A DNA stretch of 58,716 bases, taken from positions 1-58,716 of the forward strand of contig JAFUBM010000007.1 of assembly GCA_017460225.1 (NCBI GenBank), written 5' to 3'. This DNA is from Candidatus Saccharimonadota bacterium (GTDB lineage Bacteria > Patescibacteriota > Saccharimonadia > Saccharimonadales > Saccharimonadaceae). This document shows positions 1 through 58,716 of this stretch, piece after piece (the first letter of the stretch is position 1; each line of letters begins with the position of its first letter). The translations under genes and the position numbers were made by a program. The notes beneath the pieces are model-generated. The model searched no databases. It was given only the letters and a program-made list of their open reading frames with translations, and was not told where the DNA came from.

Positions 1-1106
1 ATGTTGTAAAAATTACAACACTTGGCGAGGCGGGAGGAGATTTGCCGATAAGAGTTAGGCGGGTGTTCTCTGGGAAGTTCCGACGGTATGCGGGGTGGAG
101 CCTGGGAGATTATTTTAGGAATTTCCAAATCACAATAGGAGATTTGGTGATTAAAAACTTGGTGGGGTTTGTGGGATTTTTGCTGGGGCTAGGGCAGAGC
201 TTGGTGCGGCTGATGCCGCGAGGGAAGCGGCCGGACGTGATTTTCCTGAAGGGCGGATTTGTGGGGTTACCGGTGGGGCTAGTGGCGAGACTACTAGGAA
301 TCCCGTATGTAATCCACGAGAGCGACGCGACGCCGGGACTAGCGAACCGCGTGTTGATGCGAAAGGCGGCGAAGGTGGCGATGGGGGTGCCGTTTGAGAC
401 GGAAGACGCGGCGGGGCAGGGACTTAGTGGGCGAGAGACTTGGGAGTGGGTAGGGATTCCGATTGGGGAAGAGTTCCGGAAAACGTCGGACCTAAAGCGG
501 AGGAGTTTAAAAAAGAACTTTGGATTCTCAGAGACGGCGCCGTTGGTGGTGATTACGGGTGGGAGTCAGGGAGCGGAGCATCTGAACACGGCAACGACGG
601 AGATTTTGCCGGAGCTGTTGAAGCTGGCGAGTGTGGGGCTGGTGGCGGGGCGAAAGCATTATGAAAATATGACGGAAATTAGAGAAAAATATGAGATTTG
701 GGAGGAAGCGAAGCTGAAGAGTAATTTCCGGATGTGGGAGTTTAACTCGAATATGAACGAGCTGCTGGGGGCGGCAGATGTAGTGGTTTCTCGCGCGGGA
801 GCGACAACGATTGCGGAGCTGGCGGCAACCGCACGGGCGGCGATTTTGGTGCCGTTTGAACGCTTGCCGGGGGCACATCAGGTGAAAAATGCTGAGCGAT
901 TAAAAAAGGCCGGAGCGGCAAAGATGTTGATCGACGGAGAGATGACGCGACGACCGACAAAATTGTTGGAGATGATAAAAGAACTGATAAAACATCCGGC
1001 GGAGAGGGAAAAGCTAGCAACGAAGCTGCACGAGGAGGCCAAATATGATTCGGCGAGGCGGCTGGCGGAAATAATAATAGAGGTGGGTGATGGTAACGGT
1101 AGGTAA
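1..1106 (+). CDS. murG: MurG, UDP-GlcNAc:lipid I GlcNAc transferase (5'-truncated)
   Basis: Adds GlcNAc to lipid I to make lipid II on the inner face of the membrane, the last cytoplasmic step of peptidoglycan precursor synthesis. The frame is open to the window edge and the glycine-rich N-terminal motif is missing, so the gene starts upstream; the TTG at 42 is not a credible start. Visible landmarks are GKFRRY, HESDATPGLANR, the donor-site motif GGSQGAEHLN, SRAGATTIAELAA and PGAHQVKNAERL, all usual for the GT28/MurG family. It overlaps the next gene by 17 nt, suggesting co-translation in a cell-wall/division cluster. The first visible codons (VVKITTL) are encoded by a short palindrome found again at 32215. 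Confidence 0.93.
   Translation, partial: VVKITTLGEAGGDLPIRVRRVFSGKFRRYAGWSLGDYFRNFQITIGDLVIKNLVGFVGFLLGLGQSLVRLMPRGKRPDVIFLKGGFVGLPVGLVARLLGIPYVIHESDATPGLANRVLMRKAAKVAMGVPFETEDAAGQGLSGRETWEWVGIPIGEEFRKTSDLKRRSLKKNFGFSETAPLVVITGGSQGAEHLNTATTEILPELLKLASVGLVAGRKHYENMTEIREKYEIWEEAKLKSNFRMWEFNSNMNELLGAADVVVSRAGATTIAELAATARAAILVPFERLPGAHQVKNAERLKKAGAAKMLIDGEMTRRPTKLLEMIKELIKHPAEREKLATKLHEEAKYDSARRLAEIIIEVGDGNGR
2..20. repeat. 19-bp palindrome TGTTGTAAAAATTACAACA, copy 1 (in murG)
   Basis: Perfect inverted repeat with 8-bp arms around AAA. The identical sequence occurs at 32215-32233 in an unrelated gene and encodes the same peptide (VVKITT) in the same frame there. Confidence 0.75.
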
Positions 1107-1632
1107 GACGATTGCGACGAAGCGGGCGAAGCCGGAAAGCGATTCTGAGAGGGAACGAGTCCGGAAGAATTTGCGAAAGACGAAGGTGATAAAAGTTTCG
1201 GTGGTGGTTTTGCTGATTGCGGGGCTAGGGTTTTTGAGCGTGCGAGCGTTCCAGGAATGGTATGCCTGGGTGACAACGAAAGAAGAAGTGATAGAAATAC
1301 CTAAAGAACCAACGATTGAGATAATAGACGATATGACGGGGCAGGTTTCGCGCGAGTTCTCGACACGTATTAAGGAATATATCGCGGAGCTAGAGGAAGA
1401 GTTTGCGATTTTGGGATATAAGGTAGTGCGGGCGCGAATCCCGGCGGATAAAACGCGGGAAGTAGACTTGGAGATCGAAGGGTTTTCTGGGCTGGTTAAA
1501 GTCTCGATAGATAGAAATGCGGCAGTAGAAGCGGAGGACGCGATGAGAATGATGAAATATCTAGAAGAACAGGGCATAACAGAGGTGCAGTATATAGATG
1601 TAAGAGTAGAGAGGAAGGGGTACTACAAGTAG
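1090..1632 (+). CDS. FtsQ/DivIB-like single-pass division protein (short)
   Basis: About 180 residues: a basic cytoplasmic tail (1-35), one membrane segment (about 36-56, VSVVVLLIAGLGFLSV) and an extracytoplasmic domain. The C-terminus reads YIDVRVERKGYYK, which resembles the conserved end of the FtsQ/DivIB beta domain (yIDLR...yyK). Its place directly after murG also fits the dcw cluster. FtsQ links early and late division proteins at the septum. It is shorter than typical FtsQ and I cannot see a clear POTRA domain after the membrane segment, so it may be a reduced form. Start: ATG 1090, directly after a GTG at 1087; it overlaps the end of murG. Assignment rests on topology, position and the C-terminal motif. 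Confidence 0.6.
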   Translation: MVTVGKTIATKRAKPESDSERERVRKNLRKTKVIKVSVVVLLIAGLGFLSVRAFQEWYAWVTTKEEVIEIPKEPTIEIIDDMTGQVSREFSTRIKEYIAELEEEFAILGYKVVRARIPADKTREVDLEIEGFSGLVKVSIDRNAAVEAEDAMRMMKYLEEQGITEVQYIDVRVERKGYYK

Positions 1633-1885
1633 GGCGGAAACGAGCGGTTTCGTTCCCTAAGTTCGGTTTTTGTTCTGAGGGAAAATGAGGGTGCGGGAAT
1701 TATAGATTTTTTTGAAGAAAAAAAATTTGCGAAGCGGGGCAGAAAATGGGCGGGGAAGGAGGGGAATTAGCAAAAATCCGGATTTTGGGCGAAATTTGGC
1801 GGATTTGGGGAGATTTGAGGGGTTTGGGGCTTGGGCGCGTGAAAAAGGTGGATTTCACGGAAAAATAGTATGGTTTTTGGGTTTG

Positions 1886-2052
1886 CCAAGAAGCTTCTTT
1901 CTCGCTAGGGAAAATCCAGTCTGATTTTTCTCGACGTCCAGTCGAGCGGCTCGCAAAGCGCCTCGGGCAACACCGGCCGTCGTTTGCTCGCCTTCGTGTC
2001 CGTCTCGAAAAATCCGTGGATTTTCTTTAGCCGCTCGAAAGAACTTCTTGGC
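1886..2052. repeat. Palindromic hairpin element, copy A (intergenic)
   Basis: The outer arms are complementary: CCAAGAAGCTTCTTTC at the left edge pairs with GAAAGAACTTCTTGG at the right edge. The inner part starts GAAAATCCAGTCTGATTTTT and ends AAAAATCCGTGGATTTTC. The inner 140 bp or so is nearly identical to a segment inside der (about 20122-20250), but the outer arms are unrelated between the two copies while each pair is self-complementary. Read on the minus strand it encodes KENPRIFRDGHEGEQ, as in der. Confidence 0.85.
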
Positions 2053-2351
2053 TCGCACGTAAATGCCCGAAGTAAAAACTGTTTAGGAGGTGCCGTTTCC
2101 TGGGGTTTCCCTCCTGGGCGGAGTGTTTTGGACGATAAGTTAACCATCTTTTGGAGCTAGGTGGAATGTCTTAAAAGAGTTATTGTGCGACATTGAACGT
2201 GGCGAGAAATTGGTGCGCGGATGTGCGGAAGTTTGCGCGGAAGTTGAGCGAGAGATTTGGCGTGGGCGTGGCGCGCGACAGTGTGATTCTCGCCGGATTG
2301 GTGTGATTTTGGATGGGGTTGTTTGCGAGGCGGCGGTGAGGGTCGAGCGTG

Positions 2352-2373
2352 AAAAAGCCCCCGAGACGGGGGC
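2352..2373 (-). terminator. Rho-independent terminator of the gene ending at 2376
   Basis: On the minus strand GCCCCCGTCTCGGGGGC forms a GC-only stem followed by TTTTTC. Confidence 0.85.
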
Positions 2374-2375
2374 GG

Positions 2376-2888
2376 TTAAGGGGTGCGAGGGAGCTCTTCG
2401 GTGGAATGTCCGAGGTCGCGAAGAATGAGTTTTTGCTCTCGGACAATCAGGGAAAGACGCTGTAAGATATGCCCTTCCCTGCCTACGATGTGGAAACGGA
2501 GCGCGGCGATAAACCCTAGCGCATCCTGAGGCGGCTCGAAGATGTTTTTGAATAGCAGATCGAGCTGGGCGCGTTTGACAGAGTCGTAGATGGGCTGATC
2601 TAGGAAGCGGACGATTTCATGGTCGCCGGAATAGATAAAACGGAGACCGTCTTTGCCGGCGATGATTTGCCAGAGCTGCCAGGTGGGCGAGATTCCGTCA
2701 AGCATCTCGCGGAAAACAACAGGGGTGATGCCTTGGTTCATGAATTGGGAGATGCTGGAATAATAGAAGCGAGCGGGAACTACGGTAGAGAACGGTACGA
2801 GACCGTTTTGCGGGTGCATGGAGTGAACGGTGATATGATTCCCTTCTGCGGTAGTGAGCGTGAAAACTTCGGTGGTTTCGTTAGTCAT
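2376..2888 (-). CDS. Hypothetical protein, 170 aa
   Basis: No family recognised. It is a soluble-looking protein with no signal peptide or membrane segment; the N-terminus (MTNETTEVFTLTTAEGNHITVHSMHP) looks beta-rich and the C-terminal third is charged and probably helical (FIAALRFHIVGREGHILQRLSLIVREQKLILRDLG is split here by description only: residues about 125-160). Start ATG 2888 is chosen over the frame's earlier ATG because AAGGAGGG lies about 10 nt before it. It has its own promoter (TTGATA-17-TAGAAT) and a strong terminator just past the stop, so it is a monocistron. Upstream lies a 31-bp copy of the 3' end of the ATPase gene at 6426, so before the island arrived this gene probably lay directly downstream of that ATPase. 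Confidence 0.65.
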   Translation of the reverse strand: MTNETTEVFTLTTAEGNHITVHSMHPQNGLVPFSTVVPARFYYSSISQFMNQGITPVVFREMLDGISPTWQLWQIIAGKDGLRFIYSGDHEIVRFLDQPIYDSVKRAQLDLLFKNIFEPPQDALGFIAALRFHIVGREGHILQRLSLIVREQKLILRDLGHSTEELPRTP

Positions 2889-2926
2889 GTAACAATTCCC
2901 TCCTTTGGTAAGGTGCAAGATGACTT

Positions 2927-2955
2927 ATTCTAACATATTTGTTGCTTGATATCAA
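2927..2955 (-). promoter_or_regulatory. Promoter of the 2376-2888 gene
   Basis: -35 TTGATA (2950-2955), 17-bp spacer, extended -10 TGTTAGAAT (2927-2935). The -35 lies a few bases downstream of direct-repeat copy 1 and overlaps the palindrome CTTGATATCAAG. Confidence 0.75.
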
Positions 2956-2960
2956 GTTAG

Positions 2961-2991
2961 TGGCGGATGGAGAGGGAGCCGGAGGGGTGGG
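2961..2991. repeat. 31-bp direct repeat, copy 1 (island boundary)
   Basis: Identical over 31 bp to 6430-6460, where it forms the last codons of the ATPase gene. On the minus strand this copy also reads HPSGSLSIRH followed by a stop (TAA rather than TGA), like a detached gene end. The pair brackets the NERD and helicase genes. Confidence 0.9.
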
Positions 2992-3022
2992 GCGAGAGGG
3001 GAATTGAGCGATTCCCTGCTTG

Positions 3023-3709
3023 CTATTTTCTAGATAAAAGGATTTGGGCGACGTGTTTTTGACGGACGGATTCGTCGGGGCGTGAGAGGGGAGTGAGGCT
3101 GGCTAAAATGGATTTGTAGTGCTTGGTGACGGCTGGCGAATCGGGAAGATTTTCGTAAATATCTTTGAGGTGGCAGTTGAGACCTAAGACATAGTCATTA
3201 GGTCTGAGATTTCTGATTTTCCAGTTGCCGCGAGTGATGGTGGAAATGATAGGGATGATTGGCACGGATATGTTGTGTTGAGCGAGGAAAGCGCTTAAAC
3301 ATTTTGCGTGGTTTTTGTTTTGAAAAAGAGGATTATAGAAAAAGTTTTTCTGGCCGCCGATGTATTGGATCCATTTGGGGAGTTTGGCGTCGCCATAGAT
3401 GTAACCACCGTAATTTTTGCACTCGACAACAAAGAGGCCTTTTTTAGAGATGATGAGCAGGTCGATTTCTGAAGTTTTGCTGTTCCCTGTTGGAATATAG
3501 ACGTTGCGGAGAATTTGGTTTTCTGGGATGTGAAATTTTTTGATGAGCATGTTATAGACAATGCGTTCGCCAGAACTGCCGGCGGTTTTCCATTCTTCGG
3601 GGTGTTTGAGCTTGTCGAGGCCGTTGTTTTGAAATAGCCAAATTATCCCCGCGAGGACAAAGAGGAAGATTGTTGCGATAACAGAGAACAGATATAAAAA
3701 TTGAGGCAT
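3023..3709 (-). CDS. NERD-domain membrane protein (nuclease-related)
   Basis: About 228 residues. A hydrophobic N-terminal segment (about 4-27, YLFSVIATIFLFVLAGIIWLF) is followed by a NERD domain: GERIVYNML, then SEIDLLIISKKGLFVVECKN with the E-x-D and V-E-C-K residues expected of the restriction-endonuclease-like fold, then PIIPIISTI. NERD domains are thought to act as nucleases, usually near helicases or kinases; activity here is inferred. Start ATG 3709 is preferred to 3769 because a near-consensus promoter ends only about 17 nt upstream. It lies 56 bp downstream of the helicase gene, is visibly more AT-rich than the surrounding genes, and sits between the 31-bp repeats, suggesting acquisition by transfer. 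Confidence 0.82.
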   Translation of the reverse strand: MPQFLYLFSVIATIFLFVLAGIIWLFQNNGLDKLKHPEEWKTAGSSGERIVYNMLIKKFHIPENQILRNVYIPTGNSKTSEIDLLIISKKGLFVVECKNYGGYIYGDAKLPKWIQYIGGQKNFFYNPLFQNKNHAKCLSAFLAQHNISVPIIPIISTITRGNWKIRNLRPNDYVLGLNCHLKDIYENLPDSPAVTKHYKSILASLTPLSRPDESVRQKHVAQILLSRK

Positions 3710-3725
3710 AACTATATACTTATAT

Positions 3726-3754
3726 ATTATAACATATATGTTTATAATAGTCAA
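3726..3754 (-). promoter_or_regulatory. Promoter of the NERD gene
   Basis: -35 TTGACT (3749-3754), 17-bp spacer, -10 TATAAT (3726-3731) with TGT just before it. The spacer end ATATATGT is the same as in the helicase promoter. The start codon is 16 nt past the -10, so the leader is about 10 nt. Confidence 0.88.
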
Positions 3755-3765
3755 TGGGGAACGCT

Positions 3766-6387
3766 TCAAGAAAGTTCTAGCAATTTTTTATGTAAACGTT
3801 CTCGTTCTCTGCTGCCTTTGGTTGAAAAGCGGATAAGCGGGAGATGGTATCGTTCAAGGATAGAATCTTTTAAATTGTCGCGGCTTTTTTGGACAGTTCC
3901 TTGTTTATGAAAAGCGTAGCCGTCGACTTCTATGGCCAGAATGGGCTTTTTGGAGATTTGGTCGTAAATTAGAAAATCGATTTTTGAGTTTGGATTTTCG
4001 ACAAAATAGCGTTCAGTATCGGAAAGCCGGTTTTTGTCGCGGATCAGAGAATATAGAGGTTGTTGAAAGATTGCGCCGAGATTTGAAAAGTTTTTTAGCT
4101 CATCCAAGATTAATTCATGCATTAAATTTTCCGATTCGTATTTTGAAATGCGGCGGCGATTTTTGAAAAATATTTGACGTTCTTGCTCGAACTGTTTGTA
4201 AAGGAAATCGAAGATCGAATAGAGGGGGGCTTCGGAATTTTTGAAATTATGGTATTCGACATAATCGATAAAATGGCGAAGATTGGAGTTTTTAATTTCG
4301 TTGCCGGTAATAATGAGAGTAAGTTTTTTCTTGGCGCGAGAGATGGCGACATTTAGAATATGAGGATCGTCAACAAAATTTGTGATGGAATTATCTACGG
4401 TGGAAATAATGATTTCGTCACACTCGCGGCCTTGAAATTTATGAATAGTGTCGGCGTTGACGCCAGGGATTTGTTTAGCGATTTCATCAGCTTGATTGCG
4501 ATACGGCGTGATGATCCCAACTTTATTTAGAGACGTATTTTGCAAAAGTTTTTTGATGATATCGATTTGACGATAGTTAGTGTGGTCTGCGGCGTGGTTG
4601 CCTTTGACGGTGTGGATGATTTGAATGGTGTCTTCCTCGTTGGCGTCTTTGGTCATAATAACGAGTTGGTTGTTGTAAAAATATTCATTGCAAAAGTTAA
4701 TAATTTTTGGATGACAGCGATAGTGTTCTTGAAGTAGAGTTTTTGGGGCGTCAATTATAGATTTTGCGGAAGACAAAAAGCTTTGCGAGAGATCGTATTC
4801 GTTCGGTAAGTCGAGTTTGTTACGAAGATGCGAGATTTGTCGCAAGATATTCTCTGGCGGCGGAACGTTGGGCAACTGTTTTTCATCGCCAACGATCACA
4901 GCGTTGGACGCAGAAGATAGGGCGAGTGCGCCAGTTGGGACGTCGATTTGGCTGGCTTCGTCCATGATAACATAGTCGAATTTGTTTTGTAAGGAGAAAC
5001 TATTTCTGGATGAATAAGTAGTAGATAATATAATCGGATAATCTAGCAGAAATTCTTTTGGGCGTTTGAAAATTTCTTCGCGAGTCCAAGTTCTACGACG
5101 CAATGAAGAATAACGTTCTTTGAGAGACTCTTTAAAATAACGCATAGAGAGATCTTTAAAGCGTCTTTTGATTTCAGTTAGGGAAGACAAAAATTCTTCT
5201 TTGATGGCGATTTTGATTCTAAGATCTCGCATGCTCTTCTCAAAGATTGATTTCTTGAAAGACTCTTCAATTACATTTTTTGGTAGAGAGAAAAATGCAA
5301 AGTTGCCAACGCGATAAAGGTAAACGAGCAAGAATTTTTGCCAGAAATGAATCTTGTTTTGCGCCAGAATTTTGTTGAAGATTTTGGAGGAGTTGCCTTT
5401 TAGAGGGATGGGTTGCGTTTTGATATTAGATTCTGATAAATATTGCAGATAGTGTTGATATTCAGTTTTGGCCTCGGATAAAGAAGCACGTAATTTTGCT
5501 AGTTCCTTTTCTGCTTGGTAGATTTCTTGAATTTGAGAATATAGACTTTTGAGTTCGGCGGCGGTTTGCTCGAAATCGAATTTGGTTTCTCTGAATTCCG
5601 GGAGGTTTTTCTGATTTTTAATAAATTCATCTTTGTTCGAGGAGCTTCCGAGTTTAGCTATGAAAAAATCTAGATTTAGATCATGCAGTTTTTCTTCTAT
5701 GTTTTCGATTGCGGAATTGTTGTTTGAAACAACTTGAATGGTTTGTTTTCGGATGATTAAGTTGGCGAGGATATTGAGGATGGTTTGGGTTTTCCCTGTT
5801 CCTGGCGGCCCTTCTATGAAACTTATATTATTAAGGATGGCATTTTCTACGGCGTTCAACTGGCTTTCGTTGCTATCGAAAGGAAAAATGAGAGGGAGGC
5901 TACTTGAAGTTTTTAGATGGTTTTTATCGCCGAAATAGAAATTGAGAGCCGAGCAGATAGTGTCGGTAAAAGAAAGCTTGGCATAAGCCTGAGACAACAT
6001 ATTTTTGTCGTTCGATATATAGTTAGCTGCGGTTTTGAGGAAGTTATATTTTTTATAGTTTTGAAAATCGTTTGCAGGCAGCTCGATGATCCCGCCAGAT
6101 TTGAGGAATATGGTGTTGTAAAAATTTCCGGTGGAAGATTTAAAAATGTAGGTTTCTTTGGCTTCGAGATTGGTGAGGTCTTGGATGCTTTTTAATTCTT
6201 CGTTGGAGGCTTGGTTGGGATTAGACAGAATCTCGACATGACGCTTTGAATAACAATAATACCTGTCGGCGTTTTTCCAACGAACATTGTAGACGTGGCG
6301 AGAGTTGTTCCATAAACAATAAGCGAGCTCTTTGGTTTTTGGCTCGCCATTAATAAGAACCATTTGTTCGCGAAGATTTATAGCCAT
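3766..6387 (-). CDS. UPF1-like SF1 helicase with C-terminal endonuclease-like domain
   Basis: 873 residues. Walker A GPPGTGKTQTI (about 192-202), a helical/coiled insertion (about 270-430), Walker B VIMDEASQID, motif III GDEKQLP, LLQEHYRCHPKIINFCNEYF, and the C-terminal motifs TIHKFQGRECDEIIIS and NVAISRAKKKL are those of the AAA_11/AAA_12 UPF1-like SF1 group. After about residue 760 comes a Vsr/DUF559/MTES_1575-type domain: PNSKIDFLI, AIEVDGYAFH, RDNLKDSIL, LIRFSTKGS. Helicases of this build are often phage-defence effectors; that role is inferred from architecture and from the NERD gene just downstream. Low GC and flanking direct repeats point to recent acquisition. A near-consensus promoter ends about 14 nt before the ATG. 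Confidence 0.88.
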   Translation of the reverse strand: MAINLREQMVLINGEPKTKELAYCLWNNSRHVYNVRWKNADRYYCYSKRHVEILSNPNQASNEELKSIQDLTNLEAKETYIFKSSTGNFYNTIFLKSGGIIELPANDFQNYKKYNFLKTAANYISNDKNMLSQAYAKLSFTDTICSALNFYFGDKNHLKTSSSLPLIFPFDSNESQLNAVENAILNNISFIEGPPGTGKTQTILNILANLIIRKQTIQVVSNNNSAIENIEEKLHDLNLDFFIAKLGSSSNKDEFIKNQKNLPEFRETKFDFEQTAAELKSLYSQIQEIYQAEKELAKLRASLSEAKTEYQHYLQYLSESNIKTQPIPLKGNSSKIFNKILAQNKIHFWQKFLLVYLYRVGNFAFFSLPKNVIEESFKKSIFEKSMRDLRIKIAIKEEFLSSLTEIKRRFKDLSMRYFKESLKERYSSLRRRTWTREEIFKRPKEFLLDYPIILSTTYSSRNSFSLQNKFDYVIMDEASQIDVPTGALALSSASNAVIVGDEKQLPNVPPPENILRQISHLRNKLDLPNEYDLSQSFLSSAKSIIDAPKTLLQEHYRCHPKIINFCNEYFYNNQLVIMTKDANEEDTIQIIHTVKGNHAADHTNYRQIDIIKKLLQNTSLNKVGIITPYRNQADEIAKQIPGVNADTIHKFQGRECDEIIISTVDNSITNFVDDPHILNVAISRAKKKLTLIITGNEIKNSNLRHFIDYVEYHNFKNSEAPLYSIFDFLYKQFEQERQIFFKNRRRISKYESENLMHELILDELKNFSNLGAIFQQPLYSLIRDKNRLSDTERYFVENPNSKIDFLIYDQISKKPILAIEVDGYAFHKQGTVQKSRDNLKDSILERYHLPLIRFSTKGSRERERLHKKLLELS

Positions 6388-6400
6388 AAATTGCTATGAA

Positions 6401-6429
6401 ATTATAACATATATATCTTGAAAAGTCAA
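6401..6429 (-). promoter_or_regulatory. Promoter of the helicase gene
   Basis: -35 TTGACT (6424-6429), 17-bp spacer, -10 TATAAT (6401-6406) preceded by TGT. Predicted start about 7 nt before the ATG at 6387. The -35 overlaps the stop codon of the upstream ATPase gene and abuts direct-repeat copy 2. Confidence 0.9.
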
Positions 6430-9317
6430 TGGCGGATGGAGAGGGAGCCGGAGGGGTGGGCGGAGTCCATCCGGAGGAAGCCGTCGTCATCGGCGGCGGT
6501 GAGAACGCCGTCGCCGTTGGTGTCGTGAGACGGAGTGGAGATGTGGGGCGGGGTAGGCTGGGGCGTGGCGACAGGTGGTTGCGGGGCGGCGGGCTTTTTG
6601 CCGCGAGAGCGGCGGGACTTCTTCCCTGGCTTTTTGTCGGAAATGATTTCTGGCTGGACAGTGCCCTCTTCTTTGTGCTTTTCTTCGAGGAGTTTGCCGA
6701 GGTCTTTCAAGCCGGGGCGGTCGAACTTTTCTTCCATGGTGTTGGGGGAGAGCTTCATTTTCTTGAACTCGGCGCGAGTGCGGTCTGGGTTATAGGACTT
6801 AGACTTGGGAATGTCGGCGGACTTGAAGACGAACTTGGGCGCAAAATCGTCCGTAGTTCCCTGTTCGCTGGTGAGCCGGCCGGAGTCGGAGAGCTCCTTT
6901 TTGTATTTTTCGCTAGCCTCGATGGTCTCGCGGATGTCGTCTTCGACGTCGGCGCGAGGACGCGAGTAGAGCTCGCGGGAGGACTCGATGATGGCGTCGA
7001 GATGATCTTCGGGCGGCTCAGGAATCGACAGGGTAGTGGCGGAGAAGGCCGGGACTTTCTCTCCACCGATAATCATGCTGATGATGAAGTTGCGGTTGTT
7101 CATTTGAATCAAATCGGAAGCGTCGAAGGTGGGCTCGAATTGTTTAACGAGGAGCGGGGCGTCGTCGGCGGAGACACGGAAGCTGATGGTTGTACCGACG
7201 TTGCCAAAGACTGCGTCGCGGACGGAATCGGTCATCTGGGCGATGTATTGGTTGGCAACGGTGAGGTTTAGGCCATACTTGCGAGCTTCGGAGAGAATCA
7301 CGGCGAAGGAATCGGTGGCGAAGTTTTGGAACTCGTCGACGTAGAGATAGAACGGGCGACGATCTTTAACGTCGGGGATGTCGGAACGGGACATGGCGGC
7401 AAGCTGGACTTTAGTAACGAGAAAAGCGCCAAGGATGCCAGCGTTGTCTTCGCCGATGAGGCCTTTACTGAGGTTAACAACGAGGATTTTGCCTTCGTCC
7501 ATGATTTTGCGGATGTCGAAGCTGGACTTGGGCTGGCCGATGATGTTGCGGATGATGGGGTTGGCGGTGAAGGCGCCAACTTTGTTTAAGACTGGGGCGA
7601 TGGATTCGGTAACTTGTTTGTCGCCCCAGGTACCAAACTCTTGTTTCCAGAATTGGAGGACAGTGACGTCTTTGCAATAGTCGAGAGTTTCTTTTCTAAA
7701 ATCTTTGTCGGTCAACATCCGGGAGATGTCGAGGAGGGTGGTCTCTGGGCGGTCAAGCAGGGCGAGGAGAGTGTAGCGTAAGATGTGCTCGAGGCGGGGA
7801 CCCCAAGAGTCGCCAAACATACGTTTCAAAACGCCGATGACTTCGGAGGAGACGTTGGGCTTTCTAGCCGGGTCGGAGAGCTCGAGCGGATTAAAGGCAA
7901 CGGGGTGGGCGGTGTCGGCGGGGTTGAAATAGACGACGTCTTTAATCCGGCTTTCTGGAATGAAGCGGAGGTTGTTGACGGCAAAGTCGCCGTGGGGGTC
8001 GATGATGCAGTAGCCTTGGTTGTAGAAGATGTCGGAGAGGGCAAAGAGCTCAAGCAGGCCGGATTTGCCGGCGCCGGTCTGACCGATAATGTAGACGTGG
8101 CGGGAGCGATCGCGACGGAGGAGGCCAAACTGATGGTTGATGCCACGGAAGTTGGTGAGGCCGAAGGCGGAGATGTTTTCGTCGCTCGCGGGGTTGCCGG
8201 TGAGGAGCGGGAGCTTAGCTGGGGGCTCGGCGGTTTTGCTGTTGGCCCAGACGATGTTGGGAGTCTCGACGGAAGTGTGGGGTAGGTGATAGACGGAGGC
8301 GAGCTCGCTGATGTTTAGAATGAAGCCGTGGTCGGTGAATTGGCGGAGTTTGTAGGCGTCTAGGGCTTCTGGGTCGAAGGTGCTGCCGAGCATCTTGAAG
8401 CCGTTGAGATTGGTGGAGTTGTATTGTTTGAAGGTACCGACGAGGGCCTGCATATTGAGCTTGGCGTTGACTTCGTCGGAGCCGAGGTAAGCCAGGCGGA
8501 TTTTGACTTCATAGCCGAGCTTAGTGGCCTTTTCTTCGGCCTTAGAGATGCGGGTTTTGTCGCGCTCGGAAATCTCGACGGTGGTGGTAGTCCCCTCTCC
8601 GCCGCTAGGGGGCGTCCAGAGAGCGCCAAGCGCTTGGACGAGCCATTTGGAGTCGAAGATACCGCCAGAGGAGCCGGTTTTGACGGTCTTGATCCATTTG
8701 TCGGTGATGGACTTGTGCCAATCATCGGCGATGGGGCGGGCGAGAATCTGAATCCAGAGCTCTTCGTCGGAATCGGTGCCGAGCTTAGCGAGAGTGCCGG
8801 TAATGCCGGCGAGCGGGTCGACCTCGAAGTTGTCGAAAGTCTTGATCGGGAGGGCGGAATCTTCCGTTAGAGTTAGCTCGGAGGAGTAGATAAGCGAGTG
8901 CTTGGCGCGGTTGTCAACGTAATCTTCGTCGCATTTGTAGATTTGGACGGTGGGGTATTGGGAGTAAATCTGGCCTTCGACAAAAGACTGGAGAATCTTG
9001 GGGACCCAGGCATAGAAGCGGATTTGGCCGCCGGAGGAGACAATCTCGAAAGAAAGGTGTTCTTGGACGCCACCGGAGTTTTTGAGCTCGTTTTTGTCAC
9101 GCAGGATGCCGTGGAGCGAGGCAAAGAGCTGCTCGGCGGCGAGCTCCTTTTTGTCGTTGGTACGAGGGATTTCTAGCATAAGGAGGACGGAGTCGACGTT
9201 GAGAATCTTGAGGCGGTTGGCGGACTTGTAGTTGCGGTAGGTCAGATACGCAAAAATCCCGACCAGCGGAATCCAAATGATTGGCGACAAAATAATTTTG
9301 ATAAGCGCAGCTAACAT
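6426..9317 (-). CDS. VirD4/TraG-like membrane ATPase (type IV secretion/DNA transfer family)
   Basis: About 963 residues. An N-terminal membrane segment (MLAALIKIILSPIIWIPLVGIFAYLTY) precedes a large middle region. The RecA-like ATPase has Walker A GQTGAGKSGLL (about 411-421), CIIDPHGDF, LYVDEFQNFATDSF (Walker B) and ANQYIAQM, with a charged, proline-rich tail ending HPSGSLSIRH. Such ATPases are hexameric motors of conjugation, DNA-uptake or secretion systems. No other secretion genes are nearby, so the substrate is unknown; in CPR genomes related ATPases often accompany type IV pili. Start ATG 9317 is chosen because an extended -10 (TGCTATAAT) ends 6 nt before it; the alternative start at 9344 would lie upstream of that promoter. 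The 3' end is duplicated at 2961. Confidence 0.8.
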   Translation of the reverse strand: MLAALIKIILSPIIWIPLVGIFAYLTYRNYKSANRLKILNVDSVLLMLEIPRTNDKKELAAEQLFASLHGILRDKNELKNSGGVQEHLSFEIVSSGGQIRFYAWVPKILQSFVEGQIYSQYPTVQIYKCDEDYVDNRAKHSLIYSSELTLTEDSALPIKTFDNFEVDPLAGITGTLAKLGTDSDEELWIQILARPIADDWHKSITDKWIKTVKTGSSGGIFDSKWLVQALGALWTPPSGGEGTTTTVEISERDKTRISKAEEKATKLGYEVKIRLAYLGSDEVNAKLNMQALVGTFKQYNSTNLNGFKMLGSTFDPEALDAYKLRQFTDHGFILNISELASVYHLPHTSVETPNIVWANSKTAEPPAKLPLLTGNPASDENISAFGLTNFRGINHQFGLLRRDRSRHVYIIGQTGAGKSGLLELFALSDIFYNQGYCIIDPHGDFAVNNLRFIPESRIKDVVYFNPADTAHPVAFNPLELSDPARKPNVSSEVIGVLKRMFGDSWGPRLEHILRYTLLALLDRPETTLLDISRMLTDKDFRKETLDYCKDVTVLQFWKQEFGTWGDKQVTESIAPVLNKVGAFTANPIIRNIIGQPKSSFDIRKIMDEGKILVVNLSKGLIGEDNAGILGAFLVTKVQLAAMSRSDIPDVKDRRPFYLYVDEFQNFATDSFAVILSEARKYGLNLTVANQYIAQMTDSVRDAVFGNVGTTISFRVSADDAPLLVKQFEPTFDASDLIQMNNRNFIISMIIGGEKVPAFSATTLSIPEPPEDHLDAIIESSRELYSRPRADVEDDIRETIEASEKYKKELSDSGRLTSEQGTTDDFAPKFVFKSADIPKSKSYNPDRTRAEFKKMKLSPNTMEEKFDRPGLKDLGKLLEEKHKEEGTVQPEIISDKKPGKKSRRSRGKKPAAPQPPVATPQPTPPHISTPSHDTNGDGVLTAADDDGFLRMDSAHPSGSLSIRH
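6430..6460. repeat. 31-bp direct repeat, copy 2 (3' end of the ATPase gene)
   Basis: Encodes the last residues HPSGSLSIR of the ATPase. Identical to 2961-2991; together they flank a 3.4-kb segment. Confidence 0.9.
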
Positions 9318-9323
9318 ACAGAA

Positions 9324-9332
9324 ATTATAGCA
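9324..9332 (-). promoter_or_regulatory. Extended -10 (TGCTATAAT) of the ATPase gene
   Basis: TATAAT at 9324-9329 with TGC before it, 6 nt from the ATG at 9317. No good -35, as expected for an extended -10 promoter. The transcript would be leaderless. Confidence 0.75.
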
Positions 9333-9356
9333 TAAAAAGCGCAAAAAGGCGAAAGG

Positions 9357-10388
9357 TTATGCTTTTAGGGTGTAGGAGTTTTTGTCGACGCGAGTGAAGA
9401 TGTCTTTGTTTTGGAGATTCAAGAGAATGGTGGTTTCTTTGACCTTGCGGGATTTGAGGACTTCAGCGACGATTTCTTCACGCGAGGCGGGGCGGCCGAG
9501 ATTCTTGAGGAAATTGATGATGATTTCTGAGACGGTGCCCTTTTTGTAGCCCCAAGTGTCGAGAGCGTAGATGCCGCGACCAATCAGGACAAAGCGCGGG
9601 TCTTTGATGAGTTCGTTGTGGATGGCTTGGGTGGTGACGTTTTTGCGGCGGAAGTTGGACTCGGCGATGGCGGTGGCAATGTCGTTGAAGTGCATCGGCT
9701 CCTTACGGGTGTCGAGAATGACGTAGATTTTGTCACGAATGTTTTTAGGGTTGACAGTAGGCCATTTGGCAAGACCCCAGAGACCGTTGAGCGAAGCGAG
9801 GGCTTTGGACAGGGAGGCGATGGCGGCAATCTGGGACGGGTGCTCATAGGAGAGCCGAGAATCGAGCTCGTCGAGGGAGAGGGGCTGTTTGTTTTCTTTG
9901 ATTAGTTTGACAATCTCGTCAACTTTGGCGCGGATGGCTTTTTCGTCGCCAGCATCGGCGATAGCGAGAGCGCCCCAGTATTTGTCGTTTTCTGGGAGGA
10001 TGGTAAGGGCGGAAGAGATGTCGCCCAGGAACGTCAGCGCGGATTTTTCGGCGGCGGTAGCGGGGCGGTTGTAGATTTTTTCGGCAAGGACGGAGATGCG
10101 AGCGGCGCGGCCAAGCTCAGAGAGACTACGGATGATGACCTTTTCGGCGGCGGCGAGCTCAGGGATTTTCCCTTCCCCGGCGGCCAGGCGGAGGCGAATC
10201 AAGATAACTTTTTCGAGCTGGCGGACGCGTTCACGGGTGACGGAAAGACTTTCACCGATTTGTTCTAGCGTCTCTTTGTGGCCATCGAGACCAAAACGCT
10301 TCTCGACGATTTTGCGCTCGCGATCTTGTTCGATAATCTGTAGGCTGCCCTTGATTGCGTTTGCAATCAAGTCCGCGTTTTGTTCCAT
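9357..10388 (-). CDS. Sigma-70 region 4 / HARE-HTH fusion, predicted transcription regulator
   Basis: 343 residues. Residues about 15-70 match sigma-70 region 4: VEKRFGLDG, TLEQIGESLSVTRERVRQLEK, the helix-turn-helix that reads -35 elements and binds the beta flap. Residues about 212-275 look like a HARE-HTH domain (KIYVILDTRKEPMHFNDIATAI ... FVLIGRGIYAL), the fold of the RNA polymerase delta subunit of Firmicutes. A further winged helix follows (about 280-340, GRPASREEIVAEVLKSRKVKETTI). There is no region 2, so it cannot be a complete sigma factor; it probably modulates RNA polymerase. Promoter TTGACA-17-TATTAT lies upstream, and AAGGA precedes the ATG. It sits between topA and the ATPase gene. 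Confidence 0.8.
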   Translation of the reverse strand: MEQNADLIANAIKGSLQIIEQDRERKIVEKRFGLDGHKETLEQIGESLSVTRERVRQLEKVILIRLRLAAGEGKIPELAAAEKVIIRSLSELGRAARISVLAEKIYNRPATAAEKSALTFLGDISSALTILPENDKYWGALAIADAGDEKAIRAKVDEIVKLIKENKQPLSLDELDSRLSYEHPSQIAAIASLSKALASLNGLWGLAKWPTVNPKNIRDKIYVILDTRKEPMHFNDIATAIAESNFRRKNVTTQAIHNELIKDPRFVLIGRGIYALDTWGYKKGTVSEIIINFLKNLGRPASREEIVAEVLKSRKVKETTILLNLQNKDIFTRVDKNSYTLKA

Positions 10389-10435
10389 TGAGTTTTTCCT
10401 TATTCCACCCCGTTAATAATATTAAACTTGTTTTT

Positions 10436-10464
10436 ATAATATCATAAAAAATAGATGTTGTCAA
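10436..10464 (-). promoter_or_regulatory. Promoter of the sigma4-HARE gene
   Basis: -35 TTGACA (10459-10464), 17-bp spacer, extended -10 TGATATTAT (-10 at 10436-10441). Leader about 40 nt. A second candidate, TTGCAT-18-TACAAT, lies about 60-85 bp further upstream, just past the topA stop codon. Confidence 0.8.
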
Positions 10465-10549
10465 CTGGATTAGCTCGACATTCTAAGGTGCAATTTATCT
10501 GTTGCAGTTATTGTAGCACAAATTTTACAAAAAATGCAAGAAAATTATG

Positions 10550-12901
10550 CTAGCGTTTACTTTTTGTGGTTTTCTTGCGTGATGAGGAAGATTTTTTGGC
10601 GGAAGATTTGGCGGTGCGCTTTTTGACGGCGGTGGCGCCAGTGAGGGCCTTGGTGCCAAATTTTTTGAGTAACATTTCTTCGGCTTGTTTTTGGGTGAGC
10701 TTTTTAGCGTCGACGTCTTTGGGGATTTTCAGGTTGTTGCGGCGGCCGAGACCCTTGATGTAGGGACCGTAGGCGCCGTTGATAATCATAATGCCATTGC
10801 CAAAATCTTTGATGATGGATTTGAGTTTTGCTTCGTAAAGGGAGTTGGCGGTGGCAAAATCGACGGTGTAGGGGTCGTAGTCTTTGATGGCGATGTTATG
10901 TTTGCCGGCCTTAAGATAAGGGCCAAAGGGGCCAGAGGCAGCGATGAGCTCGGTGCCGTCTTTGGCGTATCCGAGGGAGCGCGGTAGAGCGGGGAGGGAG
11001 AGCTGTTGGATAGCTTCCTTTAGGGTAACATCTTTGACGGTCTTCCCTTCTGGGAGAGGCGCAAAGCGAGGCTTCTCGCCGGAATCCTTTTCGTTGAGAC
11101 CGAGCTGGATGAAGCCACCGTTTTTGCCGATTTTGGCGAAAATCGGTTTGCCAGTGGCGGGGTCGGGCCCCAGCTCAGTAGCGGAATTATAACGGTCGAG
11201 GAAAGAGGAATGGTCGATGAGCTCGGAGAAGGGGGTGTAGAAGTCGCGAAGCATCTTGACGCGGTCGAGCTTTTTCTCGGCGATGAGGTCGAGCTTTTGT
11301 TCGACGTCGGCGGTGAAGCCGTAATCGACGATTTGGTCAAAATGGTCGGTGAGAAAGTCGGAAACGAGCTCGCCGACAGGAGTGGGGAGGAGCTTGCCTT
11401 TGGTAGCGCCGGATTTTTCTTGAACGAGCTGGCGGGAGAGCTGGCCGCCTTGTAGAGTGAGTTCGATGACGTTGCGGGAGCGACCTTCGCCTTCGCCCTT
11501 GATGACATAGCCGCGGGATTGGATGGCGGACATAATGGAAGCGTAAGTAGACGGGCGGCCGATACCGAGCTCTTCGAGCTTTTTGACAAGAGAACCTTCG
11601 GTGTAGCGGGCAGGGGGCTTAGCAAAAGTCTGGCGGGCGGACAAATTTGCGGCGCGGACGGAACTTCCGACAGAAAGGGGCGGGAGCTCGAGATCTTTGG
11701 ACTTGCCATAGACTTTGAGAAAACCGTCGAAGATGATGACTTCGCCGCGAGCGGTGAAGACTTTTTCAGGAGCGGTGCTTGGCTTTAGGGAGATGACAGT
11801 TTTGGCGACGCGGGCGTTGGCCATCTGGGTCGCGAGAGTGCGAGCGCGGATGAGAGAGTAGAGTTTGCGTTCGTATTCGGTTTTGCCGGCGACGGGGACT
11901 TCGATGTGAGTGGGGCGGATGGCTTCGTGGGCTTCTTGGGCGCCGGCGGATTTGGTCTTAAAGTGGCGGACGTGGAGATAATCTTTGCCGTAAGTCTCTT
12001 CGATGTAGTGGGCGATGCTGCCGAGGGCTTGGGAAGAAAGGTTGAGGGAGTCAGTACGGTGGTAGGTGATGTGGCCGGACTGGTAGAGAGCCTGGGCGGC
12101 GCGCATGGTGGTAGAAGAGGAGAAGCCGAGGCGGGCGTTGGCCTCAATCTGGAGAGCGGCGGTGGCGAAGGGGACGGGATTGGGCTTAGCGCCCTCGGTT
12201 TTGTCGACGGCGGAGACGGAGAAGCTAGCGTCTTTAAGCGATTCGAGAAGGCTCTTAGCGGCGTCTTCGGTAGCGGGAGAACCCTTTTCTAGCGTGGCGA
12301 GAAAATCGGAGCCGTCCGGCGTGAGGAAAGTGCCGGAGATTTTGAAGTTAAACTTTTCCCCAAAGCTTTCGACTTCGCGCTCTTTCTCGACGACAAGGCG
12401 AAGAGCGGGAGACTGGACACGCCCGGCAGAGATGGCGCCGGGGACTTTGCGGCGGACGACGCCGGAGAGGTCAAAACCAACGAGCATATCGAGAGTTTGG
12501 CGGGCTTGTTGGGAAGAAACCATGGCCATATCGACAGTGCGGGGGGATTTGATCGCGGCTTCGAGGGCAGGTTTGGTGATTTCGTGGAAGGTGATGCGGT
12601 GAGTGGAGGCGGGGAGCTTAAGGACTTCGAGCAGATGCCAAGAAATGCTTTCTCCTTCGCGGTCTTCATCGGTAGCGAGCCAGACGGTGTCGGCGGATTT
12701 GACGGCTTTTTTGAGCTCTGAGACGACTTTTTTGTGGCCGGGGTCGATTTCGTAAGTGACGGCAAAGTCGTTTTTGACGTCGACCTTGGTGTCCTTGCGA
12801 ATGTGACCGACAGAAGACAAGACATGAAAATCCTTGCCAAGGTATTTTTCGATGGTTTTGGCCTTGGCGGGAGACTCGACGATGACTAGGTTTTTTGGCA
12901 T
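10550..12901 (-). CDS. topA: DNA topoisomerase I
   Basis: 783 residues; type IA topoisomerase that relaxes negative supercoils. The TOPRIM domain starts at once (NLVIVESPAKAKTIEKYLG), with DEDREGESISWH metal ligands around residues 105-116. The active-site tyrosine is in ITYHRTDS (about 303-310); the usual residue before R is M, here H. The tail has no CxxC zinc fingers. It carries two or more topoisomerase C-terminal repeats (GPFGPYLKAG, GAYGPYIKGLG) and ends in a lysine/serine-rich stretch (AKKSSSSRKKTTKSKR) that could bind DNA. An extended -10 (TGCTATAAT, 12911-12919) ends 9 nt before the ATG, so the mRNA is nearly leaderless. Confidence 0.95.
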   Translation of the reverse strand: MPKNLVIVESPAKAKTIEKYLGKDFHVLSSVGHIRKDTKVDVKNDFAVTYEIDPGHKKVVSELKKAVKSADTVWLATDEDREGESISWHLLEVLKLPASTHRITFHEITKPALEAAIKSPRTVDMAMVSSQQARQTLDMLVGFDLSGVVRRKVPGAISAGRVQSPALRLVVEKEREVESFGEKFNFKISGTFLTPDGSDFLATLEKGSPATEDAAKSLLESLKDASFSVSAVDKTEGAKPNPVPFATAALQIEANARLGFSSSTTMRAAQALYQSGHITYHRTDSLNLSSQALGSIAHYIEETYGKDYLHVRHFKTKSAGAQEAHEAIRPTHIEVPVAGKTEYERKLYSLIRARTLATQMANARVAKTVISLKPSTAPEKVFTARGEVIIFDGFLKVYGKSKDLELPPLSVGSSVRAANLSARQTFAKPPARYTEGSLVKKLEELGIGRPSTYASIMSAIQSRGYVIKGEGEGRSRNVIELTLQGGQLSRQLVQEKSGATKGKLLPTPVGELVSDFLTDHFDQIVDYGFTADVEQKLDLIAEKKLDRVKMLRDFYTPFSELIDHSSFLDRYNSATELGPDPATGKPIFAKIGKNGGFIQLGLNEKDSGEKPRFAPLPEGKTVKDVTLKEAIQQLSLPALPRSLGYAKDGTELIAASGPFGPYLKAGKHNIAIKDYDPYTVDFATANSLYEAKLKSIIKDFGNGIMIINGAYGPYIKGLGRRNNLKIPKDVDAKKLTQKQAEEMLLKKFGTKALTGATAVKKRTAKSSAKKSSSSRKKTTKSKR

Positions 12902-12910
12902 ATAGTTTTT

Positions 12911-12919
12911 ATTATAGCA
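12911..12919 (-). promoter_or_regulatory. Extended -10 (TGCTATAAT) of topA
   Basis: TATAAT 12911-12916 with TGC before it, 9 nt from the start codon. It lies in the 10-bp gap after the pth stop codon. Confidence 0.75.
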
Positions 12920-13418
12920 TTGTTGTCAAGTCAGACAGGATTTTGGGAAGTTTGGCCTTTTCGCTTTCGGTGAATTTTGAGAGCACAAAATCGACATCAC
13001 CGAGCTTAGTGCGGAGCTCGTCGTTCCCTGTTCCGAGACGGAGACGAGCAAAATTTTCCGTCCCGAGATGCTGGATGATGGATTTGAGGCCGTTGTTGCC
13101 GCCGGCAGAGCCTTTTTGGCGGAGGCGGGTGGTGCCGAAGGGGAGGTTAAAATCGTCGCAGATGACAAGGAGGTTTTCTAGCGGGATTTTGTAGAAATCG
13201 AGAAAGGCGCGGACGGCGAGGCCGGAATCGTTATAGAACGTTTGGGGCTTGAGATAAATAGTGTCGTTGACTTTGGCGTAGACGGCGCCGAACTTCTCGT
13301 GCGGCTCCCAAGTCCAACTGTTTTGTTTGAACAAAAAGTCTAGGGCGAGAAAGCCGAAGTTATGACGGGTAAAATTGTATTGATTGCCTGGATTGCCGAG
13401 GCCAACGATGAGATGCAT
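12912..13418 (-). CDS. pth: Peptidyl-tRNA hydrolase
   Basis: 168 residues, slightly short for the family (about 180-200). Recycles peptidyl-tRNA released from stalled ribosomes. Conserved elements: LIVGLGNPGNQYNFTRHNFGF at residues 3-23 (includes the asparagine and the catalytic histidine of TRHNxG), YLKPQTFYNDSG (normally KPxTYMNxSG, so the M is replaced by Y), VICDDFNLPFGTTRLRQKGSAGGNNGLKSI, and FARLRLGTG. An extended -10 TGTTATAAT ends 6 nt before the ATG, giving a leaderless mRNA. Its stop lies 10 nt before the topA start, but topA has its own -10 in that gap. Confidence 0.95.
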   Translation of the reverse strand: MHLIVGLGNPGNQYNFTRHNFGFLALDFLFKQNSWTWEPHEKFGAVYAKVNDTIYLKPQTFYNDSGLAVRAFLDFYKIPLENLLVICDDFNLPFGTTRLRQKGSAGGNNGLKSIIQHLGTENFARLRLGTGNDELRTKLGDVDFVLSKFTESEKAKLPKILSDLTTML

Positions 13419-13424
13419 GATTTT

Positions 13425-13433
13425 ATTATAACA
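13425..13433 (-). promoter_or_regulatory. Extended -10 (TGTTATAAT) of pth
   Basis: TATAAT 13425-13430 preceded by TGT; 6 nt from the start codon. Confidence 0.75.
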
Positions 13434-13452
13434 CTTAGCATCCCGAGTGCGT

Positions 13453-13480
13453 AAAAAAGAGCGCAGAAAACTGCGCTCTT
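13453..13480 (-). terminator. Terminator of phoH
   Basis: AAGAGCGCAG pairs with CTGCGCTCTT around a 4-nt loop, followed on the minus strand by TTTTTT. It partly overlaps the palindrome at 13476-13495. Confidence 0.85.
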
Positions 13481-13495
13481 AAGGTACCTTAAGAG
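13476..13495. repeat. Perfect 20-bp palindrome between phoH and its terminator
   Basis: CTCTTAAGGTACCTTAAGAG is its own reverse complement. Its left half shares five bases with the terminator stem, so the two structures compete in RNA; as DNA it could be an operator. Confidence 0.7.
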
Positions 13496-13511
13496 GTACT
13501 TGCGAGGAGGG

Positions 13512-14975
13512 TTAGGTAAAGTACGTGGCGATGGCTCTGGCGGCACGGGAACGGGTGATGTCGTGCGGGAAGAGCGTGATGACGGCAGCTTCGGGTTTGC
13601 CGGCCAGCTTGGACGCAGAATACGACAGGCCGTTGGAAGTAGCGTTGAGATGGGGGTTAGTGGTTTGCGTGGGGTCGCCCATAATAACCATCTTGGAGCC
13701 GTCGGCCGGACGAGAAAGCAGGGCTTTGGCTTGGTAGCGCTCCATGTCTTGGAACTCGTCGTAAATGATAAAACTATCGGCGAGCGAGCGGCCACCCATG
13801 TTGATGACAGACTCAAATTCGATTTTGTGGTCTTTGACGAGACGTTCGAATTGGTCGTAAGCGGAGCCAAGGCCAGTGTTGCCTTTTTCTGCCAGCTTTT
13901 CGCGATTGTTTCCGTTTTGGAGCTTCAAAATCTGGATGTAGTTGTCTTCTATGGGCTTGGCTTTGGCGCGAGTTTTGTTGGTGGCGTCTCCTGGGAGAAA
14001 ACCGATTTCGGCGCCAAGAGCGCCATCGCGCGGGCAAACAAAGATGCGTTCATAGACGTCTGCTACGCCGCCGTTGGTAAGAAAATGCCCCGCGGCGAGC
14101 GAGAGAAACGTTTTGCCCGTGCCGAAAATGCCGGAAATAACTACGATGGGGATTTCTTCCACAGGGGCGAGTAGAGCTTCCATTACCATGGCCTGACCAG
14201 CCGAACGAGGCCAGAACTTTTGAACAAGGCCGCGGTCGATAGGCAGGCGGAAATGCAGCGGGAGCAGAGTACCGGTTGTGGGGTCGCAACGGCCGATGTT
14301 TTTCCAACTACGATTGTGAGCCTCGGGATAGTCGCCAGTAAACTCGACAAATTCGTTGGGTAAAAGCGGTGATTGGTCGGGGAAAGCTTGTTTCCACTCG
14401 AGAGGGTCGATTTTGTGGTTAGAAAACCAGAGACTGGAGACTTCAAAGGGTAGTTCGACGGTGCGGCGGCCAGTATAAACTTCGGGATTGACCATGGCAA
14501 CGTCAATGTTGTGGAGATAGCTGAGAATAGCTAAGGGATCGGAGCCGGTCATGATAGCGAGGTTAGTGGCGTTGATTTTGGTGCGTTCGTCGAAAAACTT
14601 GCGATTTTCGCAATCGAAACAGAAGTTGGCGGTGGCGATAGCTTGAGCCTTGGAACTGCGCGGATTGAGCTTGGGCGAGAAATGCAGGAGTTCGCTGTCG
14701 ATAATTTGCAGCTGCATACCGTTCTCAAACGTGTAATATTCGAGTTGGGCTTCGTGCAATTTGCGGAGAATTTCTCCGCGAAAGATGCCTTGCAGTTCGC
14801 GGGCGGCTTCTCCTCGAGACGTTTGCTCGTTATGAAAATCATCTATGCGATAAAGATATGTGTCCGGGATGAGAAGTCGGCGGGCCTTTGGCTTGGTCTC
14901 GGCGGTCGGAGTTAAAAAACTGGGATTGCCAATTAAAACGTCGAGACCGGGGACGAGATATTTGTGGAACGCCAT
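13512..14975 (-). CDS. phoH: PhoH-like ATPase with N-terminal PIN-like domain (PhoH2 type)
   Basis: About 487 residues. The C-terminal half is a PhoH P-loop ATPase: SGIFGTGKTFLSLAAGHFL (Walker A, about 270-277), SFIIYDEFQDM (Walker B), MGDPTQTTNP and ITRSRAARAIA. The N-terminal half resembles a PIN domain as in PhoH2 (LIPDTYLYRIDDF; INATNLAIMTGSDPLAILSYL; NPEVYTGRR), but the acidic metal ligands are not clearly conserved, so nuclease activity is doubtful. PhoH2 proteins couple an RNA helicase-type ATPase to a PIN ribonuclease. Start ATG 14975 has AGGAGG about 8 nt upstream. The leader is about 50 nt, from a promoter that overlaps the divergent adhesin promoter. Confidence 0.88.
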   Translation of the reverse strand: MAFHKYLVPGLDVLIGNPSFLTPTAETKPKARRLLIPDTYLYRIDDFHNEQTSRGEAARELQGIFRGEILRKLHEAQLEYYTFENGMQLQIIDSELLHFSPKLNPRSSKAQAIATANFCFDCENRKFFDERTKINATNLAIMTGSDPLAILSYLHNIDVAMVNPEVYTGRRTVELPFEVSSLWFSNHKIDPLEWKQAFPDQSPLLPNEFVEFTGDYPEAHNRSWKNIGRCDPTTGTLLPLHFRLPIDRGLVQKFWPRSAGQAMVMEALLAPVEEIPIVVISGIFGTGKTFLSLAAGHFLTNGGVADVYERIFVCPRDGALGAEIGFLPGDATNKTRAKAKPIEDNYIQILKLQNGNNREKLAEKGNTGLGSAYDQFERLVKDHKIEFESVINMGGRSLADSFIIYDEFQDMERYQAKALLSRPADGSKMVIMGDPTQTTNPHLNATSNGLSYSASKLAGKPEAAVITLFPHDITRSRAARAIATYFT

Positions 14976-15030
14976 AATAGTTCCCTCCTTGTTAAAATAC
15001 TGGCTGGAGTGTAACCAGACCTTGGCCTTG

Positions 15031-15059
15031 ATTATACGAGAGGGGGTTGATTTTTCCAA
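15031..15059 (-). promoter_or_regulatory. phoH promoter
   Basis: -35 TTGGAA (15054-15059), 17-bp spacer, -10 TATAAT (15031-15036). The -35 lies within the spacer of the divergent adhesin promoter. Confidence 0.75.
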
Positions 15060-15075
15060 GCAAAAGCGCGATAAT
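15047..15075 (+). promoter_or_regulatory. Promoter of the thioester/VaFE adhesin
   Basis: -35 TTGATT (15047-15052), 17-bp spacer, -10 GATAAT (15070-15075). Overlaps the phoH promoter, so RNA polymerase should be unable to occupy both at once. Confidence 0.65.
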
Positions 15076-15099
15076 AGGAGACATAAAGGTTATATTTAT

Positions 15100-18000
15100 A
15101 TGCGCGCAAAAATAAAAATCTCAAAGAAGGTACTGGTAGGGGTTTTGACGTTTTTGGCTTCGGCGGGGATATTTTATGGGGTGTTTAGACTGACAACAAA
15201 CACGCGCGCGACGAGTGCTGGTAAATACGCTTGGGTGTCTTATGGCACCAGCGGGACGCAAGTTACATATGGAACGGATACTTGGTCTACGCAGCAGTAT
15301 ACTGTGACAGAAAACGGCGTAAGCGACGGCACACGGTTGACAACGCACGCGATGTGTCTTGAGCCGATACATCAGTCGCCGGTGGGTGGCGGTAGTACGT
15401 CGCTAACGACCAACAATAATCAAGAAATGATCCAAATTATGTTGGCGACGGACTCGGCGTATGGGCATAGTGCGTATTCGGCGCTGTCTTCTAACGTGAC
15501 GAGCGTAGCGGCAACGATTACAAATATGAGCCCGACTTCTGGCGCGAGTGCGATTTTTGCGGTGGGACATATGATGGTGGGCGCGGCAAACGGAGACACG
15601 TCGCATTTGTCCGCAACAGATATCACAAACATCAATAACTTGCGGACGACCATAAGTAACTGGTTCTCAACCAACGCCCCGAACGATTGGCAGTCGTATG
15701 ATTTGATTGTGCTAGATCCAAACGTAGTGCTAGATGGCTATACGCTGGCAAACAAACAAGCTGTGGGATGGCTAGAGCTTAATGGCTATACGCCGACACC
15801 TACGCCTACGACGGAAACCGGCTTAATCCAGCTGTTTAAGTATGACTCTATGACGGGTTATGCTGCTGCAATAAGCAACGGGACTGGGACGCTGAGCGGA
15901 GCGACTTTTAGAGTGTACAAATATGGTAGCTCGACGACGCTAGCCACGTTGACGACTGGATCTAACGGTTTTACGCCGACTTATGAGGCAGATGAGGATG
16001 AGGTGATTTGTTTCCAGGAGACGAGCGCGCCAAGCGGTTATGACCTGGACGATACGCCACAGTGCGGGACGATTGTAGCAAATTCTACCGTGTTGGTTAA
16101 TATGGCCAATACGCCGACGGTGTCGGGCGGTATAAAAATTCGCAAGATAGACGCAACGACGGGCGGCTCGACAAACGGCGGGGCGAGCGTGGTGGGTTCG
16201 ACTTTTGTGGTTTACAAATACGGCACATCGACACAGGTAGCGAGCTTTACTATCGATACGGATTTAGGCGCAAACGGGGCGACGGGACAGACAGCGGCGG
16301 ACGCGTTGCCGGCGGGATCGTATACGGTAAAAGAGCTTACGGCATCGACGGGGTATAGTCTAAACACGACACAGAGTATCGACTTTACGATCGACTCGAC
16401 GCACCAGGGTCTGCAGGATTATAGTACTAACTCGACCTATTATTTTAGCAATACAGTGAAAGCGGGAGACCTGGAAATCACTAAATATAAGGCTGATAAA
16501 GACGGCGCGACGACGGCGTTTTCTGGGGTAGGTTTTAAGATTTATCGCGTAGTGAGCGGGACGGAGACTTATGTCTCGACCATTACGACCGATTCGACCG
16601 GCAAGGCGGCCACGAGCGGGAGCGCCTTGACTTATGGCACTTATAAACTCTACGAAGTAGCCGGAGACAATAACGAAGCGTACGACGTAGATGAGAGCAC
16701 GGCAGTGGCGACGGTGACGGTGGGAGAATATGACGGGACGGTAGTAACGGCGCCGGCGGTGACTAATACCCTGCGAGACGACCCGACGCTTTCGACGTTG
16801 GCGAGAAACTCAGCTTATAGCTCGCGAGACGAGACGGGGGCAACGACATTGCCGATTTCTACCAGCGCGGGCGTGACGGACAAAGTCGTATTTGATTCCC
16901 TAACGACGGGATTGCTCTATAAGCTAGAGGGGGAGCTCTGGGTGAACGACAACACGATCTTTGACCCGGTGGCAACGACGGAGAAAGTTTGGGAGCACGG
17001 GACAGAAAGTTATATAGACGTAGCCTTTACAAACGTAGATACGAGCGCCCTGATGGGCAAGGAGCTGGGGATTATCCAGAAGCTATACGTCTGTACCGGC
17101 GGACATACGGCGGGCACGACGACTTGCGATGGGGACGAGTGGGAGCTATTAGCTAACCACAACGAGAACTTGGCGGAGGCGGACGAGATGGTGACGGTAG
17201 AGACGCTGGGTCTGACAACGCGAGCAACAAGCGAGCGGGCGACGGCGAATGAAAAGACCTTGACGGCTGGGACGGTGACGGTACTAGATACGGTGACGCT
17301 GCATGGGCTAACGAACGGCGAGACGTACTTTATCCGGAGCCAGCTGATGGACGAGGACGGAAATGCCATAACACTAACAAGCGGCGAGACGTCGGATTTG
17401 ACGAACTATATTATGATGGCGACGACGGGGAGTACCGTCAACACTACGATGGAGCTGGAGTTTGACTCGAGTGCGTATATTGGGCAGACGATTACGGTCT
17501 ATGAGACCTTGTATGACTCCGAGATGAACGAGCTAGTAAGCCATAAAGTGTTGGGTGATGCGGCGCAGAGCTTGACGGTAGTGGCGCCAGAAATCGATAC
17601 GACGGCAGAAAACGGAGCGAGCAGCGGCTCAAAGACGCTATACATCTCGTCTGAAGCTACAATAAAAGACACGATAGTATTGACTGGGCTGACGCCAAAT
17701 ACGACCTATTCCCTTTCCTCGACGGTGTACTTGGTAGAGGAAGACGATGATGGTACGCGGACGCGAGGCGAAAAAGTCCTAGGTCCAGTAACGACCGGAC
17801 ATGGTTTTACGACGGGCAGTAGCGAGAATTATACGGCGGAAGTAACATTGACGCTAGATACGATGGACTTGGCCGGGAAAGAGTTGGTAGTCTACGAGAC
17901 GTTGTATTATGGAACGACAGCAATAGCCTTACATACAGACCCAACAGACACGGACCAAATCGTAACGGTGGGGACGCTAGGGATTGGCACGACGGCAAGA

Positions 18001-19305
18001 GACGGCGCGGACGGCGAGACGGACAACGTGATTGAGCCGGAGGCGGGGGCGAAGATTCTCGATACGGTGAGCTACACAGGACTGACGCCGGGGGAGACGT
18101 ATTATCTTGAGGGGGAGGTGATGCAAAAGACGTCGAGTTCGACGGGTAAGGCGCTGGAGATTGACGGGGCGCCGGTGGCGAAGACAGCGGAGTTTACGGC
18201 GGATGCGGACGGCGCGGGGGAAGTGGAGATTCTCTTTACGTTTGATGCGAGTGAGTTGCCGGGAGAAGAGCTGGTAGTCTACGAGACGTTGTACCAGGTT
18301 ATCGACGGTACGCAGGTTACGCTGGCAGAGCACAAAGATATCAAGGACGGTAATCAGACGGTAAAAGTCCGGCCGAGGATTGGGACGAAAGCGGTAGATA
18401 AATACGATTCGGACCAGACGCTAGGCGTGGGAAGCGCGACGATTGTTGATACGGTAGCGTACGAAGGGCTGACGGATGGCGCGAGCTATACAATGAAAGG
18501 CTATCTTGTACTAGTTGATGGGACAGAGGTCTCGGAGATTGACGGAGCGGAAGCGGTGGTAGAGTTTACGATAGGCGAGGAAGGGACGGAAGAAACGGAC
18601 GGGACGGTGGAAATGGAGTTTACAATCGATACGGCGGAGTATGCCGGGAAGAAAATCGTGGTGTTTGAGGAACTATTAGATGCAGACGAGAACTTGGTAG
18701 CGGAACACAAAGATACGACGGACGCGAGCCAGACGGTTACGGTGGCGACGCCAGGAATCACGACGACGGCCAAAGACAAGCTAGACGACGACAAGGAGCT
18801 GGAACGAAATAGCACTGTAATTATTGTGGATGAAGTAGCTTATACAGGACTGGTGCCGGGGACGACTTATACTTTGCGGGGCGAGCTACGCGACAAGGCG
18901 ACGGGCGAGCTGTTCCAGCTGGCCGACGGGACGGAAGTAGAGCCAGTATACCTGGAGTTTACGCCGGACCGAGACGCTGGGTCGGTCCAGATGGAGTTTG
19001 AGTTTGACTCAACAGGCCTATCCGGAAAAGAAATCGTGGTGTTTGAGCGGCTGTATCTTGGCGAAGAGCCAGCGGAAGACGAAGAGCTGGAGGAGGAAGA
19101 TTTGATTGCGAAGCACGAAGATCTGGAAGCGTATGCCCAGACGGTCTGGGTCCGAGTTGTAACGCCAAACACTGGTGCGGTAACCCGCGGACTAGAGGGC
19201 GCAAAAGCGCGAGGGGTCTATGCGGCTTTGGCGGGAATAAGCCTAGCGAGCGTAGCCGGCTTTGTAACGCTGCGATATTATAAGAAAAATCGGTTTGGAT
19301 TCTAG
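15100..19305 (+). CDS. Thioester/SpaA/VaFE-repeat surface adhesin, 1401 aa
   Basis: Long extracellular stalk protein. An N-terminal signal/anchor (about 10-33) is followed by a thioester-like domain (about 45-225): Cys86 in HAMCLEP and Gln220 in NKQAVGW match the Cys and Gln of thioester adhesins that bond covalently to host targets. Then come three SpaA/CnaB-like domains (about 238-560) and about six VaFE-type repeats starting near 560, 703, 830, 959, 1091 and 1217, each with a TTA(K)D-like start and a VVYETLY/VVFE end whose K and E could form isopeptide bonds. The end is VTPNTG, a membrane segment (about 1368-1390) and KK, a sortase-like sorting signal but not LPxTG. Start ATG 15100 is set by the promoter and an AAAGG; a longer frame from 14860 overlaps phoH. 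Bond formation is inferred. Confidence 0.85.
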   Translation: MRAKIKISKKVLVGVLTFLASAGIFYGVFRLTTNTRATSAGKYAWVSYGTSGTQVTYGTDTWSTQQYTVTENGVSDGTRLTTHAMCLEPIHQSPVGGGSTSLTTNNNQEMIQIMLATDSAYGHSAYSALSSNVTSVAATITNMSPTSGASAIFAVGHMMVGAANGDTSHLSATDITNINNLRTTISNWFSTNAPNDWQSYDLIVLDPNVVLDGYTLANKQAVGWLELNGYTPTPTPTTETGLIQLFKYDSMTGYAAAISNGTGTLSGATFRVYKYGSSTTLATLTTGSNGFTPTYEADEDEVICFQETSAPSGYDLDDTPQCGTIVANSTVLVNMANTPTVSGGIKIRKIDATTGGSTNGGASVVGSTFVVYKYGTSTQVASFTIDTDLGANGATGQTAADALPAGSYTVKELTASTGYSLNTTQSIDFTIDSTHQGLQDYSTNSTYYFSNTVKAGDLEITKYKADKDGATTAFSGVGFKIYRVVSGTETYVSTITTDSTGKAATSGSALTYGTYKLYEVAGDNNEAYDVDESTAVATVTVGEYDGTVVTAPAVTNTLRDDPTLSTLARNSAYSSRDETGATTLPISTSAGVTDKVVFDSLTTGLLYKLEGELWVNDNTIFDPVATTEKVWEHGTESYIDVAFTNVDTSALMGKELGIIQKLYVCTGGHTAGTTTCDGDEWELLANHNENLAEADEMVTVETLGLTTRATSERATANEKTLTAGTVTVLDTVTLHGLTNGETYFIRSQLMDEDGNAITLTSGETSDLTNYIMMATTGSTVNTTMELEFDSSAYIGQTITVYETLYDSEMNELVSHKVLGDAAQSLTVVAPEIDTTAENGASSGSKTLYISSEATIKDTIVLTGLTPNTTYSLSSTVYLVEEDDDGTRTRGEKVLGPVTTGHGFTTGSSENYTAEVTLTLDTMDLAGKELVVYETLYYGTTAIALHTDPTDTDQIVTVGTLGIGTTARDGADGETDNVIEPEAGAKILDTVSYTGLTPGETYYLEGEVMQKTSSSTGKALEIDGAPVAKTAEFTADADGAGEVEILFTFDASELPGEELVVYETLYQVIDGTQVTLAEHKDIKDGNQTVKVRPRIGTKAVDKYDSDQTLGVGSATIVDTVAYEGLTDGASYTMKGYLVLVDGTEVSEIDGAEAVVEFTIGEEGTEETDGTVEMEFTIDTAEYAGKKIVVFEELLDADENLVAEHKDTTDASQTVTVATPGITTTAKDKLDDDKELERNSTVIIVDEVAYTGLVPGTTYTLRGELRDKATGELFQLADGTEVEPVYLEFTPDRDAGSVQMEFEFDSTGLSGKEIVVFERLYLGEEPAEDEELEEEDLIAKHEDLEAYAQTVWVRVVTPNTGAVTRGLEGAKARGVYAALAGISLASVAGFVTLRYYKKNRFGF

Positions 19306-20747
19306 GCTTTAGGACTATCTTCTTCTTTGTCGTCACGGAAGGAGAACATAATTGGCGTACCAACAAAGGGGTAGGTTTCTCGGAGCTTGTTCTCGAGAAA
19401 ACGTTTCCAGGACCAGTGGAGCGTAGAAAGACCGTGACCGTGGACGACAAACCAAGGCGGGCAAGTGTCGGTCTGGACGATATATTTGGGCTTGGGACGA
19501 GTGTTTTTGAGGCCGGCGGGGGCGTGTTCGAGAATAGCTTGGCTAAGAATCTTGTTGAGGTCGGAAGTCTTGAGCTCGGTATGGCGAGCGGCATCAATCT
19601 CGAGCGCGAGATCAAAGAGCTTGGTGACGTTTTCTCCTGTCTTGGCGCTAGTGAGAAGTACTGGCGCGAAGGGGAGGAAGTTGAAATCATACTCGAGATC
19701 GTCGAGGATGGATTGGACCTCCTCGGGAGTCTTAAGATCGGTCTTGGTCAAGACGACGATGATTCCCTTCCCGGCTTCGACGATTTTGCCAGCGAGAGAT
19801 TGGTCGAGCTTGGAATGAGGCTCGGTGGCGTCAACAAGCAGAGCGCAGAGATCGGCTTCTTCGATGGCGGCGAGAGTGCGAATAGCGGAGAACTTTTCTA
19901 TGCCGACTTCGCGTTTGCCGGGCTTGCGTAGACCGGCGGTGTCGAGAATCTCAAGGCTGCGGCCTTTGAACTTGAGCTCGACACGATTGACGTCGCGCGT
20001 GGTGCCCTGGCGGGAAGAGACGAGAGCTTGTTGCTTCTTGGCTAGAGAGTTGAAGAGGCTGGATTTGCCGACGTTAGGGCGGCCGATTAGCGCTATGCTG
20101 ATAGGTGCTTGATTCCCTTTTTTCGCTAGGGAAAATCCAGTCTGATTTTTCTCGACGTCCAGTCGCGCAGCTCGCAAAGCCGTTCGGGTAGCACCGGCCA
20201 CGTTTTGCTCGCCTTCGTGTCCGTCTCGAAAAATCCGTGGATTTTCTTTAGTCGCTTCAAAAAGGGAATTCAAGCACCTCTGCTTTAGCTCTTTGATTCC
20301 CTGGCCGGTGGTGGCGGAGGTGCGGAAGGTGGAGTCGGGCTTGATGCCGAGCGAGCGGAATTCGTTGTCCGGGAGCGAAGCGCCAAGGTCGGACTTGTTG
20401 AGGACAAGGAGGACCGGCTTTTTGGAGCGGAGCGCCATCTTGGCGATACGTTTGTCTTTTTCTGACGGATAAAGGGAGGAATCGAGAGCGAGTAGAATCA
20501 GGTCGGCAGAATCGATGGCGTCGAGGATTTGGTCTTGGATGGAGGCCTCAAAAGCGTCGGTGGCGTCCTTGAGACCGGCAGTGTCGATGAGAATAAAACG
20601 GTCATCAATCCGAGCGGAGACGGAGTCGCGCGTAGTGCCTTCCTCGCGGGCGACGATGGCGATGTTTTTACGCGCAAAACGGTTAAGCAAGCTGGATTTG
20701 CCAGCATTGGTTTGACCGATTAAAGCGACGACGGGGAGACGATTCAT
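19302..20747 (-). CDS. der: Ribosome-assembly GTPase Der (EngA) with in-frame repeat insertion
   Basis: Essential double GTPase for 50S assembly. First G domain: GQTNAGKSS (about 11-19), DTAGLKDA, NKSDLG. Second: GRPNVGKSSLFN, DTAGLRKPGKREVGIEKFS, TKTDLK. The C-terminal KH-like domain ends PIMFSFRDDKEED. Between the G domains, residues about 160-212 (KENPRIFRDGHEGEQ ... LDVEKNQTGFSLAKKGNQ) are not Der sequence but the translation of a palindromic repeat whose twin lies at 1886-2052; the frame stays open and normal motifs resume right after it. The extended -10 TGTTATAAT ends 9 nt before the ATG. The gene converges on the adhesin with a 4-bp overlap of ends. Confidence 0.95.
   Translation of the reverse strand: MNRLPVVALIGQTNAGKSSLLNRFARKNIAIVAREEGTTRDSVSARIDDRFILIDTAGLKDATDAFEASIQDQILDAIDSADLILLALDSSLYPSEKDKRIAKMALRSKKPVLLVLNKSDLGASLPDNEFRSLGIKPDSTFRTSATTGQGIKELKQRCLNSLFEATKENPRIFRDGHEGEQNVAGATRTALRAARLDVEKNQTGFSLAKKGNQAPISIALIGRPNVGKSSLFNSLAKKQQALVSSRQGTTRDVNRVELKFKGRSLEILDTAGLRKPGKREVGIEKFSAIRTLAAIEEADLCALLVDATEPHSKLDQSLAGKIVEAGKGIIVVLTKTDLKTPEEVQSILDDLEYDFNFLPFAPVLLTSAKTGENVTKLFDLALEIDAARHTELKTSDLNKILSQAILEHAPAGLKNTRPKPKYIVQTDTCPPWFVVHGHGLSTLHWSWKRFLENKLRETYPFVGTPIMFSFRDDKEEDSPKA
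20103..20282. repeat. Palindromic hairpin element, copy B (in frame within der)
   Basis: Core about 20122-20250 is nearly identical to copy A. The arms extend outward: GGTGCTTGATTCCCTTTTTT on the left pairs with AAAAAGGGAATTCAAGCACC on the right. These arm sequences differ from those of copy A but are again mutually complementary. Translated as about 50 residues in the Der linker. Confidence 0.88.
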
Positions 20748-20756
20748 AATACCTCT

Positions 20757-20765
20757 ATTATAACA
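20757..20765 (-). promoter_or_regulatory. Extended -10 (TGTTATAAT) of der
   Basis: TATAAT 20757-20762, 9 nt from the start codon. Confidence 0.75.
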
Positions 20766-20807
20766 TATTTTCCAGAGAAAACAAAGGAGGAAACTTTTAC
20801 GGTTATA

Positions 20808-20816
20808 TGATATAAT
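20808..20816 (+). promoter_or_regulatory. Extended -10 (TGATATAAT) of the 842-aa gene
   Basis: TATAAT 20811-20816 preceded by TGA, 6 nt before the ATG at 20823; leaderless. The AGGAGG upstream lies before the promoter, so it cannot serve this gene. Confidence 0.78.
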
Positions 20817-20822
20817 CGAAGA

Positions 20823-23351
20823 ATGGATACTAGCGCGGTAAAAGCTTTACAAGAAGCGGAAATAGCGGGGGCAAAGCCGCAGAGCGGGTTTGTCTCTAAC
20901 GTGCAAGGTCGGGCAATGAAGGCAACGGCAAAGGGCGGGTTGAAGAAAAAAGGCCCGCTGATCGTCGTCTTAGTGTTGTTACTCTTGATCCCGGTGATAA
21001 TTTTCTCGACAAGCGCGCTTTACCCGTTCCACTTGGCGGCCAATATGGTGCAAAAAGTGATGACGGTCTGGGCGACGGTGAAGGAGAAGGTGCTAAACGT
21101 AATCCGTGAGCTGCTCGGGAAAGGCAAGGTGCCGGAAAAATTGCAGGAGAGCCTGGAAGTGAGCGGCGTGGAAGTGGGGGCGGTAACGGCGGACGGAGAG
21201 TTTATCAAGACCAATGCCGTGATTGCTGAGGGGGCGGAGTTTGTGGTAGCGGCGGCGGATGGTTCAAAGTTTACCGTGGCGAGCGGAGAGTTGTCCCTGA
21301 GATTTATGGGGAAGATAATTTCTGCGGACGAGTTTATGGCGGAAGTGACGACGAATTACCAGTTCTATAATGCAGTGACGGAGGCGATTGGCGGGCAGAG
21401 CTCGATCTTCTACGACCGAGCGGGACAGGAAGCGTTTGACGAAATCGGCATAAACCGGAACCCGTATGCGGGGTTTGAGTCGACAGGCGATGCAGAGGCA
21501 GACCAAGCGAAGTTTGAAGAATTGTTTGCGGAGTTGCTGGATTATACGCCGGAAGTCTCGATAGCAAACCAGCAAGCTTGCGATATAGTAGGCAGAGACA
21601 GCGAGGGCAACGATATACTAGACTGTGAGCTGGAGGACGGCAACGAAGGGACCGTAGAAAACCCGCAGGGGACGGTCTCGGGCGGGACGGCGGAGGAATA
21701 CATCCAAAACGTCGCCAATAATACCAAGGGTACGAGCTCGGCTAAGGCGACGAAGAACGCGGCGGCGCTAATCAACGCGGCGGTCTCCGCCAACGAGCCG
21801 ATCCAGGCAAGCAAGGCCACGAGCGGGATTTTGATAGCAGTAGAGCAAGCCAAGGCGGGCGACAACGGTCCGATCAACGAGGCGGCAAATATGATGATGC
21901 GGGAGAGCGAGAGCTCCTACGCCGACCCATCGACGGGCGAAGAAAAAACAACGAAGCTAAGCCCGGCGGAGGCGACGAATATGTCGGCGGTGACGGCGGA
22001 GGGGAGCTTTGATGCGGATGTAGCGGCGCGTTATTCGCGCGATAGAGTGGCGACGGTGCTTAGCTCGGACAAGAGCTCAATCACTAATACGGCAGTTTCT
22101 TCTAAAAGCGCGCTAGCGAGGTTTACGAGCTGGATTGGGTCGCTGTTTAGCGGGAGTCACGAGCCGGATGCGGCGGAGCTAAAGACGAAAGCGACAAAAA
22201 GCGTGGACACAGCGCTAAAGACCAAAGCTTCGGAGAGTATGGTGGGAGAGAGCTTGGGCGAGCGAATGGTAGAGGGGGCGGCCTATATCAACGCGACGAT
22301 GGCGCGGAATATCGGCGGGGCGGGAGCGTCGGACGAGAAAGCGATTGCGGAGTATACGCGAGCGACGCAAGATTTGATTGCGCTGGAGACGGAAGCGGAC
22401 CGAGCGAACAGAAGCCCGTTTGACGCGACCAGCCCGAACACTTTCCTGGGCAGTATCGTCAACTCAACTTTCTTAGCCGCCACTAAGAGCAAGAGCCTGT
22501 TCTCGGGCGTGTCTAGTGTGGCGAGCACGGCGAGCAGTTCCCTGCTTGCGACGATAGGCGGGAGCGCCTATGCGGACGGGAGCGAGGAAGAATATGCCAC
22601 GAGCTACGGGAATTGTGCTACGGTAAACTCAATCACCGGAGCCAAGGGAGATTTGTATTGCAATCCCAACCCAACTTTCTCTACCGAGACTTATAGTATG
22701 ACGCTAGAGGAGCTGGAGAATCAAGTAGGCACAGGGAACGTTAGCGGCGGAGAGGTGGTTGATAAGTCGGATTTGATGAAGTACTTGGTGTTTAACGACA
22801 AGCGAGGCTCTACGCCGGGGGTGATGGATGCGAACGTTTGCGAAGCGCTGAGCGAGGGTGAAGAAGAGGGGCTAATCAGCAAGGTCCTAGGATTTATTAC
22901 GGGCAATACGGTGGCGAGCAAATGTAAGAGGAAAAACAAGCGAATAGCCACCGGCGAGGAATACGCCAATGTATCCAGTAATAATAACTGGAAAGAGAAA
23001 TATAAATACTATCAGGGCTATATCTTGGAGACGTACGCGCTGGAGCTAGTGGGCTACTACGAAGAGAATAATGAGACAAATCCGACGGTGGCGGCGCTGG
23101 AGCGATATTATGCGGAAAATCCGCTAGACACGTCTTATGCTGGGGTGATTGCACGGCGGACGGGATTGAGCAAGGACGAAGTGATTGCGGGGATTGAGGG
23201 GATTGTCTATCTAGCGTATCTAGACGGGTATGACCCGAGCGAGCGGCTGGCGTTCTTCCAGCTGCCGGAAGAGCCGGAGTTCCCGGAAGAGATGGATGAG
23301 AACAAGGTGGTTTCTGATAACAAGCGCAGGGATTTGACGGAATACGTTTAG
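20823..23351 (+). CDS. Large unknown membrane-anchored protein, 842 aa
   Basis: No family recognised. A cytoplasmic head of about 45 residues, then one strong membrane segment (about 46-70, PLIVVLVLLLLIPVIIFSTSALY), a region with several EFVVAAADGSKF-like turns, a long Ala/Ser/Lys-rich middle that is probably helical (about 280-560), a weakly hydrophobic serine-rich stretch (about 545-585), and a Cys-containing region (about 590-720; C at YGNCATV, YCNPNP, NVCEAL, SKCKRK). The C-terminal quarter is acidic and soluble-looking. Cysteines after the membrane segment suggest an extracytoplasmic location. Size and topology would fit a secretion- or envelope-system component, but nothing in the sequence proves it. 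Confidence 0.75.
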   Translation: MDTSAVKALQEAEIAGAKPQSGFVSNVQGRAMKATAKGGLKKKGPLIVVLVLLLLIPVIIFSTSALYPFHLAANMVQKVMTVWATVKEKVLNVIRELLGKGKVPEKLQESLEVSGVEVGAVTADGEFIKTNAVIAEGAEFVVAAADGSKFTVASGELSLRFMGKIISADEFMAEVTTNYQFYNAVTEAIGGQSSIFYDRAGQEAFDEIGINRNPYAGFESTGDAEADQAKFEELFAELLDYTPEVSIANQQACDIVGRDSEGNDILDCELEDGNEGTVENPQGTVSGGTAEEYIQNVANNTKGTSSAKATKNAAALINAAVSANEPIQASKATSGILIAVEQAKAGDNGPINEAANMMMRESESSYADPSTGEEKTTKLSPAEATNMSAVTAEGSFDADVAARYSRDRVATVLSSDKSSITNTAVSSKSALARFTSWIGSLFSGSHEPDAAELKTKATKSVDTALKTKASESMVGESLGERMVEGAAYINATMARNIGGAGASDEKAIAEYTRATQDLIALETEADRANRSPFDATSPNTFLGSIVNSTFLAATKSKSLFSGVSSVASTASSSLLATIGGSAYADGSEEEYATSYGNCATVNSITGAKGDLYCNPNPTFSTETYSMTLEELENQVGTGNVSGGEVVDKSDLMKYLVFNDKRGSTPGVMDANVCEALSEGEEEGLISKVLGFITGNTVASKCKRKNKRIATGEEYANVSSNNNWKEKYKYYQGYILETYALELVGYYEENNETNPTVAALERYYAENPLDTSYAGVIARRTGLSKDEVIAGIEGIVYLAYLDGYDPSERLAFFQLPEEPEFPEEMDENKVVSDNKRRDLTEYV

Positions 23352-23362
23352 TTTAGTATAAT
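23334..23362 (+). promoter_or_regulatory. Promoter of tRNA-Glu
   Basis: -35 TTGACG (23334-23339), 17-bp spacer, -10 TATAAT (23357-23362). The -35 is inside the last codons of the upstream gene. Confidence 0.9.
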
Positions 23363-23371
23363 ATAAGGAGT

Positions 23372-23448
23372 GGTTCCGTCGTCTAGTGGTCTAGGACGTC
23401 TGGTTCTCATCCAGAAAATCGCGGGTTCGACTCCCGCCGGAATCACCA
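23372..23448 (+). tRNA. tRNA-Glu (anticodon CTC), CCA encoded
   Basis: Full cloverleaf: acceptor GGTTCCG/CGGAATC (one G-T pair), a D arm with TCTAGTGGTCTAGGA, anticodon stem CTGG/CCAG around the loop TTCTCAT giving anticodon CTC, T arm GCGGG-TTCGACT-CCCGC, discriminator A and genomic CCA. It reads GAG. The glutamyl-tRNA synthetase gene lies 1.5 kb downstream on the other strand. Confidence 0.95.
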
Positions 23449-23464
23449 TTGACAAGATTAGTAA

Positions 23465-23491
23465 AATATGTCGTAATAGGCATATTTTTTG
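23465..23491 (+). terminator. Probable terminator after tRNA-Glu
   Basis: AAATATG pairs with CATATTT across a 10-nt loop, followed by a T-run. The stem is AT-rich, so strength is uncertain. Confidence 0.55.
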
Positions 23492-23500
23492 ATATATATA

Positions 23501-24895
23501 TTATTCGTAGTGAACGGAGCCGTAGTTGGGGATGGCGGAGATCCAAGTCTGTCCCGGGACGAGAGCGATTTCGGCGCCGTTGCTGTCGCGGAAGATGATC
23601 TGGGCGGAGGCGGAGGACTTTTCCCAGGTGCCGAGGATGACGTCGCCGTTTTGGAAGACGTAGGCGTCGCCGGCGCCGATGCTGGAGATGTCTTCGTGGT
23701 AGTTGTCGTAGGCGGCACGCTTCTCCTGGACAATCATAGCAATGACGACTTTGGGGGAGAGCTGGAGGTGTTGGCAATCGTTCTCCGAGGCACAGGAGAA
23801 GACGTTGTGGGCGTAGCCGGTCTCATAAGAGCGGTTGTAAGAGTTGGTCTCGGGGTTGTAGTCAAAGACGGGGTTGAAGTTGGGGATGCTGCCAAAGCGG
23901 AGATCGATATGGGTGACCTTAGCGGCGAGAGCGTCGGTGTCGCCGGTAGCGGGCTCATCAATCTTGAGCTGATGGACGATCTGACGCTTGGTACGGTCGA
24001 GAGCGGCGGCGTCGGGGGTGAGATGGGGAAAACCATGGATGTCGGAAGAGAGATAGCTGCGCGAGGAATTGTACTGGGAGAGGAGAGAGCCGGAGGTAAA
24101 GAGGTTGTTCCAGCGGCGATAGTCGGACTGACCGGAGGGGTAATAGGCCTCGGAGCGCCACATGAAGGTGCCGTTTTCGTCGAGCTCACGGGTGCCGTAG
24201 GAGCGGAGGGCGGAGATGGCATCGGGCGCGCCGCCGGCGTGGACTACGGTACAATCGAACGGGACGTCCCAGTTTAGATAATAAATCCGGAGCGAGCGAA
24301 TCGGGCCGACGACGGCGGGAGGGTTTTGGAAGATAGCGGCAAAACGGGTAATGCCGGACTCTGCGATAGCCTCAAAGACGACCTTGGCTTCAGAAAGACC
24401 GACTTGGTCGCGGGCGCCGTCGACGCCGTTGGGGATCTGGACGCAGTACGTAGGGGCGGCGTCTTCTGCCTCGGAGGCTAGCTCTTCGCCGGAGAGGCGG
24501 GAGTAAATCTTAGGCAGAGATTCGGCAGGCTCAGCGGGGGTGTCTTCTGCAACCTCGGACTCTAGGGAGGAATCTTCAGCGGGCTCAGCGGGAGCGTTAC
24601 GCCCGAGGACTTTGTCTAGGCTACCGTCAAAGACCAAGAAAAAGACGGCGACAGTAGCGCCGATCAGCGCGACAAAGATAAAGATAAGGACAAGCCAGAG
24701 GGTCTTATGGGACTTTTTCTCGGAGGGCTCGGGCTCTACTTCTGGAGGAATTTCAAGGTTCTCAGCGCGGGACTTGGCCATCTTCTTGGCAAGGGCTTCT
24801 GGAGAATCCTCGGCGGGAGCTTCCGCGGGAGCGACGGGCGGCTCAGGAGAAGGGCCGGCGGCGTCGGGAGTAGGGGCTTCTGGAATGTTATCCAT
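23501..24895 (-). CDS. DUF3048 (YerB-like) membrane lipoprotein-type protein
   Basis: 464 residues. A proline/alanine/glutamate-rich cytoplasmic N-terminus (1-55), one membrane segment (about 60-82, LWLVLIFIFVALIGATVAVFFLV), an acidic linker, then a DUF3048 domain: VQIPNGVDGARDQVGLSEAKVVFE, SGITRFAAIFQN, VGPIRSLRIYYL, VVHAGGAPDAISAL. The C-terminal part (PGQTWISAIP) matches the second YerB domain. The biochemical role of the family is unknown; in Firmicutes YerB is a lipoprotein, whereas here the anchor is a membrane helix. The promoter TTGTCT-17-TATAAT, with TGT before the -10, ends 6 nt before the ATG. Confidence 0.85.
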   Translation of the reverse strand: MDNIPEAPTPDAAGPSPEPPVAPAEAPAEDSPEALAKKMAKSRAENLEIPPEVEPEPSEKKSHKTLWLVLIFIFVALIGATVAVFFLVFDGSLDKVLGRNAPAEPAEDSSLESEVAEDTPAEPAESLPKIYSRLSGEELASEAEDAAPTYCVQIPNGVDGARDQVGLSEAKVVFEAIAESGITRFAAIFQNPPAVVGPIRSLRIYYLNWDVPFDCTVVHAGGAPDAISALRSYGTRELDENGTFMWRSEAYYPSGQSDYRRWNNLFTSGSLLSQYNSSRSYLSSDIHGFPHLTPDAAALDRTKRQIVHQLKIDEPATGDTDALAAKVTHIDLRFGSIPNFNPVFDYNPETNSYNRSYETGYAHNVFSCASENDCQHLQLSPKVVIAMIVQEKRAAYDNYHEDISSIGAGDAYVFQNGDVILGTWEKSSASAQIIFRDSNGAEIALVPGQTWISAIPNYGSVHYE

Positions 24896-24901
24896 AAGCT
24901 T

Positions 24902-24930
24902 ATTATAACACTACTGTTGGTCGGAGACAA
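24902..24930 (-). promoter_or_regulatory. Promoter of the DUF3048 gene
   Basis: -35 TTGTCT (24925-24930), 17 bp, -10 TATAAT (24902-24907) preceded by TGT. Overlaps the 3' end of gltX; leaderless start. Confidence 0.75.
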
Positions 24931-26371
24931 GCGCAGACTGGACACGGCGGAGGCGCGACAGAGAGACGTCGCGGCCAAGAACGGCGAGCGTCAAATCTAG
25001 CGCGGGGGAGAATGGCGCAAAGGAGACGGCGATACGGATGAGAGAAAACAGTTCGGCGGGCTTACGGCCGGTGGTCTCGAGTAGTTCGTTAAGGATGGTC
25101 TTGAGGTTTGCTTCGGTCCAGGCGGGGAGTTTCTCTAGGCGGGTACGGACGGTATCAAGCAAGGCGGCTAGCTCAGACTCAGAGAGACCGGTTTTCTTGA
25201 TGAACTTGTTGGTGAGCAGCTGGTCGATGTCGAAAGCTGGGTCGGCAAAGAAATAACCTGTCATCTCGCGGAGGTCCGAGAGAGTCTTCAGACGGTCATA
25301 AATAATCCCGAGGACTTGTTTCTTATAGCTGTCAGCGTAACTTTTGGCGGTCTCCGGCCAGAAATTTGTTGTCCGAGGATAAAACGCATCAATTCCCTGC
25401 TCGGTGACGAGTTTTCTAATCCACTGGCCGTTGAGCCAGAGGAGCTTGACTTCGTCATAGCGGGCGCCGGAGTTCTGAATCCGGTCGAGCGAGAAAGCTT
25501 TTACTAGCTCGTCTTTGGTATAAATCTCTTGTTCGGTGCCGTCGTTCCAGCCGAGACAGGCGAGGTAGTTGAGCATGGCTTCTGGGAGGACACCGTCGTC
25601 GCGATACTCGGTGACGGATTTGGCGCCGTCGCGCTTGCCGAGCTTCTTGTTGCCTTGGGGAGCTAAAATGTGCGGGAGAGAGACGAGGAGCGGACGGTCA
25701 ATGCCAAAGGCTTCGTAGAGGGCGAGGTAGTTAGGCGTAGAAGAAAGATATTCTACGCCGCGGGCAACCATATTGACGCCCATGAGATAATCGTCGACGA
25801 TGTGGGCAAAATTGTAAGTAGGGAGACCGTCTTTTTTGATCAAGATGATGTCGTCTTGGACTTCGGGGCCAGCGTGCATGTCACCCATGACTTCGTCGTG
25901 CCAAGTGCGAGGCTTAGGGTCGGACTTAAAACGAATGGGCATGCCCTCTTGCCATTTTTTAGTAGTGTCTGGGCGATGATTGCGATAGAGATAAGGGACT
26001 TTGGCGGCGGCGTCGGCCTTGCGATATGCTTCGATGGTTTCTGATGGGGTGTCGTCGGCGTAAGCTTTGCCCTCGGCTATGAGTTTTTTGGCCCAATCGA
26101 GATAAATATCCTTGCGCTCGGTTTGGAAGTAAGGCGCGGCGGGGCCGCCAACTTCGGGACCTTCATCCCACTCAAGCCCGAGCCAGCGGAGCGTATCCAT
26201 AATCAGCTCGGTGGCACCGGGGACGTAGCGGGCTTGGTCGGTGTCCTCGATGCGGAGGATAAACTTACCGCCGGTCTGACGCGCGGCAAGATATGGATAA
26301 ATCGCGGAACGGACGTTGCCGATGTGAATATAGCCCGTAGGAGAGGGAGCAAAACGCGTGATAATTTTCAT
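24911..26371 (-). CDS. gltX: Glutamyl-tRNA synthetase
   Basis: 486 residues, class I synthetase that charges tRNA-Glu. HIGH-type signature RFAPSPTGYIHIGNVRSAIY (about 5-24), RIEDTDQAR, and the KMSKS-type loop as KLGKRDGAKSV (about 240-250; the usual KLSKR has G for S). The C-terminal anticodon-binding helical domain is complete. Whether it is discriminating or also charges tRNA-Gln cannot be judged here; the window holds no gatCAB genes. An extended -10 TGCCATAAT ends 7 nt before the ATG, so translation is probably leaderless. Confidence 0.95.
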   Translation of the reverse strand: MKIITRFAPSPTGYIHIGNVRSAIYPYLAARQTGGKFILRIEDTDQARYVPGATELIMDTLRWLGLEWDEGPEVGGPAAPYFQTERKDIYLDWAKKLIAEGKAYADDTPSETIEAYRKADAAAKVPYLYRNHRPDTTKKWQEGMPIRFKSDPKPRTWHDEVMGDMHAGPEVQDDIILIKKDGLPTYNFAHIVDDYLMGVNMVARGVEYLSSTPNYLALYEAFGIDRPLLVSLPHILAPQGNKKLGKRDGAKSVTEYRDDGVLPEAMLNYLACLGWNDGTEQEIYTKDELVKAFSLDRIQNSGARYDEVKLLWLNGQWIRKLVTEQGIDAFYPRTTNFWPETAKSYADSYKKQVLGIIYDRLKTLSDLREMTGYFFADPAFDIDQLLTNKFIKKTGLSESELAALLDTVRTRLEKLPAWTEANLKTILNELLETTGRKPAELFSLIRIAVSFAPFSPALDLTLAVLGRDVSLSRLRRVQSALVSDQQ

Positions 26372-26413
26372 AAGGTATATTATGGCAAAAATAATAGAGA
26401 AGTCAAGCCTTGC

Positions 26414-26422
26414 GGGGGGGGG
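26414..26422 (+). repeat. G9 homopolymer upstream of a surface-protein promoter
   Basis: Nine consecutive G, the longest G run I see in the window, about 15 bp upstream of the candidate -35 (TTAAAC, 26438-26443) of the 26472 gene. Such a position could allow slipped-strand changes in promoter strength. Confidence 0.7.
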
Positions 26423-26437
26423 CGCTTAGCGGTAAAA

Positions 26438-26466
26438 TTAAACTGTAGCGTTATAGGCGCTATAAG
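26438..26466 (+). promoter_or_regulatory. Candidate promoter and palindrome for the FISUMP protein
   Basis: -10 TATAAG (26461-26466), 17 bp from TTAAAC (26438-26443). The inverted repeat TTATAG-GCG-CTATAA (26451-26465) covers most of the -10 and could be an operator. Start codon is 5 nt past the -10. Confidence 0.55.
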
Positions 26467-26471
26467 AGTGT

Positions 26472-29400
26472 ATGGAAACAAAACTGCGAAGCTTAGCTAG
26501 GCTAGGGGGAAAGCTTGGTGTGAGCGCCTTCGCAGTTTATGCCTGCTTGTTTTTGGTTTTTGCAGAAATAATTCCAGGGAGAGGGTTTGCCGAGCAAGGC
26601 GCGGCGGTGACGCCGACGTTGGCGGTCTCTCCGTCTGGAGAGCTAAACATCACGGCAGAGCCGGGAGTATTCCGGCAGGTAACGCAGAGCCTGGAAGTGA
26701 CTACGACGAACTTTACGGGTTATACCTTGACGCTAGAGACACTGGGCGAGACGACGGATTTAACACATACGTTACAATCGGGACAGGTGATCCCAACGCT
26801 GACGTTAGCGGGGGAGCAGACTAGCCTGACACCACAGGAGATTACGGACAGTTATGGCTGGAGCGTTGACGCGGCAGCCTTCTTCCCTGCCCCGGAGCCG
26901 GGAGAAGTTGAAGAACTGAAGACGACAAACGTGGCTAATGCGGTGGCAGAGACGACCGAGCTGACCTTTGGGGTAAGGATTGGTGGTTCGAGAGTAGCCG
27001 GGACGTATCAGAACCAGTTTAGGATTTCTGCCGTGGCGAATGAGGCGAACTACCAGATTACTTATATGCCTAATGCGGGAAGCGATACGGTAACAAATAT
27101 GCCAACGCCTTTGACCCAGACGGGCTCGGTCTCGGGGGTGGAAGTTTATCTGGACTCGACGATACCGCGGAGAAGCGGCTATGACTTTTTGGGCTGGTCG
27201 ACGGACGATGAGGCTACGGAGCCGGAGATTCCGCGCGATAATCTGACCTTAGCACTGGATCCGGAAACGGGAAATCAGATTACGGTTTATGCGATTTGGG
27301 TAGAAAACGTCTGTGAGGCGGGGTATATCTGCTACAACGGCAACGGAGATGACGGGACGGGAGAGATGCCAGACCAAGCGGCGAGCTCGAACACCAGCGT
27401 GGCGCTGATTGGCACTAACTTTTCGCGAGCGGGATTTGGGTTTACGGGTTGGAACACGGAGCCGGACGGGAGTGGGGCGCAGTATGGCCCGGGACAAACG
27501 ATTCAGACGGGAGATTTGAGTCTCGGGGGATTGAAACTGTATGCAAAATGGGTACCAACGGCGGGGACACTACAAAACTGGACGGGGTGCTCGGCGATGA
27601 GCACGGGAGAAGTGACGGCGCTAACGGATTTGCGTGACGGGGAGACGTATACTGTGGCGAAGCTAGCGGACGGCAACTGCTGGACGACGGAGAACTTGCG
27701 GCTAGATCCAGCGACGGCGCTAGTCTCTCGGGCGAGTACGAACGGACCAACGGCGGAGTTTGTGCGGCAGGCGCCGCTTGCTGAAAGCGCTAATACGCTT
27801 TGTGCGGCAAACGATGCGGCGTGTCTGAACCAGATTCAATATAACTCCAATAACTTAAATCGGAGTCTCACAGCGGAGCATAATGTAAACGATGCGCGCT
27901 CGTGGTATGGCTACGGGATGATGTATAACTGGTTTACGGCGACAGCGGGTAACGGGACGACGGAGACGACGGGTGGAAACAGCGTAGGCGGAGACATTTG
28001 TCCCGCCGGTTGGAAGATACCGCAAGGCGGGTCGACCTCGGCCGAGCTATATCTTTGGGTCTTTACGGCGATTAACGGAGAGGCGCGAGCAGACGCAACG
28101 CTAAGGACGTATCCGAACAACTGGTATTGGTCGGGAGACTATAACGGTTCGGCACCGACGGGGCGAGGCAACCACGGGCGGATGTGGACGGCGACGGCGG
28201 CGTCGGCCTCGAACGCGTATCGGCTGGGGTATGGTAACGGGAGCAACGTGACGGCGGCGACAAATAACTACAATAAGTGGGTGGCGTTCCCGGTGAGGTG
28301 CGTAGTGAAGAGTGGAAACGCGGCGGTGCTGGGAGATATACACTACGACGCGAACGGCGGGACGGGAGAGATGCCAGACGAGACGGGTGTAAACTTCTAT
28401 ACTACCAGCGTGAAGGAAAATGAGTTTACTAAGGACGGACGGTTCTTCTCTGAATGGAACACGGCGGCGGACGGGAGCGGCGTGACTGTCTTGGAGGGGG
28501 ATTTGCCGACGGAGGCGGTCGAAGCGCTGGAGCTGGGCGCGGGAGACACCTTGACGCTATATGCGGTCTGGGGAGAAGTGTTTACCTTAAACTACGATGC
28601 GAACGGTGGGCAGGGAGCACCAGCGCAGATGACAGGCGTCGGTACGGATAGCTACACCTTTATCGTCTCGGCTGTGACGCCGACGCGGGATGAATACGAT
28701 TTCTTAGGCTGGAGCGAGGACGCTAACGCGACGGAGGCGGACTATGTGGGCGGGGATGATTTTGTGGCGGGTGAAGGCGAGACGGACAGCATACTCTACG
28801 CGGTGTGGACGCCGCAAGTTTGCACGGTGGGGCAAGTGTGTTATCGTGCGAACGGGGCGGACGCAGGGACAAGGCTAATTATTACGCCAAACGCGAATAC
28901 GGGTGAAGCCATACTGAGAGGTACGGATTTCTCGCGAGCAGGATTTGGATTCTCCGGTTGGAACACGGAGCCGGACGGGAGCGGTAGCTACTTTGGGGCG
29001 AACGAGACGATTACGCCGGACGTGTCGGAAGCGGGGCTGGACGTCTACGCCCAGTGGGTGCCGTCGGCAGGGACGATGCAAGGCTGGACGGGATGTTCCG
29101 GGATGGACACGGGCGACATTACGGCGCTGACGGACACGAGAAACGGTGAAGTCTACACTGTGGCGAAGCTGGCGGACGGAAAATGTTGGATGACGGAAAA
29201 CTTGCGGCTGGATCCGTCGACAACGGTCTTTACGGTAGACAATACGAACTCTCCGGCCGAGGGGTTTGCCGAGGCAGTGGTTGGGACGACAACGGCGGAG
29301 GTGACCGGTTGTAAGGCGGACAGTAGCGAGTGTGATGACCAAGTGCGGTTTGATGCGGACAACATCAACCGAAGCTTAACGCCGTCTTATTACTCAACTA

Positions 29401-29852
29401 ACAATGCGAGCTCGTGGTACGGGTATGGGGTACTGTATAACTGGTTTACGGCGACGGCGGGTAACGGAACCTATTCGGTTACAGGAACGGCGGAGGGAGA
29501 TATCTGTCCGAAAGGCTGGCGACTACCAACGGGTAACACGGCTAGGCCTTACGGCGAGATAGGCGCTCTAAACACGGCTATCAATAACGGCGCTACGAAT
29601 ACGAACGCTAAGCTACGGGAGTATCCAGCCAACTTTGTCCTGGCGGGAGACCACAATGAAAAGGGCGATTCGGGGCGAGGCTCCCAAGCGAGGTATTGGA
29701 CGGCTTCGGCCAACGCGGCGGCGACCGTGGTGCGGCTAGGGCTGGACTATTCGGTCAACGCGACGACCGGCGTGGTAGGGACAAACACGGTGACGTTTAG
29801 GGCGTACAATAAATGGGACCTCTTTGCCGTGAGGTGCTTGGCGAAAGAGTAG
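26472..29852 (+). CDS. InlB-repeat / FISUMP-domain surface protein, 1126 aa
   Basis: A signal peptide or N-terminal anchor (about 15-38) precedes a beta-rich domain (about 45-190). Then come about five Listeria-Bacteroides (InlB B-type, Flg_new) repeats, recognisable by YDANGG...GY/FxFLGWsxdxxxx...LYAVW, and two FISUMP domains marked by TYTVAKLADGNCWTTENLRLD (written here as VAKLADGNCW-TTENLRLD) and VYTVAKLADGKCWMTENL. The order repeat-FISUMP occurs twice, about 1.5 kb apart, with very similar wording (SRAGFGFxGWNTEPDGSG), so the gene grew by internal duplication. Paired cysteines suggest disulfides outside the cell. No C-terminal anchor is seen. Expression may be phase-variable because of the upstream G9 tract. 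Confidence 0.82.
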   Translation: METKLRSLARLGGKLGVSAFAVYACLFLVFAEIIPGRGFAEQGAAVTPTLAVSPSGELNITAEPGVFRQVTQSLEVTTTNFTGYTLTLETLGETTDLTHTLQSGQVIPTLTLAGEQTSLTPQEITDSYGWSVDAAAFFPAPEPGEVEELKTTNVANAVAETTELTFGVRIGGSRVAGTYQNQFRISAVANEANYQITYMPNAGSDTVTNMPTPLTQTGSVSGVEVYLDSTIPRRSGYDFLGWSTDDEATEPEIPRDNLTLALDPETGNQITVYAIWVENVCEAGYICYNGNGDDGTGEMPDQAASSNTSVALIGTNFSRAGFGFTGWNTEPDGSGAQYGPGQTIQTGDLSLGGLKLYAKWVPTAGTLQNWTGCSAMSTGEVTALTDLRDGETYTVAKLADGNCWTTENLRLDPATALVSRASTNGPTAEFVRQAPLAESANTLCAANDAACLNQIQYNSNNLNRSLTAEHNVNDARSWYGYGMMYNWFTATAGNGTTETTGGNSVGGDICPAGWKIPQGGSTSAELYLWVFTAINGEARADATLRTYPNNWYWSGDYNGSAPTGRGNHGRMWTATAASASNAYRLGYGNGSNVTAATNNYNKWVAFPVRCVVKSGNAAVLGDIHYDANGGTGEMPDETGVNFYTTSVKENEFTKDGRFFSEWNTAADGSGVTVLEGDLPTEAVEALELGAGDTLTLYAVWGEVFTLNYDANGGQGAPAQMTGVGTDSYTFIVSAVTPTRDEYDFLGWSEDANATEADYVGGDDFVAGEGETDSILYAVWTPQVCTVGQVCYRANGADAGTRLIITPNANTGEAILRGTDFSRAGFGFSGWNTEPDGSGSYFGANETITPDVSEAGLDVYAQWVPSAGTMQGWTGCSGMDTGDITALTDTRNGEVYTVAKLADGKCWMTENLRLDPSTTVFTVDNTNSPAEGFAEAVVGTTTAEVTGCKADSSECDDQVRFDADNINRSLTPSYYSTNNASSWYGYGVLYNWFTATAGNGTYSVTGTAEGDICPKGWRLPTGNTARPYGEIGALNTAINNGATNTNAKLREYPANFVLAGDHNEKGDSGRGSQARYWTASANAAATVVRLGLDYSVNATTGVVGTNTVTFRAYNKWDLFAVRCLAKE

Positions 29853-29863
29853 GTGGCTAAAAA

Positions 29864-30619
29864 TTAGCGAGAGCGGCGAAAAAGCAGAGCTGCGACGAGG
29901 CTAAGGAAGATGAGACCGAGCAACACGAGTGAGAGCGGCGAAAAGACAAAGACGAGGCGGCTGGCGGAGAGGGAGGTATCGAGAGCCTGGGCGGTGTAGT
30001 TGAGGCGATAGAGTCCGAACGAGGGAGAATCGCCCCATTCTTGGTAGACGGTTTTGGAAGATTCTGGGAGGAGCTCGGTAGAGACGGAGTCGGTATAGAG
30101 CTGTTTGCCGGAGGGGCTAGTGACGGTAAAGCTGGTGACGACGGAAAAGTCGAGATTGCCGGAGTTTGTGACGGTGAGGCTGGTAGACAGCGGCGCTCCG
30201 ACGAGAATCCATGGAAGCTCGGGACTAGAAAAGCCGACGCTACGGCGGGCTTCGGCCGAAGACGAGGCATAAAGCCTGAGACCGACGCGCGAGAGAAGGT
30301 CGATGCCCTCGCCGGAGGTCTCTGGGAGAGCTTCGGCGTAGAGGACGGCATATTGACCGCCGGCGGGGAGAGAGTCTGGCGCGGTGACGGAAAAGGAAAT
30401 GGTCTGGGAGGCGCCGGGCGGAAGGGTGACGGAAGACTCAGAAAAAGAAACCCAGCGGGCTAATGCGCCATAGGCTGGGTTTTCTAAACCTGGGGCTGGT
30501 GCGGCGACGAACCGGACGGAAAGTGGCTCAGGGCCGGAGTTTGTGACGGTAAAAGATTCTCGGAAAGTGCTCGAATCGTCAAGCGAGAAGCGAAATTCGA
30601 GCGGAGAAAGTTCAAGCAT
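29864..30619 (-). CDS. Ig-like domain protein with C-terminal membrane anchor
   Basis: 251 residues. Two beta-sandwich-like halves with the pattern FTVTNSGPEPLSVRF ... LPPGASQTISFSVTAP and LTVTNSGNLDFSVVTSFTVTSPSG, as in DUF916/WxL-associated and other Ig-like surface domains. A C-terminal membrane helix (about 226-246, LSLVLLGLIFLSLVAALLF) ends RRSR. No signal peptide is visible at the ATG, which is unusual for a protein of this topology. The start is supported by TAATG overlap with the upstream gene, implying translational coupling. Its end lies 11 bp from the converging FISUMP gene. Role unknown; probably part of an envelope pair with its upstream neighbour. Confidence 0.68.
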   Translation of the reverse strand: MLELSPLEFRFSLDDSSTFRESFTVTNSGPEPLSVRFVAAPAPGLENPAYGALARWVSFSESSVTLPPGASQTISFSVTAPDSLPAGGQYAVLYAEALPETSGEGIDLLSRVGLRLYASSSAEARRSVGFSSPELPWILVGAPLSTSLTVTNSGNLDFSVVTSFTVTSPSGKQLYTDSVSTELLPESSKTVYQEWGDSPSFGLYRLNYTAQALDTSLSASRLVFVFSPLSLVLLGLIFLSLVAALLFRRSR

Positions 30620-31548
30620 TAGAGGGAGACGACGATGGATTTGATCTGTTTCTTGGTCAGATTGTTGCCGGAGGCGTCGATGCGATAGGCGATACCGCCG
30701 TTGACCCAGGCAGCGTCGGAGCCGGCGATGTAGATTGTGATGCCCTGCTCACGGATGGAGGTGTAGTTGGTGTTCCAGGTGGGTTTGACGTAGTTGGACT
30801 CAAGGGCATCGTTGTCCCAGGTGGACTTTTCTTCGGTCAGGACGAAGCTAGTGCCGTCAGAGCTGGAGAAGGTCATCTCGAGCTTGCCTTCTTCGGAGAC
30901 GATGTCGGAGAGAGAGTAGCCGCGGGGGACATAGGACGGATAAGAGGCTTCGATGCCGGACTGCATAGCGGCGACGCGGACGGAGAGGTCCGGGGTGTTC
31001 TGGGAGACAAAGTAGCCAATCACGCCAACGGCGAGAGCGGCACAAGCAAAGGCGAGGGCAAGCTTCTTAGCGCCAAAGGTGTTACGGGTGGAGATAGAGG
31101 AAGAGGTGATGGCGCTGGAATCTGCGTCGACGGAGTCGACATCTTTCATGGCGGAAGCGAGAGCGGAATCTTTAATCTCCTTGGGCTTGTCGGTGGCGGG
31201 AGCGGCAAGGCTCTTCTCGATCGTGGCGGAGAGAGGCTTAGGCGTAGGTATAGGCATAACGACGGTCTGGGCGGGCGCGGCAGGAGCGGCGGCCGGCGTA
31301 ACGGAGCGGCCTTTCATAGCGGCGAGGCGTTCGCGGTTGATCTTGTCGGCGAGGGCCTGGCGACGCTTCAAATCTTCGGCGCGGCGCTTGGCGACGGAGT
31401 CGAGCGCGGCAGACTCGGCGGTGGTAACGACCGCTTCTGGCTTCTTAACATAACGGCGGTTGAGAGTTGACGACTTTTGGACGCCGGTGTGGGACGCAGA
31501 GCTAGAGTGATTGATTTTCACCACAGCTTCGTCGGGAGTTTCTTCCAT
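30619..31548 (-). CDS. Single-pass membrane protein with DUF4367-like C-terminal domain
   Basis: About 309 residues. A basic, proline/alanine-rich cytoplasmic region (1-165) includes a charged helical stretch (RRAEDLKRRQALADKINRERL). One membrane segment follows (about 168-188, LALAFACAALAVGVIGYFV), then an outer domain with YPSYVPRGYSLSDIVSEEG ... TSFVLTEEKSTWD ... QGITIYIAGSDAAWVNGGIAYRI, the pattern of DUF4367 domains often found in anti-sigma-like proteins. Start ATG 31548 has GCGAGG about 11 nt upstream; the longer frame to 31650 has no such support. Coupled to the following Ig-like gene by TAATG. Function unproven. Confidence 0.72.
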   Translation of the reverse strand: MEETPDEAVVKINHSSSASHTGVQKSSTLNRRYVKKPEAVVTTAESAALDSVAKRRAEDLKRRQALADKINRERLAAMKGRSVTPAAAPAAPAQTVVMPIPTPKPLSATIEKSLAAPATDKPKEIKDSALASAMKDVDSVDADSSAITSSSISTRNTFGAKKLALAFACAALAVGVIGYFVSQNTPDLSVRVAAMQSGIEASYPSYVPRGYSLSDIVSEEGKLEMTFSSSDGTSFVLTEEKSTWDNDALESNYVKPTWNTNYTSIREQGITIYIAGSDAAWVNGGIAYRIDASGNNLTKKQIKSIVVSL

Positions 31549-31636
31549 AAATAAATAACCTCGCTTTATAATTCTTATATCAATAATAACATCAAGCGGA
31601 TTAGAAAAGCAAGAGCTATTTTTTGGATAATTTTTA

Positions 31637-31645
31637 TGATATAAT
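31637..31645 (+). promoter_or_regulatory. Extended -10 (TGATATAAT) of the PEGA gene
   Basis: TATAAT 31640-31645 preceded by TGA; start codon 15 nt further on, so the leader is under 10 nt. Confidence 0.72.
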
Positions 31646-31660
31646 TTCATAGACTATTTT

Positions 31661-33082
31661 ATGGACGAACAAGAAAAAATTGAACGATTGCGTGAAATCC
31701 GGTTGATTATCACGGAAGTGCTGATGTTTGTGGCGGTGGTGGCGCTGGTGGGGGTTTTGACGCTGGTTGTGATGGGGTATTCGTTTAATCTAAAGGGGAT
31801 TTCTCGGGAGGATGAGGAGCTGGTGGAGCGGACGGGGCTGGTGCAGATCTCTTCCCTACCTACGGGAGCCACGATTACGCTGGACGGCGAAGTGCCGCTA
31901 CTTTTACGGACAAACGGGAGCCGGACGATGCGCGTGGGCGAACATACGATTACCTTATCTAGAGAGGGATATGATACTTGGGAGAAGACAGTGACGGTCT
32001 CGGAGGGGATGATGTACCGGATAAATTACCCGCGGTTGTTCCTGAAGGAGCGAGAGACGGAGACGGTATTAGAGCTGAAGCCGGCAGAGGCGGTGGCAGT
32101 GTCGCCGAATAAGGAAAAGATGCTAATAGTGCAGGAGGGCAGGCTGTATTATATAGAGCTGAACTCCGCAAAGCCGGTCCTAAAACCGATAGTTTTGAAA
32201 GACACTGAGGGTAATGTTGTAAAAATTACAACATTGACCGGTGTGGAATGGAGTGGAAACTCGGAGAGAGTCTTGGGCCTGCTAAACGGAAAGCGCGTGG
32301 TCTTTAGCGTGCGGAGTACGGCGGACGTGGTGGAGCTGGCGGGCGAATATCGAGAGGTGACCTTTGAGACGGAAGCAGGAGAGCGACTACTGCTGCTAAG
32401 GCAAACGGGAGAGCTAGTGGAGTTTGACCTAAGGACAAAGAGTTTTACGGCGTTAGCCAAGAACGTAGTGCGGTATGATAACGATGGCGATAGAATCTTG
32501 TATCTAACTACTACAAAAGACCCGGAGACGGAGGAAGAAAAGTATGAGGTCAGGGCACTGAGGATTGGCGCGGCGGAGAGCTACCTGGTGCGATACACGA
32601 CGAATCCGGAAGCGCAGATCCGGACGATGCGCTACTTTGAAGATACTTATTATGGCATCCTGGATGCGGGGAAGCTAAAGGTATATTATTCTGCTACGTG
32701 GGCCGATGCGGAATGGGGGATAGAGAAAGTCTTTGAGGCGGAGGTGGGGGAGAACGCCGGGAAACTAGAGAAACGAGGCAAAGGTATGGTGTTTGCCCTG
32801 GAGGCAGACAGAGAGGGTGGGCACTACGCGGAGGTGTTTGATATCGAGGCGATGAAACTAACGGGCTTTATGCTAACGGGTAAGACGGGGTGGATTGATG
32901 AATATCTGAGATTTGTCACTAGAGACGGGAAGCTGGAGGTGGTAGACTATGACGGGCTAAACCAGCGCGTCTTGACGGAAGAGGGGGTTGATGCGGAGGG
33001 GCTAGTGACGATTTCTGGGAATAGCCGCTATCTGTATTATTTTACGACTAATGGGGCGCTAGTGAGAGAAAAAATCAACTAA
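31661..33082 (+). CDS. PEGA-domain, beta-propeller-like membrane protein
   Basis: 473 residues. A charged N-terminus, a membrane segment (about 17-40, VLMFVAVVALVGVLTLVVMGY), then a PEGA domain (about 65-115: ISSLPTGATITLDGEVP ... VGEHTITLSREGYDTWEKTVTV), followed by repeated beta stretches of WD/TolB-like character (AVSPNKEKMLIV, GVEWSGNSERVLGLL, TISGNSRYLYYF). PEGA domains are linked to surface-layer structures; propellers usually bind partners. The segment NVVKITTL (about 185-192) is encoded by the palindrome at 32215, which also occurs in murG. A bidirectional terminator follows the stop. Confidence 0.78.
   Translation: MDEQEKIERLREIRLIITEVLMFVAVVALVGVLTLVVMGYSFNLKGISREDEELVERTGLVQISSLPTGATITLDGEVPLLLRTNGSRTMRVGEHTITLSREGYDTWEKTVTVSEGMMYRINYPRLFLKERETETVLELKPAEAVAVSPNKEKMLIVQEGRLYYIELNSAKPVLKPIVLKDTEGNVVKITTLTGVEWSGNSERVLGLLNGKRVVFSVRSTADVVELAGEYREVTFETEAGERLLLLRQTGELVEFDLRTKSFTALAKNVVRYDNDGDRILYLTTTKDPETEEEKYEVRALRIGAAESYLVRYTTNPEAQIRTMRYFEDTYYGILDAGKLKVYYSATWADAEWGIEKVFEAEVGENAGKLEKRGKGMVFALEADREGGHYAEVFDIEAMKLTGFMLTGKTGWIDEYLRFVTRDGKLEVVDYDGLNQRVLTEEGVDAEGLVTISGNSRYLYYFTTNGALVREKIN
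32215..32233. repeat. 19-bp palindrome TGTTGTAAAAATTACAACA, copy 2 (in the PEGA gene)
   Basis: Same sequence and reading frame as at 2-20. Here the symmetry extends two more bases each way (AA before, TT after), giving 10-bp arms. Confidence 0.75.
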
Positions 33083-33108
33083 AATAACCCCCAGAGAGGG
33101 GGTTATTT
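33081..33108. terminator. Bidirectional terminator between PEGA gene and ribosomal operon
   Basis: AAATAACCCCC pairs with GGGGGTTATTT around AGAGA. It can end the PEGA gene (plus) and the S10-type operon (minus). An (AT)10-type run at 33110-33130 abuts it and the rpsH stop. Confidence 0.85.
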
Positions 33109-33128
33109 GATATATATATATATATATA

Positions 33129-33530
33129 TTACCAGACCTTGACGAGGACTTCGCCGCCGAGGTGGGCTTTGACGGCCTGTTGGCCGGTCATCAGACCCTT
33201 AGGAGTCGAGACGAGGACGAGGCCGCGGCCGGACTTAACCTTGGGGATTTCGGCGCTGGTGACGTAGACGCGACGACCCGGCTTGGAGACCTTGGCGATT
33301 TCGTGAATCGCAGGGGCTTTGCCAGCTTCCGCGAGGGTAACGTGGAGGGTATTGCGAGGAGAGTGGTCAAGAATCTCATAATCGAAGAGATAACCAGCCT
33401 GCTTGAGACAGTCAACAACGGCAACTTTGAGCTTGGACGTTGGGACGTAGATCTCATTCTTCCCTACCAGGATGTTGTTGCGGATGCGGGTTAAGAGGTC
33501 AGCGATTTGATCGGTGGTTTGAATAGACAT
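33129..33530 (-). CDS. rpsH: 30S ribosomal protein S8 (uS8)
   Basis: 133 residues, usual length. Binds 16S rRNA early in 30S assembly. Typical starts and ends are visible: DQIADLLTRIRNN (about 6-18), ISKPGRRVYV as VSKPGRRVYV, and GLVLVSTPKGLMTGQQAVKAHLGGEVLVKVW (C-terminus, given in full in the sequence), the signature STxKGLMTxxxA. Last gene of the operon: instead of rplF, rplR and rpsE, an AT run and a bidirectional terminator follow, so the usual spc part is absent here. Confidence 0.95.
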   Translation of the reverse strand: MSIQTTDQIADLLTRIRNNILVGKNEIYVPTSKLKVAVVDCLKQAGYLFDYEILDHSPRNTLHVTLAEAGKAPAIHEIAKVSKPGRRVYVTSAEIPKVKSGRGLVLVSTPKGLMTGQQAVKAHLGGEVLVKVW

Positions 33531-33545
33531 ATCTTCTCCTTTCTC

Positions 33546-33815
33546 CTACCAGCTACTCTTGGTTACGCCAGGGATTTCTCCCTTTGAGGCTTTTTCACGG
33601 AAGGTAATACGGCTCATACCGAAGCGGCGCATATAACCACGCGGGCGACCGTCTAGCATATCACGGTTTTTGAGGCGCGTGATAGAAGAGTTGCGCGGGA
33701 GCTTCTGGAGACCTTCGAGGTCGCCAGCGGCTTTGAGCGCGGCACGCTTAGCTTTATATTGTTCGTACATTTTAGCGCGTTTTTGATCGCGGAGGACGGC
33801 GGATTTCTTAGCCAT
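33546..33815 (-). CDS. rpsN: 30S ribosomal protein S14 (uS14), zinc-free type
   Basis: 89 residues. Contains [34 protein letters not shown] (split: [33 protein letters not shown]), ending IPGVTKSSW, the standard C-terminus. There are no cysteines, so this is the long C-minus form that does not bind zinc, not the 61-residue zinc form. Overlaps the rplE stop by one base (33815), implying coupling. Confidence 0.95.
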
Positions 33816-34402
33816 TACTTGTCCTCCTTTTTCTCAAACGGCATACCTAGCATTTCTAGCAACTTTTTGCTTCCTTCCTTGGAGCCATTTTTAATAATAA
33901 AGGTGACTTCGAGACCGTGCAAGACGGCAGAGTCTTCAAAGGTGATTTCTGGGAAAACGGTTTGTTCGCGGAGACCGAGGGAGTAGTTGCCCTTGGCGTC
34001 GAACGAAGTGGTCGGGACGCCGTGGAAGTCACGGACGTGCGGGAGAGCCACGTTGATCAAGCGGTCGACAAACTCGTACATCTTGTCGTTGCGAAGGGTA
34101 ACGAGGTAGCCAACCGGAGCGCCCATGCCTTTGCGAATCTTAAAGGTGGCGATGGACTTCTTGGCGAGGCGAGAAGTGGGCGCTTGGCCGGTGATTTTCT
34201 CGAGGGTGAGCTCGACGGTCTCGGTGAAACGCTTGTCTTCACGTTTTTTGCCGACGCCGGCAGAGACAACGACTTTGGTAAGACGCGGGACTTGGTTGAT
34301 GTTTTTAAGGCCCAACTCTTTTTGGAGCTTCTGCTCGATGTCGGAGACGTAAAGCTCTTTTAAGCGAGGGATGTATTTGTCCGTAGTTTTCTTGGTAGCC
34401 AT
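33815..34402 (-). CDS. rplE: 50S ribosomal protein L5 (uL5)
   Basis: 195 residues; binds 5S rRNA and contacts the P-site tRNA. Shows [17 protein letters not shown] (normally VVNmGvG), [35 protein letters not shown] in two adjacent pieces, and [17 protein letters not shown] short N-terminal extension ([19 protein letters not shown]) is normal. It begins one base after rplN with no rplX (uL24) between them, which is not the usual order. Confidence 0.95.
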
Positions 34403-34403
34403 A

Positions 34404-34772
34404 TTAGAGCACCTCCGGAGCTAAGCTGATAATCTTAGTAAAGCCGAGGTCGCGCAGCTCACGCGGAACCGGGCCAAAGACACGAGTACCACGCGGGGTT
34501 TTATCGTCGTTGACGAGGACCGCGGCGTTGTCGTCGAAGCGGATGGTGGAACCGTCCGGACGGCGAATCTGCTGGCGGGTGCGGACGATGACGGCGCGGA
34601 CGACAGCCTTTTTCTTGACGCCACCGGTAGGGGAAGCGTCTTTGACGCTGCAGGTCACGATGTCGCCAACGCGGGCATAGCGAGCGCGAGTGCCGCCGAG
34701 GACGCGAATAACGCCGAGCTCCTTGGCGCCACTGTTGTCGGCAACCTTAAGTCTAGTTTCTTGTTGAATCAT
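34404..34772 (-). CDS. rplN: 50S ribosomal protein L14 (uL14)
   Basis: 122 residues, the usual length. Signature [19 protein letters not shown] at the N-terminus, [20 protein letters not shown], ALVxxxR-type [28 protein letters not shown] and [24 protein letters not shown] (24 residues, shown here only as start FGPVPRELR and end SLAPEVL). It lies at the subunit interface. Start overlaps the rpsQ stop (TAATG). Confidence 0.96.
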
Positions 34773-35092
34773 TATTTCTCTCCTTCTTGAGACTCAGCCT
34801 CGACAGTGCCTTGGAAGGCGTCGGTGGCTTCTTCTTTCAGCTCGACCGAGCCGTGGGAACGCTCAAGGACCTTGACTAAGCGGAAGCTTTTGGTCTTGGA
34901 GAGCGGGCGGCAGGAAGCGATTTCGACCTTATCGCCGAGGTGAGCTTCGTTGTTCTCATCGTGGGCAGTGTATTTACGAGTCTTCGTGTACTGCTTGCGA
35001 TAGAGAGGGTGGGTTTCGCGACTTTCGATGGAGACTGTGATGGTCTTGTCACGCTTATCGGAAGAGACGATCCCGACTAATGTGTGTGCCAT
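34772..35092 (-). CDS. rpsQ: 30S ribosomal protein S17 (uS17)
   Basis: 106 residues, with a C-terminal extension of about 20 acidic residues beyond the core. Core motifs: [47 protein letters not shown] (in part), [17 protein letters not shown]. Primary 16S rRNA binder. It follows rplP after only two bases; rpmC (uL29), which normally sits here, is absent. Confidence 0.95.
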
Positions 35093-35094
35093 GG

Positions 35095-35514
35095 TTAGAA
35101 CTCCTCTTTCTTAATAATTTTGGTACGAACCGGTAATTTGTGGCCAGCGAGGCGAAGCGCTTCTTTGGCTTGCTCCTCGGTGACATCGGCGATTTCGAAC
35201 ATAACGGTGCCAGCTTTGACCTTGGCGACGTAGAACTGAGGCTCGCCTTTGCCGCTACCCATTTTGACGTCGAGCGGCTTCTTGGTAACCGGGGTGTGCG
35301 GGAAGATGCGAATCCAGATTTTGCCACCGCGCTTGATGTAGCGAGTGATGGCTTGACGGGCGGCCTCGATCTGGCGAGAGGTAACGCGCTCGTTTTGGAG
35401 CGACATTAGACCGTAATCACCAAACGCAACGGTGTTGCAACGAGTGGCGACGCCTTCGTTCTTGCCCTTGCGGACCTTGCGGTGGGCGGTTTTCTTTGGA
35501 AGTAGAATAGCCAT
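35095..35514 (-). CDS. rplP: 50S ribosomal protein L16 (uL16)
   Basis: About 139 residues. Start [21 protein letters not shown] (ATG 35514) matches the family N-terminus MLxPKRxKxRKxxRG; an upstream in-frame ATG at 35550 would overlap rpsC and adds non-family residues. Also seen: [27 protein letters not shown] (in pieces), [35 protein letters not shown]. Organises the A-site side of the 50S subunit. Confidence 0.96.
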
Positions 35515-35515
35515 A

Positions 35516-36142
35516 TTATTTCTCCCCCTTGTAGATCCAGACTTTGACACCTACGATACCAGCGATGGTCGGGGCGTGGTGGCAGTAGAAGTCGATGTCG
35601 GCGCGGAGAGTATGGAGAGGGACGGAGCCTTCGATAAATTTCTCGCGGCGAGACATCTCAGCGCCGTTCAAACGGCCGGAGACTTCGATGCGGACACCCT
35701 GAGCGCCAGCAGACATGGTGGACTGGCAGGCCATCTTGACGGCGCGGCGGAAGTTCATCCGCTTACCGAGCTGGAAGCCGATATTCTCGGCGACGAGCTT
35801 GGCGCAAAGTTCGGGTTTTTTAACTTCTTCGACATTGATGCGGATAGGACCAGAAACGATTTTTTCTAGCTCTTTCTTGAGTTCGTTGATGCCGGCACCT
35901 TGTTTACCGATAACCGCGCCAGCCTTGGCGGTGGCGATGGTGATGGTGGTGAGGTTCGCAGAACGTTCAATGTTGATGCGAGCGATGGTCGGGCGCGCTT
36001 TGAAGCGGTCTTCGATCAGCTCGCGGATTTTGATGTCTTCAATCAGCCAGTGCTTGAAGTCCGTCTTCTTGGTAAACCACTTAGACGACCAATCTTTGCT
36101 GACTTGGAGACGGTAGGAGATAGGATTAACTTTTTGTCCCAT
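35516..36142 (-). CDS. rpsC: 30S ribosomal protein S3 (uS3)
   Basis: 208 residues. N-terminal MGQKVNPISYRLQ, then a KH type 2 domain (AKAGAVIGKQGAGINELKKEL, GxxG as GKQG) and the C-terminal domain with QSTMSAGAQGVRIEVSGRLNGAEMSR (in two pieces) and ADIDFYCHHAPTIAGIVGVKVWIYKG. Lines the mRNA entry channel. The ATG overlaps the rplV stop. Confidence 0.96.
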   Translation of the reverse strand: MGQKVNPISYRLQVSKDWSSKWFTKKTDFKHWLIEDIKIRELIEDRFKARPTIARINIERSANLTTITIATAKAGAVIGKQGAGINELKKELEKIVSGPIRINVEEVKKPELCAKLVAENIGFQLGKRMNFRRAVKMACQSTMSAGAQGVRIEVSGRLNGAEMSRREKFIEGSVPLHTLRADIDFYCHHAPTIAGIVGVKVWIYKGEK

Positions 36143-36546
36143 TATTTCTTCTCCTCTTTCTCTGCTTTCTTTTCTGCAGGTTTAGCAGCTTTCTTTGCTT
36201 TCTCCTCGCCAGCAACTTCGACAAAGATGTTGGAGGAGACGCGTTCAAACGGGAGGGCGCGACCGCGGGAAGCCGGGACGTAGCGGCGGATACGAGTACC
36301 AGCCGTGACAGAGATCCGGGCGATGCGGATGGTCTTGGGGTTGATAGAGACCGGACCGTTTAAGAGGTTAGCGTTGGCGGACTCGACAGCCTTAAGGACG
36401 GCGCGAGCGGCGCGGCGCGGGGTGTGTTCCAAAATTACGACAGCGTCGGCGACGTAACGGTCGCGGACGAGCGACGCAACGACGGAAGTCTTGCGCGGCA
36501 TGGAGTCGACGCCTTTGATGTAGGCGTGGGCAAACTTAGTGGCCAT
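36142..36546 (-). CDS. rplV: 50S ribosomal protein L22 (uL22)
   Basis: 134 residues. Core motifs: RKTSVVASLVRDRYVADAVVIL, RRAARAVLKAVESANANLL, AGTRIRRYVPASRGRALPF. The exit-tunnel hairpin region is present. The C-terminus is a Lys/Ala/Glu-rich tail (AKKAAKPAEKKAEKEEKK), as also seen in rplW here. Overlaps rpsS and rpsC by single bases. Confidence 0.95.
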   Translation of the reverse strand: MATKFAHAYIKGVDSMPRKTSVVASLVRDRYVADAVVILEHTPRRAARAVLKAVESANANLLNGPVSINPKTIRIARISVTAGTRIRRYVPASRGRALPFERVSSNIFVEVAGEEKAKKAAKPAEKKAEKEEKK

Positions 36547-36839
36547 TATGCGTCTCCTTTCGCGGCAGCGGCTTCGGCGGCTTTCTTGCCACCGTGGCGC
36601 TTAAACTTACGGGTAGGGGCGAACTCTCCGAGCTTGTGACCAACCATGTTCTCGCTGATAAGGACGGGGACGTGGGTCTTACCGTTGTGGACGGCGATGG
36701 TGCGACCAACCATCTCCGGGGAGATAGTGGAGTAGCGCGCCCAGGTCTTGACGACGGTACGGTCTTCTAGGGAGAGGGCCTTAATCTTCTTTTCTAGCTT
36801 GTAGTCCACAAAGGGGCCTTTTTTCAAACTACGAGACAT
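36546..36839 (-). CDS. rpsS: 30S ribosomal protein S19 (uS19)
   Basis: 97 residues. [50 protein letters not shown] (in part), [22 protein letters not shown] are diagnostic. Sits in the 30S head with S13. Shares a base with both neighbours. Confidence 0.97.
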
Positions 36840-37675
36840 TATTTCCTCTTTCCTTCGTGACGACTACGCACGATCATTTTATTAGTTTTCTTGTTATGAC
36901 GAGTACGGTAACCCAAGGTGAGCTGACCCCACGGAGTACGCGGAGCTTTGCCGGAGCCGTGGCGACCGCCGTCACCACCACCGTGCGGGTGGTCGGTAGC
37001 GTTCATCACGACACCACGGACGGTCGGGCGGATGCCTTTGCGGCGACGACGACCGGCAGCACCTTGCTTGACGTTTTGATGCTGGAGGTTGCCAACGGTA
37101 CCGATGGAAGCTTCGCAAGTCTCAAGGACCTTGCGGACTTCGCCGGAAGGCATCTTAAGGGTGGCGTAGCCATCTTCGCGAGCCATGAGCTGAGCGGAAG
37201 AGCCAGCGGCACGGACCATTTGGGCGCCGCGACCCGGAGTGAGCTCGATAGCGTAGACAAACGTACCAACTGGGATGTTGGACAGAGGCATACGGTTGGA
37301 GGCTTCGACCGGGACGTCTTTGCCGGTGGCGAAAGTGGCGCCTTTTTGCATATTGGTGTCGGCGAGGACGTAGTAGTAGACGCCGTTTTGGTCCTTGACG
37401 CGAGCGATACGTGCGCTACGGTTTGGATCGTACTCGATTTCTTCGACGGTGAGCTTTAAGCCCTCGGGAAGATTATGAGTGAGCAAGCGGTAATGGCGCT
37501 TGACGCCGCCGCCACGATGGCGAACAGTGATGCGGCCTTGGTTGTTTTTGCCGGCTTGCTGTTTTTTGGCGAGGGTGAGAGACTTCAGCGGCTTTTTGGT
37601 GGTGATGCCATCAAAATCCTGAGTAGTCTTCTGACGCTGCGCCGGAGTAGTTGGGCGATAAGCTTGGATACTCAT
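36839..37675 (-). CDS. rplB: 50S ribosomal protein L2 (uL2)
   Basis: 278 residues, typical. RNA-binding and peptidyl-transferase-supporting protein. Seen: [53 protein letters not shown], and [20 protein letters not shown], which contains the conserved histidine-rich loop near the PTC (normally NPVDHPHGGGEGR). It ends in a basic tail RSRHEGKRK. Confidence 0.97.
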
Positions 37676-38157
37676 TATTTGTTCTCCTTGCCGGCATTCT
37701 TGTCAGCTTTGGCCGGTTTCTTAGCGGCTTTGGCTTCCTTTGCGTCGGCGGTTTTAGCGGCCTTTTTGGCCGGTTTTGCTTCTTTGGTGTCTTCAGTCTG
37801 GAAGACGGCGATGGAATTGCCTTCGGCGAGAGTAACGTAGGCGAGCTTGTGATCGCGGCGGAAGCTGGTGCCAGGATAGGCGTGCTTGCCTTTGCTAAAC
37901 TTGCACTTTTTGCCCTTGCGGGTCAGGACGCGGACATCGACGACCTTGACGTTGTAATCTTTGGCGACGCGAGCGGCGATAGACTGTTTGGTCTCGCCGA
38001 GGCCGACAAAGAAGGCGTAGGTGCGCTCAGTCTGGGCGCGGTAGGTCTTCTCGGTGGCGCGAGGAGCGAGGAGCTGCGGCGTCACAACGGCGTCGGTCTT
38101 CTTCTCGGTCTTCTTCTCGGTCTTCTTGGTGGTTTTGACAGTAGTTTTCTCAGCCAT
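37675..38157 (-). CDS. rplW: 50S ribosomal protein L23 (uL23) with N- and C-terminal extensions
   Basis: About 160 residues against roughly 95-100 for the bacterial core. The core (about 25-120) shows LLAPRATEKTYRAQTERTYAFFVG, KQSIAARVAKDYNVKVVDVRVLTRKGK and FRRDHKLAYVTLAEGNSI, with several joined here from the frame. A Lys/Thr-rich N-terminus (KTTVKTTKKTEKKTEKKTD) and an Ala/Lys-rich C-terminal tail (AKPAKKAAKTADAKEAKAAK) are added. It sits at the exit tunnel and docks SRP and trigger factor. Start ATG 38157 lies right after the rplD stop. Confidence 0.93.
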   Translation of the reverse strand: MAEKTTVKTTKKTEKKTEKKTDAVVTPQLLAPRATEKTYRAQTERTYAFFVGLGETKQSIAARVAKDYNVKVVDVRVLTRKGKKCKFSKGKHAYPGTSFRRDHKLAYVTLAEGNSIAVFQTEDTKEAKPAKKAAKTADAKEAKAAKKPAKADKNAGKENK

Positions 38158-38159
38158 GG

Positions 38160-38765
38160 TTATTTCTCCTCTCCGATCAGCCAAGCTTCAAGGGATTTTA
38201 GAGCGGCGGTCTCAAAGACAACGGCGTCGGCGTTCATGATGTCGAAGACGTTGAGGTAAGTGCTGCGGACGAGCTTGACGTTCTCGAGGTTGTTGGTAGA
38301 GCGGAGGATCTCCGGAGTCTTCTCAGCGACGACGAGCAAAACGGTTTTGTCGGCGAGCTTCAGACCTTCGAGAGCCTGGACGGCGTCTTTGGTCTTGCCG
38401 GTAAGCTTAAGGTCGGTCGTGAAGACGGCCTTGTCGGCGTGCTTCAGGGAAAGAGCTTGGCGAACGGCCAGCTTCTTGGAGCTTTTGGCGACCTTTTTGG
38501 CGAAGTTTTCTTCGCCGGTGCGACCAAAGGCAACACCGCCGTGGCGCCAAATCGGGTTGCGGGTGGAGCCGAAGCGAGCGCGGCCAGTACCCTTTTGTTT
38601 CCAGGGCTTCTTGCCACCACCACGGACTTCGCCACGCTTCAGAGTCTTGGCGTGGGAGGAGCGAGAGTTGGCGAGATAAGCGTCGTAGGCGAGCTTCAAG
38701 AGCTCGTGGTTTTCGACTTTGAGGTCAAAGATTTCTTTGTTGAGTTTTACAGTAGATTCCGCCAT
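38160..38765 (-). CDS. rplD: 50S ribosomal protein L4 (uL4)
   Basis: 201 residues. HAKTLKRGEVRGGGKKPWKQKGTGRARFGSTRNPIWRHGGVAFG (in pieces) is the conserved tunnel loop. Others: FAKKVAKSSKKLAVRQALS, LEGLKLADKTVLLV, NLENVKLVRSTYLNVFDIMNADAVV. It ends 2 bp before rplW and starts 1 bp after rplC. Confidence 0.96.
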   Translation of the reverse strand: MAESTVKLNKEIFDLKVENHELLKLAYDAYLANSRSSHAKTLKRGEVRGGGKKPWKQKGTGRARFGSTRNPIWRHGGVAFGRTGEENFAKKVAKSSKKLAVRQALSLKHADKAVFTTDLKLTGKTKDAVQALEGLKLADKTVLLVVAEKTPEILRSTNNLENVKLVRSTYLNVFDIMNADAVVFETAALKSLEAWLIGEEK

Positions 38766-38766
38766 A

Positions 38767-39384
38767 TTACTCCTTTCCCTCGATCGTTACGGTGCCCTTC
38801 TTGGGGCCAGGGACAGCGCCCTTGAGGCCGAGGAGGTTGTGTTCCTTGTCGATGTAGGCAACGACGAGGTTTTTAACGGTCACTTGGTCGTGACCCATAC
38901 GGCCGGGCATACGCTTGCCTTTGAAGACTTTTTGGGGATACATCGAGCCGATAGAACCGACTTTGCGGATGTCGCCCTTGAAACCGTGGGTGTTGCGGGA
39001 CTCTTGGAAGTTCCAGCGCTTGACGGTACCGGCAAAACCTTTGCCTTTGGAGATGCCAGTAACGGTGACTTTGTCGCCGAGGCTAAAAGCATCGACGGTG
39101 ATAACGTCGCCGAGTTTGACTTCGCCGAGGTCGCCGACGCGGAACTCTTTAAGGACTTTAGGGTTGATATTTTCTCCGGCCTTTTTGACGTGGCCAGAAA
39201 CCGACTTGCTCAGATTCTTACCCTTACCAAACCCAAGCTGCACAGCGTTATAACCATCGGTGTCGACGGTTTTAATCTGAGTCACTGTGGCTGGGCCGGC
39301 TTCGATGATGGTGACGGGGGTCACGACGCCATCGGAACCGATGATTTGGGTCATACCAATTTTGGTGCCGAGAATGACTTGCAT
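38767..39384 (-). CDS. rplC: 50S ribosomal protein L3 (uL3)
   Basis: About 205 residues. Start MQVILGTKIGMTQI (ATG 39384) fits the family; GGAAAGG lies just upstream. The KGKGFAGTVKRWNFQESRNTHG segment is the conserved loop near the PTC, and GSIGSMYPQKVFKGKRMPGRMGHDQVTVKNL (in part) is the usual C-terminal half. First gene of the operon: rpsJ (uS10), which normally precedes it, is not here. A roughly 125-nt leader and a good promoter lie upstream. Confidence 0.96.
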   Translation of the reverse strand: MQVILGTKIGMTQIIGSDGVVTPVTIIEAGPATVTQIKTVDTDGYNAVQLGFGKGKNLSKSVSGHVKKAGENINPKVLKEFRVGDLGEVKLGDVITVDAFSLGDKVTVTGISKGKGFAGTVKRWNFQESRNTHGFKGDIRKVGSIGSMYPQKVFKGKRMPGRMGHDQVTVKNLVVAYIDKEHNLLGLKGAVPGPKKGTVTIEGKE

Positions 39385-39512
39385 TCTTTTCCTTTCCCTT
39401 AAATTTGACATTATTAAATCTAGACTTGTAGGTAGTTTCTTTAGGAGGGTTTCCGTTTAGCAGTTCCCCGTCTAAGACACGCCTGTGCGTCTAGGTATAG
39501 AAATACGTGTAT
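39385..39512 (-). promoter_or_regulatory. Untranslated leader of the ribosomal operon
   Basis: About 125 nt from the predicted start near 39507 to the rplC ATG. It includes an imperfect hairpin (CTAGACGC, loop ACAG, GCGTGTCTTAG) close to the 5' end. It may hold an autoregulatory protein-binding site, as in other S10 operons, but I do not recognise a known motif. Confidence 0.5.
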
Positions 39513-39513
39513 C

Positions 39514-39542
39514 ATTATACCACAGGTTTATAGAGAATACAA
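39514..39542 (-). promoter_or_regulatory. Promoter of the S10-type operon
   Basis: -35 TTGTAT (39537-39542), 17-bp spacer, -10 TATAAT (39514-39519). Confidence 0.88.
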
Positions 39543-39547
39543 GAGGC

Positions 39548-39574
39548 AAAATACCCCCGAAGTGGGGGTATTTT
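39548..39574 (-). terminator. Terminator of rpoBC
   Basis: AAAATACCCCC pairs with GGGGGTATTTT around a 5-nt loop; the stem supplies the T-run. Lies between rpoC and the S10-operon promoter. Confidence 0.87.
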
Positions 39575-39599
39575 GAGCGCGGACGCAACTTCCGAAAAC

Positions 39600-42500
39600 T
39601 TAGAGGTTTTCGACGTCGGCGGCGGTGGGCTCGGCCGGCTCGGAATCGAGCGGAGTAACGCCCGTACCGACCGGAATCTTGCGGCCGATGATGACGTTTT
39701 CCTTCAGACCGTGGAGATGATCGACGCGACCGTTGATGGCGGCGTTGATCAAGACACGGGTCGTATCCTGGAAGGACGCGGCAGAGAGGAAGGAGTCGGA
39801 CCAGATGGAGACCTTGGTGATGCCGAGGAGGAGTGAGTCGAAGCTGGCCGGGGTCTTGCCGGAGGCTTTGAGCTCTTTGTTCTCGGCTTCGACGGCGGCG
39901 CGACCGACAATGTCGCCCGAGACGAAGCTGGAATCGCCAGACTCGGTAATCATCACGCGGTTGAACATCTGGCGGATGATAACCTCAAAGTGTTTGCTGG
40001 AAATCTCGTGGCCCTGGGCGGCGTAGACCGACATAACATCGTTCATGATGTAACGCTCGGTGGCTTCCGTACCCTTGTAACGCAAGAGGTCCTGGAGATT
40101 CAAAGAACCCGTAGTGAGGCGGTCGCCAGCGGCGACGGCGTCATCGGTGCGGACGACAAGCTCGGCGCTGTTGGGAATCTCGAGGCGAACTGGTGCACCA
40201 GCGGAGCCAACGAGGATGATAGCGCCCTCAACGAGCTGAGCGTTGGCGTCAAACGGCGCAACCAGCGGTTCGGCACCCTTAGGCTTAGAGGCGATGACAT
40301 CGCCAGCCTTGACAAAGGCACCGTCTTTGACTTTGGCTTTGCGGCCGTCGAGCTCGATGCGCTCGGTCTCGCCGGCGGTTGGGGTGATCGTGACGATGTA
40401 ATGGTTGCCGTCTTCGTGGGCTTCCACCACGCCGTCGATCGGAGAGACCCAAGCCTGACCCTTTGGACTGCGGGCTTCGAGAAGCTCCTCGACACGCGGA
40501 AGACCGCGGGCGATAGCACCGGAACCGGCAACACCGGAGCCGTGCTTGGTATCGAGCGTAAGCTGAGTACCTGGTTCACCAAGCGACTGGGCGGCGATAA
40601 CACCGACCGGTTGGTTGGCAGCGACGAGCTCGCGGGTAGACATATCGACACCGTAAGCCTTGCGCGGGACGCCATTGACTGCGGTAGTCGACAGGACGGA
40701 TTGGATCTTGACGGAGTCAATCTTGTCGTCGGCCTCAAGCTGGAGGGCGAGCTCACGGGTGATGAGCTGGTCGGCTTCGAGATAGCCCGGGATGGCTTCG
40801 GCAGTGTAGCGACCGGCAATACGGGTAGCAAAGCCGATACCGGTCTGCTCAGTCTCGGACTTGTAGATGGTAAAGCCTGGGTCGTAAGCTTCTTCGTCGG
40901 TCGTAAAGACGTCTTGGGCGACGTCGACAAGACGACGAGTAAGGTAGCCGGAGTCGGCGGTACGGAGGGCGGTAGAGACCTGACCCTGGCGCGCGCCTCG
41001 GGTAGCGATAAAGGACTCAAGCGTGTTCAAGCCTTCCTTATAGGAACTCTTGACCGGGAGCTCGATTTCGTTGTTGTTGATATCGACCATGATACCGATC
41101 TCGGCGGAGGCGAGCTTGATGTTGGAGACGGAGCCACGAGCGCCGGAGTTGACCATCACGGCGATGTCCGTATCCATCGTAGCGAGCTTGTCTTTTAAGA
41201 AGTCGGAAATCTTTTTGTCGATGTTGCGCCAGTTGGCGATGGTGAGGTTTTTGCGCTCATCTTCCGTAACCAGACCTTGGTTGAACTGATCTTGGATCTG
41301 GGCGGTCATAGCGTCGCCCTCGGCGATAAAGTCGGCAATCTCCGGGTAAGTCGGGTAATCGTCCTTGGCGGTGGAGACGGAAGCGATGGTCTCGTACTCA
41401 AAGGCGAGATTCTTGACGGCATCGGCAGTCTTAACCGTGACTTCTGGACCGTACATATCGAAGATGTCGGCCATGACTTTTTTGAGCTGCTTGGACGTCT
41501 GGACGGAGTTGTCGTACGGATAATCCTTGGGTAGAATCTCGTTGAAGATGACCCGGCCGAGAGTGGTGTCGCGAATCTCTTTTTTGGTAAAGACGCGAAT
41601 CGGGGTCTGGAGCTTGATCAAGCCTTTGTCGTATGCCATCTCAGCTTCGTAGATGGAGGAGAAAGCATGGACTTTTTCGGACTCGGTGCCCGGCTTGTTG
41701 TAGGTCAGGTAATAAATACCGAGAACTACGTCCTGATAGATAGCAAGGACCGGAGCGCCATCGGCAGGCTTCAGGAGGTTCTTAGTGGCGGACATTAGCT
41801 CGCGAGCTTCGGCCTGGGCGGCGTCGGAAAGCGGCAGGTGGACCGCCATTTGGTCGCCGTCATAGTCGGCATTGAAGCCGGAGGCGACGAGCGGGTGGAG
41901 CTGGATGGCTTTACCGTTAATCAGCTTGGGCTGGAAAGCTTGGACCGAGAGACGGTGGAGTGACGGAGCGCGGTTTAGGAGTACATAGCGGCCTTGGATG
42001 ACTTCGTCGAGAGCATCCCAGACGACGTTCTCGCCCGCCTCAATCATACGCGCGGCGGCGCGGATGTTGCTGGCGTGTTCGTGGGAGATGAGCCAAGAGA
42101 TGACAAAGGGCTTAAACAGCTCCAACGCCATTTGTTTAGGCAGACCACATTCGTTGAGCTTGAGCTCTGGACCGACCACGATAACCGAGCGGCCAGAGTA
42201 GTCGACACGCTTACCGAGCAAGTTCTGGCGGAAGCGGCCTTGTTTACCCTTGAGAAGGTCGGAGAGAGACTTGAGCTTGCGGCGACCGTTTTGGGAAGCG
42301 GCAGCGTGACCGCCGTGGGAAGCGGAGTTGTCAATCAAGGCGTCAACGGCTTCCTGGAGCATCCGCATTTCGTTGCGGCAGATGACTTCCGGAGCGTTGA
42401 GGTCTAAGAGTTTCTTCAGACGGTTGTTGCGGTTAATCACACGACGATAGAGGTCGTTTAAGTCGGACGTGGCAAAGCGGCCACCCGGGAGAGAGATCAT

Positions 42501-43421
42501 TGGGCGAAGATCCGGCGGAATCACCGGGACGACCGTCAGGACGAGGTCGCTCGGCTTGATGCCGGCAGCTTGCATACCCTCAAGAGTCTTGAGGCGCTTG
42601 ACGATTTTCTTAGCTTTTTGGCCCTTGGCGGTCTCGGATTCTTCCTTGAGCTCGTTAATCATAAGGTCGAGGTCGATTTCGTCGAGGAGTTTCTTGATGG
42701 CGGTGGCGCCCATACCAACTTCAATCAAATCTTCATATTCTTCCGGGAGGTTGCGATAGTCAATCTCGGAAAGGACAGCGCCTTTGTGGAAGCCCTCAAG
42801 GAGAGATTTGCGTTTGACGAAGTCGGCGTCTAGCTCTTCGAGCTCTTTGGACTGGGCCTCGGCGAGAGCCTTGACGTTGGCGCCCTCAACAGCAGAGTCT
42901 TTCGCGTATCTGACTTTGATAGCTTGGCGGGCGGCTTCGGTCTGGGCGGTGAGGTCGGCTAAGGTCTTCTCAATCTCGGTGTCTTTGGCGTCGGTGATGA
43001 GATAGGTGGCAAAGTAGACGACTTTCTCGATGTTCTTAACGGTGAGGTCAAGAAGCGTGGAGAGTGCCGAGGGAGTCCCGCGCATAAACCAGATGTGAGT
43101 CACCGGAGCGGCAAGGGAGATGTGACCCATGCGCTCGCGACGCGTGATAGACTTGGTAACGAGATTGCCCTCTTTGTCGACCGCGGCTTCGCGGGAACGG
43201 ACGCCTTTGAGCTTGGCGTCGTGGGGGTTGATGTCTTTGACTGGGCCAAAAATCCGTTCGCAGAACAGACCGTCGCGCTCGGGCTTTTGGGTCCGGTAGT
43301 TAATAGTTTCTGGCTTTGTTACTTCGCCGTAGCTCCAGTTTAGGATGTCTTCGGCGGAGGCGACGCTCAGGCGAATTGAGTCAAAATCGCTGGCGCTGAT
43401 GTAGTTGTCCATCCAAGCCAT
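39600..43421 (-). CDS. rpoC: RNA polymerase beta' subunit, zinc-free and with a divergent trigger loop
   Basis: About 1273 residues. Start ATG 43421 (MAWMDNY) follows the rpoB stop after one base, with GGAG upstream. Normal parts: [80 protein letters not shown]. Odd parts: residues 61-90, where the N-terminal zinc finger belongs, have no cysteine; the second zinc site ([16 protein letters not shown] for SxxxCxxxxGVCAxCYG) has none either. The catalytic motif is NADYDGDQ (517-524; Y for the usual F), and the trigger loop reads LDTKH (956-960) instead of MRTFH. Bridge-helix THGARKG is TRGARQG, and the AGMRG before it is lost. There is no large trigger-loop insertion. Confidence 0.97.
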
Positions 43422-43422
43422 A

Positions 43423-46400
43423 TTAGAGCTCCTCTCCGAGGTCAACGGTGCCGTCGTCCTCTGTTATTTGTACGCCCTGGTCTTCAAGAATGGCTTGGGC
43501 CTCGTCTGAGTCGAGGTCGGTAATGACCGGCTCAGTCTCTTCTTTGTGCTGGGCATAGATTAGTTGATCATCTTTTTCTTTTTCGATTTCGCGGGAGGTT
43601 TCCTCGATAACGTCGGAAGCGTCGCTCATCTCGCCGTGGTCGAGAAGATCGACCTTGAGGCCGAGACCCTGGAGCTCCTTAACGAGGACGTTGAAGCCCT
43701 CAGGCAGCTTTGGTCCTTCAATTGGTTCGTTCTTAATAATCGCTTCGTAAGCCTTGGCACGGCCGTAGACGTCATCGGACTTGATCGTCAACATCTCCTG
43801 GAGGGTAGTGGCGGCGCCGTAGGCTTCGAGCGCCCAAACTTCCATTTCTCCAAAGCGCTGACCACCGTTCTGGGCCTTACCGCCGAGCGGCTGTTGGGTC
43901 ACCATAGTGTATGGACCAGTGGAGCGGGCGTGGATCTTGTCTTCGACCATATGGTGAAGCTTGATCATATGCATCACGCCAACGCTGGTGCGTTCGTTGA
44001 ATGGTTCGCCGGTGAGGCCATCGTAGAGCTGGACACGGCCGTCTTCGTCGACGCCGGCTTTTTTGAGCTCCTTAGAGATGGTGTCGCCCGGGACGCCGTT
44101 GAAGGACGGAGTAGCGACTTTGTAGCCGAGCTTTTTGGCAGCAAAGCCGAGGTGGGTCTCAAAGAGCTGGCCGAGGTTCATACGGGAAGGTACGCCCATC
44201 GGGGACAAGAGAATGTCAATCGGAGTACCGTCTTCCATAAACGGCATATCTTCGACCGGGAGGACGCGGGAGACCACGCCTTTGTTACCGTGACGGCCGG
44301 CGAGCTTATCACCGACGTCGATCTTGCGCATCTCAGCGACGTAAATCTTAATCTGCATGAGGACACCAGCTTTGAGGTCGTGACCTTGCTCGCGGGTGTA
44401 GATGCGGACGCCGATAACCTTGCCGGTACCGCCAGTCATACGGACGGAAGTATCGCGGACGTCTTTGGCTTTTTCTCCGAAGATGGCGCGAAGTAGGCGC
44501 TCCTCAGAGGAGAGCTCTTGCTCACCTTTAGGGGTAATTTTACCTACTAGGATGTCGCCGGTAGAGACTTCGGAGCCAACGGTGACGATGCCGTCCTCGC
44601 CGAGGTGGCGGAGGGAGTGCTCGGAGACGTTGGGGATGTCGCGCGTGATTTGCTCCGGACCGAGCTTGGTCTCGCGGACTTCGACGTCGTAATCCTTGAT
44701 GTTGATAGAGGTGAGTTCGTCGTCTTCGACGAGGCGGGAAGAGATGACAATGGCGTCATCCATGTTGTAACCGCGCCAAGGCATAAAGGCGACCAGGAGG
44801 TCCTTACCGAGGGCGAGCTCGCCGTCGGTGACGGAAGCGCCTTCGATGAGGACGTCGCCCTTCTTGACCTTTTGGCCACGGACGACACAGGTGCGCATAT
44901 TATAACAGCGGTCGTCGTTGTTTTTCTCGAAGTGGACGAGTTTGTATTCTTTTTCAGACTTATCGGCGTATTTGACGATAACGGAGACGGCGTCGGCCTT
45001 TTTGACTTCCCCGTCGCCTTCGGCGAAGATGACTTGGGAGAGATTTTTGGCAACTTCGCCCTCGATACCAGTACCAACGACTGGGGCATCAGTGCGAAGC
45101 AAAGGCACGGCTTGCTTCTGCATGGCGCAGGCCATGAGGGAGCGGTCGACACGGTTTTTCTCGACAAACGGAATGAGGGAGGCGGAGACGCCGAGAATTT
45201 CCTTGTGTGCGGCGTCGATGTGGGTAACGCGGGAGGATTCGACCTGGGCTGGGGTGCCGTGGACACGAGCGGAGACGTAGGTGTCGACAAATTTGCCAGA
45301 TTTGTCTAGTTTAACCGAGGCGTCGGCGATAATCATATCGTCTTCTGCGGAAGCGTCAACGTAGACGACTTCGCTGGTGACCTTGCCGTTTTTGACTACG
45401 CGGTAAGGGGCTTCGATAAAGCCGTATTCGTTGATCCGAGCATAGGTCGCGAGGTTCAACACGAGACCGACGTTGCCACCTTCTGGCGTCTCGACGGTAC
45501 AGATACGGCCGTAGTGAGTCGGGTGGGCGTCGCGGACGTCGAAGCCGGCGCGCTCACGAGTCAGACCGCCAGGACCCATGGAGCTCAGACGGCGCTTGTG
45601 AGAGAGCTCAGCAAAGGGGTTAGTCTCGTCCATCAGCTGGGAGAGCTGGGAGGAGGCAAAGAACTCTTTGACCGCGGCGACAACCGGGCGAGAGTTCAAA
45701 AGCTGGGACGGAGTAACGTCTTCTGGGGAGGCCATAGACATCCGGTCTAGGATGTTGCGCTGGAGGCGGAGCATCCCGAGGCGGAACTGGCGCTGGACAA
45801 GCTCGCCAACGAGCTTGATGCGGCGATTAGCCAGAGAGTCGATGTCATCGGCCGGGTCTTGGGTGACGTTCAGGCGGATGATTTCGCTGATGATGGCGAG
45901 CAAATCTTGCATTTGAAGCGTGCGATGTTCGCTATCGTTTGGCGTATCGAAGCCAAGTCTTTGGTTAATCTTGAAACGGCCAACGCGAGAGTAATCGTAG
46001 CGCTTGTAATCGAAGAAAGTGCGCTCAATCATGTCTTTGGCGTTTTCTACGGTGGCGAGGTCGCCCGGGCGGAGCCGGCGATAGACCTCAATCAAGGCCT
46101 CAGACTGGCCGCGGGCGGTATCTTTCTCCAGGGTAGCGTCGATGTAGGCCATACCTTCCTCAGAGAGGTGGGCAAACTTGGCCTTGATGTCGCTGTTTTT
46201 GGCGACGCCGAGGGCGCGGAGGAGAGTAGTGACCGGGATTTTGCGGCGGCGGTCAATCTTGACGTAGATGGCGCCAGACTGGGCCGTCTCAAACTCGAGC
46301 CAAGCACCACGGCCAGGGATAACCTTGGCACCGTAGTAGTTGCGCTCGCCGATGCGGTCGGCAGTAAAGAAGACGCCGGCGGAACGAATCAACTGGGAGA

Positions 46401-46791
46401 CGATGACACGCTCGGTGCCGTTGATGATAAAGGTGGCGCGGTCGGTCATCCATGGGTAGTCGCCAAAGAAGATGTCTTGTTCCTTTTTCTCACCGGTGAC
46501 TTTGTTCTCTAGCTCAACGATGACGTGGAGCGGAGCGTCGTAGGTGGTGAGGTTGTACTTGGCGTCGTATTCGGTCTCGGACGGCTCTTTGAAATAGTAG
46601 TCCTTAAAGCGGAGCGCGAGCTTTTGGTGGGAGTAATCCTCGATGGGATTAAGCTCCGTAAAGACTTCGCGGAGACCGGATTTGACAAAATCTTCCCAAC
46701 TGTCCTTTTGGTGGGCAATAAGGTCGGGAATCGGGAGGGCTTGGTCGCCTTCGGTGAAGAAGACACGACCGCTAGTGGTGGTAGATTTCAC
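43423..46791 (-). CDS. rpoB: RNA polymerase beta subunit
   Basis: 1122 residues, the length of a compact bacterial beta without large lineage inserts. Fork/rifampicin region: SSQLSQLMDETNPFAELSHKR followed by RLSSMGPGGLTRERAGF, with the main resistance positions (Q, D, H, S) wild type and L in place of F at the position equivalent to E. coli 514. GDKLAGRHGNKGVVSRV holds the catalytic-site lysines; GVPSRMNLGQLFETHLG and PLGGKAQNGGQRFGEMEVWALEAYGA (in part) are intact. In contrast to beta', nothing in its active-site motifs looks unusual. The start is GTG (46789-46791) with AAAGGA 6-7 nt upstream; a leader with two hairpins precedes it. Confidence 0.97.
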   Translation of the reverse strand: MKSTTTSGRVFFTEGDQALPIPDLIAHQKDSWEDFVKSGLREVFTELNPIEDYSHQKLALRFKDYYFKEPSETEYDAKYNLTTYDAPLHVIVELENKVTGEKKEQDIFFGDYPWMTDRATFIINGTERVIVSQLIRSAGVFFTADRIGERNYYGAKVIPGRGAWLEFETAQSGAIYVKIDRRRKIPVTTLLRALGVAKNSDIKAKFAHLSEEGMAYIDATLEKDTARGQSEALIEVYRRLRPGDLATVENAKDMIERTFFDYKRYDYSRVGRFKINQRLGFDTPNDSEHRTLQMQDLLAIISEIIRLNVTQDPADDIDSLANRRIKLVGELVQRQFRLGMLRLQRNILDRMSMASPEDVTPSQLLNSRPVVAAVKEFFASSQLSQLMDETNPFAELSHKRRLSSMGPGGLTRERAGFDVRDAHPTHYGRICTVETPEGGNVGLVLNLATYARINEYGFIEAPYRVVKNGKVTSEVVYVDASAEDDMIIADASVKLDKSGKFVDTYVSARVHGTPAQVESSRVTHIDAAHKEILGVSASLIPFVEKNRVDRSLMACAMQKQAVPLLRTDAPVVGTGIEGEVAKNLSQVIFAEGDGEVKKADAVSVIVKYADKSEKEYKLVHFEKNNDDRCYNMRTCVVRGQKVKKGDVLIEGASVTDGELALGKDLLVAFMPWRGYNMDDAIVISSRLVEDDELTSINIKDYDVEVRETKLGPEQITRDIPNVSEHSLRHLGEDGIVTVGSEVSTGDILVGKITPKGEQELSSEERLLRAIFGEKAKDVRDTSVRMTGGTGKVIGVRIYTREQGHDLKAGVLMQIKIYVAEMRKIDVGDKLAGRHGNKGVVSRVLPVEDMPFMEDGTPIDILLSPMGVPSRMNLGQLFETHLGFAAKKLGYKVATPSFNGVPGDTISKELKKAGVDEDGRVQLYDGLTGEPFNERTSVGVMHMIKLHHMVEDKIHARSTGPYTMVTQQPLGGKAQNGGQRFGEMEVWALEAYGAATTLQEMLTIKSDDVYGRAKAYEAIIKNEPIEGPKLPEGFNVLVKELQGLGLKVDLLDHGEMSDASDVIEETSREIEKEKDDQLIYAQHKEETEPVITDLDSDEAQAILEDQGVQITEDDGTVDLGEEL

Positions 46792-46900
46792 AAAAATCCT
46801 TTTGTATTAAGTTTAGTAATCTTTAGCGCCGAAGATTACTGTCGATTTTTTACGCCAGAGGGTCGCCGGTCCCGGGACGTTCCAAAAAAATCGGCATACT
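46792..46900 (-). promoter_or_regulatory. Structured 5' leader of rpoB
   Basis: Two hairpins in the leader RNA: an outer CGATTTTTT/AAAAAATCG stem enclosing a GC-rich segment (46843-46893), then AGTAATCTT/AAGATTACT with an 8-nt loop (46815-46840), about 24 nt before the GTG start. A possible -10, TATACT, lies at 46908-46913; no good -35 was found. Confidence 0.6.
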
Positions 46901-46946
46901 GCTTCTTAGTATACATCTTAACACAGGTCTTACTCTGTGGCAAGCA

Positions 46947-46975
46947 TTGATTTTTGATGATTTTTGTGCTATAAT
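46947..46975 (+). promoter_or_regulatory. Promoter of the nucleosidase-like gene
   Basis: -35 TTGATT (46947-46952), 17-bp spacer, extended -10 TGCTATAAT (46967-46975). Confidence 0.82.
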
Positions 46976-46981
46976 TGGGGT

Positions 46982-47054
46982 ATAGTCTCAAAAGGGGGAG
47001 TTTGAGAGAACTTTACAATTTGAGATATCTATCTTAGGAATGGGAGGTCAAAAT
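46982..47054 (+). promoter_or_regulatory. Leader of the nucleosidase-like gene
   Basis: About 70 nt. TCTCAAA (near 46986) pairs with TTTGAGA (near 47000), and GGGAGG at 47041-47046 serves the ATG at 47055. This leader is long for the region; I recognise no riboswitch class. Confidence 0.45.
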
Positions 47055-47549
47055 ATGATTATTTTGACAGCGATGAAACGCGAGTACGAACTGGCGAGAA
47101 AAGTATTTGGTGACAAATACGAGATTAGGAATATTGGTGTGGGGCCGCGGAACGCTATCAAGGCGGCGAAGCGGTTGATCGATGAGGGTGCGGCGTGCAA
47201 CACGGAAGTGATGATGTTTGGATTTGTGGGCAGTAATGTACTGCCTAAGGGGACGCAAGTTTATGCGAGCGCGAGTAGCTTCCATAATCCCGTGGCGAAA
47301 TACGAGAACGGAATAGATGGACTGCCGCTGGACCGCCCCAAACTGGAGAGTGCGCCCGCGCAGGGCGTCCCTTGTTTTACGAGCGCGGATTTTGTAACCT
47401 CGACCAACATCAAAAGTCCGGCGATTTTTGATATGGAGCTGGGGTTCTTTGCGGAGATATGGCCCAACGTAACGTGTTGGGGGATTGTGAGCGATAATTT
47501 GGACGGTGAGGAATTTGAGGAGTTTGTGGAACGAATGACGAGGAGATGA
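47055..47549 (+). CDS. Nucleoside phosphorylase/nucleosidase superfamily protein
   Basis: About 164 residues, short for the family (MTA/SAH nucleosidase is about 230). Visible: MIILTAMKREYELARKVFG (first strand and helix of PNP_UDP_1 proteins), IRNIGVGPRNAIKAAKRLID (usually xxGxGxxNAAxxxxxLI), MFGFVGSNVLPKGTQVYASAS, and near the end IFDMELGFFAEI, equivalent to the substrate-binding DMExxA motif. The segment between is compressed. Probable role: cleavage of a purine or related nucleoside; substrate unknown. Start ATG 47055 is set by GGGAGG, not the ATG at 47040. A strong terminator follows. Confidence 0.75.
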   Translation: MIILTAMKREYELARKVFGDKYEIRNIGVGPRNAIKAAKRLIDEGAACNTEVMMFGFVGSNVLPKGTQVYASASSFHNPVAKYENGIDGLPLDRPKLESAPAQGVPCFTSADFVTSTNIKSPAIFDMELGFFAEIWPNVTCWGIVSDNLDGEEFEEFVERMTRR

Positions 47550-47564
47550 TATCTTAAAAGAAAA

Positions 47565-47595
47565 CCCCTGAGAGGAATCTCAGGGGCGTTTTTTT
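47565..47595 (+). terminator. Terminator of the nucleosidase-like gene
   Basis: CCCCTGAGA/TCTCAGGGG with loop GGAA, then CG and seven T. Confidence 0.93.
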
Positions 47596-47603
47596 GGAGG
47601 TGA

Positions 47604-48155
47604 TTAGCCGGCGATGATGATGGTTGCACCGCAACTGGTGGGGAGCGGCGTGCCGCCGTAGGGGTCGGGCAGAATCTCAGGCGGGTGATGACAGGGAGTG
47701 GCGCAGGGAGCGGCGCAAGAGACCGGTTCAATCACGCGGAGCTCTGCCCAAGCGGTGGGTACTTCCCCGTTGTCGTTGACAAAGACACAACGGAACTTCC
47801 AGCCGTACATATCGTAGGAGACGTTGCGGACGGAAAGGCGGGTTGAGGTCTCGTTTTCTAGATCGACAAAGCGGTAGGTCTCGCGCAGATCAGGGACGGT
47901 AAAGGTGCCGTCGGCGGTCAGGACTTCCCAGAAGAAGCTGGTGTAGCCATCGGCAAAGGCGATGAAGCTAGTGTTGCCGCCACGCGGGACGGCGAGCTCG
48001 CTCCAGGGGTCTTTGGTGATGATGATGCCGGGGTCTGCGGTCTCGGCGGCGAGCTCAGGATAGAGAGTCTCGTCGGGGTCGGCGTCGGCGAAGGCCGGCA
48101 CAGAGAAGGCGAAGGCACAGGTAAGGACCAGAAGCAAACAAACCAGACGTTTCAT
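47604..48155 (-). CDS. Secreted Cys-rich-tailed protein of unknown function, 183 aa
   Basis: A classic Sec signal peptide (MKRLVCLLLVLTCAFAFSVPAFA, cleavage after AFA near residue 23) is followed by an Ig-like domain (GGNTSFIAFADGYTSFFWEVLTADG ... SVRNVSYDMYGWKFRCVFVNDNGEV) and a C-terminal cysteine/proline stretch (SCAAPCATPCHHPPEILPDP). The Ig part resembles domains of secreted Firmicutes proteins. No anchor is visible. AGGAGG lies 8 nt before the ATG; the roughly 45-nt leader contains AAAGATA ... TATCTTT, which can pair. Extended -10 TGCTATAAT at 48209-48217. Confidence 0.75.
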   Translation of the reverse strand: MKRLVCLLLVLTCAFAFSVPAFADADPDETLYPELAAETADPGIIITKDPWSELAVPRGGNTSFIAFADGYTSFFWEVLTADGTFTVPDLRETYRFVDLENETSTRLSVRNVSYDMYGWKFRCVFVNDNGEVPTAWAELRVIEPVSCAAPCATPCHHPPEILPDPYGGTPLPTSCGATIIIAG

Positions 48156-48208
48156 AATAATTCCTCCTAAAAATAAAGATACGGGCCATAAAAATAGACC
48201 ATATCTTT

Positions 48209-48217
48209 ATTATAGCA
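48209..48217 (-). promoter_or_regulatory. Extended -10 (TGCTATAAT) of the secreted-protein gene
   Basis: TATAAT 48209-48214 preceded by TGC. Unlike many genes here, this one has a normal leader with AGGAGG. Confidence 0.75.
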
Positions 48218-48237
48218 CAGATTAGCGAAAAAGTCAA

Positions 48238-48630
48238 TTAGATGTCGAGGTCGTCGAGATCTTCCATCTCGGCACGAGTCTTCTCGGCGAGGGTGTTGTC
48301 TTCTTCCTCTGCTTCGGCGACGGCTTCGACGGCGTCGGACTCAGCCGGAGCTTCGGGAGCGGTAATCCGGGGAAGCGGCTCAGCGTCGGTGTTGACAATC
48401 TTAAGATTATAGCGAGCGTCGTTCTTGGTGCCGAGGGCGCGAAGGAGCGTGCGAATCGACTGGGCGGTAGCACCGCGTTTGCCGATGACGCGACCGACGT
48501 CTTCTGGGTCGACCGAAAGGGAGAGTAGAACGCCTTTTTCGTCTATCTTGCGTTCGACGGAAACTTTATCGGGGTTGTTGACGAGGGTTTTCACGATATA
48601 TTCTACAAATTGCTGGTCAATGGTAGCCAT
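48238..48630 (-). CDS. khpA: KH-domain RNA-binding protein KhpA
   Basis: About 130 residues; the family core is about 75-80. FVEYIVKTLVNNPDKVSVER, then VDPEDVGRVIGKRGATAQSIRTLLRALG with the GKRG of the KH domain (about 49-52). The second half (from about residue 90) is an acidic, disordered-looking extension (EAPAESDAVEAVAEAEEEDN ... EMEDLDDLDI). KhpA works with KhpB/Jag as a small-RNA and mRNA binder affecting cell division. Its place beside rpsP is conserved in many bacteria. Start ATG 48630 has TTGGAG 6-7 nt before it. Confidence 0.92.
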   Translation of the reverse strand: MATIDQQFVEYIVKTLVNNPDKVSVERKIDEKGVLLSLSVDPEDVGRVIGKRGATAQSIRTLLRALGTKNDARYNLKIVNTDAEPLPRITAPEAPAESDAVEAVAEAEEEDNTLAEKTRAEMEDLDDLDI

Positions 48631-48659
48631 GGGGTTCTCCAAGTTAGGTTAGTGAATCT

Positions 48660-48668
48660 ATTATAGCA
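48660..48668 (-). promoter_or_regulatory. Extended -10 (TGCTATAAT) of khpA
   Basis: TATAAT 48660-48665 preceded by TGC, between the hairpin element and khpA, so khpA need not depend on rpsP transcription. Confidence 0.75.
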
Positions 48669-48692
48669 TAAAAATACTTATACACAACAAAA

Positions 48693-48834
48693 AAGGCTCG
48701 TTGCTTGCGGTCGGAAGTTCCTTTTGGGGGCCGGCCTCCTGCGCGCCCGTCGTTACGGGGCTCCGGGGCCTTAATCCTCGGTCGTAACCTCCGGACACCC
48801 CCAAAACGAACCTTCCTCCCCGCAACCGAGCCTT
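48693..48834 (-). repeat. Palindromic hairpin element, candidate copy C / terminator of rpsP
   Basis: 142 bp that begin at the rpsP stop codon. On the minus strand GGCTCGGTTGC pairs with GCAACGAGCC, TTTTGGGGG with CCCCCAAAA, and GGAAG/CTTCC between them; the inner part has GTTACG/CGTAAC. TTTTTT follows the last stem, so it can terminate rpsP transcription. The inner part shares TCCTCG-2 nt-GTA-2 nt-CTCCGGA with the leuS insertion, so kinship with the other hairpins is suggested but weak. It could also be a processed structured RNA. Confidence 0.65.
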
Positions 48835-49171
48835 AAGCTTCCGCCGCAGGCTCTTCCTTGGGCTGGTTTTTGCGGAGCTTGTCGGCGTGTTTGGCCTTGG
48901 CGGATTTTTTAGGCGCGGGCTTGTACCAAGCCGGGAGTTTGACGCCGTTTTTCTCTAAGATGAGAGCGACACGAGAAGAAGGCTGGGCGCCGTTTTTGAG
49001 GTAGAACTCGACCTTTTCCTTGTCGAGGACGAGCTTTTTGGTTTCTGGGTGATACGAGCCGACCTCGGCCACAACGCGCCCAGAAAGAGGGTGACGCTGG
49101 GATTCTTGGACGACTATCCGGTACACCGGGAGGTGTGCGCGGCCATTACGCTGCATACGAATCGCGAGCAT
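48833..49171 (-). CDS. rpsP: 30S ribosomal protein S16 (bS16)
   Basis: 112 residues. MLAIRMQRNGRAHLPVYRIVV, DSRxPRDGR-like region here as ESQRHPLSGRVVAEVGSYHP, and LKNGAQPSSRVALIL are diagnostic. The tail is Lys/Ala-rich (KKSAKAKHADKLRKNQPKEE). Promoter TTGCCA-17-TAAAAT upstream and AGGAG 6 nt before the ATG. The stop codon is the edge of the hairpin element. Confidence 0.95.
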   Translation of the reverse strand: MLAIRMQRNGRAHLPVYRIVVQESQRHPLSGRVVAEVGSYHPETKKLVLDKEKVEFYLKNGAQPSSRVALILEKNGVKLPAWYKPAPKKSAKAKHADKLRKNQPKEEPAAEA

Positions 49172-49201
49172 GGATTTCTCCTGATTAAGTTTAGTCCCTT
49201 T

Positions 49202-49230
49202 ATTTTAACGTATTTTTCTAGATTTGGCAA
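49202..49230 (-). promoter_or_regulatory. rpsP promoter
   Basis: -35 TTGCCA (49225-49230), 17-bp spacer, -10 TAAAAT (49202-49207). Confidence 0.75.
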
Positions 49231-49236
49231 GAGGCC

Positions 49237-49268
49237 AAAAATCCCCGGTTAGCCGGCCGGGGATTTTT
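49237..49268 (-). terminator. Strong bidirectional terminator upstream of rpsP
   Basis: AAAAATCCCCGG pairs with CCGGGGATTTTT over 12 bp around an 8-nt loop. It closes the predicted small RNA below and any read-through from rnc. Confidence 0.93.
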
Positions 49269-49326
49269 AGACATAGATAAGCTCTCAACTTATATTTATT
49301 TTTATGTTGACTCGCAGTTAGTCAAT
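49237..49326 (-). ncRNA. Candidate small RNA between rnc and rpsP
   Basis: A promoter (TTGACT 49356-49361, 17 bp, TAAAAT 49333-49338) directly follows the rnc stop. About 90 nt later a strong terminator ends the transcript. Within it TTGACT pairs with AGTCAA (loop about 7 nt) and ATAAG with CTTAT, and no open frame with a start and ribosome site is seen. So three hairpins are expected in a free-standing RNA. Predicted only from signals; no known family recognised. Confidence 0.55.
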
Positions 49327-49332
49327 ACATCT

Positions 49333-49361
49333 ATTTTAGCTTACGCTTTTTGAAAAGTCAA
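49333..49361 (-). promoter_or_regulatory. Promoter of the candidate small RNA
   Basis: -35 TTGACT, 17-bp spacer, -10 TAAAAT; located 8 bp past the rnc stop and pointing away from rnc. Confidence 0.7.
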
Positions 49362-49369
49362 TAGGAAAA

Positions 49370-50083
49370 TTAGGCGGCGGAGGGGGTAGAGGAACGGTAG
49401 CTTTTAATTCCCTCTTTGGCGGCGGCAGTCTGGGCTTCTTGCTTGGAATGGCCGACGCCGATGCCTTTGACGGCGTTGCCAACGTAGACGCCGACGGTAA
49501 AGGTCTTGTCGTGATCTGGGCCCTCTTCTTTGATGGTGCGGTAGACGGGAGTGTAGCCGTCGTGCTTCTGGGCGAGCTCCTGGAAGTAGGACTTGGCGTC
49601 GCGCCAAGAGCCTTCTTCGAGGATGTCGTCAATCTTGACGAGGATGTGTTTTTCGATGAAATGTTTGGCGGTCTCGTAACCTTGATCGAGGTAGATGGCG
49701 CCGATAACGGCCTCAAAACAGTCGGCGAGGATGACGGCGTGGGCGCGATCTGAGCCGTGCTTCTCGCCGTGGGAGAGGCGGACGAGCGGGGCGTAGCCGA
49801 GCTCTTCTCCGGCGGCACCGATGCTTTCGGTGCGGACGAGAGCGGCGCGCCAAGAGGTCATAATCCCTTCGGGCTTGTCGTAGTTGCGGAAGAGGAAGTC
49901 GGAGCTAACGAGCTCTAGGACGGCATCGCCCAGGAACTCGAGACGCTCGTTGTGGTCCGTGGCGGATTTTTTGTGCTCGTTGACGTAGCTGCGGTGGGTG
50001 AGGGCGGTCACGAGGAGGTTGATGTCGTTAAACTCGAAGCCAAGCTTGTTCTTGGCAAAATCTTGATAAGGTTTGGTATCCAA
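49370..50083 (-). CDS. rnc: Ribonuclease III
   Basis: 237 residues. Endonuclease for double-stranded RNA; processes rRNA precursors. Catalytic signature HNERLEFLGDAVLELV (about 43-58), second acidic pair in LADCFEAVIGAIYLD (about 118-132), and a C-terminal dsRNA-binding domain (SYFQELAQKHDGYTPVYRTIKEEGPDHDK..., GVGHSKQEAQTAAAKEGI). The substrates could include the hairpin elements of this genome (inference). Ends 1 bp before the Nudix gene's reading frame begins, in a minus-strand run nusB-Nudix-rnc. Confidence 0.96.
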   Translation of the reverse strand: MDTKPYQDFAKNKLGFEFNDINLLVTALTHRSYVNEHKKSATDHNERLEFLGDAVLELVSSDFLFRNYDKPEGIMTSWRAALVRTESIGAAGEELGYAPLVRLSHGEKHGSDRAHAVILADCFEAVIGAIYLDQGYETAKHFIEKHILVKIDDILEEGSWRDAKSYFQELAQKHDGYTPVYRTIKEEGPDHDKTFTVGVYVGNAVKGIGVGHSKQEAQTAAAKEGIKSYRSSTPSAA

Positions 50084-50084
50084 T

Positions 50085-50678
50085 TTAGTATTCTCCTGAG
50101 CGGATTTTCTTTTTTGCGATTAACATAAGTTTTTCTATATCTTCGTACTCAATAGCGTCGAGGGCGTCGGCAAACTTAAACCACTTGATGCCGTTCATCC
50201 ACTTTTCCTTGGTAGGGGTCTCGCGCGGGTCAAGAGAGTGGACGAGGTAGATTTGGGTGGTCATCAGGACGAGCTTGTCCAGGCGGCGGTATTTAAAGTG
50301 GATCTTGCCGAGCCAACAGAGGACGTTGATGTGGAAGAGGCCGGCTTCCTCGCCAATCTCGCGGACTGCGGTCTGTTTGGCGGTCTCGCCCGGCTCAATA
50401 TGACCCTTGGGGATGGTCCAACGGTTTTTGGAATCCTGGATCAGCAGGATCTCGATGTCCTTTTGGTCTTTGGACAAGCGAAAGACGATGCCGCCGGCGG
50501 TGGGCTCGCGGACAATTTCTTGGATGGCTGGCTTCTTTTTGAAGACGGTCTCCTTAAACTTGTCAATCGCAGAAGGGCGATATTGTTTGGGGAGCGCCTC
50601 GGGGACCTTGAGGTTACTTCCCTGACGCTTTTTTGGCCCCGGATTTCTCCGAGGAGTGGGGTTCTTTGGTGTCGTCAT
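50085..50678 (-). CDS. Nudix hydrolase
   Basis: About 197 residues. Nudix box [23 protein letters not shown] (23 residues; key G, E, REIGEE as in GX5EX7REUXEEXGU) at about 110-132, in a domain [21 protein letters not shown] ... [11 protein letters not shown] basic N-terminal tail of about 60 residues ([20 protein letters not shown]) precedes it. Members hydrolyse nucleoside diphosphate derivatives such as oxidised NTPs, RNA caps or dinucleoside polyphosphates; the substrate cannot be told here. Start ATG 50678 lies within nusB (65-bp overlap in another frame); a shorter start near the domain is possible. Close packing with nusB and rnc hints at an RNA-linked role. Confidence 0.85.
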
Positions 50679-51105
50679 ATCCGAGTTTCTTATACGCAGA
50701 ACCGAGGACGCCGTTGACAAAGCGGGAAGAGTTTTCCGAGCCAAAAGCCTTGGCTAGCTCGACGGCTTCGTTGATGGCGACTTTGGGTGGGACGGATTCG
50801 TGCGCGTATTTTAATTCAAAGAGACCGATGCGGAGGACGTTGCGGTCAATCGCGGCAATGGTCTCGAGCGGCCACTCTGGAGCAAGCGGCGAAAGAAAAT
50901 CGTCTAGCTCCGGGGTGTGGTCAGCAACTCCGCGAGATAAGCGGTAGACAAACTCTGTGTCGCCAAGGGCTTTCTCGTAGGGGAGGATGTTTTTTGCGAC
51001 GATATGGTCAATGTCGGCTGCTAAGTCGCCCGCCTTGCTCCGGAACTCGTATTCGTACAAGCTCTGGAGTGATATAATTCTGCCTAGGTGCCGATTGCTT
51101 GCCAT
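50614..51105 (-). CDS. nusB: Transcription antitermination/rRNA maturation factor NusB
   Basis: 163 residues. Helical NusB fold: [17 protein letters not shown] (about 4-20), [29 protein letters not shown] (in part), [48 protein letters not shown] (in part), all standard. A Lys-rich tail of about 20 residues ([15 protein letters not shown]) is extra. It starts at TAATG, overlapping the rpmF stop. Confidence 0.95.
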
Positions 51106-51263
51106 TATTTTACCGTCTTTACCTTGAGATTAGGGGTCTTCTTTTTGGTCTCGAAGGCCTTTACGGGAGAAATCTTGTTTACGGCGCGGGCGAGGTCTAG
51201 GCGGATGTGGCTCCGGCGGAGACCGGTTTTGCGAGCGCTACTCTGTTTTTTAGGTTCAGGCAT
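51105..51263 (-). CDS. rpmF: 50S ribosomal protein L32 (bL32), zinc-free form
   Basis: 52 codons. The product begins [20 protein letters not shown] and ends [11 protein letters not shown]. PKKxxSxxRxxxRRSH matches the N-terminal half of bL32 (usually MAVPKRKTSKSRRxxRRAHW). The two CxxC knuckles that normally bind zinc are missing; the equivalent region is [20 protein letters not shown] with no cysteine at all. GGAG is 5 nt before the ATG at 51263, and a good promoter lies upstream. The stop TAA shares a base with the nusB ATG. Identity is by the N-terminal motif, size and basic character; the C-terminal half alone would not identify it. Confidence 0.72.
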
Positions 51264-51296
51264 AATGCTCCTTAATAATATAGATAACTTTGGACT

Positions 51297-51325
51297 ATTG
51301 TAGCACTTTTTGGGCTGACCCGCAA
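51297..51325 (-). promoter_or_regulatory. Promoter of rpmF-nusB
   Basis: -35 TTGCGG (51320-51325), 17-bp spacer, extended -10 TGCTACAAT (-10 at 51297-51302). Lies just past the leuS stop codon. Confidence 0.75.
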
Positions 51326-51330
51326 GGGGG

Positions 51331-53811
51331 TTAGGCCACGAGGTTCAAGAGGTGGGCGTGGGGGACGTAGATGGATTTTTTGGGCTTACCGGAGACGAAC
51401 TTCTGGACGTTGGTATCTTTGAGCGCGAGAGCGATAACCTTGTCTTCATCTTCTGTGTCGGCGACGGGGACGGAGAGCTTGGCGCGGAGCTTGCCGTTGA
51501 CCTGGACAACAACTTCGACAACGTCGGCGGCGAGCTTGGACTCGTCCCAAGTAGGCCAGACGTCGTCAGCCTTGAGGCTCTCCAGCATCTCGGAGGCGAG
51601 GTGCGGAGCAAAGGGCTTCAGCAGCTTACCTAAGATAATCAAGTCTTCCTTGGAGGCGCCGGATTTGTAGAGCTCGTTGACGTATTCCATCAAAGCGGCG
51701 ACAGCGGTGTTGAAGCTGGCGCGATGGAGGTCCTGGGTGACTTTTTTGATGGTTTTGTGCCTGATCTGCTCTGTTTTGGCGGCTATAACGGCGAACGATT
51801 CTTTGTCGGAGGCGCGTCGCGCCAGCCCGCCGTCGCGGGTGTCGCGCGCTCGTCCTCGCCGTAGCTCCGGATCCTCCGACGAAAGAACATTCGCCTCGCC
51901 GCCAAAACATAAAGTCCAGCAGCGGTTTAGGAAGCGGTAGACGCCGCCGACACCTTTGGTGGACCAGGCGGCATCTTCGTTGTAGGGACCGATAAACATT
52001 TCGTAAGTGCGGAGCGTGTCGGCGCCGTAGCCGGAGTCGATGACATCGAGCGGGTCGATGACGTTGCCCTTGCTCTTACTCATTTTTTTGCCGTCGGGCG
52101 CGTTGATGTAGCCGTTGTAAAGGAGCTTCTTGATTGGCTCACGGAAAGGCAGGAGGCCGAGGTCAGCAAAGAATTTGCACCAGAAGCGGACGTAGAGCAG
52201 GTGTGCCACGGCGTGGTCACCGCCAACGTAGATGTCCGTGGGCGCCCAGTATTTGATCAGCTCGGGATCCCAAGCGTGCTCTGTGTCATGCGCGGAGACG
52301 TAGCGCCAGAGATACCAGGAAGAACAGGCGTAGCCATCGAGGGTGTCGGTCTCGCGGGTCATCTCTTCCCCGTCAACTGTGACTTTGAGCCAATCCTTAG
52401 CTTTGGCGAGGGCGGAACGGCCGGATTTATCGGGCGCATAATCTTTAACTTCGGGGTGAATGACCGGGAGTTGGTCTTCTGGGATGGGGTGGGGATGGCC
52501 GGACTTGTCATAAGCGATAGGAATGGGGCAGCCCCAGTAGCGCTGGCGGGAAATCAGCCAGTCGCGCATCTTGTAAGTGACCTTTTTGTGGCCGATACCG
52601 CGAGACTCAAGCCAAGCAACGATGGATTCACGAGCTTCGGCAGAGGCGAGACCGGTAAACTCACCAGAGTTAACGAGCGTACCCTCGCCGTGATAACACC
52701 GCTCAGCGGCGAGATCTTTGGGCGGCTCGACAACGGCGATGACGGGGAGAGAAAACTTTTCGGCAAACTCAAAGTCACGCTCGTCGTGGGCCGGGACGGC
52801 CATAATGGCACCGGTGCCATAGCCAGAGAGAACGTAGTCGGCGACCCAGATGGGGATTTGCTCACCGTTGACGGGATTGATGGCATAGGAGCCGGTAAAG
52901 ACACCCGTCTTCTCTTTGTTTTCTTGGCGTTCGATCTCGGACTTCTTCAGTGCGGATTTGATGTAGGCTTCGACAGCGGGCTTGGTGTCTGGAGTAACGA
53001 GGGATTTGACCAGCGGGTGCTCCGGAGCGAGGACCAGGAAGGTGGCGCCAAAGAGCGTGTCTGGACGGGTGGTAAAAACGGTGATTTTTTTGGCAGAGCC
53101 TTTTTCTAAAGTGAAATCGACTTCTGCGCCTTCGGAGCGGCCGATCCAGTTGCGCTGGGCGGTCTTAATCTTCTCTGGCCAATCGAGCGAGTCGATGTCG
53201 GCTAGAAGCTCGTCGGCGTAGGCGGTAATCTTGAAGAACCACTGTTTCATCTTCTTCTTTTCGACTTCGTGACCACAGCGCCAGCAACAACCATTCTCGA
53301 CCTGTTCGTTGGCGAGGACGGTTTGGTCTACGGGGCACCACCACTGGTAAGATTCCTTTTGGTAGGCGAGGCCTTTCTCGAAGAGCTTGAGGAAGCACCA
53401 CTGAGTCCATTTGTAATACTCGGGATCACTGGTGTTGATCTCGCGCGACCAGTCGATGGCATAGCCGAGCTTTTTGGCTTGCTTGCGGAAGTTCGCGATG
53501 TTGGTGGCGGTGGCGGCTTGGGGAGAGATGCCGGTCTTGATGGCGTAGTTTTCGGCGGGGAGGCCGAAGGTGTCGTAGCCGAAAGGACGGAGGACGTTTA
53601 GCTCCTGCTGAGTGTAGAAACGGGTAAGGACGTCGACGATGGTGAAGTTGCGGACGTGGCCAACGTGGAGCCCGGCGCCGGAGGGATACGGGAACATCTC
53701 GGCGAGGAACATCTTAGGTTTCTTAGACGTGTCGTCCGCGCGGAAAGCCTGCGATTTTTCCCAGCGGGCTTGCCACTTGGCTTCGATTTCAAGAGGATTG
53801 TAACGATTCAT
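51331..53811 (-). CDS. leuS: Leucyl-tRNA synthetase with in-frame palindromic insertion
   Basis: 826 residues. HIGH motif as FPYPSGAGLHVGHVRNFTIVD (in part, about 36-52), zinc-type CWRCGHEVEKKKMKQWFFKIT (about 178-198), editing-domain VFTTRPDTLFGATFLV, TIMA-like GTGAIMAVPAHDERDFEFA, and KMSKS in DGKKMSKSKGNVIDP. The leucine-specific WP and DWLISRQRYWGCPIP motifs are present. Between RFLNRCWTL and IRHKTIKKVTQDLH, residues about 635-680 (FGGEANVLSSEDPELRRGRA ... ARRASDKESFAVIAAK) are the translation of a 136-bp hairpin, placed in a variable linker before the anticodon-binding domain. An extended -10 ends 6 nt before the ATG; leaderless. Confidence 0.96.
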   Translation of the reverse strand: MNRYNPLEIEAKWQARWEKSQAFRADDTSKKPKMFLAEMFPYPSGAGLHVGHVRNFTIVDVLTRFYTQQELNVLRPFGYDTFGLPAENYAIKTGISPQAATATNIANFRKQAKKLGYAIDWSREINTSDPEYYKWTQWCFLKLFEKGLAYQKESYQWWCPVDQTVLANEQVENGCCWRCGHEVEKKKMKQWFFKITAYADELLADIDSLDWPEKIKTAQRNWIGRSEGAEVDFTLEKGSAKKITVFTTRPDTLFGATFLVLAPEHPLVKSLVTPDTKPAVEAYIKSALKKSEIERQENKEKTGVFTGSYAINPVNGEQIPIWVADYVLSGYGTGAIMAVPAHDERDFEFAEKFSLPVIAVVEPPKDLAAERCYHGEGTLVNSGEFTGLASAEARESIVAWLESRGIGHKKVTYKMRDWLISRQRYWGCPIPIAYDKSGHPHPIPEDQLPVIHPEVKDYAPDKSGRSALAKAKDWLKVTVDGEEMTRETDTLDGYACSSWYLWRYVSAHDTEHAWDPELIKYWAPTDIYVGGDHAVAHLLYVRFWCKFFADLGLLPFREPIKKLLYNGYINAPDGKKMSKSKGNVIDPLDVIDSGYGADTLRTYEMFIGPYNEDAAWSTKGVGGVYRFLNRCWTLCFGGEANVLSSEDPELRRGRARDTRDGGLARRASDKESFAVIAAKTEQIRHKTIKKVTQDLHRASFNTAVAALMEYVNELYKSGASKEDLIILGKLLKPFAPHLASEMLESLKADDVWPTWDESKLAADVVEVVVQVNGKLRAKLSVPVADTEDEDKVIALALKDTNVQKFVSGKPKKSIYVPHAHLLNLVA
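51773..51908. repeat. Palindromic hairpin element, copy D (in frame within leuS)
   Basis: Left arm 51773-51812 (GTTTTGGCGGC ... GGCGAACG ... TTCTTTGTCGGAGG) pairs with right arm 51873-51908 (CCTCCGAC-AAAGAA ... TTCGCC ... GCCGCCAAAAC) with a few mismatches and one bulge. The GC-rich loop region encodes RRGRARDTRDGGLARRAS. Same architecture as the element in der; sequence kinship to copy C is short, to copies A and B weak. Confidence 0.8.
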
Positions 53812-53817
53812 TCTGTT

Positions 53818-53826
53818 ATTATAGCA
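53818..53826 (-). promoter_or_regulatory. Extended -10 (TGCTATAAT) of leuS
   Basis: TATAAT 53818-53823 preceded by TGC, 6 nt before the start codon. Confidence 0.78.
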
Positions 53827-53877
53827 TAATTTTGGGCGCGGACAAAACTTCCGAAAGATTGGGCGAGAAACGGGGAG

Positions 53878-54465
53878 CTAAAGCGAGATCTCCAGAGAAC
53901 CTTGGCGGACGATGACCGGCTTTTTACCGGTGAGGTCGACGATAGTCGAAGGGAGACGGCCGGCGGGGGTCTTGCCGGTAACCAGGAGGTCTACCTTGGG
54001 TAAAGTCTCCTTGATGGTCTCGGAATCCGTGGCGGGAGAGTCACCGCGAGGGTTGGCCGAGGTCAGAAGGAGAGGGCCGGAGGCAGGCAGGAGAGTGGAA
54101 AAGAGCGAGGACTTAGGGATGCGGACGCCGATGGTGGAGAAGTGGTTGAAATAAGGGTGGGAGAACTCGGGGTTTTTATGGAGAATCAGGGTAATCTCGC
54201 CGGGGATATAGCGGCTGATGAATGAGCGGGCGAGCTTGGTGACGACGGCGTATTTTTCGATGTCTTCTCGGGACTCGGGGACGAAGGTGAAGACTTTACC
54301 GGACTTTAGATCGCGGCGCTTGAGGTAAATCAGCTTCTCGAGGGCGGTGGGGGAGTTGAGAGAGATGGCGAGACCAAAGACTGTCTCCGTGGGCAGGGCG
54401 ACAACGCCGCCAGAGGAGAGGGTCTTGAGGATTTGGGTGGTGGATTCGCGCGGGACTTCTAACAT
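53878..54465 (-). CDS. tsaC: Threonylcarbamoyl-AMP synthase (YrdC/Sua5 family)
   Basis: 195 residues, YrdC domain only, without the extra Sua5 domain. Makes L-threonylcarbamoyl-AMP for the t6A modification of ANN-decoding tRNAs. Motifs: GGVVALPTETVFGLAISL (about 19-36), IYLKRRDLKSGKVFTFVPES (usually KxRp...pl), RYIPGEITLILHKN (PGpxTlil), IGVRIPKSS, LLLTSANPRGDSPATD (tSAN.sG) and IVDLTGKKPVIVRQGSLEI. Start ATG 54465, with an extended -10 TGCTATAAT ending 8 nt before it. Confidence 0.92.
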   Translation of the reverse strand: MLEVPRESTTQILKTLSSGGVVALPTETVFGLAISLNSPTALEKLIYLKRRDLKSGKVFTFVPESREDIEKYAVVTKLARSFISRYIPGEITLILHKNPEFSHPYFNHFSTIGVRIPKSSLFSTLLPASGPLLLTSANPRGDSPATDSETIKETLPKVDLLVTGKTPAGRLPSTIVDLTGKKPVIVRQGSLEISL

Positions 54466-54473
54466 TTGGGTTT

Positions 54474-54482
54474 ATTATAGCA
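54474..54482 (-). promoter_or_regulatory. Extended -10 (TGCTATAAT) of tsaC
   Basis: TATAAT 54474-54479 preceded by TGC; 8 nt to the start codon. Confidence 0.75.
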
Positions 54483-54499
54483 TAGAACGGTAAATACAA

Positions 54500-54526
54500 A
54501 AATCCCGGCCGGGCGGCCGGGACTGT
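54500..54526 (-). terminator. Terminator of the proline/threonine-rich protein gene
   Basis: GTCCCGGCCG, loop, CGGCCGGGA followed on the minus strand by TTTTTG. Confidence 0.87.
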
Positions 54527-54540
54527 GCGAGAGGGCAGGA

Positions 54541-55449
54541 TTATTGGGCGTCGACGACGTTGCCGGAGTATGGGTCTGTACCCGGGACATCCGGAACGAT
54601 CTGGCCGGTGGTCTCGTCGATGTGGCCGTAAGGAATACCATCGTCAGTAGTAGTAGGGGCAGCAGGCGCGGCGGGAGTAGTGCCGGCGGGGGTGTCGGTA
54701 GTGGTGCTAGGAGTAGTGCTGTCAGTGGCGGTGCTAGCGGGAGTGTCCGTAGTGGTAGAGTCTGTGGTGGTGTCGGTAGTAGTGTCGGCGGAGGTAGACG
54801 GAGTAGTGGTAGAATCGTCTACGGTGTCGGACGGGGTAACGGTCTGGCTGGAGCTACTAGAGCTGCTGGAAGACTGCTTCGAGGCGGGCTGCATCACGAG
54901 GAAATAATAAGCGGCGGCGCAACCGGCGACGAGGATAACCAGGACAATCAAGAGAGCCAGGGCGCTGGACTTTTTCTTGGGCTGGTTGGGTGTGAAGGTG
55001 TTTTTGGACATCTCAACGGGAGTCTCGGTGGCAGCGGCGGCAAGAATAGCCTCTGGGGTCTGGGCGGCGGAATCAGCCGGAGCCTCGGGGGCTTCTGGCG
55101 CCGGGGCAGGCTCTTCTACCGGAGCCTCAGGAGCGGAGCCGGAAGTAATAGGCTCAGTCACGGGATTAGGTGAGACGGGCTCGGGAGCGGGCTCTTCTGT
55201 AACTGGCTCGGCCGGAACGTCTTCTGCCGGGGTCTCAGGCGCGGGCTCAGCGGGAGCTTCCGCGGAGGTGTTATCCGTGACGGGGATGTCGGCTGGAGCA
55301 TCGGCCGGGGCGTCAGCAGGAGTATCAGCCGGGGCTTCTGGCGCCGGGGCAGGCTCTTCTACCGGGGCCTCAGGCGCGGGCTCAGCGGGAGCTTCCGGCA
55401 CCGGAGTTACGGGGGGTTGATTTTCTTGGTTAGCTTGATTTGGATCCAT
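54541..55449 (-). CDS. Low-complexity single-pass membrane protein, 302 aa
   Basis: N-terminal 150 residues are rich in Pro, Ala and Glu with repeated APEAPVEEPAPAPEAPA-like units (two long near-identical runs), then KKK, one membrane helix (about 162-184, ALALLIVLVILVAGCAAAYYFLV), a run of nine serines, and a Thr/Ser/Asp-rich outer stalk (TTDTTTDSTTTDTPAST), ending in a short acidic segment. No enzymatic domain is visible. The same plan (acidic Pro/Ala head, one helix) is seen at the N-terminus of the DUF3048 protein, suggesting a shared cytoplasmic tether style. A stalk or envelope spacer is a guess. Repeats make length variation likely. Confidence 0.72.
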   Translation of the reverse strand: MDPNQANQENQPPVTPVPEAPAEPAPEAPVEEPAPAPEAPADTPADAPADAPADIPVTDNTSAEAPAEPAPETPAEDVPAEPVTEEPAPEPVSPNPVTEPITSGSAPEAPVEEPAPAPEAPEAPADSAAQTPEAILAAAATETPVEMSKNTFTPNQPKKKSSALALLIVLVILVAGCAAAYYFLVMQPASKQSSSSSSSSSQTVTPSDTVDDSTTTPSTSADTTTDTTTDSTTTDTPASTATDSTTPSTTTDTPAGTTPAAPAAPTTTDDGIPYGHIDETTGQIVPDVPGTDPYSGNVVDAQ

Positions 55450-55516
55450 TTCTTCTTCTCAAGTTAGTTTTGTACTTATACTCATCTTAGCATAAGACTT
55501 TTTATTCTGCAAGTTG

Positions 55517-55525
55517 TGATATAAT
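55517..55525 (+). promoter_or_regulatory. Extended -10 (TGATATAAT) of dnaE
   Basis: TATAAT 55520-55525 preceded by TGA, 6 nt before the ATG at 55532; leaderless. Confidence 0.8.
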
Positions 55526-55531
55526 AGAGAT

Positions 55532-58500
55532 ATGACAGAAAGAGTGGAGTTGAAACCGAGTGATTTTGTGCATCTGCATAACCACACGCACTATTCCCTG
55601 CTGGACGGGTTGACGAAAATCCCGGAGCTGGTGGAGTTTGTAAAGGAACAAGGGATGGAAGCGGTGGCAGTGACTGACCACGGGACGATGTCGGGCCTAG
55701 TAGAGCTCTATAAGACTTGTAAGGACAATGGCATTAAGCCGATACTGGGGCTAGAAGCCTATGTTGCGGCGCGGCGGCTGGAAGACAGAGATCCGGCGCA
55801 CGACAAACAACGTTACCATATCACGCTGCTCGCGATGAACAACAAGGGGTTTGAGAACCTGTGCCGCATTATGAGTAATGCCGAGATAAACGGTAAGTAT
55901 TATAAGCCGCGGACGGACCACGTGGATATGGAAAAATATAACGAGGGGATTATCTGCCTTTCGGGATGTGCGGGATCGGAGATTTCCGAGGCGCTGAGGG
56001 CGGGAGACGAAAAGAGAGCGATTGAGCTGATTAAGTGGCACAAAAAGGTGTATGGTGACCGCTTTTATCTTGAGATGCAAGACCACGGACATCCGGATTC
56101 GCCGACACATTGGGACGAACAGAGGAAAATCAACGAATGGCACATGGCGCACGCGGAAGAGCTGGGCGTGCCGCTGGTGGTGACCTGCGATGCGCACTAT
56201 TTAAAACACGAAGACCAAGAGGCACACGAAGTCTTGCTGTGCGTGGGGACGGGGTCGAACTTGTCCGACACAAACCGGATGACTCTCCGCGAGTTCCAGC
56301 TTCACGTCATCCCGCCGGACGAAATCATCTCCCGCTGGGGAAAGACTTGCCCGGAGGCGGTGCTAAATACGAAGCGAATCGCGGAGCGGTGTAACGTAGA
56401 ACTGGAACTGGGGCGGATTCTCATCCCAAAGTTCCCGGTGCCGGAGGGAGAGACGGACAAGACGTATCTTGATAAGTTGGTGTTTAGGGGGTTGGTGTTT
56501 CGCTATGGCGGGAAGACGGAGGAGGAGACGACGGAGCTATCGATTGAGGAGTGCCGGAAAATCTTGGAGAAAGTAGACAAGGAGCGAGACGAGCTACATA
56601 AGCTACTGCCGCGGATTGATTATGAGCTGTCGGTAGTGGACAAGATGGGGTATAACGGTTACTTCTTGATTGTTTGGGACTTTATTAACTGGGGGAAGCG
56701 GAAAGGAATCGTCTATGGCCCGGGGAGAGGCAGTGCGGCGGGGGCACTACTGGCCTATGCATTGAGGATTACCGAGCTTGACCCGATGAAATACGACCTG
56801 CTGTTTGAGCGGTTTTTGAACCCAGACCGTATCTCGATGCCAGATATCGATACGGACATCCAAGACACGCGGCGGGACGAGGTGATTGAGTATTGTACGG
56901 AAAAATATGGTAAGGCGAGAGTGTCAAACATCGCGACGTTTGGTAAGATGATGGCCAAAAACGCGGTACGGGACGTGGCGCGGGTACTGGAGGTCCCTTA
57001 TGCGGAGGCAGATCGGCTGGCAAAGATGGTGCCGGACCCGGTAATGGGACATCATGTCCACCTGCCGGACGCGATTCGGGACGTGCCGGACCTCAAGAAT
57101 GAGTATGAGACTAATCCAACAAGTAAGGAAGTCTTGGACTTTGCAAGCCGGCTAGAGGGGACAATCCGCGGGCACGGGGTGCACGCCTGCGGAGTAGTGA
57201 TTGCGCCGGACGATCTAGTGAAGTTTGTTCCGCTAGAGGTGTCGGCAAAGGGGCCGATTGCGGCGCAGTTCCCGATGGGGACGATCGAGGAGCTAGGGCT
57301 TTTAAAGATGGACTTTTTGGGCTTGTCTAACCTCTCCGTCATCAACAACGCGCTAAGGATGATCCGGAAAGTATACCACGATGATATAGATATGTATAAC
57401 GTGCCGCTGGACGACCCGCAGACTTATAAGCTGCTGCAAAACGCGGAGACGACGGGCGTGTTCCAGCTAGAGTCGCCGGGGATGAAACGATACCTAAAAG
57501 ACCTCAAGGCCGATAAGTTTGAGGATATCATAGCGATGGTGGCGCTGTATCGTCCGGGGCCGATGCAGTTTATCGACAGCTTTATTCGCCGGAAGCACGG
57601 ACAGGAGCCGATCACTTACCTCCACCCGGGGCTAGAAAACTCCCTGAAAAACACCTACGGGATTATGATTTATCAGGAGCAGTTTATGCAGATTAGCCGA
57701 GAATGGTGTGGGTTTACTGGCGGGCAGGCGGACACGCTACGCAAGGCGGTGGGTAAGAAAAAAGTGGACCTGATGAACAAAGTGAAGCCGCAGTTTATTG
57801 AGGGGGCAATCAAGGTCGGCGGGGCGACGGAGGAGATTGCGGAGGAGTTTTGGCGGGAGCTGCTGGATTTTGCAAACTACTGTTTTAACAAGAGTCACGC
57901 GGCGTGCTACGGGCTGGTGTCCTACTGGACGGCGTATCTCAAGGCACACTACCCGGACGCTTATATGGCGGCGCTGATGACGGCCGATATGCGTTGGACG
58001 GACCGGCTGGCGATTGAGATTGCGGAATGTAAACGGATGGGGCTGAAAGTCCTCGGGCCGGATATTAACCAATCTTACGGCGACTTTGGGATCGTGGGCG
58101 GAGAAAAGACGATACGGTTTGGGCTGTCGGGCATCAAGGGGGTGGGTAAGGCGTTGGTAGAAGAAAAAGTGATTCCGGAGCGGGACAAAAACGGGCCGTT
58201 TACGAGCGTGTGCGACTTTGCGAAGCGGGTGGACTCGACGAAGTTTAATAAAAAGGCGTGGGAGTCGACCATCAAAACCGGCGGGTTTGACCGGTTTGGG
58301 ACGCGGAGTGATTTATTATATAACCTAGAAAATATCCAAGCGTATGGGGCGAAGATGCAAAAGGACGCGGCAAGCGGGCAAACCGACCTGTTTGGGGCGT
58401 TTGGCGCGGCGGCGGCGATTCCGGAGGTAGAGATCAAACCGGCGCCGACGCAATATAGCGAGAAGGAGCAGCTGCTCTGGGAACGCGACCTGATGGGACT

Positions 58501-58716
58501 CTATATCTCGGCGCATCCGCTAGACAAATATGATACGTATTTTGAGGAACAGACGCACCCTTATTCCCTGGTGAACGCGGAGAACGATGGGAAGCTAGTG
58601 GTGGTAGGCGGAATCATCTCGGGGGTGCGGTCGATTTTGACCAAGAGCAATACCAAGATGGCGTGTGTGAAGATTGAGAACCAGACGGGCGAGCAAGAAG
58701 TCATCGTGTTCCCGAA
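55532..58716 (+). CDS. dnaE: DNA polymerase III alpha subunit (3'-truncated by the window)
   Basis: At least 1061 residues, open to the window edge. Replicative polymerase. An N-terminal PHP domain starts FVHLHNHTHYSLLDG (about 11-25) with AVTDHGTMSG, LEMQDHGH and VTCDAHYL, so the PHP metal-binding histidines look largely kept. The polymerase core has YGPGRGSAAGALLAYAL, the catalytic aspartates in MPDIDTDIQDTRRDEVIEYC (D438, D440), TIRGHGVHACGVVIAP, MDFLGLSNL, and VALYRPGPMQFIDSFIRRKHG. Tandem helix-hairpin-helix (FGLSGIKGVGKALVEE) and the start of the OB-fold (LVVVGGIISGVRSI) follow. The start is fixed by the promoter 6 nt upstream. Confidence 0.96.
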   Translation, partial: MTERVELKPSDFVHLHNHTHYSLLDGLTKIPELVEFVKEQGMEAVAVTDHGTMSGLVELYKTCKDNGIKPILGLEAYVAARRLEDRDPAHDKQRYHITLLAMNNKGFENLCRIMSNAEINGKYYKPRTDHVDMEKYNEGIICLSGCAGSEISEALRAGDEKRAIELIKWHKKVYGDRFYLEMQDHGHPDSPTHWDEQRKINEWHMAHAEELGVPLVVTCDAHYLKHEDQEAHEVLLCVGTGSNLSDTNRMTLREFQLHVIPPDEIISRWGKTCPEAVLNTKRIAERCNVELELGRILIPKFPVPEGETDKTYLDKLVFRGLVFRYGGKTEEETTELSIEECRKILEKVDKERDELHKLLPRIDYELSVVDKMGYNGYFLIVWDFINWGKRKGIVYGPGRGSAAGALLAYALRITELDPMKYDLLFERFLNPDRISMPDIDTDIQDTRRDEVIEYCTEKYGKARVSNIATFGKMMAKNAVRDVARVLEVPYAEADRLAKMVPDPVMGHHVHLPDAIRDVPDLKNEYETNPTSKEVLDFASRLEGTIRGHGVHACGVVIAPDDLVKFVPLEVSAKGPIAAQFPMGTIEELGLLKMDFLGLSNLSVINNALRMIRKVYHDDIDMYNVPLDDPQTYKLLQNAETTGVFQLESPGMKRYLKDLKADKFEDIIAMVALYRPGPMQFIDSFIRRKHGQEPITYLHPGLENSLKNTYGIMIYQEQFMQISREWCGFTGGQADTLRKAVGKKKVDLMNKVKPQFIEGAIKVGGATEEIAEEFWRELLDFANYCFNKSHAACYGLVSYWTAYLKAHYPDAYMAALMTADMRWTDRLAIEIAECKRMGLKVLGPDINQSYGDFGIVGGEKTIRFGLSGIKGVGKALVEEKVIPERDKNGPFTSVCDFAKRVDSTKFNKKAWESTIKTGGFDRFGTRSDLLYNLENIQAYGAKMQKDAASGQTDLFGAFGAAAAIPEVEIKPAPTQYSEKEQLLWERDLMGLYISAHPLDKYDTYFEEQTHPYSLVNAENDGKLVVVGGIISGVRSILTKSNTKMACVKIENQTGEQEVIVFP

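Follow-up and report, generated by a model that had tools for sequence, protein, structure and literature searches.

Palindromic elements with near-identical cores and differing self-complementary arms in a genus of Saccharibacteria

Most palindromic elements known to lie in frame within protein genes come from Rickettsiales, and they have no established way of moving. The Rickettsia palindromic elements (RPE) and the Wolbachia palindromic elements are 100 to 150 bp long, form several families, occur both in frame in conserved protein genes and between genes, and have no known transposase (PMC2229807, PMC3767692). Template switching, in turn, is documented to make and repair hairpin arms (PMC8794818, PMC8604942) and to give rise to changes in coding genes (PMC8604942). 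In the open-access literature (most subscription journals lie outside it), we found no description of elements of this kind from either Saccharibacteria or Patescibacteria.

The elements considered here lie in a window of 58,716 nucleotides (the whole stretch of DNA that was analyzed) and elsewhere in the same genome and genus. They are palindromic repeats of a size close to that of the RPE (family A is ∼165 to 175 bp with its arms, around a core of ∼140 bp; family B has a core of ∼75 bp plus arms), and they are inserted in frame in conserved protein genes. Terminal inverted repeats owned by the element were not found, the outer arms being unrelated between most copies.

Copies, families, and host genes

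Two copies of family A in the window, one intergenic (the twin) and one within the ribosome biogenesis GTPase gene der, have a common core and different arms (Table 1). In each copy the arms pair with one another. The twin folds into a single long rod (−77.4 kcal/mol; z = −6.2 against shuffled sequences), as does the der copy, and every copy folded gave a stable rod. The same window also contains direct repeats at positions 27405 to 29470, with ∼1.5-kb spacing and 72 to 86% identity (repeat scan).

Table 1. Positions of palindromic elements, their arms, and a host gene in the window
Feature	Positions	Strand	Remarks
Family A palindromic element, intergenic twin	1886..2051	minus (coding sense)	Intergenic copy
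Twin outer arm CCAAGAAGCTTCTTT	1886..1900		Kin arms in L002 and L004; inner TTCTTT common to most family A copies
Twin partner arm AAAGAACTTCTTGG	2038..2051		Pairs with CCAAGAAGCTTCTTT
Twin core common to der	1898..2040	−	90% identity over 143 nt with 20119..20261 (repeat comparison within the window)
der (ribosome biogenesis GTPase); the in-frame insert separates the two GTPase domains	19302..20747	−	NCBIfam
Family A element within der, arms included, in frame	20104..20278	−	Fold, translation, core alignment
der C-terminal-side arm (GGTGCTTGATTCCCTTTTTT)	20104..20123		Inverted copy of the native arm; adjoins PISIALIG codons
der N-terminal-side arm (AAAAAGGGAATTCAAGCACC on the plus strand)	20259..20278		Native; encodes the last part of the helix in the G1 domain (ELKQRCLNSL)
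Family B element, tip CCCGTCGTTACGGG	48692..48834		Between two genes; outer bases AAGGCTCGTTGC/GCAACCGAGCCTT pair around a middle module common with L119:1543
Palindromic insert, in frame within leuS	51760..51919	−	Outer arm module is that of L003/L005; core different

That the core is a palindromic element read in frame as protein had not been foreseen by the sequence-only reading of this DNA. Family A has 10 copies in the window genome (694 kb): 6 are intergenic, and 4 (in der, obg, valS, and dnaX) are genic and share one frame, read as (S)FEATKENPRIFRDGHEGEQNVAGATRTALRAARLDVEKNQTGFSLAKK (FEATKEN...SLAKK). Relatives carry in-frame copies in dnaX (G031), der (G016), and tatD (G022). Of 13 copies, 12 have a core of 140 nt; the core of the remaining one is two codons longer (146 nt). 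Checked copies without a long open reading frame are intergenic or close to gene starts; the genic copies were partly found via an open reading frame, and the rate of frame keeping is thus not unbiased. Taking all families together, the genic hosts are der, obg, valS, dnaX, tatD, lepA, alaS, gatA, leuS, and tsaD (gene names backed by NCBIfam). With a covariance model, family A was detected in 5 of 36 genomes of the genus, i.e., 4 beyond the window genome, and in none of 25 genomes from other genera. The named carrier relatives are three “Candidatus Saccharibacteria” isolates (RGIG) from sheep gut. Rfam gave no match to the element above the gathering score, and its two subthreshold matches both lie outside the element.

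The der linkers of other members of the genus hold different palindromes. A DNA probe built from three der-linker palindromes revealed family B, with the tip CCCGTCGTTACGGG, in 33 of 35 genomes of the genus besides that of the window; the 24 genomes searched from other genera had none. A hairpin census over 655 kb of the window genome counted 54 strong hairpins, compared with 3 in shuffled sequence. Families A and B are among them, as are a third family (C; four copies) and nested cases, where a single outer arm module encloses different cores. The family C copies (L113:9120, L118:10720, L122:11920, and L125:6036) again have different, self-complementary outer arms. Among the nested cases, L003 and L005 have a second hairpin module in common, which recurs in the leuS insert of the window. 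A family B insert of G007 (L188) occupies the same leuS site as the insert at 51760 to 51919.

Origin of the outer arms

Arms are matched to their own partners well beyond chance. When flanks were exchanged between copies of family A, the mean pairing score fell from 11.8 to 5.6, and each of the 11 copies paired best with its own flanks, scoring above 99% of exchanged arms. In family B, the corresponding means are 15.8 and 5.4, with own arms ahead in 31 of 33 copies. Left arms, by comparison between copies, are barely more similar than random 30-mers (family A, 11 copies). The innermost ∼5 to 6 nt (TTCTTT/AAAGAA) are largely common among family A copies and so are part of the element.

Differences between arms are not matched by differences between cores. 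Within G007, cores that are 97 to 100% identical lie in der, lepA, and alaS, each with ∼20 bp of its own, near-perfect arms. G019 (der and tatD) and G023 (der and an intergenic site) likewise have cores 97 to 100% identical, each between ∼20 bp of its own unrelated arms. Four copies of the window genome, L004, L005, L007, and L008 (der), have inner cores that differ from one another at 1 to 3 of 134 nt and yet have unrelated arms. Such near-identical cores with different arms in a single genome are the strongest evidence that the arms are mostly of local origin.

The relatives' linkers are too diverged for an empty-site comparison at the nucleotide level, and tests were therefore made at the protein level. 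For der, six members of the genus provided empty linkers and eleven provided filled ones, including G018, which has a palindrome without the core; the empties are other species, with 75 to 86% protein identity, rather than strains. The N-terminal arm side has a mean BLOSUM62 score of 0.90 against the empties and keeps the helix pattern, whereas the C-terminal arm side, up to the LKIALIG motif, scores 0.04; the empties among themselves score 1.33 on either side. Since the N-terminal side alone keeps homology with the empties, the N-terminal arm is the host's own sequence, and its C-terminal partner is an inverted copy. Across other sites, the direction was judged from the extent of tblastn alignment coverage: the native arm reads as N-terminal at 13 sites (several der copies among them) and as C-terminal at 7, others being ambiguous. 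In obg and tatD, the conserved side is C-terminal. The G018 der linker (L027) contains a coreless in-frame palindrome with ∼25-bp arms and a 3-nt loop, and palindromes can therefore exist without the element.

The twin departs from this pattern. The sister copies L002 and L004 have arms (CCAATAAG...CTTATTGG) that are akin to its own (CCAAGAAG...CTTCTTGG) and show a compensated change. The twin's arms thus seem to be an exception in having traveled or been duplicated together with the core. Setting the twin beside der would therefore contrast inherited arms with locally made ones. The sequence-only reading was right that one core sits between different self-complementary arms in these two copies, with two refinements: the innermost bases are largely shared, and the twin arms recur in kin form at two further sites. 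Some intergenic copies carry inherited arms (L001/L002/L004; L003/L005), and the borders of the copying events were placed by comparison across species. Of the two explanations that it offered, inverted copying of the target agrees in substance with the native arm and inverted partner at der, while selection on the hairpin fares poorly, as discussed next.

Several other explanations of the arms deserve consideration. If the hairpin were kept through selection on RNA or DNA structure, with arms drifting through compensatory changes, all copies should be stable rods, as they are; slow drift of this kind is nevertheless strongly disfavored because the arms are unrelated from site to site even where the cores are nearly identical, and the arms moreover lie within the coding sequence of many unrelated genes. 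We regard this explanation as very improbable. An assembly or library artifact that creates inverted repeats is equally hard to credit: every genome is a draft assembly and the named relatives are the three sheep-gut RGIG isolates mentioned above, but related cores are found in 33 other species of the genus, the frame is kept in the genic copies examined, and sites recur.

Two further explanations also seem unlikely, if less so. The core might prefer the tips of hairpins already present, so that the arms would be older local palindromes. One outer hairpin module does hold a family A core (L003/L005), another core (window position 51760), and a family B core (G031); a coreless 25-bp palindrome exists in G018 der; and YPAL elements go in at or near dyad symmetry (PMC2229807). 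Coreless palindromes are rare, however: 655 kb of the window genome yielded one strict match, and 644 kb of G002 yielded none. The der linkers of the six empty genus members hold no such palindrome, and an independent prior palindrome would be needed at each of at least 10 der sites, which makes this route improbable. Alternatively, the core may arrive with just short TTCTTT/AAAGAA ends, the arms being lengthened and repaired later by quasi-palindrome template switching. The conserved inner and local outer arm bases fit such a course, as do the compensated change between the L001 and L004 arms and the known homogenization of arms via template switching (PMC8604942, PMC8794818), but cores that are still 97 to 100% identical already have 20-bp arms, and growth would have to be very fast. 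We consider later growth of the arms unlikely.

Proposed mechanism and candidate mobilizers

Our preferred reading, to which we assign a probability of roughly 0.62, is that one genus of gut Saccharibacteria has small palindromic elements that are mobile, in which the hairpin core and a few terminal bases move, while the long outer arms are mostly local DNA plus its inverted copy, made by fold-back template-switch copying. From empties of other species, we infer that the copying takes place at or just after insertion. The process might run as follows. (i) The hairpin core would be joined next to a nascent 3′ end at replication. (ii) The core's own stem would fold back, leaving the 3′ end paired at the base of the stem. 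(iii) Polymerase would then extend the folded end along the flank that it had just passed, producing the reverse complement of that flank and a longer stem. (iv) Reannealing downstream would finally bring synthesis back to the chromosome, and a variable number of bases would be lost or gained on the way.

More tentatively, this could amount to a mode of transposition that relies on a mobile DNA hairpin to prime its own extension on the target; each insertion would then be flanked by an inverted rather than a direct local duplication. Such a mode would be common to several unrelated hairpin families of one genus and independent of Y1 transposase; we put it forward as a possibility that is somewhat less likely than not.

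Candidate mobilizers were sought in several directions. The Y1 (RAYT) transposase domain, PF01797, was detected in 0 of 24 genomes of the genus, the window genome included, and in 7 genomes of other genera; a RAYT-driven REP system was rejected on this result. Viral carriage was likewise rejected after a scan of IMG/VR with a peptide alignment found no carrier. A reverse transcriptase gene is present in 26 of 40 genomes of the genus, but it was set aside as the mover because family B match counts are similar in genomes with and without one (means of ∼5.8 and 6.4, respectively, compared by hand). One stand-alone reverse transcriptase of 383 amino acids (L110:724-1875, on contig C4 of G000) has two copies of family B and the family A copy of valS in its vicinity and scores below every NCBIfam cutoff.

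SbcD, a nuclease subunit acting on hairpins, gave no match above the cutoff in any of 40 sampled members of the order. Such a lack of matches would be permissive for long palindromes, but as it is unmatched throughout the sampled order and so not specific to the genus, loss of SbcCD is rejected as the cause and is at most a permissive factor.

Comparison with known palindromic elements

Among described systems, these elements share with the RPE the size of the palindrome, in-frame genic insertion, a plurality of families, and the lack of a known transposase, a likeness of habit. The RPE belong to Rickettsia, in another bacterial phylum, and are tabulated with 12-bp terminal inverted repeats (PMC2229807), whereas here ∼5 to 6 inner bases are in common and the outer arms are mostly site specific. 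REP and REPIN sequences are also short repeated palindromes, some of them within genes (PMC3733652), but the present rod is much longer, its arms are site specific, and the genus genomes surveyed lack the Y1 transposase. With MITEs, the common ground is a small, nonautonomous repeat with hairpin potential. MITEs typically have fixed terminal inverted repeats and target duplications (PMC2229807), whereas the long arms here vary by site. The net length change, as estimated from tblastn gaps against cross-species empties, varies from about −7 to +10 amino acids, which looks unlike a fixed duplication, and no constant direct repeat was seen.

Inverted repeats that preserve the frame of protein genes are known from organelles as well, as coding palindromes in mitochondria of Nematomorpha and as repetitive hairpin elements in sponge mitochondrial DNA (PMC6649704, PMC2800124). 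Besides being organellar, the former differ in that the abstract describing them mentions no shared mobile core (PMC6649704), and the latter differ in having conserved stems (PMC2800124). Template-switch (quasi-palindrome) mutations create or homogenize reverse-complement arms in one event, in coding genes too (PMC8794818, PMC8604942), but known ones have no mobile repeated core attached. Their hallmark, one native arm beside an adjacent inverted copy, is found at der; at other sites, where it was read from tblastn coverage, the direction is mixed and some cases are ambiguous.

A Saccharibacteria genus with small genomes, in which several families occupy dozens of genic sites and near-identical cores lie between different arms, thus provides a natural experiment on hairpin insertion, and it suggests replication fold-back as the writer of the arms. 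It also shows how, in reduced genomes, essential proteins can gain new linker peptides, at spots that recur across species (der, tatD, valS, dnaX, and lepA). Relative to in-frame insertion of the RPE kind, the new feature is the arms.

Follow-up and report, generated by a model that had tools for sequence, protein, structure and literature searches.

What is the 142 bp hairpin that lies between rpsP and khpA in a Candidatus Saccharimonadota genome and whose outer stem begins at the rpsP stop codon? The stretch of DNA analysed here (58,716 nucleotides of contig JAFUBM010000007.1, hereafter the window) had been annotated initially from its letters and open reading frames. In that annotation, the hairpin was proposed to belong to one group with an insert in leuS and to act as terminator, RNase III substrate or structured RNA. 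The hairpin itself is real. The rpsP strand of window positions 48680-48850 folds with -86.9 kcal/mol (z -5.1), with none of 200 shuffled sequences being as stable, and the fold of the opposite strand (48693-48850) has a z of -2.6. The stem starts at the TAA stop of rpsP (minus strand, 48833-48835), and the T6 run noted beyond the last stem is also present on the rpsP strand, with two of its bases inside the outer stem. The initial annotation had found no likeness to SRP RNA, RNase P RNA, tmRNA or 6S RNA. This agrees with our Rfam search of the window, in which no family reached its gathering score except one tRNA. At the hairpin, nothing credible was obtained up to E = 10, the best sub-threshold match being eiav_FSE (E = 0.078, 17 bits compared with a gathering score of 40). 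As set out below, a palindromic element is dispersed through the genome, and the rpsP hairpin is one of its copies rather than a lone non-coding RNA. Its parts and neighbours are listed in Table 1.

Table 1. Coordinates in the window of the hairpin behind rpsP, its parts, the neighbouring genes and the second copy in leuS.
Feature	Coordinates	Strand	Basis or remark
Palindromic element with outer stem	48693-48834	-	Folding and dispersed copies
121 bp unit, starts GCTTGCGGTC, ends CCCCGC	48703-48823	+	99% identity with G000:C10:61576-61696
Covariance model R1 match (core and inner stem)	48708-48821	+	93.6 bits; rpsP copy in training set
Core hairpin 1, CCCGTC-N-T-N-ACGGG type	48746-48759	+	Stem invariant in 31 aligned copies
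Core hairpin 2, CCTCGG...CCTCCGGA type	48776-48795	+	Sequence and core alignment
Outer arm, site-specific	48693-48700	+	Pairs with 48827-48834, outermost 8 bp
Outer arm	48827-48834	+	Overlaps first two bases of rpsP stop (last two in minus-strand direction)
T6 run after last stem, rpsP strand	48689-48694	-	With 8 bp stem, probable terminator
rpsP (ribosomal protein S16)	48833-49171	-	ORF and protein match
khpA (KH domain protein)	48238-48642	-	ORF and protein match
Second family copy, in frame inside leuS	51772-51909	+	Arms 51772-51783 and 51898-51909, outermost 12 bp perfectly complementary
leuS, 826 aa, hosts second copy	51331-53811	-	ORF intact

We searched the genome of the window (G000; 694,526 bases, 20 contigs) with a DNA query of 166 bases around the hairpin. 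Eight matches were obtained, the rpsP copy included. One of them is a 121 bp copy on contig C10 (locus L002) which is 99% identical and lies directly behind a dus-like gene, and five are diverged copies or part-copies on contigs C7, C5, C4 and C8. A covariance model was then built from 31 copies of several genomes, with the rpsP copy included and the leuS insert left out, and found nine copies in this 0.69 Mb genome. Within the window, it matched the hairpin at 48708-48821 (E = 1.1e-27) and leuS at 51788-51897 (E = 6e-21), the third-best match there reaching E = 0.038. Since a model made without the leuS insert finds that insert, the similarity between the two is homology, and the proposed grouping of hairpin and leuS insert is borne out. 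The core alignment of the 31 copies shows changes on both sides at 14 of 22 predicted pairs, and no variation in the stem CCCGT/ACGGG that closes the loop. Further host genes in G000 were recognized by protein match as CTP synthase (pyrG), an M1 peptidase and a tRNA/rRNA methyltransferase-like protein, and by its motifs as the class I tRNA synthetase ValRS (valS). The eighth DNA match, 21 bases long and exact, corresponds to an end of the element with nothing else attached (G000:C4:7527-7547; L007 1501-1521). It lies ca. 1 kb away from the copy in valS and is perhaps a remnant. An AlphaFold model of LeuRS with its insert reached a mean pLDDT of only 57, the insert (residues 639-672) being coil at values below 50 like much of the model, which is therefore uninformative on the insert.

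Copies are widespread among close relatives of the window's genome. Using the C10 copy as query, matches were found in 73 of 100 genomes of the same genus (E up to 0.001). The covariance model matched 79 of 246 genomes of the same family, distributed over 13 of 61 genera, and 6 of 286 genomes in a sample of the phylum; four of these six belong to the window's own family and the two elsewhere gave weak single matches. In GTDB genomes, the exact core pattern occurred in 53 stretches, all titled Candidatus Saccharibacteria and mostly from ruminant guts. Viral contigs were rejected as carriers, the exact core having 0 matches in them. The orientation of the copies varies. They are intergenic or lie in frame within essential genes, namely leuS, valS and pyrG in G000 and lepA, ileS and others in relatives.

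The element is present in some genomes and absent from others at the same gene site. In case of the ValRS linker, an insert of at least 90 nt was found in 20 of 68 readable loci and was missing from 48. Because 40 of the 70 ValRS loci were selected for their apparent lack of an insert (two of the 70 failed the motif search) and the IleRS and LepA loci were the 30 best matches to queries that themselves carry an insert, filled fractions of this kind are not frequencies. Both flanking motifs lie in one frame at 68/70 ValRS, 30/30 IleRS and 31/31 LepA loci, and stops between the motifs were seen only in one split lepA. Uninterrupted linkers of the three genes are short (15-75 nt). Among distinct copies with enough flanking sequence, 51 of 99 lie in a frame that stays open across the element and for at least 270 nt on each side (29 oriented one way, 22 the other), a share that is biased because some loci were fetched for such genes; for comparison, 412 of 957 random windows of equal size drawn from these loci were open. 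Of the 54 places with the exact core, 30 lie within genes.

A separate observation concerns lepA (EF4), which in many genomes of the genus is split precisely in the linker that holds the hairpin in others (L116 in G080, L128-L141 and L143; for example G018:C35, G023:C5, G046:C4, G072:C4, G093:C3 and G030:C25). The GTPase half ends in a stop and the second half has its own start. The halves are 0.1-8 kb apart with whole genes between them, and in G030 they are located on opposite strands.

A core of ca. 65 nt, made up of two small hairpins, and the inner stem are common to different sites, and the outer stem is specific to each site. Across 84 copies, the two outer arms of one copy are complementary with a median local score of 12, compared with a median of 5 for arms taken from different copies, and a score of 12 was reached by 12 of 6,972 such cross pairs. 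Further, 62 out of 67 copy pairs whose cores differ at no more than two positions have unrelated outer arms, and in 60 both copies are self-complementary; these pairs are not independent since several of them involve the same copy. The rpsP copy and L002 likewise differ in their outer arms. Strict stem scoring gave a Y core at 133 of 139 places, with a median of 24 pairs and at least 20 pairs at 115 places. These arm and stem counts cover only places with a CCCGTC-type hairpin and enough flanking sequence and leave out other core families found at the same gene sites, which account, to give one case, for 11 of the 17 ValRS inserts with paired arms. The G+C content is 0.70 in the core, 0.63 in the inner stem, 0.41 in the outer stem and 0.46 in the flanks. 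Within G000, the site-specific part is short, amounting to ca. 8-14 bp at rpsP, L002, L004, L005 and L008 and to almost nothing at L003 and L006, and is shorter than in G082 or G085.

Two host genes bear on the origin of the arms. At lepA, the upstream arm encodes GPxP(R), a stretch also found at the end of the N-terminal half in the uninterrupted gene of G088 and in split lepA, and the downstream arm is the reverse complement of the upstream one. In leuS of the window, the upstream arm of 12 nt codes for FGG, part of a CFGG motif that is present in some relatives without the insert, and the downstream arm of 12 nt codes for AAKT. As read from the sequences, this points to outer arms copied from the upstream side. 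Comparisons at ValRS, LepA and IleRS yielded no truly empty site of high DNA identity, the best filled and empty ValRS pairs being only ca. 85% identical, and the native arm at ValRS is not provable because relatives are distant and linkers too variable.

We consider it likely that the hairpin is a mobile palindromic DNA element of Saccharibacteria which would acquire its outer arms by fold-back copying of host sequence and which, at rpsP, has come to occupy the position of a terminator. The travelling part would consist of the core together with the inner stem, up to 121-130 bp in G000, and the outer stem at many sites would represent host sequence from the vicinity together with its reverse complement. 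If a strand ends in the folded core, it may prime on itself (fold-back DNA synthesis) and copy the neighbouring host strand in reverse, which would lengthen the palindrome. Both arms would afterwards be kept complementary by template switching inside the hairpin. That this amounts to a new mode of spread, in which a hairpin core copies adjoining host DNA on insertion and so gains a 12-25 bp site-specific stem with mutually correcting arms, is a more tentative suggestion to which we give somewhat less than even weight.

Alternatively, the outer stem might be older than the insertion, if loops of existing hairpins such as terminators are the preferred insertion sites of the core. Terminator hairpins do occur at this position behind rpsP in relatives, the 8 bp outer stem and T6 of the rpsP copy have the look of one, and L002 is situated just behind the dus-like gene. 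We nevertheless regard such an origin as unlikely. Site-unique stems of 20-plus bp in coding genes would all need to pre-exist, including those in ValRS, IleRS and LepA linkers that are only 15-75 nt long when uninterrupted, and the outer arms of L002 turn from T-rich to A-rich, a polarity that does not fit a terminator.

Our preferred reading places the upkeep of the stem at the DNA level. If mRNA pairing were under selection, G-U pairs would be tolerated on the sense strand. We counted 33 G-U and 57 A-C pairs on this strand in 76 intragenic copies. G-U pairs are not in excess over A-C pairs, and a DNA-level process such as template switching therefore fits better than mRNA folding, so that arm pairing looks to be maintained by DNA copying. 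An ileS insert inherited in five genomes has kept its inner stem, and its outermost pairs change on both sides together. Template switching is described as able to create and repair hairpin stems (PMC8794818). Single-base bulges recur ca. 19-21 positions out on the 3' arm (mostly a pyrimidine) and ca. 12-15 positions out on the 5' arm (mostly a purine), at a roughly fixed distance from the core although the stem sequence differs. This suggests some structural recognition and counts against pure copying, which would erase mismatches.

If the hairpin were instead a functional RNA, for example an RNase III site, an mRNA stabilizer or a cis-regulator, its pairing would be under selection in the transcript and compensatory changes would follow. 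The two-sided changes at 14 of the 22 core pairs and the recurring bulge positions are in line with this, as is the neighbouring gene rnc, which alone means little. Intragenic copies in both orientations, the unrelated outer arms on nearly identical cores, the missing G-U excess and the absence of an Rfam match all weigh against it, and we hold a role of this kind to be quite improbable.

For the more specific case of an RNA dedicated to rpsP, 30 rpsP loci including that of the window were inspected. Most relatives have a plain short GC stem and a T-run directly behind rpsP. The element was found in none of the other 29 loci, and a dedicated leader or trailer RNA of rpsP was rejected on this ground. 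The structured RNA considered in the initial annotation accordingly finds no footing in the rpsP-khpA gap of relatives, and the dispersal of copies, which point either way and lie within genes as well as between them, also speaks against it. At L046 (G049) and L052 (G017), the gap behind rpsP holds large hairpins with a different sequence. The suggested terminator function fared better in part. The outermost 8 bp stem followed by T6 has the form of an intrinsic terminator and sits at the terminator position of the relatives, from which we infer that the rpsP copy probably still ends rpsP transcription. A simple terminator scan does not call the hairpin because its loop is too long.

Two further explanations can be treated briefly. 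A spliced or ribosome-bypassed intervening sequence (an intron or byp-like element) would suit the location of inserts in essential genes, and two bulges flanking ca. 6 bp resemble a bulge-helix-bulge motif. The frame is kept at the ValRS, IleRS and LepA sites and stops are absent except in the one split lepA, which neither splicing nor bypass would require, and we set this very improbable possibility aside. An ordinary rpsP terminator with an unusually long stem and nothing more would explain position and T6 but is refuted as a complete explanation by the 99% identical 121 bp copy elsewhere in G000 and the covariance-model match inside leuS, leaving it hardly any probability.

Searches with two protein families (PF01797 and PF00078) identified neither a mobilizing enzyme nor a parent transposon. 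Y1_Tnp (PF01797) was detected in 3/100 genomes of the genus and not in G000, with 5/14 control genomes positive, and the IS200/RAYT transposase of REP/RAYT systems was rejected as mover since Y1_Tnp is this scarce. Reverse transcriptase (PF00078) was found in 61/100 genus genomes. It was absent by PF00078 from G003, G026, G036, G046 and G055, each of which has at least 15 model matches; a reverse transcriptase is therefore not required, and it was discarded as mover. It is possible that the element spreads by host replication and repair alone. The reverse transcriptase genes themselves (G000:C4:1129-1683 in the window's genome) have open frames of mostly 350-450 aa and are possibly of the diversity-generating type, as we presume.

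Small mobile palindromes that survive in frame in essential genes are best known from Rickettsia. The element described here would be a second case, in another phylum and common in a genus of rumen-type Saccharibacteria. In titles and abstract openings, we found no published account of such elements in Saccharibacteria, a search that does not establish absence from print. Rickettsia palindromic elements (RPE) are likewise short (ca. 150 bp), palindromic and divided into several families, belong to a small-genome host-dependent bacterium and often lie in frame in unrelated essential genes (PMC10969869). We set the Saccharibacteria element beside RPE for its way of life; the phylum is different, the sequence is probably unrelated, and all 53 exact-core stretches in GTDB are from Saccharibacteria. 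The arms of RPE reportedly become less alike over time (PMC6649704), whereas the Saccharibacteria arms are site-specific and kept complementary. RPE are also said to encode a conserved peptide; the intragenic copies studied here are open in both orientations (29 and 22) and read as two different peptide types.

The coding palindromes of nematomorph mitochondria are inverted repeats in protein genes, and their upkeep is attributed to template switching or repeat conversion; they resemble our element in being locus-specific and maintained within protein genes (PMC6649704). They differ in that they are found in an organelle and have perfect arms of up to 284 bp, and the abstract and discussion of that report mention no shared mobile core. 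Hairpins made by template switching share the one-step origin of reverse-complement arms and the multi-base two-sided changes (PMC8794818). They represent a mutation process without a mobile core, which in Saccharibacteria would act around one. REP and REPIN sequences are dispersed bacterial palindromes as well; REPs are listed as being 20-40 bp long with sequence-conserved arms, unlike the present element, and Y1_Tnp is missing from G000. The terminal inverted repeats of MITEs are part of the element and are flanked by direct duplications. In the Saccharibacteria element, by contrast, inner arms are common to copies and the outermost arms are host-like and site-variable, and the flanks showed inverted rather than direct similarity in the individual copies inspected. 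MITEs are otherwise comparable in being small and non-autonomous, in having inverted repeats and in that they may be inserted in frame within genes (PMC10969869).

The site-specific arms make an old question testable, namely whether hairpin stems, and the covariation from which RNA structure is deduced, can be created and kept by DNA copying rather than by selection on RNA. For annotation, this means that a long hairpin in these genomes should not be taken for a functional RNA on the strength of its conserved look and many compensatory changes. Likewise, where aminoacyl-tRNA synthetases and lepA have variable inserts, these should be viewed as mobile-element remnants.

Palindromes are not limited to the core described above. 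The ValRS, IleRS and LepA linkers (L098-L127, L148-L217 and L258-L287) hold palindromes with several unrelated cores across genomes, all of them in frame. In the window, another long palindrome with a different core is located at 20103-20279, in frame in der (ORF 19302-20747, 481 aa). Its arms measure 21 nt with one slip, and it probably represents another family of the same kind.
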